NCBI RefSeq assembly: GCF_006385175.1
Contig: NZ_VFIY01000010.1
Coordinates: forward strand, 124,001 to 188,000
DNA from: Emcibacter nanhaiensis
GTDB lineage: Bacteria; Pseudomonadota; Alphaproteobacteria; Sphingomonadales; Emcibacteraceae
DNA: 64,000 bases
Reading direction: 5' to 3'
Part shown: one piece after another, positions 1-64,000 of the stretch
How positions within the stretch are numbered: the first letter of the stretch is position 1
Layout of the letters: each line of letters begins with the position of its first letter
Notes under the pieces: model-generated
The model's database searches: none
Told to the model about the DNA's origin: nothing
The model's input: the letters and a program-made list of their open reading frames with translations, nothing else
Made by a program: the position numbers and the translations under genes

Positions 1-1262
1 ATTCCCCCCATGAAGTTGAGCGACCGGAACATCATGGTGCCTTCCGCCTGTTCCCTGGTTTCGTGGGAAAAGTCGGCAAAACTTTCTTCCTTCATCAGCA
101 TGATGTAGGCCGGAACCAGGGTCACGGTGAAGAACCAGGCGGCGATCACCCCGATGGAGACGAAAATACCGAACACCTGCACCGGTGGAATGGGGGTAAA
201 GGCCAGGGAGGCAAAACCCACCGCCGTGGTGAGAGTGGTAAACAGCATCGGCCGGGACAATTCCTTCATCACATGGTCGATGGTTTTTCTGCGATCCTTA
301 TAGACATGGTAACAGTCATAAAAATCCGACAGGATGTGAATGGCATCCAGCACCGCGATCGGCATAATGAAAATGGGGATCATGCTGCTCATGATATGGA
401 CGGTATTGCCCGTCACAATCAGCAGCCCCATGGTGACAATCACCGAGGCCATGGCCACGATCATGGGGGAGACCACCAGATTGACTTTCTTGAAGAAATA
501 CCACAGCAACAGGAAGATCAGGATCATGGCCATGGGTGCGGAAATGGCCATCTGCTTGAACATTTCCACCCCGAACACATCCTGGGCCACCGGCATGCCG
601 GTGATATGATACTCGTCACCATTGTCATAGGTGGCGATATGTTCCTTGAGCTTTTCCACCACATTGTAGCTGATGTTTTTCGCCGTAATGGGCAGGTAAA
701 TGGCCACCGCCTTGCCGTCGTCAGAAACAATGGTCCCGTTCAGCATCGGCAGGTTCTGGGCCTTCTCCCTGATTTCCAGGGCCTCTGCGTCGGATTTCGG
801 CGGACTGTTCATCAGCCATTCGAACCGAACGGAGCCGACTCCGCCCGGCTCGATATTATCCACCGTGGACGGCGCCATCACATCGGCGGCAATCACCCCG
901 TGGACGCTGCCGTCCTCATCGGTCCACTGGATATTCTTGGCGAAGGTGGTCAGGTCGTAAATATCGGTCAGGGATTTCTGATTAAAGACGCCCTGGGGAT
1001 TGGTTTTATTGACCACCCCGACCACAACCATATCATAAAGGGAGAATTCCTTTTTCTCGGCATTATGGAATACCCTCACCGGCTCGTCCGCAGACAGCAT
1101 GTTTTCCGGGTCCGTATCAATTTTCAAGGGACTCAGCATGCTGAAAGAAGCAGGCCAGAAGGTGGGCAGCGCCACCAACACGATCATCAGGGCACTAAGC
1201 AGACCCGTCAGCCAGTAGAATGTCTTTGGTGTATTACTGGCCTTTTCAGAGAGGGTAATCAT
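1..1262 (-). CDS. MMPL/RND-family transporter, N-terminal part (runs off window)
   Basis: The minus-strand frame is open from ATG at 1262 to the window edge, about 420 residues. It begins with a cytoplasmic tail and one membrane helix, followed by a periplasmic domain of about 180 residues. A block of hydrophobic helices then carries the sterol-sensing/MMPL pattern (helices ending in WYFFKK, then SSMIPIFIMPIAVLDAIHIL and TTLTTAVGFASLAF). This architecture is typical of RND superfamily proteins that export lipids or hydrophobic compounds using the proton gradient. It lies 56 nt downstream of the DUF2892 gene on the same strand and probably shares its transcript. The substrate cannot be told from sequence; the C-terminal half is outside the window. 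Confidence 0.85.
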   Translation of the reverse strand, partial: MITLSEKASNTPKTFYWLTGLLSALMIVLVALPTFWPASFSMLSPLKIDTDPENMLSADEPVRVFHNAEKKEFSLYDMVVVGVVNKTNPQGVFNQKSLTDIYDLTTFAKNIQWTDEDGSVHGVIAADVMAPSTVDNIEPGGVGSVRFEWLMNSPPKSDAEALEIREKAQNLPMLNGTIVSDDGKAVAIYLPITAKNISYNVVEKLKEHIATYDNGDEYHITGMPVAQDVFGVEMFKQMAISAPMAMILIFLLLWYFFKKVNLVVSPMIVAMASVIVTMGLLIVTGNTVHIMSSMIPIFIMPIAVLDAIHILSDFYDCYHVYKDRRKTIDHVMKELSRPMLFTTLTTAVGFASLAFTPIPPVQVFGIFVSIGVIAAWFFTVTLVPAYIMLMKEESFADFSHETREQAEGTMMFRSLNFMGG

Positions 1263-1318
1263 GGATTTCTCCCAAAAATCTTACTTGTTATTATTTATGT
1301 TCGTTGCGAACGGGCCGG

Positions 1319-1522
1319 CTAGTTGAATGCCTGTCCCGGCTTCACGCCCAGTTTCTTGAGAATGATGGCCAGGGGACAAAAGCCGGTAAAGGCCGCCTGG
1401 AACATGTTAAGGCCGACAAAAATGGGCAGCGCAATCCAGTAGGGATGCACATAATACGCCAAGGCAATACCCACGAGAATCATAACTCCGGCAAAAGCAA
1501 GGACGACACGATCGATAGACAT
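1319..1522 (-). CDS. DUF2892 / YgaP-like small inner-membrane protein
   Basis: A 67-residue protein with two hydrophobic helices (about residues 7-26 and 28-50) and a GFCPL motif followed by a short polar tail. This matches the DUF2892 transmembrane module found alone or at the C-terminus of YgaP-type rhodanese proteins, which is often linked to sulfide or persulfide handling. A good Shine-Dalgarno (AGGAG) lies 7 nt before ATG 1522. It is divergent from the sulfide:quinone oxidoreductase and precedes the MMPL transporter, so a role in reactive sulfur metabolism is plausible by context only. Confidence 0.8.
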   Translation of the reverse strand: MSIDRVVLAFAGVMILVGIALAYYVHPYWIALPIFVGLNMFQAAFTGFCPLAIILKKLGVKPGQAFN

Positions 1523-1575
1523 GGTAATTCTCCTAAAATCCTTCTATAATTCCTTTTAACCTATAAAAACTTCGG

Positions 1576-1730
1576 GGGATTTGATCCCAATCAATTCACA
1601 AAAGAATACTGTAAATAACAATCTGGGTACTGAGGAGTTCAAATTCAAGTGTACGCTTTTTTTAGCGTTTTGGGTACCGTTGACATGCATCAAAAGTAAT
1701 CCTGTCAGTCTGTGTTAAGAGTCTTATAAT
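1576..1730. promoter_or_regulatory. Divergent control region with dyads, sqr / DUF2892
   Basis: The 278-nt gap between the divergent genes contains several dyads: GGGAT-ttg-ATCCC (1576-1588), ATTC-N6-GAAT (1594-1607) and ACGCT-N6-AGCGT (1653-1668). A TATAAT hexamer at 1725-1730 with a weak CTGTCA 17 nt upstream could be the sqr promoter. ATTC/GAAT dyads resemble sites described for persulfide-sensing ArsR-type repressors, but the spacing here is 6, not 8, and no such repressor is in the window. Confidence 0.35.
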
Positions 1731-1800
1731 TAACAGCAGTTTTGTGTTATTAGCATCTAGAACCTAATTCCAGGGAAGGCAAAGTCAAAAGGAAAATACA

Positions 1801-3072
1801 ATGGCAAAAGTACTTATCATCGGCGCGGGGCTCGGCGGCATGCCGGCAGCTTATGAAATCCGGGAGGAGTTGGACAAAAGTCATGAAGTGATCATGATCA
1901 ATGAAAGTCCGCAGTTCAGATTTGTGCCGTCAAATCCCTGGGTGGCTGTGGGCTGGCGGCAAGCCGACGAAGTCGCCTTTGATGCGGAACCTTATCTGGC
2001 GAAGAAAAATATCGGCTTTATCGCCGAACGGGTGACCAAAATCGACCCGGATGCCAACCAGGTCACTCTGGCGTCCGGCGATACCATTGACTATGACTAT
2101 CTGGTCATCACCACCGGTCCCAAACTGGCCTGGGGGAATATTCCCGGCGCCGGCCCGGACGGCTACACCCAGTCTGTCTGTACCCTGCCCCATGCAGAAA
2201 AATCCTATCTGGATTTCCAGAAGCTGGTGGAAAACCCCGGTCCCGTCATTGTCGGCGCCTTCCAGGGCGCGAGCTGCTTTGGCCCGGCTTATGAGTATGC
2301 GCTGATCCTGGACAAGGCTCTGAAAGACGAAAAGATCCGCAACAAGGTGCCCATGACCTTTGTCACCAGCGAGCCCTATATCGGCCACCTCGGCCTCGGC
2401 GGGGTTGGCGATTCCAAATCCATGCTGGAAAGCGAGTTACGCAACCGCGACATCAAATGGATCTGCAACGCCAGCGTCAAGGAAGTGAAGGACGGCAGTT
2501 TCGAAATTGAGGAGTTTAATCAGAACAAGGAAGTGGAACGAACCCACGAACTTCCCTTCAATCACGCCATGCTGATTCCGCCCTTCGCCGGCGTGGATGC
2601 CGTGGCGGAAGTCACGGAACTGTGTAACCCGAAAGGGTTTGTCCTGATTGATGAATATCAGCGCAACCCCAAATGGAATAACATCTATTCTGCCGGGGTC
2701 TGTGTGGCGATCCCGCCGGTGGAAGACACGCCTGTCCCGACAGGAACGCCCAAGACCGGCTTTATGATTGAATCCATGGTGACCGCGATCGCCCACAATA
2801 TTGCTGCCGATCTCGCCGGCAAAAAACCCTATGCCAAAGCTACCTGGAACGCCATCTGCCTGGCGGATATGGGCGATACCGGCATTGCCTTTGTCGCCAT
2901 GCCGCAAATCCCGCCCCGCAATACCACCTGGTTCAAGAAAGGGAAATGGGTCCACCTGGCGAAAATCGGCTTCGAGAAATATTTCATGAACAAGATGAAA
3001 AAAGGCACCAGCGAGCCGATTTATGAGAAGTACATCCTGAAAATGTTCGGAATCGGCAAACTGGAAGAATAA
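1801..3072 (+). CDS. sqr: Sulfide:quinone oxidoreductase
   Basis: A 423-residue FAD flavoprotein that oxidises sulfide and passes electrons to membrane quinone. The N-terminal dinucleotide-binding loop GAGLGGMPAA (residues 8-17) and a second ITTGPKL element are clear. Cysteines occur at 127 (SVCTLP), 159 (ASCFGP) and 353 (AICLAD). From memory these fall at the positions of the three redox-active cysteines of Rhodobacter capsulatus SQR, which separates it from NADH dehydrogenase-type relatives. The C-terminal third is amphipathic and basic (KFKKGKW-like stretch, MKKG), fitting peripheral attachment to the cytoplasmic membrane. The length is usual for the family. It is followed by a strong terminator and is divergent from the DUF2892/MMPL pair. 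Confidence 0.93.
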   Translation: MAKVLIIGAGLGGMPAAYEIREELDKSHEVIMINESPQFRFVPSNPWVAVGWRQADEVAFDAEPYLAKKNIGFIAERVTKIDPDANQVTLASGDTIDYDYLVITTGPKLAWGNIPGAGPDGYTQSVCTLPHAEKSYLDFQKLVENPGPVIVGAFQGASCFGPAYEYALILDKALKDEKIRNKVPMTFVTSEPYIGHLGLGGVGDSKSMLESELRNRDIKWICNASVKEVKDGSFEIEEFNQNKEVERTHELPFNHAMLIPPFAGVDAVAEVTELCNPKGFVLIDEYQRNPKWNNIYSAGVCVAIPPVEDTPVPTGTPKTGFMIESMVTAIAHNIAADLAGKKPYAKATWNAICLADMGDTGIAFVAMPQIPPRNTTWFKKGKWVHLAKIGFEKYFMNKMKKGTSEPIYEKYILKMFGIGKLEE

Positions 3073-3097
3073 GCCGGACCAAACTAACGCTTATTTA

Positions 3098-3125
3098 CCC
3101 CCGGAGGTCACCCTCCGGGGGTTTA
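3098..3125. terminator. Terminator between sqr and the alkylsulfatase
   Basis: CCCCCGGAGG and CCTCCGGGGG form a 10-bp GC stem with a 4-nt loop, followed by TTTATTTTA on the + strand. It lies between two convergent genes and ends the sqr transcript. Confidence 0.85.
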
Positions 3126-3127
3126 TT

Positions 3128-4927
3128 TTATCTCAGGGTCAGTTCGATGGGCGAGAGCATGGGATCAAACATTCCCAGGATTTCCCTGAGCCGCGCCGGG
3201 TCGCCGTCAATCCCCAGAAGCCCCTTATCCAGCAACTGCTCCACCGTGGCCTGTCCGGTCAGCAACCCCACCAGAACCATCCGGGGCGCCCGCACCGTCA
3301 CCTCCGCATCAGACGGGATGTCCGCATGGAATTCGGCCACCGCCTGCCTGATTTCCAGGGCGTGCCCTTCGCCGGTATCGGTGGCAACAAAAGCAACGGT
3401 TACGTGCCGGCCCAGCGTTTTTTCCGCCGCCAGGCGGGGACCGAGCCCCTCCACCAGACGCGCCAGCGGCCAGGCGGCAACAATATCCGGGGAAGAGAAA
3501 GCGCCAATAAATTTCCTGAGATCCGCCACTGGATCGATATGCCCCTCCAGTTCCTGGGCCGAGGTCAGATACCAGTTGCGCCAGTTAGTGTTCATGCTGG
3601 CATAGCCCAGTTTGCGGAGCGCAGCGGCCTTGAGCAACCGGGCCGGCATATCCTTATGGTCGATGCGCACCAGATGGGTCGCCAGTTCCGCCGCCCACTG
3701 GGCCTCACCCTTCTCATAGGCGTCCCGGGCGGCGGCCAGCAATCTGTCCCGCCCGCCCAGCAGTTCTACATAACGGCGTGAGGCTTCACTCCGCGGCATC
3801 GGGTCCAGATCGGTCGGATCGCCCTCGAACCACCCCAGATAACCGGCATAGATCTCCCGGACCGCATGTTTGACAGTGCCGTAATATTCCCGAAGGTAAG
3901 GCTTCGAATTGGCCAGATAGTCGGGAAATGCCACTGTCTGCGCCAGTTCGTCCGGGGTCAGACCCTTGTTTATATAACGCAGGGTCTGGTCGTGGATATA
4001 CTGGATACCGTCGCGGGTCATTCTCAGCACCTCCTCGACCCGGTCCGCACCATAGAGTGGCTGTCCGTGGGATGGCACCAGATAAGCAGCCTTGAACCCC
4101 CTGAGCCGGTCGATGCTCTTATACCATTGCAGCGGATCGCGGAACTTGGTGCCGCGCAATGTGTGAATATTGGGCAGGGTCGGGCCCTGGATGGTTTCGC
4201 CGGACAGCAGGATGTTGCCCTTTTTCAGGTAAACGGAAATTTCATCCGGTGCTTCACTGGGGACGTGAACCATTTGCAGTTGTACGCCGGCGATGGTGAC
4301 CTGAAGATGGTCATCAAAAACATCGGTTGGATAGAGGAACCCGGACGTCCCCTGGGTGATTTCCGGACCGATCCCTTCATTCATCCCTTCCCGGTCTTCC
4401 GGCGGCAGGCCGAGGCCAAAACTGTACCCGGTGCGCATGGCCAGGATCGGACCCATGGCGCCGCCCTGATGAACCACATTGCTGACCAGGGTTTCATGGG
4501 CAAAGATCCGTACTTTTCCACTATCAACTTCTTCCTGCGACACAATCGCCTTGACCCCGCCCCAGTGATCGGGATGGAAGTGGGTATAGACCACGGCCCG
4601 CACCGGCTTGTCAGAATATTTGCGAAGCTCGTTCCAGGCCTCGGCCGCCTCGCCGGGATGAGTCCCCGTGTCGACGACAATCACACCGTCCTCGCCAACA
4701 ATCATAATCACATTGCCAAGGCTATAGCCGACGGCGGAATAGACATTATCTCCCACCTGGTAGACCTTTTTTTCAAAATGGGCCGTGTGGGCCGCCAGTT
4801 CCGGATGAATGGAAATCTCCGGCTTTTCCACAGTGGCCTCTTCGGCAACCAGAGTTGAGCCGGTCGCCAGGCATAAAGAAAGCACCATCACCAGAATTTT
4901 CACTGTCTTGAGAGTGTCTTGAAGCAT
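3128..4927 (-). CDS. Alkyl sulfatase, SdsA1-like metallo-beta-lactamase hydrolase
   Basis: A secreted zinc hydrolase of 599 residues. A signal peptide spans about residues 1-28. The metallo-beta-lactamase core carries THFHPDHWGG, giving the HxHxDH zinc ligands H116, H118, D120 and H121; a dimerisation region follows and a C-terminal SCP2-like domain covers about the last 130 residues. This order is that of SdsA1 and related enzymes that cleave alkyl sulfates such as SDS to alcohol and sulfate. The open frame extends upstream to 5170, but ATG 4927 has a good Shine-Dalgarno (GGACAGGGAAG) and starts the signal peptide, and the longer form would overlap the divergent LysR gene. Confidence 0.9.
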   Translation of the reverse strand: MLQDTLKTVKILVMVLSLCLATGSTLVAEEATVEKPEISIHPELAAHTAHFEKKVYQVGDNVYSAVGYSLGNVIMIVGEDGVIVVDTGTHPGEAAEAWNELRKYSDKPVRAVVYTHFHPDHWGGVKAIVSQEEVDSGKVRIFAHETLVSNVVHQGGAMGPILAMRTGYSFGLGLPPEDREGMNEGIGPEITQGTSGFLYPTDVFDDHLQVTIAGVQLQMVHVPSEAPDEISVYLKKGNILLSGETIQGPTLPNIHTLRGTKFRDPLQWYKSIDRLRGFKAAYLVPSHGQPLYGADRVEEVLRMTRDGIQYIHDQTLRYINKGLTPDELAQTVAFPDYLANSKPYLREYYGTVKHAVREIYAGYLGWFEGDPTDLDPMPRSEASRRYVELLGGRDRLLAAARDAYEKGEAQWAAELATHLVRIDHKDMPARLLKAAALRKLGYASMNTNWRNWYLTSAQELEGHIDPVADLRKFIGAFSSPDIVAAWPLARLVEGLGPRLAAEKTLGRHVTVAFVATDTGEGHALEIRQAVAEFHADIPSDAEVTVRAPRMVLVGLLTGQATVEQLLDKGLLGIDGDPARLREILGMFDPMLSPIELTLR

Positions 4928-5030
4928 CTTCCCTGTCCTTTGTTTTTTAAGTGACAGGAAAAGTGTACAGCCTTTAATAAATTCAATATAATAATATATA
5001 TTCGCCATTTTAATAACCAAATGGAATAAG

Positions 5031-5945
5031 ATGATTGAAATGCAGGAACTGAAGCTGGTGAAGGCGCTGGCCAGTGAAGGCAGCTTCAACAAAGCGGCGG
5101 ACGTCCTGAACATGTCGCAGCCGGCCCTGACCAAAAAGATCGCCCGCCTCGAAGACAAGCTGGGCGTCACCCTGTTTCACCGCAGTCGCCGCGGCACCCG
5201 CCCCACGGTATTCGGAACCTACCTTCTGGAAAAGGGGCAACAGCTTCTGGACCGGGGAGAAATGCTTCAGCGCCAAATGCAGCTGATGGCCAACATGGAA
5301 ATCGGCGAACTCAGGATCGGTGTAGGTCCCGTTGTTGAACAGAATCTTCTGCCCAGGGTTTTGTCCCGCTTTTTGTCCCTCCATCCACATATTTCAGTCA
5401 CGGTCAGGGTGGATTCTGCCGCACGCCTGCTGACCGCTCTCAATAAAGTCGGTCTCGACCTGGCAGTTGGCGCTTTTGACCCCCTGAATAATCTTGAAGA
5501 CCTGCATACTGTGCCACTCGCCGATCAAAATCTGGTTTTCGCGACCCGCCCCGGACACCCGCTGCTGTGCGGTAAAAATAGGCGAACCGGGATTTCGTTC
5601 AAAGAGATACTGGACTACCCGCTGGCAGCACCGCGTATCCCGGACTATCTTCGGGACTGGTTCGCAGAGATCGGCGAAGGATCGGCAAACCAGGGAGTGA
5701 AATGCGAAAACTATAATGTGCTCAGGGAAATCACCAAAGTTACAGACCATGTGATCAGCGGCCCGGCAAGCCTGTTCCAGGCGGACTTTGCGGCGGGAGA
5801 CCTTATTCCCCTCCCCCTGCAGCAGGAACCTAAGCTGAAGACATCAGTCCTGACCCGTCAGGAATCCCTGCATTCCCCCCTGGTCCGAACCCTGACGGAG
5901 CTATTTGCGGAAGTTTCCGGTGACCTGTCCTCTGGTCAAATCTGA
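5031..5945 (+). CDS. LysR-family transcriptional regulator
   Basis: A 304-residue LTTR. The N-terminal winged helix (residues 1-65) has the typical LVKALASEGSFNKAADVLNMSQPALTKKIARLE pattern (read in parts), followed by a linker helix and a two-lobed periplasmic-binding-like effector domain. An in-frame ATG three codons later (5040) is an alternative start. It is divergent from the alkylsulfatase with about 100 nt between them, the usual LysR arrangement, so it probably controls the sulfatase and itself. The inducer is unknown. Confidence 0.9.
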   Translation: MIEMQELKLVKALASEGSFNKAADVLNMSQPALTKKIARLEDKLGVTLFHRSRRGTRPTVFGTYLLEKGQQLLDRGEMLQRQMQLMANMEIGELRIGVGPVVEQNLLPRVLSRFLSLHPHISVTVRVDSAARLLTALNKVGLDLAVGAFDPLNNLEDLHTVPLADQNLVFATRPGHPLLCGKNRRTGISFKEILDYPLAAPRIPDYLRDWFAEIGEGSANQGVKCENYNVLREITKVTDHVISGPASLFQADFAAGDLIPLPLQQEPKLKTSVLTRQESLHSPLVRTLTELFAEVSGDLSSGQI

Positions 5946-5962
5946 AGTCGCGGCGCTTCCCG

Positions 5963-7231
5963 CTACCAGAGCAGAGCCCCGGTTGCCAGCAGCCCTGCAG
6001 CGGCACTGGCAATCAGCGGCAGGCTGACCCTTTTGCCTATATCCTGTCCGCCGATCACGGCGGCGATGCCCCCCTTGACCAGATTATTGACCACAGCAGC
6101 AATAATGATGCCGCTGACAGCGATCTGCGGTGTGAGATCAAACTGGCTCATGCGGGACAGGGACAGGGTGATCGCATCCACATCCGCAAGCCCGAAGGCG
6201 GCCGACAGGGCGAGGATCCCGGCCGCACCGATCCAGTCCCGGATTGCCCGGCCCAACACCATCACCACCGCCAGCAGGACGCCGAAGCCAATGGCCGGCC
6301 ACAGCTCCAGCGGATTGATCAGGCCGGTGACTTCTTCGGTCTTATTGTCCGAATATTTACGCCAGTAAAAGAAGGCAGGGGTATAGGTCAGCACCGCCAT
6401 GACTGCCGTCGGCAGGATAAGAATCTTGAACAGGGAGGCATTCAGGATGGACGCCACCAGGATAATGCGAAGATAGGTGGTGCCGCAGGCCAGCAGCGTT
6501 CCCGTGGCCAGCACCGGCGCCATGGACGGACTGCGCCGGGTGATACGGGAGAAATGCAGGGTTACCGCGGTCGAGGACGCCAGGCCGCCAAACAGGCCGG
6601 TTAATGCCGCCCCCAGCCTCGCGCCGCCGAGCTTGATGGCGAAATAACCGGCAAAGGAAATGATCGCGATCAGCACCACCATCCACCAGATCACATAGGG
6701 ATTGAGCGCCTGCCAGGGACCATAACCCTTGTCGGGCAGCACCGGCAACATAACCACGGAAATCAGCAAAAGCTTGACCCCGGCCTGCAGTTCGGTGGCC
6801 TGGATGCCCCGCACCCACTTGTGCAACAACGGTTTTTGACTGAGCAACAGCACCGCAACCACCGCGACGGAAATGGCAATGCTGACGTGGGCCATGGCTG
6901 CCAGGCATCCGAGCAGGAAGGTGAGCAGGCCGGCCACCAGGCTGGTGATGCCGGCGTCATTACCCCGGTGCAGGTTGACCGCATAGACCACCGTCAGCAC
7001 CGCCGCGACGGCAAAAAAGGAGAGGCCGACGATCAAAGCCCCGAAATGTTCCCCCACCAGCGCCGCAGCGCCGCCCAAAAGCCCGATCAGGCCATAGGTC
7101 CTGACCCCGGCAATGCGCTGCCCTTCCGCGGCCTCACGCTTTTCCCAGCCCCGCTCAACGCCGATCAGCAGACCGATCACCAGCGCCGCGCCCATATGAT
7201 AGAAAACCAGTTGAGCCTCATTTAACGGCAA
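5963..7231 (-). CDS. MgtC/SapB-DUF4010 family membrane protein
   Basis: A 422-residue polytopic membrane protein with about 11-12 hydrophobic helices. The N-terminal 140 residues carry the MgtC-like signature (GLLIGVERGWEKRE, then GVRTYGLIGLLGG). The C-terminal half is the DUF4010 domain (LFGGLASSTAVTLHFSR, DVDAITLSLSR). Proteins of this organisation are common in proteobacteria; a transport or Mg/phosphate-stress role has been suggested but the function is not settled. It is convergent with lysR and divergent from ppk2. Confidence 0.85.
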   Translation of the reverse strand: MPLNEAQLVFYHMGAALVIGLLIGVERGWEKREAAEGQRIAGVRTYGLIGLLGGAAALVGEHFGALIVGLSFFAVAAVLTVVYAVNLHRGNDAGITSLVAGLLTFLLGCLAAMAHVSIAISVAVVAVLLLSQKPLLHKWVRGIQATELQAGVKLLLISVVMLPVLPDKGYGPWQALNPYVIWWMVVLIAIISFAGYFAIKLGGARLGAALTGLFGGLASSTAVTLHFSRITRRSPSMAPVLATGTLLACGTTYLRIILVASILNASLFKILILPTAVMAVLTYTPAFFYWRKYSDNKTEEVTGLINPLELWPAIGFGVLLAVVMVLGRAIRDWIGAAGILALSAAFGLADVDAITLSLSRMSQFDLTPQIAVSGIIIAAVVNNLVKGGIAAVIGGQDIGKRVSLPLIASAAAGLLATGALLW

Positions 7232-7367
7232 GACATTTTTCCCTTTTTATCTTTTGATTTTAACATCATAGCAGATTTTTTCAGATGTCTTGCCGTTTTT
7301 TCTTCCTCGCCCGCTATAGGGCTGACTTTTCCGACAACTGTGGCATTATAGGATAAGGAAAGGCACG

Positions 7368-8147
7368 GTGCGGGATACTCTCATGAACAAAGAACACAGT
7401 GACTACAAGAAGACATTACGCAACCTGCAGATCGAGCTGGTCAAGCTGCAGCGCCATATCATCAAGCATGACCACAAAATCCTGGTGATTTTCGAAGGTC
7501 GGGATGCGGCCGGCAAGGACGGCACCATCAAGCGAATCATCCAGCATCTCAGCCCCCGGGAAACCAGGGTCGTGGCGCTGGGAAAACCCAATGAGAGGGA
7601 ACGCAGTTCCTGGTATTTCCAGCGCTTTGCAGAGCATCTGCCCGCTGCCCAGGAGATGGTGTTGATGAACCGCAGTTGGTATAACCGGGCCGGCGTCGAG
7701 CGGGTTATGGGCTTCTGTACCGACGCAGAATATGAGGATTTCATGACCTCTGTGGTAACTTTCGAGCAGATGCTGGTCCGTTCCGGCATCCAGATCATCA
7801 AATATTATCTGGATATCAGCAGGAAAGAACAAAAGAAACGCCTGGACGAGAGGCGCATCGACCCGCTAAAGCAATGGAAAATCAGTCCCATTGACGAAGT
7901 GGCGCTGGAGCACTGGCACGACTACAGCGCCGCCCGGAATGAAATGTTCGAGCGCACCCATAATCCCATCACGCCCTGGCATGTCGTGCGGGCAGACAGC
8001 AAGAAGGAGGCCCGCCTCAACGTAATCCGGCATCTTATCGCCCATGTGGAATGCCCGGACCGGGACCTGGATATCGCCAAACCGGATCACGAAATTATCT
8101 TCTCCTATCATCCGGACCAGCTTGGCAGCGGTCAGATTGCGAAATAA
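7368..8147 (+). CDS. ppk2: Polyphosphate kinase 2
   Basis: A 259-residue class I PPK2, a cytoplasmic P-loop kinase that moves phosphate between polyphosphate and nucleoside diphosphates. The Walker A loop FEGRDAAGKDGTIKR, the lid/Walker B region with NRSWYNRAGVERVMGF and the ERRIDPLKQWKISPID block are all present. The GTG at 7368 is chosen because AAGGAAAGG lies 5-9 nt before it; ATG 7383 is possible but has no good ribosome site. It is a single-gene unit. Confidence 0.9.
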   Translation: MRDTLMNKEHSDYKKTLRNLQIELVKLQRHIIKHDHKILVIFEGRDAAGKDGTIKRIIQHLSPRETRVVALGKPNERERSSWYFQRFAEHLPAAQEMVLMNRSWYNRAGVERVMGFCTDAEYEDFMTSVVTFEQMLVRSGIQIIKYYLDISRKEQKKRLDERRIDPLKQWKISPIDEVALEHWHDYSAARNEMFERTHNPITPWHVVRADSKKEARLNVIRHLIAHVECPDRDLDIAKPDHEIIFSYHPDQLGSGQIAK

Positions 8148-8323
8148 TATTCGGCATTTTATCGTGCTAATCCGACAGTATATCGCATAACTGATGCGCT
8201 ACTTCCCACATATGTGAATACTGGACCCGTTACCACACAGGCACACTCCTCCCCGGCAGCCCTGCCAGGCTGCTGCGGGAGAAGAGCGCCCTAAAGAAAA
8301 ATAATCAGGGGCCGCTGCACCAC

Positions 8324-9424
8324 ATGACCTATTCCGCTTCTTTTCCGCCCTCCCTGGACAAGTTGATCCACTCGCCAGAATATTTTCTGACCAACATCCT
8401 TGCGGACTCCAGGCAACTGGAATTTGTGAAAACGGAGAAGGCGCTTATTTCTGAAGCGGCCTTCATCGACGGGCGAACCAGGCTGTCCGTTGACGGGGAC
8501 AGATACCTGATTGACTGGGACCATCTCAAAGAGTTTCAAGCTGCCGGCCAGCTTGTATGTGATCCAGCCCGGTTTATTTTCCATGTCTCCTTCTGCGGGT
8601 CCACCCTGCTCGCGCGGGCCTGCACCATTCCCGGCAGGGCGTTGTGTTACAAAGAGCCCCAGGCACTGATCGCCCTGTCCACACTCAGGCTGGAAAATCA
8701 TCCGCTGTATGAGAGTGGAGCTGACTGGTCCCTGCTGAAAAACGTGGTTCTGCAGAAATTCAACACCCCCTGGCAAGCCGGAGAAACAACGCTGCTCAAG
8801 CCGTCCAACTGGGTAAACTGTTTTTTGCCGGAGCTGATGGAGTGCCATCCCTCGTCACGAGCGGTGCTCCTGATCATTGAGCCGGAAGACTTCCTGATTG
8901 CCGTGCTTCGCGGCGGGCGGGAGAGGATCACCTATATCTGTAATTTACTGCGGCAACTGCAGAGAGCCTTTCCCCACTATTCCGGCCTGATCGAACAGGC
9001 GGCACCCCTGGCGGCGGATCCCTGGAAAAGCACTGCCCGGCTGATCCTGCTGGTTTATGAAATCCAGATGGCCGCCTTCAGGAAATTGATGACACAGCTT
9101 CCCTCCGGCCACTGTCGAGTAATGTCTTATAACAGCCTGATTTCCAGGCCGGAAGAGAGCCTGGCGCTGGCCTCCGAAACCCTTGCCCTGGGCTTTGACG
9201 ACGCAGAGGTTATGCGGTCGGTCGAACTGAATTTTGCCCGGCACTCAAAGAACAGGGAAGAGAATTATGACCGGAAGCAGGCCAGGATCATCGACCAGAG
9301 AATTTCCCGCGAGTATCGGGACATCATCGGCGAAGCGCTTGACTGGCACCACAGTAAATGCCCCGAATATCAAGAACCCGGCCAGCTGGCTGATGTCGAA
9401 GCGGTTCCCTGGCGGGCCATGTAG
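8324..9424 (+). CDS. P-loop sulfotransferase-like protein of unknown function
   Basis: A 366-residue soluble protein. Residues 85-98 (FHVSFCGSTLLARA) form a P-loop resembling the 5'-phosphosulfate-binding loop of sulfotransferases. KPSNWVN, and near the C-terminus HSKNREENYDR, are typical of distantly related sulfotransferase-family hypothetical proteins. No signal peptide or membrane segment is seen. The substrate is unknown, and a nucleotide kinase-like role is not excluded. The last 55 nt overlap the convergent hpt gene tail to tail. Confidence 0.6.
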   Translation: MTYSASFPPSLDKLIHSPEYFLTNILADSRQLEFVKTEKALISEAAFIDGRTRLSVDGDRYLIDWDHLKEFQAAGQLVCDPARFIFHVSFCGSTLLARACTIPGRALCYKEPQALIALSTLRLENHPLYESGADWSLLKNVVLQKFNTPWQAGETTLLKPSNWVNCFLPELMECHPSSRAVLLIIEPEDFLIAVLRGGRERITYICNLLRQLQRAFPHYSGLIEQAAPLAADPWKSTARLILLVYEIQMAAFRKLMTQLPSGHCRVMSYNSLISRPEESLALASETLALGFDDAEVMRSVELNFARHSKNREENYDRKQARIIDQRISREYRDIIGEALDWHHSKCPEYQEPGQLADVEAVPWRAM

Positions 9425-9747
9425 TCTCTGAGAAACCGTTCCACCTGTTCAAACTGTTCCGGCAATCTGTCGATCAGCTCCGCATAGTCCAGATCATTTT
9501 CCCTGCGGGCATTGACCTCGATTTCCCTGGCTATGGCTGCAACGCTTCCGGCGCCGATCTGCTGGCTGGTGGATTTCAGGGGATGGGCAATGTCGGCCAG
9601 ACCTTTAAAATCGCCCGCCAGCAGGCTGTCCCGCAGCCGGGCGACATACGCGTCACCATCGCTGATATATTTTTCAAGCACTTCATGCAACTGGTCCCCC
9701 AGATAAACAGCCAGCTCCTCCAGGCAATTCTCATCCACTATCGTCAT
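9370..9747 (-). CDS. Hpt-domain phosphotransfer protein
   Basis: A 125-residue all-helical protein consisting of a single histidine phosphotransfer domain. The phosphorylatable histidine is H55 in IAHPLKSTSQQIGA, a good match to the HxLKGxS consensus. Free-standing Hpt proteins relay phosphate between hybrid kinases and response regulators; no partner kinase is adjacent. It lies just upstream of, and divergent from, two chemoreceptor genes, so a signalling link is possible but unproven. Confidence 0.85.
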   Translation of the reverse strand: MTIVDENCLEELAVYLGDQLHEVLEKYISDGDAYVARLRDSLLAGDFKGLADIAHPLKSTSQQIGAGSVAAIAREIEVNARRENDLDYAELIDRLPEQFEQVERFLRDYMARQGTASTSASWPGS

Positions 9748-10000
9748 ATTTCCTCACCCCAGCCCGGTTGAAACATCCGCCCGTTTTCAAGCATATTTCC
9801 GCATATAAAAATATCCGTTAAATATTATACATAAAAAAGACGTCCAAAGGCCCGCACATTTAATATTTTATTAAATCCAATCTATATACTGTGCAAACAG
9901 GGAACTCATCCAGAAGCGCCTTTCATCAACGCACCACTGAGTGACCGCAAAAGAGGGACAGACAGGAACCGGATAAGAGTTACAGAACAGAGAAACGCAG

Positions 10001-11392
10001 ATGACACAGACATCGGACAAAACAGATGCCTTCCAGGCAGTTGCCGTCGAAGCCGGCGGATTGGGCATTGAAATCGCGGATATTTCCGGCATTGTTGACC
10101 AAGTCAGCAATCTGGTCAGTGAACAGGCAAAGGCTTTTCAGAACCTGCAGGAGAAAGCCCGGGAAATTTCCCAAAGCAACAACAACATCTGCGAAACATC
10201 GAAAAACACCCGGGACCGGGTACATCAGACCCGGCAAAGCATGTCACGATCCGGCGAAGTGGTGGAGAACACCCTGGGCGATATCCACAAGCTCATTGCC
10301 TCGGTCGGCGAATTCTCCGAACAGCTCAATGATCTCCAGTCTGCCCTGGATGAAGTAAGCGCTGTCGCCTCCACCATCAATGACATCGCCAGCCAGACCA
10401 ACCTGCTGGCCCTGAACGCCACCATCGAGGCCGCCCGGGCCGGCGAAGCCGGACGCGGCTTTTCGGTTGTCGCCAACGAAGTGAAAGCCCTGTCCAACCA
10501 GACCTCGGAAGCCACCGCCAAAATCGGCACCACTGTTTCCCTGCTGGCAGACAAGATTACAACCCTCAGCAATTCCGTACAGGCCAGCACGAGAAATGCG
10601 GAAAATGTCCACGAGAGCACCAGCAATTTCTCAGAAATGGTCACCGAGATGGACAACGTACTGACCGACATGGACCAGGAAGCACAATCCATCGAGGAAG
10701 CCACCAGAATCTGCGATTCAAATTGCTCACAGTTTGTCGGCACCCTGGAAGGCATGGAAAAAGACGTGGACAACGCGGACAAAAACCTGGCCAGCGCCCG
10801 GGACCGCACAGTCCAGCTCATTTCTTCCGCCGAAAAACTTGTACAGCTGACCGCAGATTCCGGCATTGAAACCCTCGACACCCCGATCATCCAGAAAGTC
10901 AAGGAGGTGGCGAATAAAATCTCCGGAGCTTTTGAAGAAGCTGTTGCTTCCGGCCACATCAGCCAGCGGGATCTGTTTGATTTCACCTATACCCCGATCG
11001 AGGGCACCGATCCGGAGCAGGTTACGACCAGATTTTCCTCGCTGACCGACCAGATCCTGCCGGCAATCCAGGACCCGGTCCTTAATTTTGACAGCCGGAT
11101 CATGATCTGCGGCACCTTTGACCGCAACGGCTATCTTCCGACCCACAACAGCCAGTATAATAAGCCCCAGCGGGCCAATGACCCGGAATGGAACAAAGCC
11201 AATTCCCGCTATCGGACAATCTATAGTGACCGAAATGCCCAGCGAGCCGTGCAGAATACCGAGCCGTTCCTGCTGCAGGCCTATCGCCGGGATATGGGTA
11301 ACGGCAACTTCACCGTGCTGAAGGATGCGACCGCCCCGATCTTCGTCAATGGCCAGCACTGGGGTGCGGTGAGGATCGCCTACAAGGCCTGA
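10001..11392 (+). CDS. Soluble methyl-accepting chemotaxis protein with C-terminal sensor domain
   Basis: 463 residues, no membrane helix. Residues 1-300 are a helical bundle containing the highly conserved MCP hairpin tip (about residues 115-165: [20 protein letters not shown], then [15 protein letters not shown]). The last 140 residues form a mixed alpha/beta domain ([10 protein letters not shown], then [13 protein letters not shown] and [13 protein letters not shown]) of the Cache/PAS-like type seen at the C-terminus of some cytoplasmic receptors. It should bind CheA/CheW and sense an internal ligand. A paralog of the same length follows; a terminator separates them. Confidence 0.9.
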
Positions 11393-11418
11393 AAAAAAGC
11401 CGGTGTGGAGTTGTAAGA

Positions 11419-11449
11419 ACGGGGGGCAGGCTTGCCGCCCGTTTTTTTT
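11419..11449 (+). terminator. Terminator of the first chemoreceptor gene
   Basis: ACGGGGGGCA pairs with TGCCGCCCGT (one internal mismatch) across a short loop and is followed by eight T residues. The paralogous receptor downstream therefore has its own promoter. Confidence 0.85.
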
Positions 11450-11661
11450 ACCGGCCAACAGGGTTCAACCTTATATAAGTGCCGCTTATTACTCTGAAAC
11501 CTGTGGTCGTTAGACTTTTGTGGAAGCCAGTATCCGGGAAATATGGGCTATACTACAGGCCAAAAAACAAATTCCCGGCTTAATGAATAATAGTATTGGG
11601 AGGTCAGTGGAGTAGCCAAGACAGCATATACTCCGAAGCAAAATATAGGGAGAATAGTGGA

Positions 11662-13053
11662 GTGACAAATTTATCGGGCAACAATGATGCTTTTCAGGAA
11701 GTAGCGGCCGAGGCCGGTGGCCTTGGCATAGAAATAGCGGACATCTCGGGAGTTGTCGAAGAAGTCAGTTCCCTGGTCAGTGAGCAGGCAAAGGCTTTCC
11801 GGAACCTGAAGGAAAAGGCACAGGAAATCTCCGACAGCAATCACAACATCAGTGAAATTTCGACCAGGACCAGAACTCGTGTGGAACAAACCCGCCAAAG
11901 CATGTCACGTTCCGGCGAAATTGTGGAACATACCCTTGGCGATATCCACAGCCTGATTTCTTCTGTTGGCGACTTCGCGAGCCAGCTTAATGATTTGCAG
12001 GCTGCATTGGGGGAAGTCAGTGCCGTTGCCTCCACCATTGACGACATCGCCAGCCAGACCAACCTGCTGGCGCTGAACGCCACCATCGAGGCGGCCCGGG
12101 CCGGCGAGGCCGGGCGCGGCTTTTCCGTCGTCGCCAACGAAGTGAAAGCCCTGTCCAACCAGACCTCGGAAGCGACCGCCAAAATCGGTGCCACGGTCTC
12201 GCTGCTGGCGGAAAAAATCAACGCCCTGATCAGTTCGGTGGACCTGAGCACCAGAAATGCCGAAACCGTCCATGAGAGCACCAGTAACTTCTCCCAGATG
12301 GTCACAGATATGGACGAGATCCTCACCGACATGGCCAACGAAGCCCAGACCATTGACCGGGCGGCCAGGTCAAGTGACGAAAGCTGCGTTCATTTCGGGG
12401 AAACCCTGGAAAATCTGTCAAATGATGTCGCCGCAGCCGACAAGAGCCTGGCCAGCGCCCGGGACCGGACGGTACAACTGATTTCTTCGGCCGAGAAACT
12501 TGTCCAGCTGACCGCCGGTGCAGGCATCGAAACCGTTGACACGCCAATGATCAAAAGGGTCAGGGAAGTTGCCGGGCAGATTTCAGCGGCCTTTGAGAAA
12601 GGCATTGCCGAGGGACAAATCAGCGCGCAGGACCTGTTTGATTTTTCCTATCAGCCCATTGATGGTACCGATCCGCAGCAACTGATGGCCAAATTTACAG
12701 ACTTCACAGACCGGGTCTTGCCGGACATTCAGGAACCGGTGCTTGCCGAGGACGACAGGACCATTTTCTGCGCCTCCTTCGATATGAACGGCTATCTTCC
12801 AACCCACAACCGGGTTTTCAGCAAACCGCAGAGACCGAACGATATTGAATGGAACAAGGCCAATTGCCGCAACCGGCTGATTTTCGACGACCGCACCGCC
12901 ATGAATGCGGTCAAAAGCACGGCCCCGTTCCTGCTGCAGGTGTACCGCCGGGATATGGGCGGCGGCAATATTGTGATGTTGAAGGATGCCTCGGCGCCGA
13001 TCTATGCCAACGGCAAACACTGGGGCGCGGTCAGGATCGCCTATAAGGCCTGA
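11662..13053 (+). CDS. Soluble methyl-accepting chemotaxis protein, tandem paralog
   Basis: 463 residues, exactly as long as its upstream paralog and collinear with it along the whole length. The MCP tip is almost identical; the sensor domain ([23 protein letters not shown]-like, [13 protein letters not shown]) differs more. The frame is open upstream to a TTG at 11596, but GTG 11662 is preferred: AGGGAG lies about 9 nt upstream and the encoded (M)[11 protein letters not shown] lines up residue for residue with [12 protein letters not shown] of the first copy. It is probably a duplication with diverged ligand range. Confidence 0.88.
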
Positions 13054-13057
13054 TCAT

Positions 13058-13336
13058 TTATTTTTTCAGGCTTTCCGCCCAGGCGTCAATCTTCACTGAC
13101 AGATGCTTGTGCTCGTCCTCGATCTCGCGCTCAAAATGCTCGTCATAATCCTTGCCTTCGCCGGCAAGCTTTTCGACCTTGCCGGAAAACTTTTTCAGTT
13201 CGGCCATCAGGTCTTCATATTCGGCCTTGAACTTGCCGCCTTCTTCGGTATCGAAGACGGGATGCTCGGAATGGTCTTCCAGGAATTTCTCCCGGGCCCG
13301 GAGCCCTTCGGCAAGCTTGTGTAAAAATGTGCTCAT
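13058..13336 (-). CDS. Small acidic/basic coiled-coil protein, unknown
   Basis: 92 residues, highly charged and predicted fully helical with heptad-like spacing (LMAELKKFSGKVEKLAGEGK, then DEHFEREIEDEHKHL). No signal peptide, cysteine or known motif is visible. It ends 4 nt from the second chemoreceptor gene in a convergent arrangement. I do not recognise the family. Confidence 0.6.
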   Translation of the reverse strand: MSTFLHKLAEGLRAREKFLEDHSEHPVFDTEEGGKFKAEYEDLMAELKKFSGKVEKLAGEGKDYDEHFEREIEDEHKHLSVKIDAWAESLKK

Positions 13337-13459
13337 TCTTTATCCCCTGTATGTTTGAGTTTCCCCAAATTGTATCAGCCGGAATTTGATTGTCCATTGA
13401 TATCCGTCAAAACTCCCTGCCAACGTCACACATATCCTGCAGGCAGCTGGCACGATAAA

Positions 13460-13483
13460 AAAGGCGACCCGGAGGCCGCCTTT
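13460..13483 (-). terminator. Terminator of the PEP-CTERM gene
   Basis: On the minus strand AAAGGCG and CGCCTTT form a stem around a 10-nt loop and are followed by TTTTATCG, 25 nt after the stop codon of the PEP-CTERM gene. Confidence 0.75.
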
Positions 13484-13507
13484 GTGCATTTCACTTCTGG
13501 AGCGTGA

Positions 13508-14188
13508 TTAGCTGCGACGACGACGCGCCACACCAACCCCGACGAGGCCAAGACCCAGCAGCGCCAGAGTAGCAGGCTCAGCAACACCTACGGCATGGAT
13601 ATTGTCCAGGGTAAAGAAGGCCGGACCGGTAAAGTTCTCGGGAACGGTCCAGTCGAAGGACAGGCGAACGGTCTGGCCGGCAAAGGCGCTCAGGTCGACA
13701 AGGCCCGTCAGGGCGCCTGTGTCATTCACCAAAGTCCCGGCCACCGCAGTCAGGATGTTAAAGCTGGCAAGATTGGCCCCGCCGCCGGCGACTTCGATAT
13801 TAACATCAAAGAGCCGGTTCTGCTGTGCGCCATAGTTTACCAGGTCCCAAGCCCCGCGATAGTCGAAGGAAATGGTGGACAGGCCACCTACCACGGTGAT
13901 GTCCTGGCCGATACGGATCGTACCGGGACCATCCCCGTCAAAGCCGTTGGCTGCGGTATAGACACCGTCGGTCGGAGAGCTCAAGAAAAAGCCGCCCCAG
14001 TCGGTGACACCTGATCCAATTACAGATGCCGGAAAATAGGGATCGGTAAGATCCTGTACCGCCCAGCCGGTAAAATCACCGGTTTCGAAGCTGCCGTTGG
14101 CGATGGCTGTCGCCTGCGCCTGGCCCGCAAAGCCGGCGACCAGAAACGCCCCGGCCAACGCACATTTTTTTACCACACTTTTAAACAT
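13508..14188 (-). CDS. PEP-CTERM sorting-domain exported protein
   Basis: 226 residues. A signal peptide spans residues 1-26 (ends GQAQA). A beta-rich body starts with NGSFETGDFTGW, a carbohydrate-binding-like opening common in this group. The C-terminus has the PEP-CTERM signal: a VAEPATL motif, a hydrophobic helix LALLGLGLVGVGVA and a terminal RRRRS. Such proteins are processed by an EpsH-type exosortase and are linked to exopolysaccharide or biofilm matrix. No exosortase gene is in the window, so the processing enzyme must be elsewhere. It stands alone. Confidence 0.88.
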   Translation of the reverse strand: MFKSVVKKCALAGAFLVAGFAGQAQATAIANGSFETGDFTGWAVQDLTDPYFPASVIGSGVTDWGGFFLSSPTDGVYTAANGFDGDGPGTIRIGQDITVVGGLSTISFDYRGAWDLVNYGAQQNRLFDVNIEVAGGGANLASFNILTAVAGTLVNDTGALTGLVDLSAFAGQTVRLSFDWTVPENFTGPAFFTLDNIHAVGVAEPATLALLGLGLVGVGVARRRRS

Positions 14189-14310
14189 TGAAAACCCCTT
14201 CCCACTTTTTCTGATTTAAATTAGGGGTAAGACTAGCAACATTCGTGCCATATTAGAAAAACTGGAGAAAACTGCAATTTTTCAGATTTTATTTCATTGG
14301 AAAACCTGAA

Positions 14311-14356
14311 AAACTGTAAAATATCCTGACTCTATTTACGGGATTTTTTACAGTTT
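14311..14356 (-). terminator. Long inverted repeat ending the N-ATPase operon
   Basis: AAACTGTAAAATATCC (14311-14326) and GGGATTTTTTACAGTTT (14340-14356) pair over about 16 positions with one mismatch and a 13-nt loop. On the minus strand the stem is followed by TTTTTC and lies 32 nt after the atpG stop, so it most likely terminates the operon. The AT-rich stem is unusual and could also be a protein-binding dyad. Confidence 0.6.
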
Positions 14357-14387
14357 CGGAGGTGAAACACCCCAGGTACACTCCAGG

Positions 14388-15203
14388 TTACAGGGCTTCG
14401 GCGCCCAGCATGATGGTTTCGATTTCCTGGATGATTTCCCCCTGGCGGGCCATATTCATGCGCTGGGTCAGATCCCTGGTCGTCTCCTCCAGCCGGTGCA
14501 GCGCCTTTTCCATATGCTCGAGACGGCGGCGGTTTTCCGTGGCCAGCGACATCATGAACGTCCCTTCCAATGACAGAAGCAGCGCTTGTTCGCCCAACAG
14601 AGCGGTAAAGTCCGGTGCAGTGAGGTTCAATAGTGGCTTGTGAGACGGAACAGTGGCCGGACGGTCAGGCACCGGCAGCGGCGCCACCGTCTTCAGGTGC
14701 GGCCCGCCCTCAGCCTCATCCTGGTACAATACCTTTACCGTTGAGGACAGGCCGGGACAAGCCTGCTGGGTATGCTCCAGCCAGCCAGCGACCCGTTCCA
14801 GAACCTGGGGGATTTCCTCGGCCACCACCGCGCCGGCGAGGCTCTCCACCCTCCCTTCCTCCTCCAGACGATCCGCCAGTCTGTTGCCGACCACCAGGAT
14901 CTTCTCGCCCCTTTCCTGCGCCTCAAGCGCGGGTGCGACCAGTTCGGCATTAAACTCCCCGCAAAAGCCGCGCTCGGCGCCGATCACAATGGTAATCCCG
15001 CCTGCCTGCTCCAGCGGCAGATCGTAAAAGGAAGAAAAATCCGCCGCCACCCGCTCGACGGTGCCGAGGACCTGCTTCTGCCGGTCCAGGCTCTGCCCCA
15101 GCTTGTGTACTTCCATCAGGGCCAGGTTCTTCATGGCCGACAACATGGATCGTACGTCGTCATAGCGTTCCAGCTTGCGGGCGATGTTGCGACGCTTGCT
15201 CAT
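14388..15203 (-). CDS. atpG: N-type F-ATPase gamma subunit
   Basis: 271 residues. The central-stalk gamma subunit, with N- and C-terminal long helices (KRRNIARKLERYDDVRSMLSA; NRRRLEHMEKALHRLEETTRDL, read in parts) around a Rossmann-like middle, and the GAERGFCGEFN element typical of gamma. The start is ATG 15203, which overlaps the atpA stop in ATGA; the frame continues to 15230 but without a better site. It is the last gene of the operon, as in other N-ATPases, and more diverged from housekeeping AtpG than the catalytic subunits. Confidence 0.88.
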   Translation of the reverse strand: MSKRRNIARKLERYDDVRSMLSAMKNLALMEVHKLGQSLDRQKQVLGTVERVAADFSSFYDLPLEQAGGITIVIGAERGFCGEFNAELVAPALEAQERGEKILVVGNRLADRLEEEGRVESLAGAVVAEEIPQVLERVAGWLEHTQQACPGLSSTVKVLYQDEAEGGPHLKTVAPLPVPDRPATVPSHKPLLNLTAPDFTALLGEQALLLSLEGTFMMSLATENRRRLEHMEKALHRLEETTRDLTQRMNMARQGEIIQEIETIMLGAEAL

Positions 15204-16657
15204 GTGAGCCTCCCCACCAGCGCCGCCCACTGGTCCCGCGGGTCATCAAGCCTCAGCCTGCCGCGGGCCACCGCCTCGGCAATACTCTTGAGCAGCCGTT
15301 TAATCTCCTCTCCTTCCTTGTCGGCAAACAGCCCGTCATTGAATGCCACCATCCAGGCCAGCTGCATTTCCGGCGAAAAGGCGCTCTGCAGGTCCTGTTT
15401 CAGGATTTCACGCAACAGCCTGCCGCGCTTGAGCCGGTTCTGGATATTTTCCTCGAGCCGGGCGCCGAAGTGGGAAAAGACCTCCAGCTCCAGAAACTGC
15501 AGGTAATCCAGCTTCATGCGTGCGGCTTCCTTCTTGATCGCCGGATGCTGGGCCGCCCCGCCGATGCGGGATACGGACCGGCGCACGTCCACGGCCGGCA
15601 AGACCCCGGCGGCAAACAGCTTGCGGTCAAAGTAAATCTGGCCGTCGGTGATGGAGATCAGATTGGTCGGGATATAGGCTGAAATCTCGTCCTGCTGGGT
15701 CTCGACAATGGCCAGCGCCGACATGCTGCCACCACCCTTTTCCGCGGACAGGCAGGTGGATCGTTCCAGCAGGCGCGAATGGAGGTAAAACACGTCGCCG
15801 GGATAGGCCTCGCGGCCCGGCGGGCGGCGCAGCAGCAGCGACAGTTCCCGGTAGACCCGGGCATGGGTGGACAGGTCGTCATAAACCACCAGCACCTTGC
15901 GGCCGCTTTCCATCCAGTGTTCCGCCAAGGTGCAGCCGGCATAGGGCGCCAGATATTTGAGGCCCGGCCGGGCCGTCGCTTCCGCCACCACCACCGTGGT
16001 CCAGGCCAGGGCGCCCTGCTCCCGCAGCGTTTCAACCAGCGAGGCCACCGCTGCCCGTTTCTGGCCGATCATGACATAGACACAGAGGGTGCCGCTGTCC
16101 TTCTGGTTCAACACCGTATCGAGCGCCAGACTGCTTTTGCCGGTACCGTTGTCGCCGATCAGCAACTGGCGCTGGCCATGGCCGATCGGGATCATGGTGT
16201 CGACAATCCGGTTGCCGGTATAGAGCGGCTCATGGACAAAATCCCGCGCGGTAATCTGCGGCGACGGATGATCAAGGAAACGTTCGTCCTGTCCCTCCAC
16301 CGCTTCGCCGTCATCCAGCGGAAAACCAAGCGGATCGATCACCCGGCCGAGAAAACCGTCGCCGGTCTGCAAAGTCAGCCTCCGCCCCGTCAGGCTGACC
16401 GCCATCCCGGCGCTCAGGTCCGGCGTTTCCTCCAGGATCATGGCCCCGACCCGCTGGGCAGACAGCAGATAGACCAGTGCGAGGGAGCCGTCTTCGGTGC
16501 GCACCAGGTCCTCAATGGCGACCGACGGCAACCCCTCGATCCACATGACGCCGTCACCGACCGCCGTCACGATCCCCCGCTCGGCCAGCCGGGGCGAAAA
16601 CTGATAGTCCCGGAGCAGCTGACCCCCGGCTTCTGGCAACCGGTCGTCACTGCGCAT
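15200..16657 (-). CDS. atpA: N-type F-ATPase alpha subunit
   Basis: 485 residues. The non-catalytic alpha subunit of the hexamer, with the beta-barrel N-domain (GIVTAVGDGVMWIEGLPSV), a P-loop GDNGTGKSSLALD in place of the usual GDRQTGKT, and the ISITDGQIYFDRKLFAAGVLPAVDV segment (read in parts). The ATG at 16657 is chosen: GGAGGG lies 8 nt upstream and it overlaps the atpF stop by 11 nt. An upstream in-frame start at 16699 would add 14 atypical residues inside atpF. The length is slightly shorter than housekeeping AtpA. Confidence 0.9.
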   Translation of the reverse strand: MRSDDRLPEAGGQLLRDYQFSPRLAERGIVTAVGDGVMWIEGLPSVAIEDLVRTEDGSLALVYLLSAQRVGAMILEETPDLSAGMAVSLTGRRLTLQTGDGFLGRVIDPLGFPLDDGEAVEGQDERFLDHPSPQITARDFVHEPLYTGNRIVDTMIPIGHGQRQLLIGDNGTGKSSLALDTVLNQKDSGTLCVYVMIGQKRAAVASLVETLREQGALAWTTVVVAEATARPGLKYLAPYAGCTLAEHWMESGRKVLVVYDDLSTHARVYRELSLLLRRPPGREAYPGDVFYLHSRLLERSTCLSAEKGGGSMSALAIVETQQDEISAYIPTNLISITDGQIYFDRKLFAAGVLPAVDVRRSVSRIGGAAQHPAIKKEAARMKLDYLQFLELEVFSHFGARLEENIQNRLKRGRLLREILKQDLQSAFSPEMQLAWMVAFNDGLFADKEGEEIKRLLKSIAEAVARGRLRLDDPRDQWAALVGRLT

Positions 16658-17396
16658 GCACCAGTCCCTCCGTAAACCAAGCGAGTTCATCCCGGACATT
16701 GGCCTGCAGCACCCAGGGGCCGATCGTCACCGACAGGCCGGCAATCAGGCTCTCATCCTGCAGGTAGGAAAGCTTGCAGGCCACACCAGTGGCCTCCGAA
16801 AAGGTCTTTTCCAGTTGCTGTTTGACTTCCAGCGGCAGATCCCGCGGACTGGCGATGGTCATCTGCCCCTCCGTCTCTGCCAGGGCAGTCTTCAGGCTCT
16901 CCAGCTTTTCGTCCGGCCAGGCCTTGATATCCTCAACCAGCACCTCTGCCAGCCTGCGGTCAAGTTCTGCGCCTGACAGGCGTTCCAGGAATTTTGCTGC
17001 AAAGTCCATACCCTTGGCCCGCGCCTGTTTCTCCATCCTGCGCCGGGCATCAGCCTCCTTTTTCGCCGTCGTTGCCGCCAGACGCTGTTTTTCCTCCTCC
17101 ACCGCCTGGCGGACCTCTTCCAGTTTCCGCTCGCGCTCGTCGGCCAGTTCCTTGTCCAGTTCGGCCCGCTCGCGGTCCTGTTCCCGCTGCCAGTCGGCAA
17201 GGCGTTTCTCGTAAGTGGTGCGCAGGTCGTCGGCCTGCTGTTTCTGGTCGGCCGCTTCCTGGACGCTGTCCTCAATGGCCTGCCGGCGCCGCGCCATGAC
17301 AGCCTGAATCGGCCGGTACAGAAAGCGGTGCAACAGCCAGACCAGAACAACAAAGTTGATCAGCTCCAGAATGAAGGTGGTGAGGTCGATCTGCAT
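16647..17396 (-). CDS. atpF: N-type F-ATPase subunit b with fused delta-like domain
   Basis: 249 residues, much longer than an ordinary b subunit (about 160). One N-terminal membrane helix (residues 5-25) is followed by a long charged coiled coil (about residues 28-150). A globular C-terminus ending in SLIAGLSVTIGPWVLQANV-RDEL resembles the C-terminal domain of the delta subunit. The operon has no atpH, so this protein probably supplies both peripheral-stalk functions, as reported for N-ATPases. It starts 5 nt after the atpE stop. Confidence 0.88.
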   Translation of the reverse strand: MQIDLTTFILELINFVVLVWLLHRFLYRPIQAVMARRRQAIEDSVQEAADQKQQADDLRTTYEKRLADWQREQDRERAELDKELADERERKLEEVRQAVEEEKQRLAATTAKKEADARRRMEKQARAKGMDFAAKFLERLSGAELDRRLAEVLVEDIKAWPDEKLESLKTALAETEGQMTIASPRDLPLEVKQQLEKTFSEATGVACKLSYLQDESLIAGLSVTIGPWVLQANVRDELAWFTEGLVHAQ

Positions 17397-17401
17397 CGGC
17401 G

Positions 17402-18365
<964 letters not shown>

Positions 18366-18366
<1 letters not shown>

Positions 18367-18647
18367 TACGGCCGCTCCCGGATAAAGAGAAACACATTCA
18401 CGGTGCCGACAACCACTCCCAGCACGATCAGGCTGACGGTCCAGCGCACGGAATATTCCTCAAACATAGCATCAATCCAGCGTCCCAGATAGGCACCACC
18501 GACAATGGGCAGGACGAACATCAGCGCCAGGCTGCCGAGAAACACTGTTTGCGCCAGCAAGGTATGGCGCTGGCGTTCCGCTTCCCGCAACCGGTCCGCA
18601 TCCCGTTCTGCCGCTCGCTTCATATCGTTGCTGCCATCTTCGTCCAT
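18366..18647 (-). CDS. atpQ: AtpQ/AtpI-like N-ATPase assembly protein
   Basis: 93 residues. A charged N-terminal helix is followed by two membrane segments: FLGSLALMFVLPIVGGAYLG with the AtpI-type GxYLGRWID motif, and WTVSLIVLGVVVGTVNVFLF. This fits the gene-1/AtpQ protein of N-ATPase operons, a relative of AtpI that helps c-ring assembly. An internal ATG (18623) is an alternative start. The usual next gene, atpR, is missing; atpB follows directly. Confidence 0.75.
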
Positions 18648-18650
18648 AGC

Positions 18651-20500
<1,850 letters not shown>

Positions 20501-20558
20501 CTAATACCATGAACCAGCTGAGATTTTTTGTCAAAAAGGGATTGCGGAAAAACGAAAA

Positions 20559-20586
20559 ATCCCCCGACGAAAACACGCCGGGGGAT
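20559..20586 (-). terminator. Terminator of the aldehyde dehydrogenase / P450 unit
   Basis: ATCCCCCG and CGGGGGAT form an 8-bp perfect stem; on the minus strand it is followed by TTTTTCG, about 30 nt after the ALDH stop codon. Confidence 0.85.
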
Positions 20587-20615
20587 CCGAAACAACCTGA
20601 AACTTTTACCCTTGA

Positions 20616-22031
20616 TCAGCTCTTGTCGATGCTGATGACATGGATATCGGTATATTCAGCCAGGCCTTCCTCGCCGAATTCAACCCCCATGCCGGAGGAT
20701 TTGACGCCGCCCATGGGCACATGGGGCGCGATCAGGGCGTGGGCATTGACCCAGGAAGTGCCGCATTCCAGTTTCTTGGCCACTTCGGTGGCCTTGGCGA
20801 GGTCGGAAGACCAGACCGAGCCGCTGAGCCCGAACTCGCTGTTGTTGGCCCGCCCGATGACCTCGTCCAGATCGCTGTAGCGGATGATCGGCAGCACCGG
20901 CCCGAACTGTTCCTCGTCGACCAAGCGGGTGCCGTCGGAAATATCGGCGACCAGGGTCAGGGGGTAGAAATAGCCGGGGCCGTCCATCGGCTCGCCGCCA
21001 CACAGGATCCGCGCCCCCCGGGTCTTGGCGTCTTCGACCAGACCGACCACCTTGTCATACTGCATCTTATTCTGGATCGGCCCCATCAGCACGCCCTGCT
21101 CCAGGCCGTTGCCGACCGGTGTCGCCTCGGCGATTTTGGTCAGGGTTTCACAGACTTCATCATAGATATCGTCATGGACATAGAGCCGCTTGATGGCGGC
21201 GCAGGTCTGGCCGCTGTTGATGAAGGCGCCGCCGAAGATTTTCTCGGCCATTTTACTCACATCGGTGTCGGGCAGCACGATCGCTGCGTCGTTGCCGCCC
21301 AGCTCCAGGGTCAGGCGTTTCATGGTCCCGGCGGCACTCTGCATCACTTTTTTGCCGGTCGCGCAGGAGCCGGTGAAGACCACCTTCTTGATATTGTCAT
21401 GGTCGGTCATCCACTGGCCCAGTTCATCGGTACCGGTCACCACATTGAGGACGCCGGCCGGCAGCACCGTATTGAGCAGCTCCACCATGCGGATGGTGCT
21501 GAGCGGAGTGAAGGGCGACGGCTTGAGCACCACCGTGTTGCCGGTGCGGATTGCGGGCACGATATGCCAGATGGCAATCATCAGCGGCCAGTTCCAGGGG
21601 GTGATGGACGCCACCACGCCGAGCGGCTGACGATGCAGTTCGATGCGCTGGGCGTCGCTGTCCTCGATCACCTTGACCGGAAGCTCGAAATTGGCCTGCG
21701 CCCCGGCCCAGGCCATACACGCGCCCATCTCGAATTCGGAGCCCATACCGCCAAGCGGCTTGCCCTGCTCCATGGTCAGCAGGCGGCTGAGCTCACCCAT
21801 ATTGTCTTCCAGCACCTTGGCCATGTCGAGGCAGGCCTGCTTGCGCGTCTCGTTGCTCTCCCGGCTCCAGCTTTGGAACGCCTTGTCGGCGGCCGCCACG
21901 GCGGCATCAAGATCGGCCTTGGTCGCGATCGGCGCCTTACCAACCAGTTCCCGGGTCGCGGGATTCAGAATATCGAATGTGTCTGCGGTCTCTACCTTTT
22001 GACCGTCAATGATCAGAGAATAGCTTGTCAT
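20616..22031 (-). CDS. NAD(P)+-dependent aldehyde dehydrogenase
   Basis: 471 residues, full-length ALDH superfamily enzyme. The general base glutamate is in LELGGNDAAI, the nucleophilic cysteine in NSGQTCAAIKR, and the oxyanion asparagine in PWNWPLM. It is downstream of the self-sufficient P450 on the same strand with a 79-nt gap and a shared terminator, so it probably oxidises the aldehyde made from the P450 product. The closest class by eye is the succinate-semialdehyde/aliphatic aldehyde type; the exact substrate is unknown. Confidence 0.9.
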   Translation of the reverse strand: MTSYSLIIDGQKVETADTFDILNPATRELVGKAPIATKADLDAAVAAADKAFQSWSRESNETRKQACLDMAKVLEDNMGELSRLLTMEQGKPLGGMGSEFEMGACMAWAGAQANFELPVKVIEDSDAQRIELHRQPLGVVASITPWNWPLMIAIWHIVPAIRTGNTVVLKPSPFTPLSTIRMVELLNTVLPAGVLNVVTGTDELGQWMTDHDNIKKVVFTGSCATGKKVMQSAAGTMKRLTLELGGNDAAIVLPDTDVSKMAEKIFGGAFINSGQTCAAIKRLYVHDDIYDEVCETLTKIAEATPVGNGLEQGVLMGPIQNKMQYDKVVGLVEDAKTRGARILCGGEPMDGPGYFYPLTLVADISDGTRLVDEEQFGPVLPIIRYSDLDEVIGRANNSEFGLSGSVWSSDLAKATEVAKKLECGTSWVNAHALIAPHVPMGGVKSSGMGVEFGEEGLAEYTDIHVISIDKS

Positions 22032-22110
22032 CGGCCTTCCTTTATTCCTGTAGTGAATTTTCAGGGTAGCGCGGGCAACAGACCGTCACAATCATACCTT
22101 CGTATCGGCT

Positions 22111-24414
22111 TTACAACCTCAGCACCAGTTTTCCGCCCCGGGCCCGGGAACAGCAGGAAATGATGCGGTCGCCGCGCATCCGTTCCGATTTGGACAGCAC
22201 CTTGTCGCGATGATCGATGTCGCCGTCCAGCACCTGCACCTCGCAGGCGCCGCACAGCCCTTCCTCACAGTCGGAGGAAACATCAACCCCGGCCTCGCGC
22301 AGCGCCTGCAGCAAGGTCTGGTCGGACCGGACGTGCACATCGACACCGGAATCCGCCAGCGTGACGTCAAAGTCATGCTCTTTGGAGGGATCAAGTGTGG
22401 TTTCGACCGAGGAAAAATGCTCGTAATTCAGGGTGTGGTCGGGCCAGGCCGCAGACATTTCCTCCAGCGCCTCCAGCATGCGGCCGGGACCGCAGGCATA
22501 TATTTTCTGCCCTGCCGGCAGGTCGGCGGTCAGGTTGGCGAGGTCCAGCCGCCGCCCCAGGTCCCTGGCATAAAGATGCAGCCGGGCGCCGTGGGTCTGC
22601 TTCAGCCGGTCGATAAAGGACATATGATCCAGCGCCCGCCCGGCATAATGCAACTGATAGTCCTTGCCCAATGCCTTGAGCCGGTCAGCCATGGCCATGA
22701 TCGGGGTAATGCCGATGCCGCCGGCAATCAGCAGGTAACTGCTCGCTTTTTCATCGAGGCGGAAATGGTTTTTCGGCCCGATGATGCTGACCGTATCGCC
22801 GGGCGCAATATGGTCGTGGAAATAGATCGAGCCGCCGCGCCCTTCGTCCTCCCTCAGGATCGCCACCTCATAATGCTTGTGATCGGATGGGTCGCCACAC
22901 AGGGAATATTTGCGGTCGAAACCGCCGGCAATCAGGTCGATATGGGCGCCCGGGGTCCAGCCCGGCAGGTCGCGACCATGCAGATGTTCCAGCACAAACC
23001 GTTTGACGCCTTCGGATTCTTCATGGGCTTCCCCTACCCGGACCTGGCGCACCACTTCGTTTTTGGCCGGGGCGCCGATCTTGAAATGGCGGTGCTGGTC
23101 CAGGATGGCCGGGTCCTGCTTTTCGGGATTTTGCGCCGGATCCCAGCGCGCCCACAGCGATTTGGGGCCGCGGAAGGAAGTATTGGGCAGATAGCTGAAG
23201 CTCTGGTCCGGCACCAGTTCCAGATGCGGCAACCGTTTGACGAATTCCTCGAGAAAAATTCGCATTTCCATGCGGGCGATATTTTTACCCATGCACTGGT
23301 GACTGCCGTAGCCAAAGGACAGATGCTCGGAGGTATTGTCGCGGTAGAGGTCGATCTCGTCCGGATTCTCAAAATGCCGTTCGTCATGATTGGCCGATGT
23401 CATGACGATCAGCAGCTTGGAGCCCTTTGGGATATCCACATCACCGACCCGGGTGTCGTCTGTCGCCAGCCTGCGCCAGGCGATGATAGAGCCGGACAAG
23501 CGCAGGCATTCCTCCACCGCATTGGGAATCAGGTCCGGGTTTTCGCAAAGATCCTGCCAGACCTCCCGATCGGACAAAAGGAGCTTGAACATGTTGGCCG
23601 TGGCGTTGGAGGTGGTCTCGTGCGCCGCCGACAGGATCGCCATCATCATGGATTTGAGATAGGATTCCGGCACCACATCCGGATATTTGAGATGCTGGCG
23701 GATGGTATAATGCATCCAGCCGTCTCCGGACGGGTCCTGACGCATGCGCTCGAGTATCCCCATGGCGGTCTGCCAGAATTTACCGACGGATACCGCCACT
23801 TTAACCTGTTCTTCAGGGCTCGGACGTCCCCAGGTGTTGACCGTATGCGCCACGGAAAAGGCCCGGAGCTTTTCCCGGTCCTCGCCACTAACGCCGAGGA
23901 AATGTAGCGCCACGATCAGCGGGATGTCCCAGAACATTTCATTGACCAGATCCACTTCGCCGCGATCGATAAAGCGGTCCATATACTCCCTGGTCAGTCG
24001 GCGTACGTCCTCCTGATGCCGCTCCAGCGCTTCGGGCAGGAAAGAGTCCATCAGCACCCGTCGGCGTTCCATATGGGCCGGCTCGTCCTCATTGACCATG
24101 GTCCGGTCCATGGCATAGCCATAGCTTTTCAGCACCTCCATGGCCTCCGGCGGCGCCGGGGTGATTTTTTCCAGCGCAATGGACGGGGAAAACAGAATAT
24201 TGTCGCGGAACACCGCCTTCACATCATCGTAACGGGTGACAATCCAGTAGCCGAGCCTGGGGTTATAAAACACCGGTTCCCGGTCCCGCGACCAGCGCAG
24301 GGCCTCAGCCGGGTCGACCTGATAAGGGCCTTCGAAGATGTCGAATTCCGTGGCCTCCCGCGACAGGGGACAGCCGGTGGGGGACAGGCCAAAATCTTTG
24401 GATGATCCAGACAT
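22111..24414 (-). CDS. Self-sufficient cytochrome P450, CYP116B-type P450-reductase-ferredoxin fusion
   Basis: 767 residues with three modules. Residues 1-430 are a P450: the I-helix motif AAHETTS, an ExxR in the K-helix and heme ligand C374 in FGYGSHQCMGKN. After a linker, residues about 455-670 are a phthalate-dioxygenase-reductase-type FMN/NADH module (RKYSLCGDP for FMN, GGIGITPIMAM and YACGPGRML for nucleotide). Residues about 680-767 are a plant-type [2Fe-2S] domain with CEEGLCGAC and a final cysteine in ISCCSR. The order matches CYP116B enzymes (P450RhF-like), which need only NADH/NADPH and oxygen. Divergent from an IclR regulator and followed by an ALDH. Confidence 0.93.
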   Translation of the reverse strand: MSGSSKDFGLSPTGCPLSREATEFDIFEGPYQVDPAEALRWSRDREPVFYNPRLGYWIVTRYDDVKAVFRDNILFSPSIALEKITPAPPEAMEVLKSYGYAMDRTMVNEDEPAHMERRRVLMDSFLPEALERHQEDVRRLTREYMDRFIDRGEVDLVNEMFWDIPLIVALHFLGVSGEDREKLRAFSVAHTVNTWGRPSPEEQVKVAVSVGKFWQTAMGILERMRQDPSGDGWMHYTIRQHLKYPDVVPESYLKSMMMAILSAAHETTSNATANMFKLLLSDREVWQDLCENPDLIPNAVEECLRLSGSIIAWRRLATDDTRVGDVDIPKGSKLLIVMTSANHDERHFENPDEIDLYRDNTSEHLSFGYGSHQCMGKNIARMEMRIFLEEFVKRLPHLELVPDQSFSYLPNTSFRGPKSLWARWDPAQNPEKQDPAILDQHRHFKIGAPAKNEVVRQVRVGEAHEESEGVKRFVLEHLHGRDLPGWTPGAHIDLIAGGFDRKYSLCGDPSDHKHYEVAILREDEGRGGSIYFHDHIAPGDTVSIIGPKNHFRLDEKASSYLLIAGGIGITPIMAMADRLKALGKDYQLHYAGRALDHMSFIDRLKQTHGARLHLYARDLGRRLDLANLTADLPAGQKIYACGPGRMLEALEEMSAAWPDHTLNYEHFSSVETTLDPSKEHDFDVTLADSGVDVHVRSDQTLLQALREAGVDVSSDCEEGLCGACEVQVLDGDIDHRDKVLSKSERMRGDRIISCCSRARGGKLVLRL

Positions 24415-24551
24415 CAGAATCCCTATAATTACTTTTATTGAACATTTTGTGCTATATATGTAAAATAATCCTGCCTGCCCAAATCAGTCAACCGGATTCT
24501 TGAGCAAGCCGAAAAGGAGCAGGCCAAACGAAAGACCAAGGGGGACCTGTA

Positions 24552-25241
24552 TTGAATATCCTGCAAACACTGGACCGGGGACTGCTGGCGCTGGAGGCCA
24601 TCGCCAGAAAAACCAGCGGCCTGACCGTCGGCGAACTGGCGGAGAGCCTGGACGTGCACCGGGCGATTGCCTATCGCATCGTTGCCACTCTGGAGTCTCG
24701 CTCCCTCGTCACTCGCTCCCCTGACGGCCAGATCCGGCTTGGCCCCGGGCTTGCCTGGCTGGCGTCCCGTTTTGAACCCCAGCTCAGGGCCGTCGCCGCT
24801 CCCTTTCTGGATGACCTGGCCAACGAAACCTCCGCCACCGCTTTCCTGACCATCGCGGAAGGCAATGATTGTGTAGTGATCATGGTGGCGGAGCCGGAAA
24901 CCACCGTCCTGCGTGTGGGATATCGGATCGGCAGCCGCCATCCCCTCACCTGCGGCGCGGCAGGGATCGCCATCCTGTCCGGCCGCCCCGCCTCCGCCGA
25001 TGACAGCGATCTGGTCAAACAGGCCCGCAAGGAGGGCATCATTATGACCCGGGGCCAGATCCAGAAAGGCGCCGTCGGTGTCGCCAGCCCGCTCCTCTCC
25101 GGGAACGGGGACAAAATACATTTCGAAGCTTCCATCGGTGTCGTGGCCATGGAAGACCTCGACATTGACCTGTCCACTAAAGCCGTGCTCAGATATGCCG
25201 AAAAAATATCCACTATGATTAGCCGGCAGGATCGCAGCTGA
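24552..25241 (+). CDS. IclR-family transcriptional regulator
   Basis: 229 residues. The N-terminal winged helix (TLDRGLLALEAIARKTSGL and VHRAIAYRIVATLESR) and the C-terminal GAF-like effector domain (GYRIGSRHPLTCGAAGIA) are typical. It starts at TTG 24552, with AAGGGGGA about 6 nt upstream; no ATG is placed to give the conserved helix. It is divergent from the CYP116B-type P450 across 137 nt and probably controls it and itself. Confidence 0.88.
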   Translation: MNILQTLDRGLLALEAIARKTSGLTVGELAESLDVHRAIAYRIVATLESRSLVTRSPDGQIRLGPGLAWLASRFEPQLRAVAAPFLDDLANETSATAFLTIAEGNDCVVIMVAEPETTVLRVGYRIGSRHPLTCGAAGIAILSGRPASADDSDLVKQARKEGIIMTRGQIQKGAVGVASPLLSGNGDKIHFEASIGVVAMEDLDIDLSTKAVLRYAEKISTMISRQDRS

Positions 25242-25334
25242 TAGCCAGCAATCCTGCAACTTCTATCGAATATTTACGCCTCCTTCACAAAAAACGCAGA
25301 TACTGGTCCAGGAAAATTCGAAAGGAGTCGAACA

Positions 25335-25604
25335 ATGATTCTGGCAATGATCGTGACGTCCTTGGTTCTCGGTGCCCTGCCAGCCTGTGTTGCCTGGAGC
25401 AAAGGCCGGTCTTTCCTGTTCTGGTGGGCCTATGGCACCCTGTTCACCTTCGCCGCAATCCCCCACTCCCTGTTTCTGCGCAACGACGCGCAGGCCAGTC
25501 AGGGAAAGGCATATTGTCCCCACTGTATGGAACCCATTCGGGTTGGCGCTCATCTCTGCCAGCACTGCGGCCATATGCTTGAGCCGCGCCACTCCACGGC
25601 CTGA
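25335..25604 (+). CDS. Small membrane protein with C-terminal zinc ribbon
   Basis: 89 residues. Two hydrophobic N-terminal segments (residues 1-18 and about 27-46) are followed by a zinc ribbon built from CPHC and CQHC at about residues 61-81. Shine-Dalgarno AAAGGAG is 10 nt before ATG. Proteins of this shape are widespread and uncharacterised; metal binding is the only safe inference. It is a lone gene between iclR and the Lon-like protease. Confidence 0.75.
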   Translation: MILAMIVTSLVLGALPACVAWSKGRSFLFWWAYGTLFTFAAIPHSLFLRNDAQASQGKAYCPHCMEPIRVGAHLCQHCGHMLEPRHSTA

Positions 25605-25713
25605 CAAATTCTGAATCGTCTTCAGATTATTTTTCCAGCGCCGGGGGGACCGAAACCAACTGGCCCTCTCCCTCCCATACTGCTACTATATGCAAAATTG
25701 GAGGGATTAGAGT

Positions 25714-28170
25714 ATGGTAGACATCAACCCGCTTCCGCTGGACCGTCTGAGCTGGAAATGCAACCCTGAGAGCCTGAAATTCAACACCACTGACCAGTTG
25801 GAAGACCTGGGCCAGGTGCTGGGCCAGGACCGGGCCATTGAAGCAATCCGCTTCGGCACCAACATGTCGCACAAGGGCTATAATATTTTCGCCCTGGGCC
25901 CGGACGGCCTCGACAAACATGAAGTGGTCATGGCCTTCCTCAAGGATCGGGCCCGGGAAGAAACCGTCCCCTCCGACTGGTGTTATGTCTACAACTTCCA
26001 GGACCCGCGTCGCCCCAACGCCCTGGCCCTGCCGCCGGGACGGGGGGTACAATTCTCCCAGGACATGAGCCGGCTGGCGGAGGACATTCCCTTTGTACTC
26101 AAGAATGCCTTCGAGAGCGAGGAGTACCAGACCCGCTCCAACATGATCCAGCAGGAAATCAAGGACGCCCAGGACGAAGCCCTGTCCGCGGTCGACCAGG
26201 AAGCCCGGCAGAGAGGGGCTGCCCTGAAAATGACGCCGCTGGGCTTTACCTTCGTCCCCATCAGGGATGGCAAAACCGTCAGCCCCGATGAATTCCGCAA
26301 ACTTTCCGAACAGGAGCGGGAAGATATCGAGGAAAACCTGGATTACCTGCGGGAGAAACTGGAGGAAGTCCTGGAATTCATGCCCGACCTGCTAACCGAA
26401 AGCCGGGAAAAAATGCGCAAGCTGAATGAAGAAACCGCCGGCCACGCGATTGGCCACCTGGTGGAACAGCTTAAAAAGAAATATGCCGACCTCGAGGAAG
26501 TGATCGAATATCTCGCCGCCGCCCAGGAAGACATCATCCAGAATGTGCACCAGATTGTCCATGGGGCCGAAGAAGAGGCCGCGCGGGGCCCTGGCCCGGA
26601 GGGTCCGCAACCGCACAGCTTCGCGCTGGAACCCGGACGCTATATGGTCAACCTGATTGTCGACAACAGCGATGCCAAACACGCCCCGGTGATCCATGAA
26701 GACGAGCCCACCTATGACCGGCTGCTCGGCCGGGTGGAATATCGTTCGGAAATGGGCACCCTGATGACTGATTTCCGGCTGATCCGGGCCGGCGCGCTGC
26801 ACTCCGTCAACGGCGGCTATCTGGTGGTCGACATCCTCAAGTTGCTGCAGCATCCCTATGCCTATGAGGCCCTGAAACGCACTCTCAAATCCGGGGAGAT
26901 CAAAATCGAATCCCTGGGCCAGGTGCTGGGCTTTATCAATACGGTCAGCCTGGAACCGGAACCGATCCCGCTTGAGGTCAAGGTGGTCCTGCTCGGCACC
27001 AGGATCCTCTATTACCTGCTCAACAGCCTGGATCCGGAATTTACCGATCTATTCAAAGTGGCGGCCGATTTTGACGAGCAGATGGACCGCACCGAGGAAA
27101 GTCTCGCACTTTATGCCCGGATGCTGGCCTCGCGCATTCGCGAAGAAGAGCTGCGTCCCTTTACCAGCGACGCCATCGCCCGAATCCTGGAGCGGGTGGT
27201 GCGCTACAGCGGGGATTCGGAGAAACTGTCCACCCGCCTCAAATATGTGGGCGACCTGTTGCGCGAAGCCGACTATCATGCCGGACAGGACAAAAAGGCG
27301 CAAGTCACGGCCGACCATGTGGACCAGGCCGTCAAGGCGCGGGAATACCGCCAGAGCCGCATGCGCGAGCGGCTGCTGGAACAGACCGGTCAGGGCACCA
27401 TCCTGATTGACACCAGCGGCAGCCAGGTCGGCCAGGTCAACGGCCTGTCAGTGCTGGACCTGGGCAGCTATGCCTTCGGCCGCCCGACCCGCATCACCGC
27501 CCGGGTCAGGCTCGGCAAGGGCGAAGTGGTGGACATCGAGCGGGAAGTCAAGCTCGGCGGCCCGATCCACTCCAAAGGCGTCCTGATCCTGAGCAGTTTC
27601 CTCGGCGCCCATTACCAGCCGGACCTGCCCCTGTCCCTGTCTGCAAGCCTAGTGTTCGAACAATCTTACGGCGGGATTGAGGGCGACAGCGCCTCGATGG
27701 CGGAGCTTTGCACGCTGTTGTCAGCCATCGCCGAAATACCGCTGAAGCAGGGCATGGCGATCACCGGCTCCGTCAACCAGCAGGGTCAGGCCCAGGCCAT
27801 CGGCGGCGTCAACGAAAAGATTGAGGGCTTCTTCGATCTGTGTGCCCTGCGCGGTTTGGACGGCAGCCAGGGGGTCATCATCCCCGTCTCCAATGTGCGC
27901 CACCTGATGCTGGACCAGCGGGTCCTGGAGGCGATCGAGGCCGGCAAGTTCAACATTTATGCAGTCGAGACGGTCAACGAAGCCCTCACCCTGCTGACCG
28001 GCACGGCGGCCGGGGAGAAGGATGAAAAGGGCCAATATCCCGATGGCACCGTCAACCGCAAGATTCAGGACCGGCTGAGGGACTTTTCCATTCGTCTGCG
28101 CAAGTTTGCCCATCCGGAGTCCGCCGACAAAGATGGTGAAAAAGAAACTGATGAGGAGGACAGGTCATGA
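25714..28170 (+). CDS. LonB-like ATP-dependent protease (Lon-related, AAA + S16)
   Basis: 818 residues. An N-terminal Lon-related domain with a P-loop-like element GPDGLDKH at 62-69, long helical insertion, AAA-like middle and a C-terminal S16 protease domain. The catalytic dyad is S659 (EGDSASMAE) and K702 (GGVNEKIEGF). The final 45 residues are a charged extension. This group lacks the N-terminal substrate domain of classic Lon. The Walker A has D where the G before the lysine is expected, so ATP use is uncertain. The stop overlaps the next gene by 4 nt. Confidence 0.88.
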   Translation: MVDINPLPLDRLSWKCNPESLKFNTTDQLEDLGQVLGQDRAIEAIRFGTNMSHKGYNIFALGPDGLDKHEVVMAFLKDRAREETVPSDWCYVYNFQDPRRPNALALPPGRGVQFSQDMSRLAEDIPFVLKNAFESEEYQTRSNMIQQEIKDAQDEALSAVDQEARQRGAALKMTPLGFTFVPIRDGKTVSPDEFRKLSEQEREDIEENLDYLREKLEEVLEFMPDLLTESREKMRKLNEETAGHAIGHLVEQLKKKYADLEEVIEYLAAAQEDIIQNVHQIVHGAEEEAARGPGPEGPQPHSFALEPGRYMVNLIVDNSDAKHAPVIHEDEPTYDRLLGRVEYRSEMGTLMTDFRLIRAGALHSVNGGYLVVDILKLLQHPYAYEALKRTLKSGEIKIESLGQVLGFINTVSLEPEPIPLEVKVVLLGTRILYYLLNSLDPEFTDLFKVAADFDEQMDRTEESLALYARMLASRIREEELRPFTSDAIARILERVVRYSGDSEKLSTRLKYVGDLLREADYHAGQDKKAQVTADHVDQAVKAREYRQSRMRERLLEQTGQGTILIDTSGSQVGQVNGLSVLDLGSYAFGRPTRITARVRLGKGEVVDIEREVKLGGPIHSKGVLILSSFLGAHYQPDLPLSLSASLVFEQSYGGIEGDSASMAELCTLLSAIAEIPLKQGMAITGSVNQQGQAQAIGGVNEKIEGFFDLCALRGLDGSQGVIIPVSNVRHLMLDQRVLEAIEAGKFNIYAVETVNEALTLLTGTAAGEKDEKGQYPDGTVNRKIQDRLRDFSIRLRKFAHPESADKDGEKETDEEDRS

Positions 28171-28664
28171 CGACGACCCGCCGCATTCTTCTCGGTTTTG
28201 CCAGCGGCGAGGAATGCCGCCTGGCGCTCGATACGGCGCTCGGCATGGCCCGGGAGATGGAAGCAGAACTGGTCGGCCTGCTGGCCCGGGACGAGGCGCT
28301 GGCCGCGGCCTCCGACATCCCCGCGGTCTCTGTCCGCAGCCGCACCTATTCGCGCTGGGAGAAAATCGATGAACGGGTCATGAAACGGGCCTTCGCGGCC
28401 GAGGCCGGTCGCCTGGAAGCCCTGATCGCCAGCGGCGCCAAGGCCCGCAATGTCCGCTGGTCGTTCCGCACTGTCAGTCCGGAACACATGAAAGAAGAGT
28501 GGGGAGAAACGGACCTGCTGCTGCTGCCGCGCAGTATCCCCGACGGGGATGAGACCTCGCCGGAAGAGGAACCCACCACCCGCGCCTTGTCACACTACAT
28601 CATGAAGCTGGAACGGGCAGGCTATCGCGTGGTGCTGAAACCGGCAACAAATCCAAAAGAATAG
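28167..28664 (+). CDS. UspA-like small protein coupled to the Lon-like protease
   Basis: 165 residues. The N-terminal RRILLGFASGEECRLALDTA and the ending GYRVVLKP resemble the first and last strands of universal stress proteins, but the ATP-binding glycine motif is not seen. ATGA overlap with the protease stop suggests translational coupling and related function, perhaps an adaptor or stress sensor. The assignment is weak. Confidence 0.6.
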   Translation: MTTTRRILLGFASGEECRLALDTALGMAREMEAELVGLLARDEALAAASDIPAVSVRSRTYSRWEKIDERVMKRAFAAEAGRLEALIASGAKARNVRWSFRTVSPEHMKEEWGETDLLLLPRSIPDGDETSPEEEPTTRALSHYIMKLERAGYRVVLKPATNPKE

Positions 28665-28687
28665 AAGCACACCTGGAAAGGAGTAGA

Positions 28688-30673
28688 CTATTCTTCCACG
28701 GCCCGGATCAGGCCGTGACCATAGATTTCATCAAATCCCGGGGCTCCCAGATCTATGGCTGTTTTTCGCAGGATATCAAGATCTTCCTTTTTCCATTCTG
28801 TGCCTTTGCGGCTGATCATATCTGCCAGAATGGCACTGACGAAAGGTGCTGCAATGGAAGTACCTGTCTGGATATCATATCCACCATCCGCGCGGGCAAC
28901 TCTGATATCGACGCCAGGGGCTGAAAAGGCAACATGAGGGCCGCGACTGGCCCGCAGGTAAACTTTTCGATGATTGTCAACTGCCGTAACAGCAATCACA
29001 CCATCATAAGCAGCCGGAAACAGCGGACCCGAGGCCGGACCGCCGTTCCCCACGGCAGCCACAACAACACTGCCTTTTTCAGAAACCCGCCGGAGTGCCA
29101 GCTCAAGCAACTTGTTGGGAGGACCGCTCAGACTCATATTGATAACCCTGACTTTCTGGCGCACCAGCCAGTCCAGGGCCAGGATCAGGCTTTCTGTTGT
29201 CGCCACTGTGGCCCCGTCAGGAGTCTGGAAGAAAACGCTGGCGGCGTAAAGTTTACCACCCGGCAACAGACCATGAAAGGTTTCGTCGTCGCCAACTAGA
29301 AGGGAAGCAACCGCGGTACCATGTGATGAAGGGCGGATATAGTTAAAAGGCACGAGGTCTTTATCCGTAATATTGCCATTTTGCAACGCAGGATGACTAC
29401 GGTCCACTTTACTGTCGATCAGTCCCACCGATAAATCGCCACGTCCCGATTCACGCAGATTAAAGTCTCTGGAATAATTTGCCGGGTCAACAGAGGTCAC
29501 GGCCTGTCCGTCCTGTTGCGCGTCCGGCCGGAACAAATGATTAAGATCCACATCCGCATTTTCGATCGTCCCGGACATTTCGCCAGCAAGGTCCTGCACT
29601 TTCTTTTCGCCGGATGCCCGCACCCGAACCAGAACCATGCCCAGTCCGTCCAACTGTTCGATCTGGTCAATCTGTGACTTATCAAGCTTCAGATCGCTCC
29701 CTCTGTCTGCCAGAACCAGGAGCTCGTCTGCAACCGCCTCAAAACCTTCGTCATCGGTGAATTCGTTGAATTCCCGAAGCCGCTCCACCATATGTTCGCG
29801 GGTTTCAGACAACCGATGGCTTTCATCGTTATCTCGATCCTCGTCATGGTCGTCATCATGACCTGAATGATCTTCACCGGCCTCTTCTGCTTCCCGCTCT
29901 GCCTGCTCTTCAGCTTCTTTTTCTGCCTGCACTTCGCCTTCCCGGGCCAGCTCTTGCGCTTCTTCAGCTTCTGCCTCTGCCTGTTTAGCCGCCTCCTCCG
30001 CTTCTTTTGCCGCCTCTTCAGCAGCCTCTTCGGCCTGCTTGGCAGATTCTTCTGCTGTTTCCTCTGCCTGTTTTGCCGCTTCCTCAGCAGCTTCCTCCAC
30101 CTGTTTGGCGGCCTCTTCCGCAACCTCCTCGGCTTCCTCTGCAGCGTCTTCGGCAGCTTCCTCTGCGGCCCGCTCGGCCTCCCTGGCGGCCTTTTCAGCA
30201 GCTTCTTCTGCGGCTTTTTCAGCTTGCTCAGCAGCCTCTTCCGCGGCTTGCTCTGCAGCTTGCTCTGCCTGTTCCGCCGCCTCTTCTGCAGCCTTTTCTG
30301 CTGCTTTCTCTGCTTCTTCCGCTGCCTGTTCCGCTGCTTCTTCCGCCGCCTGTTCGGCGGCTTCTTCTGCTTCCTGAGCGGCCTGCTCCGCGGCTTCCTC
30401 TGCAGCCTTTTCCGCTTCCTCTTCGGCCTCATCAGCAGCATCTTCAGATGGGTCATCGCTGGACAACCACATCACATCAAATATGGAAAGCAACATTACT
30501 TCGGGTGAAAATCCGGAGATACCGGCATACTGAGGAGCCTGAACAGCGGAGGCACCAATGCTGTCGGCGGCGACCACAGGCCTGCCTCCCATAGAAACAA
30601 AACCCAGTAGTACACAAATCATGATCGCCAGAATTTTGACGCAGGAAAAATTTCTAAACCTTTTCATCGGCAC
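28688..30673 (-). CDS. Secreted subtilisin-like (S8) protease with long Ala/Glu coiled segment
   Basis: 661 residues. A signal peptide covers about residues 1-36. Residues about 75-265 are almost only A, E, K and Q in heptad/hendecad-like order, then an acidic, His-rich stretch (HSGHDDDHDEDRDNDESH). A short prodomain-like region precedes the peptidase domain with D420 (GLIDSKVD), H451 (SSHGTAV), oxyanion N543 (VGNGG) and S606 (GTSIAAP); this spacing (31, 92, 63) matches subtilisins. A second ATG (30667) is possible. It is divergent from the ECF sigma gene and preceded by a promoter of the same type (30731-30758). It should act in the periplasm or outside the cell. Confidence 0.88.
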   Translation of the reverse strand: MPMKRFRNFSCVKILAIMICVLLGFVSMGGRPVVAADSIGASAVQAPQYAGISGFSPEVMLLSIFDVMWLSSDDPSEDAADEAEEEAEKAAEEAAEQAAQEAEEAAEQAAEEAAEQAAEEAEKAAEKAAEEAAEQAEQAAEQAAEEAAEQAEKAAEEAAEKAAREAERAAEEAAEDAAEEAEEVAEEAAKQVEEAAEEAAKQAEETAEESAKQAEEAAEEAAKEAEEAAKQAEAEAEEAQELAREGEVQAEKEAEEQAEREAEEAGEDHSGHDDDHDEDRDNDESHRLSETREHMVERLREFNEFTDDEGFEAVADELLVLADRGSDLKLDKSQIDQIEQLDGLGMVLVRVRASGEKKVQDLAGEMSGTIENADVDLNHLFRPDAQQDGQAVTSVDPANYSRDFNLRESGRGDLSVGLIDSKVDRSHPALQNGNITDKDLVPFNYIRPSSHGTAVASLLVGDDETFHGLLPGGKLYAASVFFQTPDGATVATTESLILALDWLVRQKVRVINMSLSGPPNKLLELALRRVSEKGSVVVAAVGNGGPASGPLFPAAYDGVIAVTAVDNHRKVYLRASRGPHVAFSAPGVDIRVARADGGYDIQTGTSIAAPFVSAILADMISRKGTEWKKEDLDILRKTAIDLGAPGFDEIYGHGLIRAVEE

Positions 30674-30730
30674 TAACTTGCCCCGAAAACATACGCTCGG
30701 AGCCGCTCCTCTTTACTTTCATCCGAATTA

Positions 30731-30758
30731 ATAACGCCTTAGAGTATAGTTTTATTCC
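30731..30758 (-). promoter_or_regulatory. ECF-type promoter of the S8 protease gene
   Basis: On the minus strand GGAATAAA (30758-30751) and CGTTAT (30736-30731), with 17 nt between GGAAT and CGTT. Both boxes and spacing are identical to those before the sigma gene and the repeat-protein gene. It lies 58 nt upstream of ATG 30673. Confidence 0.8.
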
Positions 30759-30839
30759 CTAAAAAAGGCACTAATAAGAAAAGAAGCTCCAAGATCGATC
30801 GAACCAAATTGTCATGCGTCAATTATTTTCAAAATTTCT

Positions 30840-30867
30840 GGAATAAAATCCAATCCCGAAACGTTAT
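30840..30867 (+). promoter_or_regulatory. Autoregulatory ECF promoter of the sigma gene
   Basis: GGAATAAA at 30840-30847 and CGTTAT at 30862-30867, 17 nt between GGAAT and CGTT. The -10 ends only 9 nt before ATG 30877, so a transcript starting at the expected place would be leaderless or nearly so. No Shine-Dalgarno precedes the start. Confidence 0.8.
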
Positions 30868-30876
30868 GGATATCGA

Positions 30877-31413
30877 ATGGACATGACACCGGAAAAATGG
30901 CGGGATGAAATAGTAGCCCTGCTGCCTCGGCTGCGGCGGTTTTCGTTCGCCCTGACATCTTCGGCGGCTGATGCCGATGACCTGCTACAGGCAACCATTG
31001 AAAAAGCCCTGTCGAAATACAGTCAGTTCCAGGCAGGTACCGACCTCGACAAGTGGCTGTTCCGTATGTGCAAAAACACCTGGATTGATGAATGGCGTTC
31101 GCGTCAGGTCAGGGGACCAAGTGTCGATCCGATGGATTTTAGGTCCGAACTCCTGGTGGATGGAGAACAGGAACTTGTCGACCGATTGAGCTTGTCAGAG
31201 CTCAACACGGCCCTGAACAAATTACAGGAAGACCAGAAAGTGCTGATCGCTCTTGTTGCCATAGAAGGACACACTTACAAGGAAGCCTCAGAAATACTGG
31301 AGATCCCCGTAGGAACAGTGATGAGCCGCCTTGCCCGGGCCAGAAACGCCTTGCAGGATCTCCTGCAGAATCCCGATAGCCGACACTCAAAAGGAGCCGA
31401 CAATGAAACTTGA
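30877..31413 (+). CDS. ECF-family RNA polymerase sigma factor
   Basis: 178 residues. Region 2 (SAADADDLLQATIEKALS, then DLDKWLFRMCKNTWIDEWR) and region 4 (GHTYKEASEILEIPVGTVMSRLARAR, read in parts) are complete. No extra C-terminal domain. The next gene, overlapping by 11 nt, is its anti-sigma factor. The identical promoters in front of this gene, the protease and the repeat protein are the likely targets of this sigma factor. An internal ATG at 30883 is an alternative start. Confidence 0.93.
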   Translation: MDMTPEKWRDEIVALLPRLRRFSFALTSSAADADDLLQATIEKALSKYSQFQAGTDLDKWLFRMCKNTWIDEWRSRQVRGPSVDPMDFRSELLVDGEQELVDRLSLSELNTALNKLQEDQKVLIALVAIEGHTYKEASEILEIPVGTVMSRLARARNALQDLLQNPDSRHSKGADNET

Positions 31414-32227
31414 CGATGAACTGCTGACGGCATACCTGGACGGTGAACTTGATGCCGTTAAAATGTCGGAAGTCGAAAGGCAGCTTGAACAGTCTCCGGA
31501 CCTTTCCCGGCAGCTTGAGAGGCTGCGCGCCACGGATACAGCCCTGAAGCAGGCCTACCATGATATTGATGAACGCCCCCTGCCGGACGCCGTACTGAAT
31601 ATGTTGGAAAGCTTTCCCGCCAGCCAGGAACAAACGGCAACAGAAGAAACCGGGAACGATACTGCCGATGTCATCCCGTTCCGGGGTAAGTCCAAATCCG
31701 TATCCCATACTCCTATCTGGCAAATTGCTGCTGCAGCAAGTGTAGCGCTTGTCATCGGCCTGGGTATTGGCCGGAGTCTGTTCCTGCCGGAATCAACCGC
31801 ACCGGAGCAGACCCTGATCCTGGCGAAGCCGGGCACCGGACCTGTCGAGCCGGATAGCGCCCTGTTCGCCGTTCTGGAAAACCAGCCGAGCGCCGTTCCT
31901 CTTACAATAGATGAACAGGATGGAACCGTCGCCACGCCGGTCATGAGTTTTGAAAGCATCGACAACAGATATTGTCGCGAATTTTCCATTACGTCCACTT
32001 CGGGTGGCACCCGTGGGGTCGCCTGCAAAGGGGATAATCAGTGGGTTGTGGAAATTACCGTAGCCACAGTCGGACAACCTGCAGTCGACGCCGGTAGCTA
32101 CCAGACTGCCAGTCAGGCCATAGCCCCTGTCATCGACAATGCCATCCAGAGTATGATCAAGGGTGAAGCCTTTGGCTCAGAGCGCGAAACACAGGTCATT
32201 GAAGAACATTGGAACCGGGACAAATAA
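31403..32227 (+). CDS. Membrane anti-sigma factor
   Basis: 274 residues. The N-terminal anti-sigma helical domain (DELLTAYLDGELDAVKMSEVE-type) is followed by a linker, a single membrane helix at about residues 106-127 (IWQIAAAASVALVIGLGIG) and a periplasmic domain of about 145 residues with two cysteines. AAGGAG precedes ATG 31403; the earlier in-frame start lies inside the sigma gene. The layout suggests that envelope stress is sensed in the periplasm and the sigma factor is released, possibly by proteolysis. Confidence 0.88.
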   Translation: MKLDDELLTAYLDGELDAVKMSEVERQLEQSPDLSRQLERLRATDTALKQAYHDIDERPLPDAVLNMLESFPASQEQTATEETGNDTADVIPFRGKSKSVSHTPIWQIAAAASVALVIGLGIGRSLFLPESTAPEQTLILAKPGTGPVEPDSALFAVLENQPSAVPLTIDEQDGTVATPVMSFESIDNRYCREFSITSTSGGTRGVACKGDNQWVVEITVATVGQPAVDAGSYQTASQAIAPVIDNAIQSMIKGEAFGSERETQVIEEHWNRDK

Positions 32228-32240
32228 GTCCCGGTTTTTT
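32213..32240 (+). terminator. Terminator overlapping the anti-sigma stop codon
   Basis: AACCGGGAC (32213-32221) and GTCCCGGTT (32228-32236) form a perfect 9-bp stem with a 6-nt loop containing the TAA stop, followed by a T run. It closes the sigma/anti-sigma unit, so the repeat-protein gene needs its own promoter. Confidence 0.9.
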
Positions 32241-32265
32241 CTCTCATGTTTTTTTGAATTTTCCG

Positions 32266-32293
32266 GGAATAAATCACATCCCCCAGCCGTTAT
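32266..32293 (+). promoter_or_regulatory. ECF-type promoter of the repeat-protein gene
   Basis: GGAATAAA at 32266-32273 and CGTTAT at 32288-32293, with the same 17-nt spacing as the two other copies. It lies just after the anti-sigma terminator and about 170 nt before ATG 32462, giving a long leader of about 160 nt in which I see no clear regulatory structure. Confidence 0.8.
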
Positions 32294-32461
32294 CAACTTG
32301 AAGGACACGTTGCAAACGGGTGATACCGGAGATTTTTGCCCCCGTCAGAAAGCAACAATTCCTTGTAATAATATGGGTTTAAACGGAATCCTGTCTAATA
32401 TTAGATAGTTCTTTGCTTCAAAATCCAAAAAATTTCGGAATAAACAAAAAGAGAGAACGAC

Positions 32462-33109
32462 ATGAGTATTTTTTCACGCCTAACAGTCTTCCTGTTCAGC
32501 CTGTTGTTTGCCGGCAGCCTTAGCCTGTCCGCAATGGCCCAGGAAGTTCCGAACGTATCCGATGATGTCGCTGACGAGGTTTCCTCCTCTACTGACGACA
32601 GCGTTTCCGAAGTCGAAATCGAAGATGAAGTCGAAATCGAAAACGAGGTAGAAAACGAATACGAACATGAGTACGAGTACGAACACGAGTACGAGTATGA
32701 CCATGAGTACGAGTATGACCATGAGTACGGCGAAGAGGCCAGCGAAGAAGCTAAACAGGCTCGTGAAGCTGCCAAAGAAGCCTCTGAAGAAGCTCGTGAA
32801 GCTGCGAAAGACGCCGCCGAAGAGGCTCGTGAAGCTGCCAAAGAAGCCTCTGAAGAAGCTCGTGAAGCCGCGAAAGACGCAGCCGAAGAGGCTCGTGAAG
32901 CCGCGAAAGACGCCGCCGAAGAGGCTCGTGAAGCCGCGAAAGACGCCGCCGAAGAGGCCAGAGAGTCAGCTCGCGATGCTGCGGAAGAAGCACGGGAATC
33001 CGCTCGCGACGCTGCTGAAGAAGCCCAAGAGGCTGCTGAAGAGGCCGCTGAAGACGCTGCAGAGGAAGCAGAAGAGGCAGCGGAAGATGCCGCGCAGGGT
33101 GACGATTAA
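32462..33109 (+). CDS. Secreted acidic repeat protein (11-residue Ala/Glu repeats)
   Basis: 215 residues. Signal peptide 1-28 (ends AMA). Residues about 29-60 are acidic and Ser/Val-rich, about 61-90 are Tyr/Glu/His-rich (repeats of EYEYDH and EYEHEY), and about 92-212 are 11-residue repeats of the type AREAAKDAAEE, ending in Ala/Glu-only sequence. An 11-residue period favours a right-handed or straight extended coiled coil, as in LEA- or apolipoprotein-like proteins. The composition resembles the coiled segment of the S8 protease. It is preceded by an ECF promoter. No known family is recognised. Confidence 0.8.
   Translation: MSIFSRLTVFLFSLLFAGSLSLSAMAQEVPNVSDDVADEVSSSTDDSVSEVEIEDEVEIENEVENEYEHEYEYEHEYEYDHEYEYDHEYGEEASEEAKQAREAAKEASEEAREAAKDAAEEAREAAKEASEEAREAAKDAAEEAREAAKDAAEEAREAAKDAAEEARESARDAAEEARESARDAAEEAQEAAEEAAEDAAEEAEEAAEDAAQGDD
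32745..32980 (+). repeat. 33-bp tandem repeats inside the repeat-protein gene
   Basis: About seven in-frame copies of a 33-bp unit beginning GAAGAGGCTCGTGAAGC, encoding 11 residues each. Neighbouring copies are nearly identical at DNA level, so the array probably changes in copy number by slippage or recombination. The unit is fully coding and does not have the spacer structure of a CRISPR. Confidence 0.85.
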
Positions 33110-33132
33110 TTCCAATACCATAGTGCCAAACC

Positions 33133-33158
33133 AAGACAGCCCCTCCGGGGGCTGTCTT
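33133..33158 (+). terminator. Strong hairpin after the repeat-protein gene (no T run)
   Basis: AAGACAGCCCC and GGGGCTGTCTT form a perfect 11-bp stem with a 4-nt loop, 24 nt after the stop codon. No T tract follows, so it may be a transcript-stabilising or partial-termination element that lets some transcription pass to the beta-barrel gene. Confidence 0.55.
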
Positions 33159-33243
33159 CAGCCTTGCCCCAGTCCCCTACCAACGGGCTGTTGGCTTTTT
33201 AAGAAATGATCACACAAATTATAAAATTAAAGGAAACAAAGCT

Positions 33244-34161
33244 ATGTCAGTAATTAAATCACAGCCTGGTCTGGCAACCGCAGTCCTATTGTCTTTATGT
33301 GCCGCTCCGGCCATCGCAGAAGAAAAATCCCCGTTTGAACTGTCTCTTGAAGTGGGCGCCGAATATGACAGCAATATCACAGTGGACGCCACCGATGTTA
33401 CCAGCCGCCAGGGGGACGAGGCGCTGTTGCTGGGTGGTGCGGCAGGCTATCAATTTGTCAAGAATGATGATTTCAAACTGAAAGCGCGCTATACATTCTC
33501 CCAGAGCCTGCATATGGATCTGACAGAATTTGACCTGCAAATTCATGGTGCCAGCCTGGAAGCTGGCACCAAAGTCGGTGATCTGGATTTGGGCCTGGCC
33601 TATCGCTACAATTATATCACCCTGGGTTCAGAATCCTTCCTGGACATGCATACGATCAATCCGACGGTCTCCACCCTGATCGGCACCAAGGCTTTCGTCA
33701 CCGGGGGATACGAATATCTCAAACAGGACTTCAAGCAGACAAACCTGCTGGAACGTAACGCCAACCGCCACAGCGGCCATGCGTCCGTCTATTTCCTGCT
33801 GGGCGACGGCCGCACCATCAACGTGGGCTACAAACTGAGCAAGCATGACACCATTGCGGATGATCTGGTCTATTGGGGTCACACTTTCGACGTTGGGGTC
33901 AAGCTTCCCGTAGGTATTGTCGAAGATTCCGTCTTTCGCGCCCGTTACCGCTACCGCCAGAAAGACTATTCCAATATCGATCTGGATCTGGGAGAAAAAC
34001 GCTGGGACAAAAAACATTACATCCGGGCGAGCCTGGAAGCGCCGTTTTTCGAAAGTTTCACTGGCAAGCTGGAATATGAATATACTGATTCAAGTTCCAA
34101 CCTGCAGACTCTGAACTACGACAATCATTTGGTCACATTCACCCTCACTTGGGAACTATAG
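33244..34161 (+). CDS. Predicted outer-membrane beta-barrel protein
   Basis: 305 residues. A signal peptide 1-25 ends with PAIAEE. The rest alternates polar and hydrophobic residues in antiparallel strands with many aromatic girdle residues (FKLKARYTFSQSLHM, RFRARYRYRQKDY-like). The C-terminus is HLVTFTLTWEL, close to an outer-membrane assembly signal. The opening GAEYDSNITVD resembles the C-terminal barrel of surface-lipoprotein assembly modifiers (DUF560), but the N-terminal TPR part is absent. It has no obvious ECF promoter and may be read from the repeat-protein promoter. Confidence 0.75.
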   Translation: MSVIKSQPGLATAVLLSLCAAPAIAEEKSPFELSLEVGAEYDSNITVDATDVTSRQGDEALLLGGAAGYQFVKNDDFKLKARYTFSQSLHMDLTEFDLQIHGASLEAGTKVGDLDLGLAYRYNYITLGSESFLDMHTINPTVSTLIGTKAFVTGGYEYLKQDFKQTNLLERNANRHSGHASVYFLLGDGRTINVGYKLSKHDTIADDLVYWGHTFDVGVKLPVGIVEDSVFRARYRYRQKDYSNIDLDLGEKRWDKKHYIRASLEAPFFESFTGKLEYEYTDSSSNLQTLNYDNHLVTFTLTWEL

Positions 34162-34190
34162 AAATTACTCTCCCAAAACTCCCATACAAA

Positions 34191-34226
34191 AGGGCGGTTT
34201 CCATTCTGGAGCCGCCCTATTTTTTC
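34191..34226 (+). terminator. Terminator of the beta-barrel gene
   Basis: AGGGCGG and CCGCCCT pair around a loop that itself contains TCCA-ttc-TGGA, followed by ATTTTTTC. Confidence 0.85.
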
Positions 34227-34242
34227 AGCAAAATGAAATGCG

Positions 34243-34746
34243 TTAAACCAACGCGTAGTAGCGCACCAGGTTGCCGTCCGGTTTGCGCTCGCCGATGCCG
34301 ATAAAGACATGCTTGGTCAGCCAGTCATGCTTGCCGATGGGCGTTTCAAAGGTCGGTGTACAGCGCAGGTAATAATCCTCGTGCGGGACTGCCGGCCCGT
34401 CATTAAAGGCCCAGTCCCGGAGCCTCGTCATGGTGTCAGGATGCCGTCCCCACAGGAAGCCCTTGTTGTTGATCAGGATCAGGGTGCCGTCGTCTTCCTC
34501 CAGCATATAGCGGGCGTCAAATACCGCCACATCGTCGGGCCGGAAATAGGCATAATCGCCACCGGAACCCGGCACCGCCTTGCCCTTGAGGCGCGGTCCT
34601 TCGAAGCTACCCTCATTGACATAAACCGCCGAGCGATTGCCGCCGTTGGGGGTGTTGGCAATCATCTGCACCGTCGGGAATTTCAGCCGCACTTCCATGG
34701 CAAATTCCAGCCGCGGATTATCCATGGTTGAATATAAATCACTCAT
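34243..34746 (-). CDS. DUF3237 family protein
   Basis: 167 residues, a beta-barrel-like soluble protein with the DUF3237 features YFRPDDVAVFDARYMLEEDDG (read in parts), then RGFLWGRH-like and DYYLRCTPTFETP. DUF3237 proteins in Sphingobium sp. SYK-6 (PhcF/PhcG, from memory) are decarboxylases in phenylcoumaran catabolism. The start shares one base with the stop of the upstream SDR (TAATG). As third gene of a SnoaL-SDR-DUF3237 operon near a lignostilbene-dioxygenase-like gene, a similar role is plausible. Confidence 0.85.
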   Translation of the reverse strand: MSDLYSTMDNPRLEFAMEVRLKFPTVQMIANTPNGGNRSAVYVNEGSFEGPRLKGKAVPGSGGDYAYFRPDDVAVFDARYMLEEDDGTLILINNKGFLWGRHPDTMTRLRDWAFNDGPAVPHEDYYLRCTPTFETPIGKHDWLTKHVFIGIGERKPDGNLVRYYALV

Positions 34747-35495
34747 TATCTCAGCTCCAAACTTCCGCCATCCACAAACATGTCAATGCCGGTGATGAAA
34801 CTGGCCTCCTCCGACGCCAGGAACAGCGCCGCCCGGGCCACTTCTTCCGGCTCGCCCATTCTATGCATCGGCACGCCGGAAATCATCACCTGACGAAGGC
34901 CATCGACCTCGGACGGATCCATGCCGACATTGCGGTTAATCAGCGGCGTCTCGATGGGACCCGGGCTCACAACATTGACACGGATTCCATCCTTTACGAG
35001 CTCAACAGCCAGGATCCGCGCCATCGCCCGGAGCCCCGCCTTGGCTGAAGAATAAATGACGTTGCCCGGCATCCCCAGCGTACTGCCAATGGAGCCGGTT
35101 ATGACGATTGAGCCGCCCTTGCCCATCAATGGCAGAGCGGCCTGGGTGGTGAAAAAGGCGCCCCTGAGATTGACGTTGTGAACCTGATCCCAGATTTCAG
35201 GGGTAACATCCCGCACATTGATAAAAGTGCCGATGCCGGCATTGACGAACAAGGCATCGATCCGGCCCGTCTCTTCACGGATAACATCCAGCACCGGGGT
35301 GAGGCCATCCAGGTCCGCCATATCGGCCTGGAACGCCTTGAGGCCGGGGATATCCTGTTCCGCTGCCGCCAGGGTGTCCGGGTTCCGGCCGGTGATATAA
35401 ACTTTCGCGCCTTCCTCGGACAGTCCCTTCGCTGTGGAAAGACCGATCCCGCTGTTGCCGCCGATCACCAGCGCCGTCTTGTCTTTAAACCGCAT
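34746..35495 (-). CDS. Short-chain dehydrogenase/reductase (SDR)
   Basis: 249 residues, classical SDR. Cofactor loop GGNSGIGLS, NAG motif (FVNAGIG), catalytic S-Y-K with YSSAKAG, and the C-terminal FITGIDMFVDGG typical of FabG-like members. ATG 35495 is chosen because a perfect GGAGG lies 6 nt upstream; an in-frame start at 35513 overlaps the preceding gene. Lying between a SnoaL-like and a DUF3237 gene, it probably oxidises a hydroxyl in the same pathway. Confidence 0.92.
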   Translation of the reverse strand: MRFKDKTALVIGGNSGIGLSTAKGLSEEGAKVYITGRNPDTLAAAEQDIPGLKAFQADMADLDGLTPVLDVIREETGRIDALFVNAGIGTFINVRDVTPEIWDQVHNVNLRGAFFTTQAALPLMGKGGSIVITGSIGSTLGMPGNVIYSSAKAGLRAMARILAVELVKDGIRVNVVSPGPIETPLINRNVGMDPSEVDGLRQVMISGVPMHRMGEPEEVARAALFLASEEASFITGIDMFVDGGSLELR

Positions 35496-35506
35496 TTTCG
35501 CCTCCT

Positions 35507-35893
35507 TTAGCATACCGGATTGGGATTGGGACCGTCGGTGACGATATCCTGCAGCACGTCCCAGTGTTCAACAATCATGCCGTCCTCGACACGGAATATA
35601 TCCACCACGACAAAACCCACGTCGCCGGGGTCCGGTTTGACATGATAGTGCAGGATCACGTGATCGCCGTCGACGAAGCAGCGCTTCATATCCTGGGTGG
35701 CGTTGGGATGTTGCTTCTGAATGACCCTGAGATAGGCCTTAAGCGCTTCCCGCCCCGGCTCGGCCAAGGCGCTGTGCTGGATATAGTCGGGCGAAATATA
35801 TTGATCCACCGCATCGGCATCGAGCGGCCTGAGCACCGCTTCAAACATCTCCAGAACCAGGTCAAGGTTCTTCTGCTCCTGCTCTGTTCGCAT
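35507..35893 (-). CDS. SnoaL-like (NTF2-fold) protein
   Basis: 128 residues. The SnoaL-like polyketide-cyclase fold is seen from the N-terminal helix, YISPDYIQHSALAEPG, and the strand pattern DHVILHYHVKPDPGD and DIFRVEDGMIVEHWDV. Small catalytic proteins of this fold isomerise, dehydrate or cleave side chains; LdpA, a lignin-diol lyase, is one example known from memory. It is first gene of the operon with an SDR and DUF3237, and a perfect-arm palindrome lies in its promoter. Confidence 0.85.
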   Translation of the reverse strand: MRTEQEQKNLDLVLEMFEAVLRPLDADAVDQYISPDYIQHSALAEPGREALKAYLRVIQKQHPNATQDMKRCFVDGDHVILHYHVKPDPGDVGFVVVDIFRVEDGMIVEHWDVLQDIVTDGPNPNPVC

Positions 35894-35918
35894 GTCCCCG
35901 TTTCCCTATATATTTTTA

Positions 35919-35936
35919 TTATAACATTTGTTATAA
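35919..35936. promoter_or_regulatory. Candidate operator TTATAACATTTGTTATAA
   Basis: Eight-base perfect arms TTATAACA / TGTTATAA around TT, 26 nt upstream of the SnoaL-SDR-DUF3237 operon. The core TAAC-N4-GTTA recurs at 37177, 43764, 49020 and 52959. Confidence 0.65.
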
Positions 35937-36026
35937 TAGGTAACGCCAGTGACGTCATGATGTCAAGACTCTATTGTTGGCGATACTAACAATAATCCAG
36001 GACAAATGCCATCGGGATAAGGGAAT

Positions 36027-36533
36027 TCAGAGGCGGGTATATTCCAGGAACCTGGACTGACCTTCCTCGTCAGTGGCTTCCAGGGCATCGATCAGGGTTT
36101 CCACATAGCGGTCAAAAGCCATGACTTCATCAGGCTTGAGCGCAGCAAACAGGTAATCCATGACCTTTTGCGTGGACGGCAGCAAGGCCTCATAGAGTTG
36201 CCGCCCCTCTTCAGTCAGGGTCAGGGTCTTGCGCCGCCGGTTATTGGGGTCGCTGGTCACCGAGACACGGCCCTGTTTCTTCAGGTCGGCGACGGCGCGG
36301 CTCACACTCATGCTATTCACGCCGGTCATCTCCACCAGCTCATGGCTGGCGGTTTTGCCAAGACGGCCGATCAACATCAGAAGCCGGAACTGGTTGGTGG
36401 TGATATTGAACTGCCGCTCCACATGAACAGAAAAGGGCACCATCAGACGATTATACAGCTTGAGGAGCTGATGCAAGGTGTGCTCAGGCCCTGTTTCGTC
36501 GTCTTTGCCGGTCTGGTCTGGAAGTTCGGACAC
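36027..36533 (-). CDS. MarR-family transcriptional regulator
   Basis: 168 residues with the winged-helix MarR fold (QFRLLMLIGRLGKTASHELVEMTGVNSMSVSRAVADL, read in parts) and the wing VTSDPNNRRRKTLTLTEEG. GTG start at 36533. MarR proteins often control aromatic catabolism and bind pseudo-palindromes like the TAAC-N4-GTTA sites nearby. No such site lies in front of this gene itself, so it may not autoregulate through it. Confidence 0.9.
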   Translation of the reverse strand: MSELPDQTGKDDETGPEHTLHQLLKLYNRLMVPFSVHVERQFNITTNQFRLLMLIGRLGKTASHELVEMTGVNSMSVSRAVADLKKQGRVSVTSDPNNRRRKTLTLTEEGRQLYEALLPSTQKVMDYLFAALKPDEVMAFDRYVETLIDALEATDEEGQSRFLEYTRL

Positions 36534-36640
36534 TTTACTGGTTTACCCCTCGTCTCAACGCCTAAATTTATTACAGGTCCGACATGAACTAGTCAAGAAA
36601 ACCCGGCACCTGTGGTACTTAAATTAGTATTTTATTTTCA

Positions 36641-37066
36641 TCATTCGATAACATTCATCGGCGGTATATACTCCGCGCAACGCAACAATCCCAATTTTCC
36701 TTCCGAATTCAGCTGGTAGTGGATGAACATCTCATTTTCATACACTGTTCCTTTGGGAATCGCCGGCATGCGCTGGATGCCGATATTTGCCAGCCCCTGT
36801 TCGGTCAGGTCTTCAAAAGCTTCCAGGCGCATGGCCACATGAACCCAGGCTCCGCCTTCGGTAGGATAGAACTTGATCAGGTCAATATGTTCCCGCACAC
36901 AGCTGTGGAAATAGGCATAGAATTTGCGGATTCCTTCCTGCCCCCGCAGCACATTGCCGAGGGTTACCAGCTCCACATCGGGCGCAAAAAACTCCCGGTG
37001 CAGGGTTTCGTGATCCGGTTTATTGAAATGATGGAGATATTCCCGGTAGCGGGCTTCATCAAACAT
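36641..37066 (-). CDS. SnoaL-like (NTF2-fold) protein
   Basis: 141 residues. MFDEARYREYLHHFN, then FFAPDVELVTLGNVLRGQEGIRKFYAYFH (read in parts), is characteristic of the SnoaL-like fold. ATG 37066 has GAGGGA 6 nt upstream; an extension to 37129 is open but has no ribosome site. A TAACTTTTGTTA site lies upstream at 37177. It may be catalytic in side-chain chemistry of aromatic dimers, by context. Confidence 0.82.
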   Translation of the reverse strand: MFDEARYREYLHHFNKPDHETLHREFFAPDVELVTLGNVLRGQEGIRKFYAYFHSCVREHIDLIKFYPTEGGAWVHVAMRLEAFEDLTEQGLANIGIQRMPAIPKGTVYENEMFIHYQLNSEGKLGLLRCAEYIPPMNVIE

Positions 37067-37176
37067 TGTCTTTCCCTCAGAGTTCCCTGCAGCCCAAAGG
37101 AATGCCGGAATGATCCCTATATTTTTCATTGATGGACCACCTTACATCAGCAGTCTCTTTAAATAACTCATAATAG

Positions 37177-37188
37177 TAACTTTTGTTA
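37177..37188. promoter_or_regulatory. Candidate operator TAACTTTTGTTA
   Basis: Variant of the TAAC-N4-GTTA palindrome, about 110 nt before the SnoaL-like gene at 36641-37066. Arms TAAC/GTTA are perfect; outer bases are less symmetric than at 35919. Confidence 0.5.
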
Positions 37189-37264
37189 TATTTCATGTCA
37201 AGGTTTCACGGCGGCAGCAGATACCGCACCCAAAGCGCTCACAGCCTCTCGATCGCCAAGAAAA

Positions 37265-37295
37265 ATCCCGGGCCCTGCTGCTGCAGGCCCGGGAT
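37265..37295 (-). terminator. Terminator of the first of two tandem ALDH genes
   Basis: ATCCCGGGCC and GGCCCGGGAT, a perfect 10-bp stem with an 11-nt loop, followed on the minus strand by TTTTTC. Confidence 0.88.
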
Positions 37296-37319
37296 CAGTA
37301 CGGATAGAATTAGTTTGTC

Positions 37320-38816
37320 TTATCCGAATAGCGGCTGTCCGGTCGCCGTAGCGTCCTGCAGAAGGATAATCTTTGTTTCGGTATAGGACTTCAGGCCAGC
37401 GGCACCACCTTCACGACCAACCCCGGAACATTTAAAGCCGCCAAACGGAAGTTCAAAGTCGGCATTCATGCCATTTTGCGCGACACTGCCGGCCCGGACC
37501 CGCCGGCCAATGGCAAAGGCGGCATCATTGTCATTGGTCAGGACGGCCGCGTTCAGGCCGTAAATCGTCTCATTGGCCAGTTCGACCGCATGATCGACAT
37601 CCCTGGCCGGGATCAGGGACAGCACCGGGCCAAAAATTTCTTCCTGGGCGATGGTCATACTGTTGTCCACATTGGTAAACAGCGTCGGCTCGAAGTAGTA
37701 TCCCTTCAGACCCTCGACCCGTTTGCCGCCATGGGCCAGGGTGGCGCCTTCCTTGACGCCTACCTCCACATAATGCTCAATGCGCTCCAGCTGGCGTTTC
37801 ATGGCCACGGGCCCCATTTCAGATGCCGGGTCGAGCGGCGAGCCCACCTTGATCTTCTTCATCTCCTCGGCAATCGCTGCGGCAATTTCGTCGTGGCGGT
37901 GCGCCGGGACAATGGCCCGGCTCAGCATACCGCAGACCTGGCCGCTAAGGACCGTAATGGTGCGAGCGAGGAGCGGCCCCGCGATTTCCGTCGGGAAATC
38001 ATCCAGGATGATCGCCGGCGATTTACCGCCGAGTTCCAGGGTCAGGCGGGCCATGCGCCCCCCGGCTACATTGGCGATATGTTTGCCGACGGCTGACGAG
38101 CCGGTAAAGGCGATTTTATCTACGCCCGGATTCTGCACAAGCTGATCGGCGGCTTCACGCTCCGCGGTCACCAGGTTGACCACACCAGGCGGCAGGCCCG
38201 CTTCCTCGGCAGCTTCGGCAATGATGTAGCCTTCCAGAGGAGTTTCCGGCGACGGTTTCATAATCACCGGACAACCCGCCATCAGCGCAGGGGCTATCTT
38301 ATGGGTGATACAAGGATAGGGCATATTCCAGGGCGTAATGGCCGCCACGACACCGACCGGTTCGTGGATAACATTCGCTGTATAGCCCATCACACTGGAC
38401 GGCTGGCTCGTCACCCACTCGAACTTCTCGCCGACCTCGGCATAGTCAAACATATTCTTGGTGCCGAGCATGGCGCCGATGGGCGCCATGGAGGCAAGAC
38501 CGCCGACCTGATGGGTAAAAGCAGCCGACAGTTCAGCCGAACGCGCTCCGAGGATCTCCCCCATGCGGCGCAGATACCCGGCCCGCTCCTCGACACTCGT
38601 GCTCGGCCAGGGCCCGTTGTCAAAGGCCTCCCGGGCCGCCGCAACGGCGTCATTCACATCTTCCGGGCCGGCTTCCGCCACAATGGCGCAGACTTCTTCC
38701 GTATGCGGTGAGACCACCTTGATGCTGCGGCCGCTTTTCGGCGACACCCATTCGCCGCCGATATAGAGCTTGTCCGGATGTTTAATGTTAATGTTCTCAG
38801 GTAACAAGTTCGTCAT
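37320..38816 (-). CDS. Aldehyde dehydrogenase (tandem copy 1)
   Basis: 498 residues, full-length ALDH. Glutamate in LELGGKSPAI, catalytic cysteine in LSGQVCGMLSRA, and PWNMPY. ATG 38816 is chosen (GGGAG 8 nt upstream) and aligns with the start of the second copy; an open extension to 38858 is ignored. It forms a single-gene unit with its own terminator. The promoter carries ATAAAC-N6-GTTTAC, the same operator as in front of the TetR/P450 genes 20 kb away. Likely oxidises an aromatic or phenylpropanoid aldehyde. Confidence 0.92.
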   Translation of the reverse strand: MTNLLPENINIKHPDKLYIGGEWVSPKSGRSIKVVSPHTEEVCAIVAEAGPEDVNDAVAAAREAFDNGPWPSTSVEERAGYLRRMGEILGARSAELSAAFTHQVGGLASMAPIGAMLGTKNMFDYAEVGEKFEWVTSQPSSVMGYTANVIHEPVGVVAAITPWNMPYPCITHKIAPALMAGCPVIMKPSPETPLEGYIIAEAAEEAGLPPGVVNLVTAEREAADQLVQNPGVDKIAFTGSSAVGKHIANVAGGRMARLTLELGGKSPAIILDDFPTEIAGPLLARTITVLSGQVCGMLSRAIVPAHRHDEIAAAIAEEMKKIKVGSPLDPASEMGPVAMKRQLERIEHYVEVGVKEGATLAHGGKRVEGLKGYYFEPTLFTNVDNSMTIAQEEIFGPVLSLIPARDVDHAVELANETIYGLNAAVLTNDNDAAFAIGRRVRAGSVAQNGMNADFELPFGGFKCSGVGREGGAAGLKSYTETKIILLQDATATGQPLFG

Positions 38817-38871
38817 TTCATTCTCCCGTCTGTCGAACCTTACAATACTCTTGCCCACCTTTTTTATAAAA

Positions 38872-38889
38872 ATAAACGGTATAGTTTAC
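38872..38889. promoter_or_regulatory. Candidate TetR operator ATAAACGGTATAGTTTAC
   Basis: RTAAAC-N6-GTTTAY palindrome 56 nt upstream of the ALDH start. The inverse of this 18-mer differs at only two positions from the site at 59426-59443 between the P450 and the tetR gene. Confidence 0.75.
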
Positions 38890-38981
38890 TTTTACAAGAA
38901 GCAATATCAATAATTCGACAGAATTACCAGCCTTTTTGAATTCAAGGGCTGGGCCAGGCGATGCACTGATAATCAAAAAAA

Positions 38982-39011
38982 ATCCCGGAGCCTGCAGGAC
39001 AGGTCCGGGAT
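38982..39011 (-). terminator. Terminator of the second ALDH / PQQ dehydrogenase unit
   Basis: ATCCCGGA and TCCGGGAT form an 8-bp stem with a 14-nt loop; on the minus strand it is followed by eight T residues. Confidence 0.85.
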
Positions 39012-39050
39012 ATCCAAGTCAGGGAGATAGATTAATTCAACAGGAACCGG

Positions 39051-40532
39051 CTATTCAGCCGCCTCCCCGGTCTGCAGTAACATCACTTTTGTTTCGATAT
39101 AGGGCGTCAGGCCTTCGACACCGCCTTCCCGGCCGATGCCGGAACATTTGAAACCGCCAAACGGCAGCGTGAAGTCTGCATTCATGCCGTTCTGCGCCAT
39201 GTTGCCGGCCCGGATCCGCCGACCGATGGCATAGGCAGCCTCCGCGTCATTGGTGAAGACGGAAGAATTGAGGCCATATTCCGTCTCGTTCGCCAGCTCC
39301 ACTGCATGATCAACATCCCTGGCCGGGATCAGCGACAGCACCGGACCAAAGATTTCTTCCCGGGCGATGGTCATCTTGTTGTCCACGTTGGTAAACAGCG
39401 TGGGCTCGAAGTAATAGCCCTTCAGGCCCTCGACCCGCCTGCCGCCATAGGCCAGGATCGCGCCTTCCTTGATCCCGGTCTCCACATAATGCTCGATGCG
39501 CTCCAGTTGCCGCTTCATGGCCACAGGCCCCATTTCTGTCTCCGGATCCAGTGGTGAACCCACCTTTACCTGTTTCATCTCGGCAATAATGGCCTCGGCA
39601 ATTTCATCATGACGGTGCGCCGGCACAATCGCCCGGCTGAGCATGGCGCAAACCTGGCCACTGAGAATGGTAATCGTGCGGGCAAGGATTTTGCCTGCCA
39701 CTTCCGCCGGCATGTCATCCAGCACAATGGCCGGGGACTTGCCACCCAGTTCCAGCGTAACGCGCGCCATACGCGCCCCGGCCACACTGGCGATGTGCCG
39801 TCCAGCCGCAGTCGAGCCCGTAAAGCTGATCTTGTCGACGCCCGGATTTTGCACCAATTGGTCAGCGGCTTCGCGGTGGGCAGTCACCAGGTTTATAACT
39901 CCAGCCGGCAACCCCGCTTCTTCCGCTGCTTCGGCGATGATGTAGGCTTCAAGCGGCGTTTCCGGCGACGGTTTCATGATCACCGGACAGCCGCTAATCA
40001 AAGCCGGGGCGATTTTCTGGGTCATGATGGCGCCGGGCATATTCCAGGGCGCAATGGCCGCCACGACACCGACCGGTTCGCGAATGACATGGGCGGTATT
40101 GCCGGGCACTGTGGACGGCCGACTGGTTTCCCAAGCATAATTCTCACCGATGTCGGCATAGGCGGCAAGGGTCTCAACTGCGCCACCCACGGCAACTGGT
40201 GCAAAGGATGAAAGTGCCCCAATTTCCGCAGTAAAGGCGGCCGCCAATTCCGGTATCCGGCCGCGCAGGATCTCCGCCATGCGGCGCAGGGCATTGGCCC
40301 GCTCGCTTACACTCATGGTCGGCCAGGGGCCATGATCAAAGGCCTGCCGGGCCGCCGCCACGGCGGCATTGACATCATCCGCATTCGCTTCGGCAATCAC
40401 CGCGCATACTTCCTCGGTATGGGGGGAAACCACCTCGATACTGTCGCCCGAAGTCGGCGCCACCCATTCGCCGCCAATAAACAGCTTGTCCGGATGTTTG
40501 ATATTCACATTTTCAGGTAGAACAGTCGCCAT
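39051..40532 (-). CDS. Aldehyde dehydrogenase (tandem copy 2)
   Basis: 493 residues, paralog of the copy at 37320-38816 with collinear sequence from the first residue (MATVLPENVNIKHPDKL versus MTNLLPENINIKHPDKL). Catalytic LELGGKSPAI and LSGQVCAMLSRA are present. ATG 40532 is used, although an in-frame ATG at 40538 is closer to AAGGAAG. It is 59 nt downstream of the PQQ alcohol dehydrogenase on the same strand, so it probably oxidises the aldehyde formed by that enzyme. Confidence 0.92.
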   Translation of the reverse strand: MATVLPENVNIKHPDKLFIGGEWVAPTSGDSIEVVSPHTEEVCAVIAEANADDVNAAVAAARQAFDHGPWPTMSVSERANALRRMAEILRGRIPELAAAFTAEIGALSSFAPVAVGGAVETLAAYADIGENYAWETSRPSTVPGNTAHVIREPVGVVAAIAPWNMPGAIMTQKIAPALISGCPVIMKPSPETPLEAYIIAEAAEEAGLPAGVINLVTAHREAADQLVQNPGVDKISFTGSTAAGRHIASVAGARMARVTLELGGKSPAIVLDDMPAEVAGKILARTITILSGQVCAMLSRAIVPAHRHDEIAEAIIAEMKQVKVGSPLDPETEMGPVAMKRQLERIEHYVETGIKEGAILAYGGRRVEGLKGYYFEPTLFTNVDNKMTIAREEIFGPVLSLIPARDVDHAVELANETEYGLNSSVFTNDAEAAYAIGRRIRAGNMAQNGMNADFTLPFGGFKCSGIGREGGVEGLTPYIETKVMLLQTGEAAE

Positions 40533-40591
40533 TGTCATCTTCCTTTTCATTCAATTGGTCTTCGCCGGAATGCTCCGGTTAAAAACAGGCA

Positions 40592-42790
40592 TTAATAGTT
40601 GGACATGATCACCAGGCCTTTGGAATCCAGCGGCTTGCCGGCTTCCTTGAGGGCCTTTTCCCGGGCATGCTGTTTTTCCTGCAGGTCGATCAGATAAGCA
40701 TGGAGGGCCGCCACATCCTCTTCCGACAGCAGGTCATCCCATTGCGGCATGCCCATGCCGACCAGCAGGCCGTCCATCAGGATATCCCGGAACAGTTCAT
40801 GCTTTTCCGGCGTCAGCCGCCGCAGGTCGGGACTGATAGAGCGGACCATATTGGAATGGCACAGCGCGCAGTTGGCAAAGAACAGCTGGGCCCCTTTCGC
40901 AATTGTCTCAGGGGTCACATTGTCCGCCTGGGCCGGGGGTTCGGGCGCCACTTCCAGCGGCGGCAGGGCCTCGGGCTTCGGCACTTCTCCGCCGTCCAGT
41001 TTGAACACCAGTATCCGGTTGCTGTTTTCATATTTGTAGGGGGCGCTGTAGCCCGGCACGAAGGACCAGCCGCCACCGCCCCAGCCTGTGGCCACCGCCA
41101 CATATTGCACGCCGTCCACCTTGTAGGTCGCAGCCCCGGCCATGATCGCCGAGCCGGTATCGATTTCTTTCAGGGCTTCGCCTGTGGCCGCATCACGGAC
41201 ATAAAATTTGCCGCCGATAGAGCCATGGAACAGAAGGCCGGACCTGGTCACCAGCATGCCGCTACGGTCCTGCCAGCCTTCGGCGTCCGCCGCCCAGATG
41301 GTTTTCCCGGTCAATGGATCGGTGGCCCGCACTTGGGAAAAGCCCGGATTTTCCCGCACCCAGTCCATCTGCGGCAAGGCTTCGATCTGCTCTTTCAACG
41401 CCGGTGGCATGGTCTCGAGAAAGCCTTCCAGGCTGGTGGTGAAAATCAGCGACGCCCCGGCATTGAGGCCCTTCTCCCGGTGCGGCTGCTTGCCAGGCAG
41501 GTTGTACATCAGGTTCCCCATATCCAGCACCGCAGCATAATAAATGCCGCTCTCCGGATCATAGGCCGGCGGGTACCAGTTGCGCGCCCCGGCGGAGGAC
41601 GGGAAGACAATCTTCGGCCCGGTACCATAGTCGGAATATTCCGGCGTCATGTTTGGCCGGCCGGTTTCCATGTCATAGCCGTCGGCCCAACTGGTCCGCA
41701 CCAGGGCGTTGATCGCCACCGGTTTGCCGGTAATCCGGTCGACAACATAAAGATAGCCGTTCTTGGGTGTATGGATGATGACCGGGCGGACTTCGCCACC
41801 CACTTCCATGTCGGTCAGGGTCATGGGCTGGGTCGCGGTAAAGTCCCAGCTGTCGCGCGGCGTTTCCTGGTAATACCATTTCATCTTGCCGGTTTTGCGG
41901 TCCAGCGCCACAATCGAGGACAAGTAGAGGTTATCCCCTTCGCCGCCGGAACGGGAGGCGTGGGAATAAGGCCCGCCATTTCCGGTACCCACATAGATCA
42001 CATCAAAACGATCATCATAGACAATGGCGTCCCAGGCCGTACCGCCGCCGCCAATATCCCAGCGGCTGTTCTCGCCCCAGGTTTCGAGCGCCTTCTCCAA
42101 ATCCTCATTTTCCTGCGGGCCAAGCGCCGGGTCATGGGGAATGGTGTAGAAGCGCCAGGCCTGTGAGCCGTCAGAGATATGATAGGCGGTCACATAGCCG
42201 CGCACATCAAATTCGGACCCGGCGTTACCAATCAGCACCAGGTCCCCGGCCACTTCCGGTGCACCGGTGCTGGAATAACCGCGGCTGTGGTCGACAATAG
42301 TATCCACCTGCCAGGCCACCTCGCCGGTCTTCTGGTCCAGGGCATAGAGGATGCCGTCCAGCGCCCCGACCATGACCTTGCCGTCACTCACCGCAATCCC
42401 GCGGTTGGCCTGGTCACAGCAGACCACCCGGTTGACCTGCATATTCACATCGGGTTCGAAGGTCCAGAGTTCCTCGCCGGTAACAGCATTAAGAGCATAT
42501 ACCCGACCCAGGTTACCGCTGGTGTACAAGATGCCGTCGATTACCACCGGAGTTGCTTCCTGAACCCGGCCGGTACCCATATCATAGGACCAGGCGAGCC
42601 CGAGCCGGCTCACATTATCCCTGTTGATGTCGGTCAGGCGGGAATAATGGCTGTCATTGCCGTCTCCACCCGGCATGGGCCAGTTTTCACCAGCGCCGAC
42701 TTCAGGCGCAGACATCTGTGCGCTGTCATTACAAGCAGCGCAAAACAGTCCAAGAACTGCAGCACAAAGCAGTTTTATACTCATCTTCAT
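40592..42790 (-). CDS. PQQ-dependent quinohemoprotein alcohol dehydrogenase
   Basis: 732 residues. A lipoprotein-type signal (LLCAAVLGLFCAAC, cysteine at about 20) leads to an eight-bladed propeller with several W-motif blades (GLAWSYDMGTGRVQEATPVV, DQKTGEVAWQVDT) and a vicinal Cys-Cys (RVVCCDQ) as in PQQ alcohol dehydrogenases. The C-terminal 110 residues are a cytochrome c domain with CALCHSN. It should oxidise an alcohol in the periplasm and feed electrons to the respiratory chain. No PQQ synthesis gene is in the window. Operon: NmrA-like gene, this gene, ALDH copy 2. Confidence 0.92.
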   Translation of the reverse strand: MKMSIKLLCAAVLGLFCAACNDSAQMSAPEVGAGENWPMPGGDGNDSHYSRLTDINRDNVSRLGLAWSYDMGTGRVQEATPVVIDGILYTSGNLGRVYALNAVTGEELWTFEPDVNMQVNRVVCCDQANRGIAVSDGKVMVGALDGILYALDQKTGEVAWQVDTIVDHSRGYSSTGAPEVAGDLVLIGNAGSEFDVRGYVTAYHISDGSQAWRFYTIPHDPALGPQENEDLEKALETWGENSRWDIGGGGTAWDAIVYDDRFDVIYVGTGNGGPYSHASRSGGEGDNLYLSSIVALDRKTGKMKWYYQETPRDSWDFTATQPMTLTDMEVGGEVRPVIIHTPKNGYLYVVDRITGKPVAINALVRTSWADGYDMETGRPNMTPEYSDYGTGPKIVFPSSAGARNWYPPAYDPESGIYYAAVLDMGNLMYNLPGKQPHREKGLNAGASLIFTTSLEGFLETMPPALKEQIEALPQMDWVRENPGFSQVRATDPLTGKTIWAADAEGWQDRSGMLVTRSGLLFHGSIGGKFYVRDAATGEALKEIDTGSAIMAGAATYKVDGVQYVAVATGWGGGGWSFVPGYSAPYKYENSNRILVFKLDGGEVPKPEALPPLEVAPEPPAQADNVTPETIAKGAQLFFANCALCHSNMVRSISPDLRRLTPEKHELFRDILMDGLLVGMGMPQWDDLLSEEDVAALHAYLIDLQEKQHAREKALKEAGKPLDSKGLVIMSNY

Positions 42791-42805
42791 TGGTCTAACG
42801 CCTCT

Positions 42806-43714
42806 TTACACCGGCCACATGGATTTATGTTCCAGCATCACTGCGCGCAGGCTTTTCGGCGGCCGGCCGGTGATGCGTTCCACATTGTCATTGATCTTGT
42901 TGAAATAGCCTTCCTTGATGGCCTGGCCGAAGGTCACCATGTCGTCGCTGGACCAGGGAATCGGGCCATCGGGCACAATATCGCTGGCGTGACGCGGAGC
43001 GCCAAGGGAATCAAAATAGGCAAACATGGCCTCGTCATCGACCGGAATAACCTCGATCTCCTTGCCGATAATCTCGCTGGCGATGGCCATGGCTTCGGGA
43101 ATGGACAGCAGTTCCGGCCCGGTCAGGTCGTAGGCCTTTCGGCGATGACCTTCCTGGGTCAGTACGCCCACCGCCACCGCCACGCAATCCTCGCGGGAGA
43201 CAAAGGCCACCTTGCCGTCACCGCAATTGTCCGGCAGCTTGCCGGCGATCAGCGCCCCCGGCACCATGGCCCCGGCGATGGCTTCCGCATACTGGCTGTC
43301 GCGCAGGAAAGTCCAGTCGGCGCCGGACTGCTCGATAATTTCCTCGGTCGCCCGATGGTCCAGTTTGACAATAGCCGGATTTCCGGGCTCGTCGGCGCTG
43401 ATGATCGAGGTATAGGCGATATGATCGACCCCGGCCGCCACCGCCGCCTCGATGGCATTGCGATGCTGGGACACCCGGGTGCCGACCCGCGCCGTGCTGA
43501 TCAGCAGCATTTTGGTGCCGCCCGCAAAGGCCGCACCAAGGGAGGCCTTATTGTCAAAATCGGCATAGCGCACGTGGGCGCCCTGTTTCCTGAAGTCTTC
43601 CAGCTTGTCCGGACTGCGCGACGTCAGGATCACCTGATCTGCCGGCACTTTTGTCAGAAGTAATTCGGCCGCTGCACGGCCAAACTGGCCGGAGGCCCCT
43701 GTAATGATTATCAT
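42806..43714 (-). CDS. NmrA/QorB-like NAD(P)H-binding SDR protein
   Basis: 302 residues, atypical extended SDR. N-terminal IIITGASGQFGRAAAELL, then ILTSRSPDKLEDFRKQGA, fits NmrA-type and QOR2-like quinone reductases. ATG 43714 has AGGGAG 7 nt upstream; an in-frame start 33 nt earlier lacks one. It is 15 nt upstream of the PQQ dehydrogenase. Possible role: quinone or carbonyl reductase. Its divergent promoter region holds a TAACATATGTTA palindrome. Confidence 0.85.
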   Translation of the reverse strand: MIIITGASGQFGRAAAELLLTKVPADQVILTSRSPDKLEDFRKQGAHVRYADFDNKASLGAAFAGGTKMLLISTARVGTRVSQHRNAIEAAVAAGVDHIAYTSIISADEPGNPAIVKLDHRATEEIIEQSGADWTFLRDSQYAEAIAGAMVPGALIAGKLPDNCGDGKVAFVSREDCVAVAVGVLTQEGHRRKAYDLTGPELLSIPEAMAIASEIIGKEIEVIPVDDEAMFAYFDSLGAPRHASDIVPDGPIPWSSDDMVTFGQAIKEGYFNKINDNVERITGRPPKSLRAVMLEHKSMWPV

Positions 43715-43763
43715 GAAACAACTCCCTGATACCCTGTTCCGGGTCAATTCTTGTTTACAACTG

Positions 43764-43775
43764 TAACATATGTTA
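43764..43775. promoter_or_regulatory. Candidate operator TAACATATGTTA
   Basis: A perfect 12-bp palindrome in the divergent region between the NmrA/PQQ-dehydrogenase/ALDH operon and the SnoaL-like gene at 43820. Confidence 0.65.
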
Positions 43776-43819
43776 TTATTAATGCAAGGCCTAACAAACT
43801 AATTACCGGGAGAACGGCG

Positions 43820-44314
43820 GTGAAACTGCAGATTGAAGACAGACTGGCCCTACAGGACCTGATTGCCAACTATAGCTGGGCTTTGGATACGGGCGATGTG
43901 GAGGCGCTTGTCGAGTGCTTCACCCCCGACGCCCGCATGGTCGAAGAAGTCTTCGAAGACCCGGATATCTGGGAAGGCCATGACGGCATCCGCGGCATCG
44001 CCGAACATTACCGCAATGCGCCGGGTTTTCCCGGCCGCCAGCATCATGTCACCCAGACTCAGTATATGCCGCAGGAAGACGGCTCGGTCAAAATGCGCAG
44101 CTTCGCTTTTGTCACCGAATGCGAGGGCGAACCGCCTTACCTGCTGCGCTTCACCGGCTATTATGACGATCACGCCGTGAAAGGCAATGACGGCACCTGG
44201 CGCTTCCATCGCCGTACGGTGCGGTTGTGGGACGGGGAAATCCTCAGCAAATTCCCGGGCCGTGGCGAATGGGTGCCGCGCAAGCGTCCCGCCTCCCTGA
44301 TCATCAAGAAATAA
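43820..44314 (+). CDS. SnoaL-like (NTF2-fold) protein, possible lignin-diol lyase
   Basis: 164 residues. DRLALQDLIANYSWALDTGDVEALVECF (read in parts) is the standard opening of SnoaL_4-type proteins, followed by RQHHVTQTQYMP and the closing GEWVPRKRP. GTG 43820 is chosen: GGGAG lies 10 nt upstream, and the frame to 43751 would overlap the palindrome. The fold is that of LdpA, which removes the gamma carbon of a beta-1 lignin diol to give lignostilbene; here a lignostilbene-dioxygenase-like gene lies 3 kb away. This is inference, not proof. Confidence 0.8.
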   Translation: MKLQIEDRLALQDLIANYSWALDTGDVEALVECFTPDARMVEEVFEDPDIWEGHDGIRGIAEHYRNAPGFPGRQHHVTQTQYMPQEDGSVKMRSFAFVTECEGEPPYLLRFTGYYDDHAVKGNDGTWRFHRRTVRLWDGEILSKFPGRGEWVPRKRPASLIIKK

Positions 44315-44316
44315 AC

Positions 44317-44652
44317 TTACTCCGCATTTCCGGCGGCGAGATAGGTGGCGATGGCCTCAAGCTGTTCGTCCGAGGCCTCGCCCCGCGGGATTGCCGGCAT
44401 ATTGCCGATGCCGCTGCGGGCGGCGTGGATCACATAATCCGCAGTCAGGTCGGTGCGTTTTTCCAGAAATGGCTCATCGACCCGGCGCGCCAGCAGCCCG
44501 GTGCCCATACCCATCACCCGGTGACACATGGCGCATTTTTCATGGAACAGCGCCTTGCCGTCCAGCATTGCCGCTTCCTCGCCGCGTGCGCAAATGGTGA
44601 ACAGTCCGGAAAGCAGGGTGATTGCCAACAGTCGACCAGCTTTTCGTTTCAT
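44317..44652 (-). CDS. Cytochrome c subunit of the flavoprotein dehydrogenase
   Basis: 111 residues. Signal peptide 1-25, heme site CAMCHRV, a distal methionine in IGNMPAIPRGEASD. The length and position directly after the VAO-like flavoprotein gene match the cytochrome subunits of 4-cresol dehydrogenase (PchC) and eugenol hydroxylase. It carries electrons from the flavin to the respiratory chain. An open extension to 44670 is not used. Confidence 0.9.
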   Translation of the reverse strand: MKRKAGRLLAITLLSGLFTICARGEEAAMLDGKALFHEKCAMCHRVMGMGTGLLARRVDEPFLEKRTDLTADYVIHAARSGIGNMPAIPRGEASDEQLEAIATYLAAGNAE

Positions 44653-44666
44653 CGCACACCTCCCGC

Positions 44667-46229
44667 TCATTTCGTCCTCTCCCCGTCATAGCGTTTGGGC
44701 CAGACGCCGCTTTTGCCGGGGGCAATGATGCCGGCCGGATCGAGGGCATTCTTGACCTTTTCATTGAGGCGCAGCAGGGCATGGTCATTGAAGTCATAGG
44801 TCGCCGCCACCGTATCCATATAGTCGAGATGGGTGCGGTATTCGCCGTAACCTTCCGCCCGGGAATCCTTGATCAGCGCCCGCAGGAATGGATCGACCCG
44901 GCCCATCATGTCCGGATCATCCTTGTTGAGCAGCACCGCGTTGACATTGATCAGGTGACGTTCACCGAAAGCGAAACTCGCCTGGTAATCCATGCCGAAC
45001 TCCTTGTAGCGGGCATAGGTGCGCTTGAACTGCCGCATGGCCAGCGTGCCGGACTGGGGCAGCACCGGCGAAAAGCCGATATGGCCGCCGCGCCCGCCGT
45101 GCCAGTTGGAATTCTGCATCGGGAACGTGAGCGGCACCCCGACCCAGCCGGTGTTTTCCAACGGTTCGCCCTGACGCCAGGAGGTGGGCTTGACCCGCAT
45201 GGGCTTCAGGTCGGTCATGGCCTTTTCCAGGATGGCGTAGGCCGCCTTGTTAACGCCTTCCCGGCCATAGAGCCTGAGGCTGACACCCCACCAGCCCATG
45301 CCGTATTTCTTGCGGATGGCGGCAATCACCTCGTCGGACAGGGCGCCGGGCTTGTCGGTCCATTCATCCCGGGTGGTGAGGATCGCCGCAGCGCGGAGCC
45401 AGTTGCCGATGGTCGGCGACTGCTGCAACAAGCCTTCGCGGCGCAGGGGCCCGAGCGTATCAATCAGCGGCCCCAGGTCTTCCGGGTTGTTGAACTCCAC
45501 ATCCATGCCCATCACCGATTCCGGTTCCGGCATCAGCCACAGACCCATTTTGGTGACGACGCCGAAGTTGGACTGGACGAACATCTGGTCCCAGGCCGGG
45601 CCATAACCATAGCGATAGAGGAGCCAGGTCGGCGAGTCGGTGAGCGCCCCCATGCCGGTACGCACCAGATCGCCGTCCGGCATCACCACTTCCATGCCGC
45701 AGATCTTGGAGGTGTGATCACCATACGGCGTATAGCCGACGCCGCGGTCGAGCGCATTGCCGACCACGGAGCCCCAGCTGTTACCGGGCACCGACAGCCA
45801 CAGCTTGATGTTATTTTCCTTGAGATAGTCATAGAGATCATAGAAGCCGACCCCGGGTTCCAGCAGCACGGTGCCGTTTTCCTCGTCGATTTCAATCTTC
45901 TTCATGCGCGACAGGTCGAGCACCACGGTACCGGACATGACCGGGGCGGAGCCGCCGTAACCAAGGTTCTTGCCGCGGCTGATTGGCCAGAGCGGCACCT
46001 TATGCTCGGCAGCAATGCGGACGATGGCCTGGACTTCCTCGGCACTGGCCGGCGCAATGGCGCCGAGGGTCTGGTGCAGGTCGTCATTGACCGCGAATTT
46101 GTCGGCATAGCTGTCTACGTCTTCCGGCTCGAAAAACAGGTATTTCTCGCCGACTACCGCAGCAAAGCCCTTCATGGCGGCATTCAGCGCCCCTTGAGTC
46201 AGGCCTGGCGGCAAATTAGTTGTCCCCAT
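44667..46229 (-). CDS. VAO/PCMH-family flavoprotein (4-cresol dehydrogenase or eugenol hydroxylase type)
   Basis: 520 residues. The FAD-binding half has the typical ISRGKNLGYGGSAPVMSGTV (read in parts) and YGDHTSKICGMEVVMPDGD. The cap half contains GGHIGFSPV with H383 near the position that carries the covalent histidine-flavin bond in vanillyl-alcohol oxidase (alignment from memory). Partnering with a cytochrome c points to a dehydrogenase rather than an oxidase. Likely substrate is a para-alkyl or para-allyl phenol. ATG 46229 has GGGGAGAG upstream; it overlaps the MFS stop by 14 nt. Confidence 0.9.
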   Translation of the reverse strand: MGTTNLPPGLTQGALNAAMKGFAAVVGEKYLFFEPEDVDSYADKFAVNDDLHQTLGAIAPASAEEVQAIVRIAAEHKVPLWPISRGKNLGYGGSAPVMSGTVVLDLSRMKKIEIDEENGTVLLEPGVGFYDLYDYLKENNIKLWLSVPGNSWGSVVGNALDRGVGYTPYGDHTSKICGMEVVMPDGDLVRTGMGALTDSPTWLLYRYGYGPAWDQMFVQSNFGVVTKMGLWLMPEPESVMGMDVEFNNPEDLGPLIDTLGPLRREGLLQQSPTIGNWLRAAAILTTRDEWTDKPGALSDEVIAAIRKKYGMGWWGVSLRLYGREGVNKAAYAILEKAMTDLKPMRVKPTSWRQGEPLENTGWVGVPLTFPMQNSNWHGGRGGHIGFSPVLPQSGTLAMRQFKRTYARYKEFGMDYQASFAFGERHLINVNAVLLNKDDPDMMGRVDPFLRALIKDSRAEGYGEYRTHLDYMDTVAATYDFNDHALLRLNEKVKNALDPAGIIAPGKSGVWPKRYDGERTK

Positions 46230-47463
46230 TTGGACTCTCCCCTTGATTATGTGGTTCTTCCGGATGCAGCTCCTCTTCGCCGGAGGTCAGCGCCCAGGAA
46301 AAGACAAAGACCCCGCCCAGAACGCCAGCCAGCGGCACTACACTTGTATCCGGCAACACGGAAATCAGCGCACTGGCTGAGGCCACAATCGCCAGCTGGA
46401 TGGTACCCAGCGTCCCGGCCGCAGCGCCGACATTTTCCTTCACCGTATCCAGCGCCGCAACAGCGGCTGGCGTCAGCATCAGGCCGGACAATGTAAAGAC
46501 CAGCATGGAATAGATCATAAAAATGATCAGGTTCATGACCCCCGCCGCCAGCAGCAGGGTCAGCACTATGGTCAACAGCACACCGACCGCCCCGACCGAA
46601 CGCAATACCATTCTGGGGCCCCAGAGCTTCATCAGTCCCGGCGAAAACTGGGTGGAGGCAATGGAACACAAGGCATTGAGCGCCAGCAACAGGCTGTACT
46701 CCATGCTGTCGAGGCCATAAATTTTGGAAAAAACGAACGGCGCCGCCGTGACGTAGGAAAAGGGAATGGTGGTGGCGAAAGCGGCGACAAAGGCGCTGGC
46801 AAAAAACCGCCGGTTGGTCAGCAGCGCCCGGTATTTGGGTAATATGGAGGCTCCCTTTTGCAGCCGGGCCGACGGCGGCAGGGATTCCGGCAGGTAAAAG
46901 CGCACCAGCAGAATGGCAAAAAGGCCGATCGCCGCCAGCACCAGGAACAGGCCCCGCCAGGGCATCACCGTCATCAGGAAACTGCCGGCCAGCGGCGCCA
47001 GGATCGGCGAGATACCAATGATCAGGAAACTGTTGGCCATCAGCCGGGCGGCATGATGGCCGGAGGCCAGGTCGCGGATCATGGCCCGGGACACGGCGGT
47101 GCCGGCGCAAACCCCGAAGCCCTGGACGAAGCGCAACAGGATCAGCTGCGTTATACCGCTGGTGGCCGCGCAGGCGACAGAGGCGGCGACAAACAGGCCA
47201 AGCCCCAGGTATAGGGGCAGCTTGCGTCCATAACGGTCACCGAACAGGCCCACCGGGATCTGCGCCACGGCCAGCGCCAGGAAGAATACCGACAGGGTCA
47301 GCTGCACCTGATCCGGCGAAGCGGACAGCTCCCCGGCCATGGCCGGAAAGGCCGGCAGATACAGGTCGATGGAAATGGGCCCGATCGCCGACAACAGCCC
47401 GAGGACGATGCCGAGATGGAGCATCGAAAAGCTGTTCAGCGTCTCTGATTTTGCTTCAGCCAA
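46216..47463 (-). CDS. MFS transporter, Bcr/CflA type
   Basis: 415 residues with 12 membrane helices. The first loop GDRYGRKLPL and the helix-1 motif SIDLYLPAFPAM are characteristic of the drug:H+ antiporter Bcr/CflA group. TTG start at 47463 (GGACT upstream); an internal ATG (47424) is possible. It lies between the carotenoid-oxygenase-like and VAO-like genes in an operon, so it may export a toxic aromatic or import a substrate. Confidence 0.9.
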   Translation of the reverse strand: MAEAKSETLNSFSMLHLGIVLGLLSAIGPISIDLYLPAFPAMAGELSASPDQVQLTLSVFFLALAVAQIPVGLFGDRYGRKLPLYLGLGLFVAASVACAATSGITQLILLRFVQGFGVCAGTAVSRAMIRDLASGHHAARLMANSFLIIGISPILAPLAGSFLMTVMPWRGLFLVLAAIGLFAILLVRFYLPESLPPSARLQKGASILPKYRALLTNRRFFASAFVAAFATTIPFSYVTAAPFVFSKIYGLDSMEYSLLLALNALCSIASTQFSPGLMKLWGPRMVLRSVGAVGVLLTIVLTLLLAAGVMNLIIFMIYSMLVFTLSGLMLTPAAVAALDTVKENVGAAAGTLGTIQLAIVASASALISVLPDTSVVPLAGVLGGVFVFSWALTSGEEELHPEEPHNQGESPNGDN

Positions 47464-47481
47464 CCCCTTAGTCCTGCCCGG

Positions 47482-48951
47482 TCACTTGCCGGCCCGGGCC
47501 TGCGCCAGTTGGTCGGCGGGTACCCACCAGCCGTGCACCTGCGCTTTCATGGGGATCGGCAACAGCACCTTGGCCACGGCCCCTTGGGAGACATTACCCG
47601 CGTCGATGATCCAGAGCTCGGACTCAAAGAGATTATCGTCAACCTGGCGGTCGACCACGCACATGAGCCAGCCTTCATGGTCCGGATCCCTGGCCGGGAT
47701 ATGCACCGGTTCATTGAGCCCCATACCAAAGCCCAGTGGCATCATGTCAAGACGGCCGGTTGCGGGCTCGATCCTGAGCAGGGCGTTGAAGGCCACGCCC
47801 ACCGGGCCGCCCGGCAGCGGCGGACCGCCTTCCGGGTTCATGCTCAGATACCAGGCGGACTCGTAGGGCCGGCCCTGGTCCTTGTCCCTGAGCCGCGGCA
47901 TGTCGCCTGGCGGGCCAAGCGGGATTTCGGCTATAGAGTCGTCATTCCTGGACATATCCAGGGTCCAGCGGATCAGGCCGCCGCCGATCTCAGACTGGTC
48001 ACAGTGGATGCCGCCCGCTTCACGCATGAAGGGGAAGGCATTGGTGTCCGACAGACACAGTTCCATATGGATTTTATCGCCGTCATCAAAGGCATTGACC
48101 AGATGGAAGCAGGACACACCCTTGCGTCCCTTGAACCAGCGGATATCCTCCACCTTGCCATACCGCGGCATCACCGCGACCCAGCTTTCCAGGTCCTGCT
48201 GGTGGGCCCAGTGCGGACCGCCGGCCTTGATCCGGTCCAGATCGGCTGTGGTCGGAAACAGCGGGAAGATTGCATATTTCTCGGTGATGACAAAATCATG
48301 CATGGCGGAAACATATGGCGCCTCGAACCATTGCTCGGACACCAGGTTGCCGTCCTTGTCGGCGATACAATAGGAAATTTCCTTGCTGCACAGTCCGTCG
48401 GCCTCATAGCCGAAGAAGAACATTTCCCCGGTTTCCGGGTCGATGCGGGCATGGGCCGTCATGGTCTGCGATTTCAGGGCGCCGTGATAGTCCCAGGAGC
48501 CGATGGTTTCCAGCGTATGGGGATTAACCTCATAGGCGCGGCCGTCTTCCTTGGTCATAAACAGCCGCCCGGCATGCCAGATCGGCGTGGTGTTGGAGAC
48601 AGTCCGGTCCACCCCTTCCACGGAGGGATCGTCGGTAAAGGGGTTGCGGTATTTACCGAACAGCGCCTTGCGCGCCTTTTTCTCCGCCAGGTAACGGGCG
48701 GTTTCCACATAGCGGATGTCATAATCCACATGGCCGTCCCCGAACAGGAAACGGGCAATCATACCGTCCGCATTGAGGGCAATATCATCTTCAAACATCG
48801 GCAGATGGGCCGGATCGGGCACGGCCCGGAAAAAAGCCCCCTGGATTTCCGGGGGAATCTCCCCCTCGACAACCAGGTCCCGAACCGATGCCTCGGCGCG
48901 AATGGGGGTATTGAGTCCGGTGAATTGAATAGTCGACGGAAATTTATCCAT
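47482..48951 (-). CDS. Carotenoid-oxygenase family, lignostilbene dioxygenase-like
   Basis: 489 residues, a non-heme iron(II) seven-blade propeller. The four iron histidines are seen in TAHARID, SAMHDFVIT, SCFHLVNA and AQVHGWWV. Members acting on phenolic alkenes (lignostilbene dioxygenases, isoeugenol monooxygenase) are this length, without a plastid-like N-terminus. ATG 48951 has AGGAG 9 nt upstream; the extension to 48984 is not used. First gene of an operon with an MFS transporter, a VAO-like flavoprotein and its cytochrome. A role in cleaving stilbene or phenylpropenoid double bonds to vanillin-type aldehydes is inferred. Confidence 0.88.
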   Translation of the reverse strand: MDKFPSTIQFTGLNTPIRAEASVRDLVVEGEIPPEIQGAFFRAVPDPAHLPMFEDDIALNADGMIARFLFGDGHVDYDIRYVETARYLAEKKARKALFGKYRNPFTDDPSVEGVDRTVSNTTPIWHAGRLFMTKEDGRAYEVNPHTLETIGSWDYHGALKSQTMTAHARIDPETGEMFFFGYEADGLCSKEISYCIADKDGNLVSEQWFEAPYVSAMHDFVITEKYAIFPLFPTTADLDRIKAGGPHWAHQQDLESWVAVMPRYGKVEDIRWFKGRKGVSCFHLVNAFDDGDKIHMELCLSDTNAFPFMREAGGIHCDQSEIGGGLIRWTLDMSRNDDSIAEIPLGPPGDMPRLRDKDQGRPYESAWYLSMNPEGGPPLPGGPVGVAFNALLRIEPATGRLDMMPLGFGMGLNEPVHIPARDPDHEGWLMCVVDRQVDDNLFESELWIIDAGNVSQGAVAKVLLPIPMKAQVHGWWVPADQLAQARAGK

Positions 48952-49019
48952 CCCGCAATCTCCTCTTTTGAAACCTCCAGCCATTTACTTTGGTATTTAT
49001 TCATGGCACAATCCAATAA

Positions 49020-49031
49020 TAACATTTGTTA
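49020..49031. promoter_or_regulatory. Candidate operator TAACATTTGTTA
   Basis: TAAC-N4-GTTA site in the divergent region between the carotenoid-oxygenase-like operon and the AAHS-type transporter. Confidence 0.65.
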
Positions 49032-49181
49032 CTTTAATAGCAAGCAGATCGTCGGGAAAAATTGCCCGATCACCAACAAAGAACGGCCAACAGCTTGATT
49101 CTGCACGGTGGTTTGACATATCGCTGATAACCTGCGTTACAATATCAGAGGCAGAAAGTGACATAAGCAGGGGAGGACTCA

Positions 49182-50519
49182 TTGAGCAGCGCAAAACAGA
49201 CGACGCAGGATTATTCCCTGCAGACGGTCTTTGACGGGCTTTCCTTTGGCGCGCCGCTGATCCTGTCGCTGTCGCTCTGCACCCTGGTGATGCTGATTGA
49301 CGGCTATGACCTGGCCGCCCTGCCGCTGGCGCTGCCCTATATCCTGCCGTCCTGGGAGGGTGACGCCGCCGGCTTCGGCCCGGCCCTCGCCGCGGTGTTG
49401 CTCGGGCTTGGCGCCGGCGCCCTCTTGCTCGCCCCGCTGGGGGACCGGTTCGGGCGACGTAAACTGATTATTCCCTCCCTGCTGGCCGTTGCCCTGTTCA
49501 CCATCGGCACCGGCTTCTCTTCCTCCATCGGCGGATTCACCTTCTGGCGGCTGTTGACCGGAACGGCACTGGGCGCCTGCCTGCCCAATGTCACCGCCCT
49601 GGTGGCGGAACTGGCTCCGAAGCGGCGGCGGGCCGGTATCATTGTCTTTGTCTCCTGCGGCGTTTCCCTGGGTGCCGCCGGGGCGGGACTGGTGGTGCCC
49701 TGGCTGGTAAGCCTGGGCGGCTGGCAGATGATTTTCTATATGTCAGGCTTCGTCACGCTGCTGATCGCCCTGCTGCTCTATCTGATCCTGCCGGATTCTC
49801 CCGGCTACCTGTTGCGCGCGGGCAGACACGAAAGCCTTGATCGGCTGCTGACCAGACTCCGTGCGCCCGCTCGCGCCGAGCAATTGAGACAGCTGTTTCC
49901 CGACCGGGAAAAATCCACCCTTTCCGCCTGGCGCGCCCTGTTTGAAAAATCCTATCTTCGCGCCACCCTGGTCTATGCCGGCCTGTTCACTATCAATTCC
50001 CTGACCATGTACAGTCTGGTCAGCTGGCTGCCCACGCTTCTGCCCAGTGCAGGTTTCAGCGCGGACCAGGCGGCAAGATTCGCTTCCGTGATGCAGATCG
50101 GCGGCTTGCTGGGCGGTTTCCTGCTGTCTTGGCTGCTGGACCGGGAGCAGACCGTCAGGGCTTTCCTCAGCGCCTACGGGGTAGTGATCCTGGTGATCGT
50201 CGGATTCAGCCTGATCCCGGCTCAGCCCCTGTCCTGGGGCATCCTGATCCTGCTGACAGGCGGCGGTGTGGCCGGGGCGCACCTGTCGCTGATGGCGCTG
50301 GGCCCGAAATTCTATCCGCCGCACATCCTGTCCACCGCCATCGGCATCACCATCGCACTAGGGCGCATCGGCGCAATCCTGGGCCCGCTGCTCGGCGGCT
50401 GGTATGTGGGCATGGGGCTTGGGTTTGCCAGCTTCATGCAGACCCTGCTGGTGCCGGTCATCCTGTGTATGTTGCTGGTGGGCCTGATCCCGGGAGTGTT
50501 GCGCAGCCTGAATAGCTAA
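49182..50519 (+). CDS. MFS transporter, aromatic acid:H+ symporter (AAHS) type
   Basis: 445 residues, 12 membrane helices. The helix-1 motif LIDGYDLAALPLALP and the loop 2-3 motif PLGDRFGRRKLI match the AAHS group (PcaK, BenK, VanK), in which the aspartate of helix 1 is essential. TTG start at 49182 with GGGGAGG 6 nt upstream. Divergent from the carotenoid-oxygenase operon. Probably imports a lignin-derived aromatic acid. Confidence 0.92.
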   Translation: MSSAKQTTQDYSLQTVFDGLSFGAPLILSLSLCTLVMLIDGYDLAALPLALPYILPSWEGDAAGFGPALAAVLLGLGAGALLLAPLGDRFGRRKLIIPSLLAVALFTIGTGFSSSIGGFTFWRLLTGTALGACLPNVTALVAELAPKRRRAGIIVFVSCGVSLGAAGAGLVVPWLVSLGGWQMIFYMSGFVTLLIALLLYLILPDSPGYLLRAGRHESLDRLLTRLRAPARAEQLRQLFPDREKSTLSAWRALFEKSYLRATLVYAGLFTINSLTMYSLVSWLPTLLPSAGFSADQAARFASVMQIGGLLGGFLLSWLLDREQTVRAFLSAYGVVILVIVGFSLIPAQPLSWGILILLTGGGVAGAHLSLMALGPKFYPPHILSTAIGITIALGRIGAILGPLLGGWYVGMGLGFASFMQTLLVPVILCMLLVGLIPGVLRSLNS

Positions 50520-50640
50520 GCCGGCCCCATACCCGCAGAAAACTGTTCATTTATCCTGTTAGTTTTTCTAACTCTTGACCAGAAACCCTCTTTGCGGCCT
50601 AATTTGTTTGGGAGACTAACAAAATAATTGGGAGACAAAT

Positions 50641-52083
50641 ATGACGGGCGCTTCATATAGCGACAAGGGGACTCCGGAACCGATCCTCACTGACACTGTT
50701 GGTGATGTGGAACATGAAGACTATGCAATTGGTGCGGAACATCCTGCGCCTCCAGCTGCGGAGGAACGGACCTATCCCTCGCCCGGCAAAGCCTGGTACT
50801 GCGTCTTTGTCCTCGCCCTGGCGGTCCTGGTCAACTTCCTCGACCGGAACATATTGAACCTCCTGGCGGAAAGCATCAAACGCGACCTGCAGCTAACAGA
50901 AATTGAAACCAGCCTGATCCTGGGTGTGGCCTTCACCGTATTCTACAGCATCTTCGGCCTTCCCGTCGCCCGGCTGGTGGACCGGGGCAACCGGAAAAAG
51001 ATCATGGCCGCCGGGATCGCCATCTGGAGCGTCATGACCGCCTTTTGCGGCCTGGCGTCAAATTTCTGGCAGCTTTTTATCGGCCGCGTCGGGGTTGGCG
51101 TGGGCGAGACCACAAGCGGACCGTCCGCCTATTCCCTGCTATCCGACTATTTCCCGCCGCAGAAACTGCCCAAGGCGATCGCCGGCATGAACATGGGATT
51201 TGTATTGGGAATCGGCATGGCCTCGATTTTTGGCGGCCTTTTGATTGGCGTCATCGGGGACAGGAGTTTCACTTTCCCAGTTGTCGGCGAACTGGCGGGC
51301 TGGCAGATGGTCCTCATTTCCGCAGGCCTTCCCGGGGTCATTGTCGCTCTGCTGATGCTGACGGTGACGGAACCCCCGAGACACGGGCAGGCCTCCAAGG
51401 ACTCCCAGCCAATTACCGAAGTCTTTAAATTTGTCTGGCACAACCGGGCGGTCTACCTGCCTCTGTTCCTGGGGCTGGCCATCAGGTCGGCCCAGATGGC
51501 GGCCGTGGGCGCCTGGGGTGTTGTATTTTATATCCGCACTTATGGCTGGACACCCGATTTTATTGGTCCCGTAACCGGGGTCACCATGTTGATCTCCATG
51601 CCGATCGGTCTGTTCCTTGGCAGCTGGTTCGGGGAACATTATTGGAAAAAAGGCTATCATGACGCCAATATGCGCGTGGTGGTTTACAGCACCATGATCA
51701 CCATACCCTTTGCTTTGGCTCCCCTCCTGCCCAATCCCTGGATGGTGGTTGGACTGGGCCTGATCGCCGGGATATTCAATGGCATGGCCGCCCCCGTGGA
51801 GAATGCCGCCCTTCAGATCGTGACCCCCAACAAATTCCGGGGCCAGGTGACTTTCCTGTTCCTGTTCACCATGAATGTGATCGGCTTTGGCTTAGGTCCC
51901 ATCATTTTGGCCGCCATGACCCAGTATATTTTTGGCGAGGCCGGAATTCGTTATTCCCTGGTTCTCACAGGCGTCATCTTCGGCCCCGTGGCCACCTATA
52001 TATTCTGGCTGGGAATGAAACCCTATGGTAAGGCCGTCGCGGCCGGCGGGCTGGAAGTTCAGGAGTCTGACAAGGCCACCTGA
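50641..52083 (+). CDS. MFS transporter, spinster-like
   Basis: 480 residues. A 45-residue hydrophilic N-terminus is followed by 12 membrane helices. NFLDRNILNLLAESIKRDLQL and RLVDRGNRKKIM (motif A) match the Spns-like MFS group found in many alphaproteobacterial aromatic and terpenoid catabolic clusters. GGGAG precedes ATG. The last 25 nt overlap the convergent XRE regulator. A GTTAG-N5-CTAAC dyad lies upstream at about 50558. Confidence 0.88.
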   Translation: MTGASYSDKGTPEPILTDTVGDVEHEDYAIGAEHPAPPAAEERTYPSPGKAWYCVFVLALAVLVNFLDRNILNLLAESIKRDLQLTEIETSLILGVAFTVFYSIFGLPVARLVDRGNRKKIMAAGIAIWSVMTAFCGLASNFWQLFIGRVGVGVGETTSGPSAYSLLSDYFPPQKLPKAIAGMNMGFVLGIGMASIFGGLLIGVIGDRSFTFPVVGELAGWQMVLISAGLPGVIVALLMLTVTEPPRHGQASKDSQPITEVFKFVWHNRAVYLPLFLGLAIRSAQMAAVGAWGVVFYIRTYGWTPDFIGPVTGVTMLISMPIGLFLGSWFGEHYWKKGYHDANMRVVVYSTMITIPFALAPLLPNPWMVVGLGLIAGIFNGMAAPVENAALQIVTPNKFRGQVTFLFLFTMNVIGFGLGPIILAAMTQYIFGEAGIRYSLVLTGVIFGPVATYIFWLGMKPYGKAVAAGGLEVQESDKAT

Positions 52084-52880
52084 TCCAGCCGTTCCCGGCT
52101 CACGTCATCTGTCGGCACAAACAGAATTAGCCTCTGGGAAGGGGCTTCTTCTATTGTGTAGGAGGTGTGCCGGACCGTGATGTCGCCGAATTCGGGCGCC
52201 GTTACAGTATGAACACCTTCGAGATGGGCGATGATGTCCGACTGAAACCAAAACTCCTTGAAGGTTTTGCTTTTGTTCAGCATCTCCTGAATGATGGCAT
52301 CGAACTTTTCGGTCTGGTTGGTCCGGCTGTAGTCCCATTTGAAGCGGGCGGTCAGGCGTTTGGCCATCTCCCGGAAACTGTCGGGGTCCTTGCGGTATCT
52401 TTTATCCAGCATGAGGATCTTGAACAGGTTTCGCTCCGACGCCGGGCGTTCCGCATAGTCCCGGAACAGTCTGGTCACGATGTGGTTCCAGCCGATAACC
52501 GTCCAGTCCTCGGTGATGACCTGGGCCGGAATATTCAGTCCGTCCATCATCTGCTGGGTGGCGGGATGGATGACTTCATCCTGAGCGACCACAAGCGGGC
52601 GCGGGCGTTTTCGGGCAAGCGCGAGCAGATACTCCCGTTCCTGGGGATTAAGCAGCAGGGTCCGGCTTAACCCTTCCAGCATGGCCCTGGAGAGCTGCAC
52701 CTCCCGCCCCTGTTCGAACCAGGTATACCAGGTGACGCTCATGCCGGTGAGGGTCGCGACTTCCTCGCGGCGCAGACCGGAGGTGCGGCGGCGACCGCCT
52801 TCGGGCAGGCCCACATCCGAGGGTTTGATTCGGGCACGGGCATTTTTGAGGAACCGAACAAGTTCATCCCGTTGGGTCAT
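52059..52880 (-). CDS. XRE-family regulator with MmyB-like ligand-binding domain
   Basis: 273 residues. The N-terminal HTH (GLRREEVATLTGMSVTWYTWFEQGR, read in parts) and the large C-terminal MmyB-like domain (IPAQVITEDWTVIGWNHI, then FKWDYS and FWFQSD) define the group, which binds fatty-acid-like or hydrophobic ligands in known members. It is divergent from the ligF gene across a 259-nt region with a TAACATTTGTTA site, so it may regulate the etherase operon. Confidence 0.9.
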   Translation of the reverse strand: MTQRDELVRFLKNARARIKPSDVGLPEGGRRRTSGLRREEVATLTGMSVTWYTWFEQGREVQLSRAMLEGLSRTLLLNPQEREYLLALARKRPRPLVVAQDEVIHPATQQMMDGLNIPAQVITEDWTVIGWNHIVTRLFRDYAERPASERNLFKILMLDKRYRKDPDSFREMAKRLTARFKWDYSRTNQTEKFDAIIQEMLNKSKTFKEFWFQSDIIAHLEGVHTVTAPEFGDITVRHTSYTIEEAPSQRLILFVPTDDVSRERLDQVALSDS

Positions 52881-52958
52881 ATTTCAGTTTTCCCTATATT
52901 TTTCAGAACAAAATCTGTCCCGCTTATAGTTCAGTTTATATCCCACATCTTTCTAAAA

Positions 52959-52970
52959 TAACATTTGTTA
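52959..52970. promoter_or_regulatory. Candidate operator TAACATTTGTTA
   Basis: TAAC-N4-GTTA site followed by TAATAGG, exactly as at 35919-35940, between the XRE regulator and the beta-etherase operon. Confidence 0.65.
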
Positions 52971-53139
52971 TAATAGGTTTAGGGCCCCATGTCACCTCTC
53001 TTGATCTATGTTATATATGAGGTAATTAGCTATTAGTTTTTATAATAGGATAATTTCAGGCCTGTTACTAATCAATTTCCTGCCGGTAAAATAGAAAAAA
53101 ATCAAAATAGCTAATCATACGAAATATAGGGACCTACTG

Positions 53140-53925
53140 ATGCTAGACGTTTATCACGCCGAGCCCGGCGCCAATACCTTGAAAGTTCTTCTCGCCCTGA
53201 AAGAAAAAGGCGTAGACTTTAACAGTCATTACGTCGCTCTGAACAAATTCGAGCAGCACGAAGAATGGTTCAAGAAAATCAATCCCAACGGCCAGGTGCC
53301 GGTCATTGTCCATGACGGCAAGGTGATCAACGAATCAACCGTGATCAACGAATATGTTGACGCCGTTTTCGAGGGACCGGCCCTGCGCCCGGCCGATGAA
53401 TATGGCAAGGCCATGATGCGGATCTGGACCAAATGGGTCGACGAATATTTCTGCCCGGCGCTGAGCTACCTGGCTTGGAACTGGATGATCAAGAGCCTGG
53501 TCAAGGACCTTACTCCCGAGGAATTCGAAGCGAAACTCCAGAAAATTCCCCTCAAGGAACAACAGGACAAATGGCGCATCACCGCGACCGAAGGCTACCC
53601 GGAAGAGCGGCTCAAGGAATGGCGCCGCCAGGTGGAAACTTCCGTCACTAAAATCGACAGCGCCCTCAGGGAACACGGCAAGGACTGGATCCTTGGCGAC
53701 CAGTTCACCCTGGCGGACATCTCCGTCTTTGCCATGGCCCATCCCATGCCCATGGGCTACCAGGACATCATGAATGAGGAGGATACCCCCCACCTTATGG
53801 CCTGGTACAATCGCATGATGGAACGCGACGGCACTAACGCCGCCCTGACTATGCCCAACAAGATGCGTGAAGAAGTCAAGCTTGACGATCGCGTCGACGT
53901 CCTCTCCAAGCAAGGAAAAGAATGA
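53140..53925 (+). CDS. ligF: Glutathione-dependent beta-etherase, LigF-like
   Basis: 261 residues. Thioredoxin-like N-domain and helical C-domain of a glutathione S-transferase. KFEQHEEWFKKINPNGQVP, then HDGKVINESTVINEY and MRIWTKWVDEYFC, closely follow LigF of Sphingobium sp. SYK-6 as I recall it. LigF attacks the beta-carbon of the beta-O-4 ketone of the S configuration, giving a glutathione thioether and a free phenol. It is first gene of an apparent ligF-SDR-ligE-SDR operon, with SD ATAGGGA 8 nt before ATG. Confidence 0.9.
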   Translation: MLDVYHAEPGANTLKVLLALKEKGVDFNSHYVALNKFEQHEEWFKKINPNGQVPVIVHDGKVINESTVINEYVDAVFEGPALRPADEYGKAMMRIWTKWVDEYFCPALSYLAWNWMIKSLVKDLTPEEFEAKLQKIPLKEQQDKWRITATEGYPEERLKEWRRQVETSVTKIDSALREHGKDWILGDQFTLADISVFAMAHPMPMGYQDIMNEEDTPHLMAWYNRMMERDGTNAALTMPNKMREEVKLDDRVDVLSKQGKE

Positions 53926-53926
53926 T

Positions 53927-54838
53927 ATGAAAGCTCCTATGGCTGATGTAGCCGGGAAGACCGCCTTTATTACCGGCGGTGCCAACGGCATTGGCCTGGG
54001 CATTGCCCGGGCTCTCGTAAATGCAGGCGCCAATGTGGTGCTTGCCGATATCCAGGAACAGGCCCTTGCCGAGGCCCGGGAATACCTGGGCGCCGACGAT
54101 CAGGTCAGGACCATCGTTCTGGACGTCACCGACCGGGAAGCCTTTGCCAAGGCCGCGGACCAGACCGAGGAATGGTTCGGCAATGTCCACATCCTGATCG
54201 GCAATGCCGGCATCGGCATCGGCGGTCTGGTGGCCGACGCCACCTATGACGACTGGGACTGGGGCATGGGCGTCAACCTGGGCGGGGTTATCAACGGCCT
54301 TGTCACCTTCCTGCCGCGGATCAAGAAACATGGCGAAGGCGGGCAGATCGTAACCACCGCGTCCAAGGCGGCGCTGATCCCGATCCCCTGGTCCTCCATT
54401 TACATTGCCGCCAAGTCGGCCGTCCTCGGTATGTCGGAATCAATCCGCGGCGAGCTCGCGCCCGATAATATCGGCGTGTCGGCCTTCTGCCCCGGCCCGG
54501 TGCAGACCAAAATCAGCGATTCCGGCAAACTGCGCCCGGAAAAATACAAAGAAAACAGCGGTTATCGGGAATTCGAGGAAAACCTCGAAAAGCGTCCCAA
54601 TTCCCCCCTGTGGATGACCAAGGAAGAAGTCGGCGAACGGGTGCTGAAAGGCATCCGGCAGAATGACCTCTATATCATCACCCATCGGGAGTTCAAGGAA
54701 GGCACCAAAACACGCTTTGACGCCATCCTGGCCTCCTTCCCGGACGAGGAGATCAACGAGGAGCGCAAGGAAGCCATCAGCTTCCTGACCTCCAACCCGC
54801 TGTTTGACGAAGTCCTGGCGGAAAAAACCAAAAAATAG
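53927..54838 (+). CDS. C-alpha dehydrogenase of the LigL/LigN type (SDR)
   Basis: 303 residues. SDR with GGANGIGLGIA, NAGIGIGG, catalytic YIAAKSAV and the sequences TYDDWDW and CPGPVQTKISDSGKLRPEKY, similar to LigL of SYK-6 as I recall it. It should oxidise the alpha-alcohol of beta-aryl ether dimers with NAD+ to the ketone needed by the etherases. It starts one base after the ligF stop with AAGGAAAAG upstream; an earlier in-frame start overlaps ligF by 59 nt and is not used. Stereospecificity cannot be read by eye. Confidence 0.85.
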   Translation: MKAPMADVAGKTAFITGGANGIGLGIARALVNAGANVVLADIQEQALAEAREYLGADDQVRTIVLDVTDREAFAKAADQTEEWFGNVHILIGNAGIGIGGLVADATYDDWDWGMGVNLGGVINGLVTFLPRIKKHGEGGQIVTTASKAALIPIPWSSIYIAAKSAVLGMSESIRGELAPDNIGVSAFCPGPVQTKISDSGKLRPEKYKENSGYREFEENLEKRPNSPLWMTKEEVGERVLKGIRQNDLYIITHREFKEGTKTRFDAILASFPDEEINEERKEAISFLTSNPLFDEVLAEKTKK

Positions 54839-54849
54839 GGGGTAGAGTC

Positions 54850-55581
54850 ATGGCCAAGAATAATACGATCACCCTCTATGATCTGGTGCTGGAAAGCGGC
54901 TGCACCATCAGCCCCTTTGTCTGGCGCACCAAATACGCCCTGAAACACAAGGGTTTTGACCTGGAGCTGATCCCCAACGGTTTTACCGGGATCGAGGAAC
55001 TGACCAACGGCTTTTCCGATCGCCTGCCGGTGATTGTTGATGACGGCCACTGGGTCAAGGACAGCTGGGAAATTGCCGAATATCTGGATGAAAAATATCC
55101 CGATCGGCCGATGCTGTTTGAAAGCCAGTGCCACAGGAACCTGACCAAGTTCATCGACAGCTGGCTCTGGCGTACTGCCATTTCTCCCTGGTTCCGCTGT
55201 TACATCCTGGACTATCATGATCTGTCCATGCCCCAGGACCGGGAATATGTGCGCACCAGCCGGGAACAGATGTTCCTCGGCGGGGAAAAACTGGAAAACG
55301 TCCAGGCCGGGCGCGAGGAACGCCTGCCGCTGGTACCGCCCGAACTGGAGCCTTTGCGCGAGCTATTGGAAGAGAGCCCCTGGATCGGCGGGGAAAGCCC
55401 CAATTACACCGATTATTGCATCCTTGCGGTCTTTTTATGGACCGCCTCGGTCGCCAAGATCCCGCCGCTGCATGACGATGATCCGCTCAGGAATTATATC
55501 GACCGCGGCTTTGATCTGTATGGCGGATTGGGACGCCACGAAGGCATGCATAATCTTTTCGGCCTGCCGAAAGCAGACTAG
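54850..55581 (+). CDS. ligE: Glutathione-dependent beta-etherase, LigE/LigP-like
   Basis: 243 residues. NNTITLYDLVLESGCTISPF, VWRTKYALKHKGFD, PVIVDDG, AEYLDEKYPDRPMLFE and FRCYILDYHDLSMPQD match LigE/LigP of SYK-6 very closely as I recall them. This enzyme is the R-specific partner of LigF. It is shorter than LigE (about 281) because the C-terminal tail is missing after the FGL motif. It lies 11 nt after the upstream SDR. Confidence 0.93.
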   Translation: MAKNNTITLYDLVLESGCTISPFVWRTKYALKHKGFDLELIPNGFTGIEELTNGFSDRLPVIVDDGHWVKDSWEIAEYLDEKYPDRPMLFESQCHRNLTKFIDSWLWRTAISPWFRCYILDYHDLSMPQDREYVRTSREQMFLGGEKLENVQAGREERLPLVPPELEPLRELLEESPWIGGESPNYTDYCILAVFLWTASVAKIPPLHDDDPLRNYIDRGFDLYGGLGRHEGMHNLFGLPKAD

Positions 55582-55619
55582 GTACCGGGCCAAAATTTGA
55601 AATTCAACAGGAGTGAAAA

Positions 55620-56516
55620 ATGCAGGATCTTAAAGGAAAAGTAGCCTTTGTCACCGGTGGCGGCTCCGGCGTCGCCCTCGGCCAGGCCAAGGTGTTTGCC
55701 GAAGAAGCCGGCATGAAAGTGGTCATTGCCGATGTCCGGCAAAACCACCTCGACGAGGCCATGGAATATTTTAGCGACAAGCAGGTCGACGTCCATGCCC
55801 TTCAACTGGACATCACCGACCGGGAAGCTTACGCCCGGGCCGCCGATGAAGCGGAAGAGGTATTCGGTCCGGTCCAGCTGCTGTGCAACACCGCCGGGGT
55901 GAGCCAGTTCGGCCCTATCGAACAGGCCACCTTTGATGACTGGGACTGGCAGATTGACGTGAACCTGAAAGGCATGATCAACGGCGTCATGACTTTCATG
56001 CCGCGGATGATCGAAACCGGCAAGGGTGGGCACATCCTCAATACCGCCTCCATGTCCGCCTTCGTCGCCCTGCCCACCACCAGCATTTACTGCACCACCA
56101 AATTTGCGGTTCGCGGGTTTTCCGAATCCCTGCGGGTGGAAATGGACAAGTTTGATATCGGCGTGTCCATCCTGTGCCCGGGCGCGGTCAATACCAACAT
56201 CCACCGGGCCGTGGAAACCCGGCCGGAAAAATACGGCAAAACCGGCTATTATGGCCGCGACGAAAATGTCTTCGCCCACCTGAAATCGGTGATCGAGGGC
56301 GGGTTTGATCCGGTTGACCTGGGCCGGATCTGCCTGCAAGCCGTCAAGCGTGGCGACTTCTGGATCCTGCCCTATCCGGAATTCGTCCCGACCATCGAGG
56401 ACCAAAATGCGGAAATCGTCGAGGCCCTCAAATCCTATGAGAACGACCCCGATTATCTGCGCCGCAAGAAACTGGCCGAAGAAACCGGCCAGGCCATGCC
56501 CGGAACTAAAAAATAA
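55620..56516 (+). CDS. ligD: C-alpha dehydrogenase of the LigD/LigO type (SDR)
   Basis: 298 residues. SDR with GGGSGVALGQAKVF, DITDREAYARAADEAEEVFG, NTAGVSQFGPIEQATFDDWDW (read in parts) and YCTTKFAV, close to LigD as I recall it. It probably oxidises the alpha-hydroxyl of the opposite stereoisomer to the other SDR in the operon. Last gene of the operon, closed by a terminator at 56528. LigG, the glutathione-removing enzyme, is not in the window. Confidence 0.85.
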   Translation: MQDLKGKVAFVTGGGSGVALGQAKVFAEEAGMKVVIADVRQNHLDEAMEYFSDKQVDVHALQLDITDREAYARAADEAEEVFGPVQLLCNTAGVSQFGPIEQATFDDWDWQIDVNLKGMINGVMTFMPRMIETGKGGHILNTASMSAFVALPTTSIYCTTKFAVRGFSESLRVEMDKFDIGVSILCPGAVNTNIHRAVETRPEKYGKTGYYGRDENVFAHLKSVIEGGFDPVDLGRICLQAVKRGDFWILPYPEFVPTIEDQNAEIVEALKSYENDPDYLRRKKLAEETGQAMPGTKK

Positions 56517-56527
56517 GCATCACGTGA

Positions 56528-56549
56528 GGGGCCCGGAAACGGGCCCCTT
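56528..56549. terminator. Terminator between the etherase operon and the CmcJ-like gene
   Basis: GGGGCCCG-gaaa-CGGGCCCC, an 8-bp GC stem with a stable tetraloop followed by TTCC, between convergent genes. Confidence 0.8.
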
Positions 56550-56556
56550 CCTCTGT

Positions 56557-57408
56557 CTATTCCTTGGAAAAATAGGCAATCGCCCGGAACTCGATACTTT
56601 CCCGCTCGACGGCGTCAGAATGGCTGGTGTCGTGGAAGGCGGTATGGGCCGCCCGCCAGGCCCGGGAGTGATCGGAATCATAGAATTTAATGAAGATCAC
56701 CTCGTCGCGGGTCATGTCCGGGTAATACCACCAGACATGGTTTGGATTATGGTAGAAGATTGACGCCGCGACCATATCCTCCTCCCCCGGGATCGGGGCA
56801 AAGAGGGCATCCCCTTCCGGGATCTCATCCACATCAACTTTGGTGTTGGGAGTCCCTTCATTTTCGTCCATGCTCCTGAAATCACACAGCGCCAGCGGCC
56901 AGTCCTGGGGCGCGGGGCTGAGGGCCCGCCACAGGCTGAACATGATGAAGCGGTCATAACCCGGCCCATCGGGCACGGCTTTTTCATAGATTATTTTCGC
57001 CACTGTTTCAGCCGTCTTCGGCGTGAAGTCCACATGGGCCTCCCCGGCCGGCGGCTGCACTTTCTGTCCGGTGAGGCCTGACGAGCGCACCTGTCCGCCC
57101 ATGGGGATCACCAGGTCTGCCCCGGTCCAGTCCCTGGCAATGTCCGCAACTTCCTGGGCATAGACCGTGTTGATGGCCTCATTATCCATGAAATCCGTCA
57201 CTGTGGTCACATGCTTGCGGAGTGCAAATCCGTGGGTGTCCAGGGAAAAGGGCTCCGCTGCCAGCCGGGCGTTGTGAATCTTTACCGGATAAGGCTGGTA
57301 CTCCCCGGTGTTATACTCCGCCCCTGGCGCCCAGAAACGGCGGTTGATCCGGGAAGTGGGGATCAGATATTTGATTTCTGCATCAACAGGTTGTGCGACT
57401 TCAGCCAT
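56557..57408 (-). CDS. CmcJ/NvfI-family oxidoreductase
   Basis: 283 residues. The N-terminal part (WAPGAEYNTGEYQPYPVKIHNAR, read in parts), the HDWHDTSH-like RAAHTAFHDTSH and NHVWWYYPDMTRDE(V) are typical of the CmcJ/NvfI/GA4-desaturase-like group, non-heme iron oxygenase-like proteins whose substrates are mostly unknown. ATG 57408 is chosen; a frame to 57633 would add 75 atypical residues. It is convergent with the etherase operon. It may modify a methoxy-phenolic, but this is unproven. Confidence 0.75.
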   Translation of the reverse strand: MAEVAQPVDAEIKYLIPTSRINRRFWAPGAEYNTGEYQPYPVKIHNARLAAEPFSLDTHGFALRKHVTTVTDFMDNEAINTVYAQEVADIARDWTGADLVIPMGGQVRSSGLTGQKVQPPAGEAHVDFTPKTAETVAKIIYEKAVPDGPGYDRFIMFSLWRALSPAPQDWPLALCDFRSMDENEGTPNTKVDVDEIPEGDALFAPIPGEEDMVAASIFYHNPNHVWWYYPDMTRDEVIFIKFYDSDHSRAWRAAHTAFHDTSHSDAVERESIEFRAIAYFSKE

Positions 57409-57721
57409 TGTAACTCTCGTTGTGAAAACGTCCCTATATTTGTATGAGTTACATACTATATCAGCCGTTACTATAGGGTGCAAGAATTCCTGCCGTGGCT
57501 CAGTCCTGATTACGGCGCACTGAGTTTGCCGGAATCCCGCCGTTTCCCTTTTATGTGAAACAGGGACCGGGCAAACAAGCGCCGGTGCGGTTTCCTTCAT
57601 CTGCCTGATGATATATTGTGACACTACCGCCAAAGGGCAGTGCCGCCTTGTTTATGTTTTTTAAATTCTAGCGGGGGAGCATACTGATTGCACCGTGTAG
57701 CAGAATGCTCCCCCTCCCCCT
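57409..57721. other. Intergenic region, 313 nt, with terminator only
   Basis: Between the CmcJ-like gene start and the ferredoxin gene end. It contains an AATATAGGGA element 25 nt before the CmcJ-like start and the ferredoxin/P450 terminator at 57673-57714. No convincing gene is seen. Confidence 0.7.
57673..57714 (-). terminator. Terminator-like inverted repeat after the ferredoxin gene
   Basis: GGGGGAGCAT and ATGCTCCCCC form a perfect 10-bp stem with a 22-nt loop just past the ferredoxin stop codon. The T run is interrupted, so termination may be partial. Confidence 0.6.
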
Positions 57722-58042
57722 CTAGTGTTGGGATTCCGGTGTCCGGACGACCAGGCCGTCAAGTTCTTCTGTGATGGTTATCTGGCATCCGAGGCGGCTG
57801 TTGTCCCGGATGTTGCCTGCATAATCGAGCATGGCGGCTTCGTCATCGTTCGGCGGGCCGACCTTGTCGATCCATGCAGGTTCCACATAGACGTGACAGG
57901 TGGCGCAGGAACAGAAGCCCCCGCAATCACCGTCGATTCCGGGCACGCCATTGTCGACGGCAGTTTGCATGACAGTACTGCCTTCCGACGCTTCCACGAC
58001 ATGCTCTTCACCGTCATACTCGATATATGTAATCTTAGGCAT
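57722..58042 (-). CDS. Adrenodoxin-type [2Fe-2S] ferredoxin
   Basis: 106 residues. Cluster ligands [10 protein letters not shown] (two of the spaced cysteines plus a third) and the distal LGCQI cysteine fit the vertebrate-type/putidaredoxin group that gives electrons to class I bacterial P450s. It lies 14 nt after the P450 gene at 58057 on the same strand and is its likely redox partner; the NADH reductase must be elsewhere. Confidence 0.92.
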
Positions 58043-58056
58043 CTGGGAAACCTCCG

Positions 58057-59280
58057 TCAGGCTGCCGGAGCCTGTTCAAACTCAATCGGCAGGCCTTCAA
58101 GTCCCCAGACCCCGTAGAACGGACGCCAGGTCACCTCTCCGGTCAGTTTCGGGTTCTTGACGCGCTGGGCGATCAGATGCATGCCTTCCGCAATCTGGGC
58201 GCGGGCAATAAACTGCCCCAGGCAGATATGCATTCCACGACCAAAGGCAATATGCCGGACTGAGCGTTTCTTCTCGGGATCAAAGGTATCGGCATCGTCA
58301 AATACTGACGGATCGCGCCCGGCAATACTGACAGGGAAGAATAACATGCTGCCGACCGGGAAATGAACATCCCGATACGTGATCTCTTCAGTCGTCATCC
58401 GTGGAATATTGGCCACGCTGTGGTAGCGGAAGGCCTCTTCCGTCACCTTTTCACAGTAAGCCATGTCCACGGCACAGCGTTCATACATCTCCGGATATTG
58501 AAGCATTTCATACATCATCAGTGTCATGATGTTTTTTGACGTATCGTAGCCGGCGCCGAACAGGAAAATCAGCAAATCATAAAACTGACGCTCGGTCAGT
58601 CCGCCTTCATCCAGTGCCTTGATCAGGATATCAAGCAGTTCCCCGCCTTTTTCCGGTCGTTTTCCAGCCCGCCGCTCGGCAACCAGGTCATGGACAAAGC
58701 CGTCCAGCACCTCGGTGGCTTCATTCAGCGCCGGCACCAGGTTCGGGTCCATGGAGAAAGCCCGGCCGATTGTCTCGAGCGAAGAGCGCAGGCGCGGCAC
58801 CTCATTGTGATCCGCGCCGATCATGGCACAGATGACGCCGACAGGGTAATAGGCGATAAACTCCTCAAAATCGAAAACACCTTTCGGAAGCCACTCATTG
58901 AGCTGCCTGTTAATAACTTCCTGCATATAGACCCGGTTGGCATTCGCCTGGCGCGGTGAAAACAACGGCGTCACCACATTGCGCAACTGGGTATGAACAT
59001 CACCAGACGAGGCGACGATAGACTCTTCAGTCAGCCGGCCCCAGGGGGTGCCATGCGCCCCGTAGATCGCAACAATGCCTTCCAGGGCCGACTTCATCTT
59101 GTCGTCCTGGATCAGCAAATCCTTCATGGCGTCATATTGGGTAATCACATAGCCAAAGGCGCATTTCGCCAGCCAGGGGTGCTTTTCCCGGGCATCGTTA
59201 AAATAAGGGATGGGATCCGCTGCAAACTCGGGCGTTTCCATCGGCAAATGCGGCAGAGCCAGATCTTTTACTTGTTCCAT
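58057..59280 (-). CDS. Cytochrome P450 (class I, with adjacent ferredoxin)
   Basis: 407 residues. I-helix [13 protein letters not shown] (Asp-Thr in place of the usual Glu/Asp-Thr pair), ExxR in the K-helix (EEAFRYHS) and heme ligand C353 in [12 protein letters not shown]. Soluble, no membrane anchor. Divergent from a TetR gene with two operator-like repeats between them, so it is probably repressed by it. Substrate unknown; context suggests a phenolic or terpenoid. Confidence 0.92.
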
Positions 59281-59425
59281 TTCAGGTATACTCCCTGGTT
59301 AAACGTTATCTCGCTTGAATTCTCATTCCAAATCGGGTTTGTTAGATAAATCCTGCCCTTGGTCCCGGCTGTTATTGCCCCCCAGGATGGTTAGGGCTTG
59401 TTTTTTGTATGGTTTTTGTCATAAA

Positions 59426-59471
59426 GTAAACTATATCGTTTATTTTTTGACATGTAAACCAGATAGTTTCC
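59426..59471. promoter_or_regulatory. Tandem TetR operators between P450 and tetR
   Basis: GTAAAC-N6-GTTTAT (59426-59443) and GTAAAC-N6-GTTTCC (59454-59471), centres 28 bp apart. The first is nearly the same 18-mer as the site at 38872-38889, in inverse orientation. The sites lie 23-68 nt before ATG of tetR. Confidence 0.75.
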
Positions 59472-59493
59472 TTTTTCAAGGTAAAAATGAGAA

Positions 59494-60159
59494 ATGAATA
59501 ACGATACAGCAAAAATTACCACCCAGCCCCCGTCCTCGGCGCGGGACCGCCGCCGCCAGGCCAAGATCCGCCAGATCGTCTCGGCGGCGACGGAAGTCTT
59601 TCTGGAGGATGGTTTTTCCGCGGCGAGCATGGACAAGATTGTTGAACGGGCGGGCGTCTCCAAGCGGACGCTCTATAATTATTATGACAGCAAGGAAGAC
59701 ATTTTCTTTGATGTCATGCAGATGCAGCTTGGCGCCATCTGGGTCAGTTTCGAGCCGGATCGTTATGAATCCGAAGCATGGGGTGAACAGTTGCGGCGGA
59801 TAGGTATCGAAATGCTGCGGATCGCCAACTCGCCCGTCACCCTGGCCCTGTTTCGAACCGTTGTCGCAGAATCACAACGCTTCCCCTTACTTGCTCAACA
59901 GTTTTTCGATGAAAGTTTTGGCAAACTGCTGGACGCCATCGCCAATATACTCGAGCAGGCGATAAAAAGCGGGGATATCCGGCTGACCGACCCGAAGGAA
60001 GCGGCAGACTATTTCCTCGATCTGCTGACAGGTACCGCCTATCAGTCCATTATGGTCGGCGTGAAACCTCCCATGAATGACAAGGAAATCAGAGGCCGTA
60101 CCGAGCGGGCCCTGAATTATTTCCTGGAAACATTTAAGCTTGATCCGGACGTAACCTGA
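59494..60159 (+). CDS. TetR-family transcriptional regulator
   Basis: 221 residues. N-terminal HTH (RQIVSAATEVFLEDGFSAASMDKIVERAGVSKRTLYNYYDSKEDIF, read in parts) and a helical ligand domain of the TetR_C_33-like type. It is divergent from the P450/ferredoxin operon. It is the best candidate for binding RTAAAC-N6-GTTTAY sites, here and 20 kb away. Confidence 0.93.
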   Translation: MNNDTAKITTQPPSSARDRRRQAKIRQIVSAATEVFLEDGFSAASMDKIVERAGVSKRTLYNYYDSKEDIFFDVMQMQLGAIWVSFEPDRYESEAWGEQLRRIGIEMLRIANSPVTLALFRTVVAESQRFPLLAQQFFDESFGKLLDAIANILEQAIKSGDIRLTDPKEAADYFLDLLTGTAYQSIMVGVKPPMNDKEIRGRTERALNYFLETFKLDPDVT

Positions 60160-60180
60160 TACGGGAAGGACAATGAAGGC

Positions 60181-60210
60181 TAGCTCCGGGGCTGTTTCAC
60201 CCCGGAGCTA
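60181..60210. terminator. Terminator after tetR
   Basis: TAGCTCCGGGG and CCCCGGAGCTA, a perfect 11-bp stem with an 8-nt loop, 22 nt after the tetR stop. Confidence 0.75.
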
Positions 60211-60225
60211 TAACCGAAAAATCGT

Positions 60226-60575
60226 TTAGCTCTGCTCTTCCGACAGGTGGACGACAATACCGTCCTGTTCGCGAAGGATATATTCGGCGGCATCCGGCAG
60301 GAAGATGCCGCTTGCAGGACAAATATTTTCCCGGAATATAGATGGTCGGAATAGCCAAACTCATCGGCCATGGTCCGGATGCCGGCAAGATGGAGCATAT
60401 CATTGATATAGGTCCCCTGCCCGGCCTAAACCCGCTTGGCATGAGATAAAGGACAAGCTGGTTCCGCCGTGGCAGGGACCGGAGACGATCCAGGCGCCGG
60501 TTCAGGTCCCGGGCGGCGTTCTCTGCACGCTTTTGCCGCCCCAGGGCACCACCCACGGCCGGATATACACAGGGT
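60226..60575 (-). pseudogene. Decayed ABC-transporter substrate-binding protein (siderophore/cobalamin type)
   Basis: Three reading frames on the minus strand join to give one protein-like sequence: RQKRAENAARDLNRRLDRLR and LVLYLMPSG (about 60425-60575), GTYINDMLHLAGIRTMADEFGYS (about 60335-60425, read in parts), and an ending PDAAEYILREQDGIVVHLSE before a TAA at 60226. The first two resemble FecB/BtuF-like binding proteins (LPSG, then GTxIxDML, AAG). At least two frameshifts separate them, and the N-terminal half is gone. The last segment is of uncertain origin. Confidence 0.45.
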
Positions 60576-60635
60576 TTTGAAATTGTGCACTGCAGGAATA
60601 AATGCTGATTTTTCAGCTTTACTGACCATATCACA

Positions 60636-60649
60636 TCTAATATGCTAGT
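60636..60649. promoter_or_regulatory. Candidate operator TCTAATATGCTAGT
   Basis: A near-palindromic 14-mer 44 nt before the carboxymuconolactone-decarboxylase-family gene; 12 of 14 bases match the site at 62601 before the last P450. Confidence 0.45.
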
Positions 60650-60692
60650 ATATAAACAGGTATACACAGCATTTTTACACAACGAGAAACAA

Positions 60693-61253
60693 ATGGCCTT
60701 AAAGTCACCCCGTATTGCCCCCCTTAACCTGGATGACCTGACAGATGAGCAGATCACCGTGCTGGGGGATCGCAATGACCCCCGTTGCGAACTCAATTTC
60801 TTCAAGGTGATGATCCAGCACCCCGACCTGCTGAAAAATTACACCCCCTTTGCCATGCAGCTGGGCCGAACGCCGACCCTGCCCTTCCGGGATAAGGAAA
60901 TCCTGATCCTGCGCACCCTGACGCTGTGTCAGGAAGAATATGAACTGGCCCATCATCACCTTATCGCCCGGCAGGCCGCCGGTTTGACGGATGACGAGTT
61001 TGAGGCCGCCAGGAGCGGCAAAGGCCTGGATGCCGCTGACCAGGTCCTGGCCCGGACGGCAGAGGAACTTGTCGGCAACCAGTGTATTTCAGATGAAACC
61101 TGGGCCGCGCTGGCGGAACGTTATTCACAGGGACAGCTGATCGAGCTTGTGTTCATGGTCGCCAACTATACGCTCTTGTCCATGGTCAACAACAGCCTGG
61201 GGATCCAGCCGGAGCATAATGTCGAGGAAACCTGGAAGCCCACCGACAAGTAG
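60693..61253 (+). CDS. Carboxymuconolactone decarboxylase (CMD/AhpD-like) family protein
   Basis: 186 residues, all-helical. LRTLTLCQEEYELAHHHLIARQAGLTDDE-type segment (with CQEEYELAHH) is the conserved core of CMD-like proteins; the AhpD CxxC is absent, so it is not a thiol peroxidase partner. ATG 60693 is chosen over an upstream start at 60642 that lies in the operator. It leads a unit with DUF1145 and nitronate-monooxygenase-like genes. Exact reaction unknown. Confidence 0.85.
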   Translation: MALKSPRIAPLNLDDLTDEQITVLGDRNDPRCELNFFKVMIQHPDLLKNYTPFAMQLGRTPTLPFRDKEILILRTLTLCQEEYELAHHHLIARQAAGLTDDEFEAARSGKGLDAADQVLARTAEELVGNQCISDETWAALAERYSQGQLIELVFMVANYTLLSMVNNSLGIQPEHNVEETWKPTDK

Positions 61254-61281
61254 TATTCCCGGTAATTCAAGGAACTCCCCA

Positions 61282-61587
61282 ATGACTTTCTTTTACAAAG
61301 TGGGCCAAATACTGTGCATCGCCATCTGGGCAACGGCCATCTATAACCTCCTGCTGCCCTTCCCCGGCATCTGGTACACCATCGCTCTCTATTTCCTGAT
61401 CATCATGGTGGTTATCCACCTTGCTGAGTGGCTCGTCCTGAGACGCCGGCTCGATCAGCTCGGCTGCCAGGGTGGCGGGACGTTCCTGAAGGTCTTTATT
61501 TTCGGCTTTTTCTGGTGGTTGCCGATCCTGCTTGAAGGCAGGAAAAATGCCGACGGGCTAAATCCTGCGGAAGCCGCAAATGACTGA
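61282..61587 (+). CDS. DUF1145 family small membrane protein
   Basis: 101 residues with three hydrophobic helices; FYKVGQILCIAIWATAIYN and PGIWYTIALYFLIIMVV are typical of DUF1145. AAGGA lies 9 nt before ATG 61282; the frame upstream of it overlaps the previous gene and is not coding. It overlaps the next gene by 8 nt. Function unknown. Confidence 0.8.
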   Translation: MTFFYKVGQILCIAIWATAIYNLLLPFPGIWYTIALYFLIIMVVIHLAEWLVLRRRLDQLGCQGGGTFLKVFIFGFFWWLPILLEGRKNADGLNPAEAAND

Positions 61588-62545
61588 TACAGCATTCTCT
61601 ACTTTGACCAAGCGGCTGCAACTTCCCGCCATTGGCGCGCCCATGTTCCTGATTTCCAATCCGGACCTTGTTATCGCCCAATGCAAGGCGGGTATCATCG
61701 GCACTTTCCCCGCCCTCAATGCGCGCCCTTCCTCAATGCTGGCGGAGTGGCTGGAAAGAATCAACGACGAACTTGCCGCCCATGACAAAGCCAATCCTGA
61801 TAATCCTTCTGCCCCGTTTGCCGTCAATCTGATCGTGCACAAAAGCAACCCGCGGCTTGAAGAGGACCTGGAGCTGTGTGTGAAACACAGGGTCCCGGTT
61901 GTCGTCACCTCGCTCGGCGCCCGTGAAGACGTCAATAGTAGGGTCAAGGGATACGGGGGAATTGTCCTGCATGATGTCATCAACAACCGCTTTGCCCACA
62001 AGGCCATCGAAAAGGGCGCTTCGGGCCTGATCGCCGTCGCGGCCGGCGCCGGCGGTCACGCAGGCGTTACCTCGCCTTTTGCATTGATTCGGGAAATCAG
62101 GGAATGGTTTGACGGCCCGCTTGCCCTGTCCGGCGCGATCTCGCATGGCGCCTCGATCCTTGCGGCCCTGGCCTGCGGCGCCGACCTGGCCTACATGGGC
62201 TCGGTCTTTATCGCCACCCACGAAGCCAACGCGGCCGAAGCCTATAAACAAATGATTCTCGACAGCTCCGCCAAGGATATCCTGTACACCAACCAGTTCA
62301 CCGGTGTTCACGGCAATTACCTGATTCCCTCGATCATCGCCGCGGGCCTTGATCCCGATAACCTGCCCGGCAGCAACCCGTCAGCGATGGACTTTGGTGA
62401 CAATGATGCGTCTGATGCCAAAGCCTGGCGCGATATCTGGGGAGCCGGCCAGGGAATCGGCATTATTCATGAAAAAGCCAGTACTGCAGACGTCGTTTCT
62501 CGCCTGAAGGCAGAGTTTATCACCGCCAAACAACGGCTCACCTGA
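61580..62545 (+). CDS. Nitronate monooxygenase-like flavoprotein (2-nitropropane dioxygenase family)
   Basis: 321 residues, FMN TIM-barrel. N-terminal PAIGAPMFLISNPDLV, the active-site region AGAGGHAGVTSPFAL with the catalytic-type histidine, and GADLAYMGSVFIAT with the phosphate-binding glycine fit the NMO/enoyl-reductase-II group. It overlaps DUF1145. In catabolic clusters such proteins may act on quinones or nitronates; the substrate is not clear. Confidence 0.9.
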   Translation: MTDTAFSTLTKRLQLPAIGAPMFLISNPDLVIAQCKAGIIGTFPALNARPSSMLAEWLERINDELAAHDKANPDNPSAPFAVNLIVHKSNPRLEEDLELCVKHRVPVVVTSLGAREDVNSRVKGYGGIVLHDVINNRFAHKAIEKGASGLIAVAAGAGGHAGVTSPFALIREIREWFDGPLALSGAISHGASILAALACGADLAYMGSVFIATHEANAAEAYKQMILDSSAKDILYTNQFTGVHGNYLIPSIIAAGLDPDNLPGSNPSAMDFGDNDASDAKAWRDIWGAGQGIGIIHEKASTADVVSRLKAEFITAKQRLT

Positions 62546-62600
62546 CTGCGGGCCAGATACGATTTTTCCCAGATCCCTGTTGATCTTTGCGAACTATTAT

Positions 62601-62614
62601 ACTAATATACTAGT
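62601..62614. promoter_or_regulatory. Candidate operator ACTAATATACTAGT
   Basis: A near-palindromic 14-mer 62 nt before the P450 at 62676 that matches the site at 60636 at 12 of 14 positions. Confidence 0.45.
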
Positions 62615-62675
62615 TGTAAGGGTTGGTAACCAGGACCGCCCTGCGTGATTTGTTATTTATTAAAAAGGATACACA

Positions 62676-63983
62676 ATGGTTTCGAACGAGCTAGAAGGAA
62701 AAGAAGCGGGAACCTGCCCCGTAAGTGGGCACATCGACCTGAGCAAGACAACCCTGACCGACCCGGAAATTCTCGCTCATCCGAACGACTTCTATAAGAC
62801 CGTTCGCACCGAAGACCCGGTTCACTATGACGAAAAACTCGGGATGTATCTGATCTCCCGCTATGATGACCTGCAGACTGTGCTGCGGGACCCGATCACT
62901 TTTTCGGTCAAGAAAGGCTTCAAGGAAAACTATGCCAAAGGCTTTCAGGAAGAACTGAAAGAACGCCTGGCCAACGAAGCCGGCGGTTTCTTTGAAGAAG
63001 CCATCATGACCGACCCGCCGGAGCACACCCGTGCCCGCCGGTTGCTGGACGGCGCCTTTACCGCTCACCGGGTGAGAGAACTTCAGCCTGCCATCACCAA
63101 ACTGGTCGCGGATATTATCGAGGGTCTTCTGGAAAAGGGCGAAGCGGAAATCTTCAGCGACTTTGCCGTACCGATCACCAGCGCCATCATCTGTGAGCAG
63201 CTCGGTGTTGATCTGCCGTCGGAAACCATTCAGCGCTGGGCCCTGGCCTTTACGCAGCAGATCAGCCGCATGACCAACCGTGAAGATTTTGAGGAACTGG
63301 CCAAGGAACTGATTGACCTGCAGAAATTCATTATTGAGCAGATCAAACATCGTCAGGAAAACCCCTCGGAGGATATGATTTCCGACCTGATACACGCCCG
63401 GGCGGAAGGGGAAGAAAATCCCACCCTCAGCTTCGGAGAAACCGTCGGCCTGGTGCGGGCGCTGCTGATTGCCGGTAACGAAACCACGGCGACGGCCCTG
63501 ACCACCATGTTCTATGTCCTGGCTACCCGGCCGGATCTGGTAAAATTGCTGCAGGACAACTTTGATGACGATCGCCTGTACCAGCGGTTTGTCGAGGAGC
63601 TTCTCCGCTACGACCCGCCGGTCCGCGGCCTCACCCGCATGACCACGAAAGAAGTGGAGGTTGGCGGCGTTACCCTGCCGGAAGGCGCGCACCTGTTGCT
63701 GCTCTATGCCTCCGCCAACGACGACGAGACGCAATTCACCTGCCCGCGCGATTTTGATGTGGAACGGTCCAATGTGGGACGTCACATGTCATTCGGCGGC
63801 GGCGTGCACCGTTGCGCCGGCGCCGCGCTGGCGAGGATGGAACTTAAAGTGGCGGCCCGGGAGATCATCCGGCGTATGGATAATATCAAACTGGCCATTC
63901 CGGAAGAGGACATCAAATACCTCCCGACCATTGCCACACATACCATCTCCAATCTGCAGGTATCCTTCACCCGCAGGTCGTAA
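62676..63983 (+). CDS. Cytochrome P450
   Basis: 435 residues, soluble bacterial P450. I-helix ALLIAGNETTATAL, K-helix EELLRYDPP and heme ligand C380 in FGGGVHRCAGAALAR. Length and motifs suggest a CYP family acting on hydrophobic or aromatic substrates. AAAAAGGA precedes ATG. No partner ferredoxin is adjacent; it may share the one at 57722. The window ends 17 nt after its stop codon. Confidence 0.93.
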   Translation: MVSNELEGKEAGTCPVSGHIDLSKTTLTDPEILAHPNDFYKTVRTEDPVHYDEKLGMYLISRYDDLQTVLRDPITFSVKKGFKENYAKGFQEELKERLANEAGGFFEEAIMTDPPEHTRARRLLDGAFTAHRVRELQPAITKLVADIIEGLLEKGEAEIFSDFAVPITSAIICEQLGVDLPSETIQRWALAFTQQISRMTNREDFEELAKELIDLQKFIIEQIKHRQENPSEDMISDLIHARAEGEENPTLSFGETVGLVRALLIAGNETTATALTTMFYVLATRPDLVKLLQDNFDDDRLYQRFVEELLRYDPPVRGLTRMTTKEVEVGGVTLPEGAHLLLLYASANDDETQFTCPRDFDVERSNVGRHMSFGGGVHRCAGAALARMELKVAAREIIRRMDNIKLAIPEEDIKYLPTIATHTISNLQVSFTRRS

Positions 63984-64000
63984 TTGCACGGGATTAACGT

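Follow-up and report, generated by a model that had tools for sequence, protein, structure and literature searches.

A 64,000-nucleotide stretch of the Emcibacter nanhaiensis genome (hereafter the window) very probably carries a local, self-driven regulon of the ECF26 type that comprises a sigma factor, an S8 serine protease, a repeat protein and, probably, an outer-membrane barrel protein. The original prediction, in which the sigma factor controls itself and two secreted products, stands as the best reading of the locus because the positions of the promoter sites are conserved in relatives and because over-expression and start-site data are available for RpoE6, a cousin in Sinorhizobium meliloti. 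Recognition of the sites by the sigma factor and the position of the transcription start are predicted here by analogy with that cousin.

Table 1. Genes and regulatory elements of the locus (positions in the window).
Feature	Position	Strand	Evidence and comments
S8 (subtilisin-type) serine protease	28688..30673	-	Pfam Peptidase_S8, 118.9 bits (cut-off 21.8)
S8-gene ECF promoter, GGAATAAA-N14-CGTTAT	30731..30758	-	Motif; position kept in relatives; predicted start ~30724 by offset
Sigma/anti-sigma ECF promoter	30840..30867	+	Motif; predicted start ~30874, leader 3 nt, by offset from SMa0142
Putative ECF26-type sigma factor, 178 aa	30877..31413	+	
Anti-sigma factor	31403..32227	+	Overlaps sigma gene; zf-HC2 match barely above cut-off
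Intrinsic terminator past anti-sigma gene, overlapping its stop codon	32214..32240	+	z -4.54; 0/200 shuffles fold as well
Repeat-gene ECF promoter	32266..32293	+	Motif; position kept in relatives; predicted start ~32300
Low-complexity repeat protein, signal-peptide-like start	32462..33109	+	
Strong hairpin without clear U-run, between repeat and barrel genes	33133..33158	+	z -4.15
Outer-membrane beta-barrel protein	33244..34161	+	SlipAM, 29.9 bits (cut-off 22); no ECF site of its own

Pfam matches and sequence support the proposed gene calls of a sigma/anti-sigma pair lying between the S8 protease and repeat-protein genes (Table 1). The S8 gene, with a likely start at the ATG at 30667, encodes a signal-peptide-like start, an extended low-complexity tail of Ala and Glu (entropy minimum 1.51 bits) and a pro-/catalytic part, in that order, and the catalytic D, H, and S motifs are present. 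The anti-sigma factor consists of cytoplasmic sigma-binding helices, one membrane helix, and a periplasmic domain with a conserved Cys pair, C191 and C208. The terminator that had been placed right after the anti-sigma gene is indeed found there as an 8-bp stem (32214-32221/32228-32235) followed by five U (z -4.5); it is missing from the output of the general terminator scan, probably because that scan extends the stem into the T-run. The repeat protein begins with an acidic Glu/Tyr/His stretch that gives way to 11-residue Ala/Glu/Arg/Lys repeats. Export of both the S8 and the repeat protein was judged by eye from their N-termini. Beyond the S8 gene, the module adjoins a gene for a LonB-type AAA protease and, after it, a gene whose Usp match is below the cut-off (25714-28664).

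Exactly three matches to GGAATAA-N15-CGTTAT occur in the window, at the promoter positions of Table 1, and none appear in 100 dinucleotide shuffles of it. This exact motif search bears out the three matching ECF sites in the places and with the spacing first described; the description of the promoters as identical holds for boxes and spacing, while the spacer sequences differ. The looser GGAAT-N17-CGTT finds a fourth match at 56538 on the minus strand, without the AAA extension (shuffle mean 0.6). A lone GGAATAAA at 32437-32444, immediately 5' of the repeat-gene ATG and with no CGTT at the right distance, is probably a decayed or chance half-site.

The whole genome (3,963,826 bases, 98.7% complete) contains four exact copies of the motif compared with none for the reversed control; the fourth (C4:138286) falls within a 246-aa ORF. 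GGAATN17CGTTA has nine matches, three at the locus and six elsewhere, compared with one in the control. Of four one-mismatch sites, C5:597742, C14:53449, and C18:600433 fall within ORFs. The fourth (C4:547329-547356) is outside every ORF of at least 90 aa, directly past a gene that we take to be secG-like, and is a possible extra target of the sigma factor. Two-mismatch sites number 102 compared with 52 in the control, so weaker off-locus targets are possible. No other close relative of the sigma factor was found in this genome; the two further matches reach only 28-30% identity. They adjoin a presumably ChrR-like gene (L191) and, by eye, a small anti-sigma-like gene (L194).

Conservation within the family Emcibacteraceae concerns placement as well as sequence. 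Sites are present at all three positions in the seven of seven same-family relatives with a close sigma orthologue (L041-L047), giving 24 sites with the window included; on L041, whose contig is cut before the S8 gene, only the divergent site itself is visible. The sites of the relatives were picked with GGAATA-N15/16-CGT, and those letters are therefore fixed by the search. Of what was left free, all 24 sites share the A at position 7, the T after CGT (T26), and a spacing of 17 nt, whereas the letters of the spacer vary.

The motif is far from randomly distributed, as the original prediction required of a genome-wide search: eight genomes of the family, E. nanhaiensis included, have a close sigma orthologue, and 23 of their 25 GGAATAAN15CGTTA matches belong to this cluster. 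In 24 same-family genomes that lack a close sigma orthologue, 11 matches compared with 15 for the control amount to background, and 28 other genomes of the order have three matches compared with five. The confinement of matches to the cluster and the background level in orthologue-less genomes indicate that the regulon looks local within the family, and it appears concentrated at one 5.5-kb locus. In one relative (G010), a second repeat-gene match extends to the contig end and has a fourth motif copy (L045:904-930) ahead of it; repeat gene and promoter may have been duplicated together.

The arrangement extends beyond the family and into other orders. The wider set retained 80 of 570 confirmed stretches (587 matched), so that its locus counts describe a sample; a sigma ORF is present at 99 of its loci, two of which, L107 and L108, repeat L043 and L050 and were removed from the counts, while L124 lacks a sigma ORF. 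Among the loci listed, a divergent S8 gene is present at 53 distinct loci, and GGAATA-N15/16-CGT precedes the S8 gene in 34 and the sigma gene in 28 of these; among the 49 whose anti-sigma gene is readable, 18 have it at most 300 nt past the stop of that gene, and the reversed pattern has zero occurrences at the same places. The 44 listed loci without a divergent S8 gene include 18 with a site before the sigma gene and one with a site past the anti-sigma gene, the latter being the cut contig L041. On either strand, 45 of the 53 listed divergent S8-sigma regions hold the motif, compared with a mean of 0.23 and a maximum of 4 for 292 scrambled versions. The spacer of 17 nt in the window's family is often 16 nt in other families. 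No site precedes the sigma gene in the rhizobial-type loci L104, L123, L131, L146, L154, L155, L157, and L160. A chance motif is rejected by the shuffles, the empty reversed control, the background level in orthologue-less genomes, and the low scrambled-version counts.

In all eight family loci, the distance between CGTT and the ATG of the sigma gene amounts to exactly 11 nt, and the sigma N-termini align across these loci; a nearly leaderless sigma mRNA is therefore predicted for the family. Among the loci listed in the wider set, this distance varies. In S. meliloti, the SMa0142 start was mapped by both methods at a GGAATA..CGTT site, 9 nt past the final T of CGTT (PMC6180224). By this offset, the sigma mRNA of the window is predicted to start 3 bases before its ATG, and the predicted leaders measure 57 nt for the S8 gene and 162 nt for the repeat gene. 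Folding of the repeat-gene leader (32290-32439) gave no structure (z -0.12).

The third promoter precedes a diverse set of proteins. Among the loci listed, 18 divergent ones have a site past the anti-sigma gene, and in 11 of them (the window, L042-L046, L051, L104, L123, L154, and L155) a low-complexity protein with a signal-peptide-like start stands behind it; of the remainder, L047 ends there, and L113, L128, L131, L145, L151, and L157 have other or unclear ORFs. In all six readable family loci, the third-slot protein repeats every 11 or 22 residues. A second family (L050), in which the sites are further off, has two acidic low-complexity proteins, each with a site; a barrel gene stands behind one of them, and the other has a period of 11. 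The L051 protein is a repeat of the RGRGADD type, and the slot is occupied by an (SSSN)n protein in Mesorhizobium (L123, L155) and Sinorhizobium psoraleae (L154). An apparently exported (SSSN)n ORF, which gene order suggests to be SMa0146, also follows the site at 14313 on pSymA of S. meliloti (L104).

A barrel gene also follows the repeat gene in L042, L044, and L046, and that of the window probably belongs to the regulon as a downstream member of the repeat-gene transcript, even though the intervening hairpin at 33133-33158, which suggests a partial terminator or stabilizer, could block read-through. In the Emcibacter relative L043, a DUF6502 gene and a gene for a DUF5666 protein whose AAQEEAE repeat tail is very long (L043:9882-12637) lie between the repeat and barrel genes.

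The products of the regulon may be mainly structural or protective, with acidic 11-residue-repeat exported proteins shielding the outer membrane in the manner of LEA proteins or apolipoproteins and the protease clearing damaged envelope proteins. This reading is plausible, though somewhat less likely than not. The period of 11 or 22 recurs throughout the readable family loci and in one second-family protein. The repeat protein also has weak Apolipoprotein and YtxH matches in Pfam, but these are below the cut-offs, and four rhizobial loci have an (SSSN)n protein in the third slot, so that helices do not characterize the slot throughout. In Nitratireductor sp. OM-1, msrB and msrA lie behind an S8-sigma-anti-sigma module (L105:6430-7379), hinting at oxidative protein damage, which would fit such a protective role.

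Assignment of the S8 protease to the signal route, rather than to the output alone, is possible though on balance unlikely. In such a scheme, the protease would cut the periplasmic domain of the anti-sigma factor, either as a site-1 protease or as a feedback amplifier. It looks exported and co-regulated, and among the loci listed the anti-sigma Cys-pair motif is found in 52 of 56 S8-linked loci compared with three of 34 without S8 (7 of the 97 distinct loci lack an anti-sigma ORF); two of those three (L041 and L049) end as contigs before a possible divergent S8 gene. Against this, most of the association follows phylogeny: loci cluster on the tree, and only two independent pairs lie on well-supported branches, which is not significant, so that the Cys pair and S8 are linked by association only. 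L120 has the Cys motif without S8 nearby, and four S8-linked loci lack the motif, some of which may be mis-picked ORFs.

The periplasmic domain itself is distinctive. C191, R192, C208, and W214 are invariant in 26 aligned anti-sigma proteins, whose Cys columns are partly fixed because the rows were selected by the Cys motif. These rows are 23 anti-sigma ORFs from the S8-linked loci L109-L186, L107, L108, and the window; 18 of the 41 L109-L186 ORFs were left out because they failed the start-finding pattern or the Cys motif was not found. The HxxxCxxC motif is the zinc motif of the zinc anti-sigma (ZAS) class. It is absent from the cytoplasmic domain of the window protein, which has no Cys before residue 191. 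The periplasmic domain is predicted to fold as a helix, five strands, and two helices, with most blocks above 90 pLDDT and a whole-model mean of 79.7. Comparison with solved structures gave a best Foldseek E-value of 0.064 and a best VIA-align Z of 4.9, no clear relative among them, and so no fold is assigned. A PDB profile search of the anti-sigma factor yielded only weak matches to the N-terminal parts of ChrR and RseA (E 0.05-0.08).

A more elaborate proposal, which we consider doubtful, is that the S8 protease and the Cys-pair domain form one dedicated sensing pair, with variable low-complexity tails being sensed, cut or titrated. These fast-changing tails are carried by the protease and by the exported product of the third promoter. 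Among the loci listed, low-complexity and commonly acidic tails are frequent ahead of the conserved part of S8 proteins, and 27 of 52 tails, but no catalytic part, fall below 2.6 bits in minimum 40-residue entropy. This count omits the duplicate L108 and the empty tail of L140, and some tails may contain sequence 5' of the true start codon. In composition, the matched pairing of S8 tail and repeat protein ranks 23 of 720 pairings over six related loci; no claim is made on this matching because the loci are non-independent and rhizobia, by eye, lack the pattern. Were the sensing pair real, the locus would encode a self-contained envelope switch that is gated by proteolysis, has a hypervariable exported partner, and is read from a nearly leaderless sigma mRNA.

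The three sites could also be promoters of the general stress response (EcfG/RpoE2, group ECF15), with the neighboring ECF gene being incidental. The ECF15 boxes GGAAC..CGTT resemble the sites in both -35 and -10 elements but carry GGAAC rather than GGAAT and are under NepR/PhyR control; in S. meliloti, 27 of 40 RpoE6-induced genes are also in the RpoE2 regulon (PMC6180224). NepR (PF18557), however, has no match in the 98.7% complete E. nanhaiensis genome, while Caulobacter is positive in the same search, and the EcfG boxes are not enriched there (GGAACN17CGTT, 17 matches compared with 22 in the control; GGAACN16CGTT, 27 compared with 37). EcfG control is therefore very unlikely and is rejected, and the genome apparently has no EcfG general stress response. 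A search permitting either GGAAC or GGAAT found GGAAT alone in the family loci L041-L047. It is also very unlikely that the motif persists as inherited chance or through coding constraint: the relatives do have common ancestry, but the window sites are intergenic, spacer letters diverge while boxes and spacing stay, and a transcription start has been mapped at a comparable S. meliloti site (PMC6180224).

The local self-driven regulon can be pictured as follows. An ECF26-type sigma factor of the RpoE6 kind would be held at the inner membrane by its single-pass anti-sigma factor until an envelope signal disables the latter through the periplasmic Cys-pair domain. The freed sigma factor would start transcription at the three GGAATAA-N15-CGTTAT promoters. 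The promoter of its own operon would provide positive feedback together with more anti-sigma factor as a brake; the second output would be the divergent exported S8 protease, and the third the exported 11-residue-repeat protein and, probably by read-through, the outer-membrane barrel protein. The sites, their conservation, their clustering at this locus, and the genes present are direct observations; we infer the read-through, the signal route, proteolytic release, export, and an envelope-protecting role of the products.

Known systems provide a framework for this model. A literature search, mostly of papers outside subscription and without the main ECF classification, returned no recognizable paper on the locus and, within the same limits, none on third-slot proteins as a class or on the anti-sigma Cys pair. 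E. coli RpoE-RseA differs in sigma group, promoter, and protease family, DegP not being of the S8 family, and the window cluster has no RseB-like gene. In outline, the two systems are alike in having a membrane anti-sigma factor, autoregulation, and an exported protease target (partly after PMC8103513). RpoE1 and RpoE4 of S. meliloti, which act in the sulfite response, share the ECF26 group, an anti-sigma partner, and GGAATA-type promoters with the window but have another neighborhood and other targets (sorT) (PMC3511301).

The closest described cousin is RpoE6 of S. meliloti, a member of ECF26. According to the published study (PMC6180224), a divergent serine protease gene is widely conserved in ECF26, the group consensus is GGAATA at -35 and GT at -10, and over-expression of RpoE6 induces SMa0142, SMa0146, and SMa0148; the signal, function, and activation of RpoE6 were unknown to its authors. 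RpoE6 also strongly activates a heterologous ECF26 promoter (PMC10880074), and SMa0142 over-expression has been screened, with fixation listed as '+' (PMC8175422). The window has the GGAATA/GT promoters and divergent serine protease of the RpoE6 type, along with the ECF26 anti-sigma layout of an N-terminal anti-sigma domain, one TM helix, and a periplasmic C-terminal domain. The best S. psoraleae match of its sigma factor is the S8-linked sigma gene (116 bits; next 107.8), and in the sigma tree 51 of 100 inner branches have weak support. By sequence, the sigma factor resembles ECF26 RpoE6, and the arrangement of the locus is already described as an ECF26 context, which makes it less novel than first held.

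The RpoE6-EcfR6-SMa0142 module on pSymA and the window have in common a divergent S8 protease, a sigma gene with an overlapping gene for a single-pass anti-sigma factor, GGAATA..CGTT sites, a periplasmic CREF..VAC..W motif, and, past the anti-sigma gene, a site followed by a low-complexity protein with a signal-peptide-like start. The sigma factors are 39% identical and the catalytic parts of the S8 proteins 44%. The two modules differ in spacer (16 in S. meliloti, 17 in the window), in the third-slot protein ((SSSN)n compared with 11-residue repeats), and in the extra RpoE6 targets SMa0139 and SMa0148. Unlike the window sigma gene, rpoE6 lacks an ECF26-type promoter: the one that drives it was likened to RpoD/RpoH types (PMC6180224), and a site lies instead within the rpoE6 ORF, ahead of ecfR6. 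The self-promoter is therefore not universal. With apparently no general stress response in the genome, no other close sigma relative found there, an apparently local regulon, and an anti-sigma motif that tracks the protease, the locus represents a clean version of the ECF26 sigma-protease arrangement, at which the role of the S8 protease for its sigma factor is directly testable.
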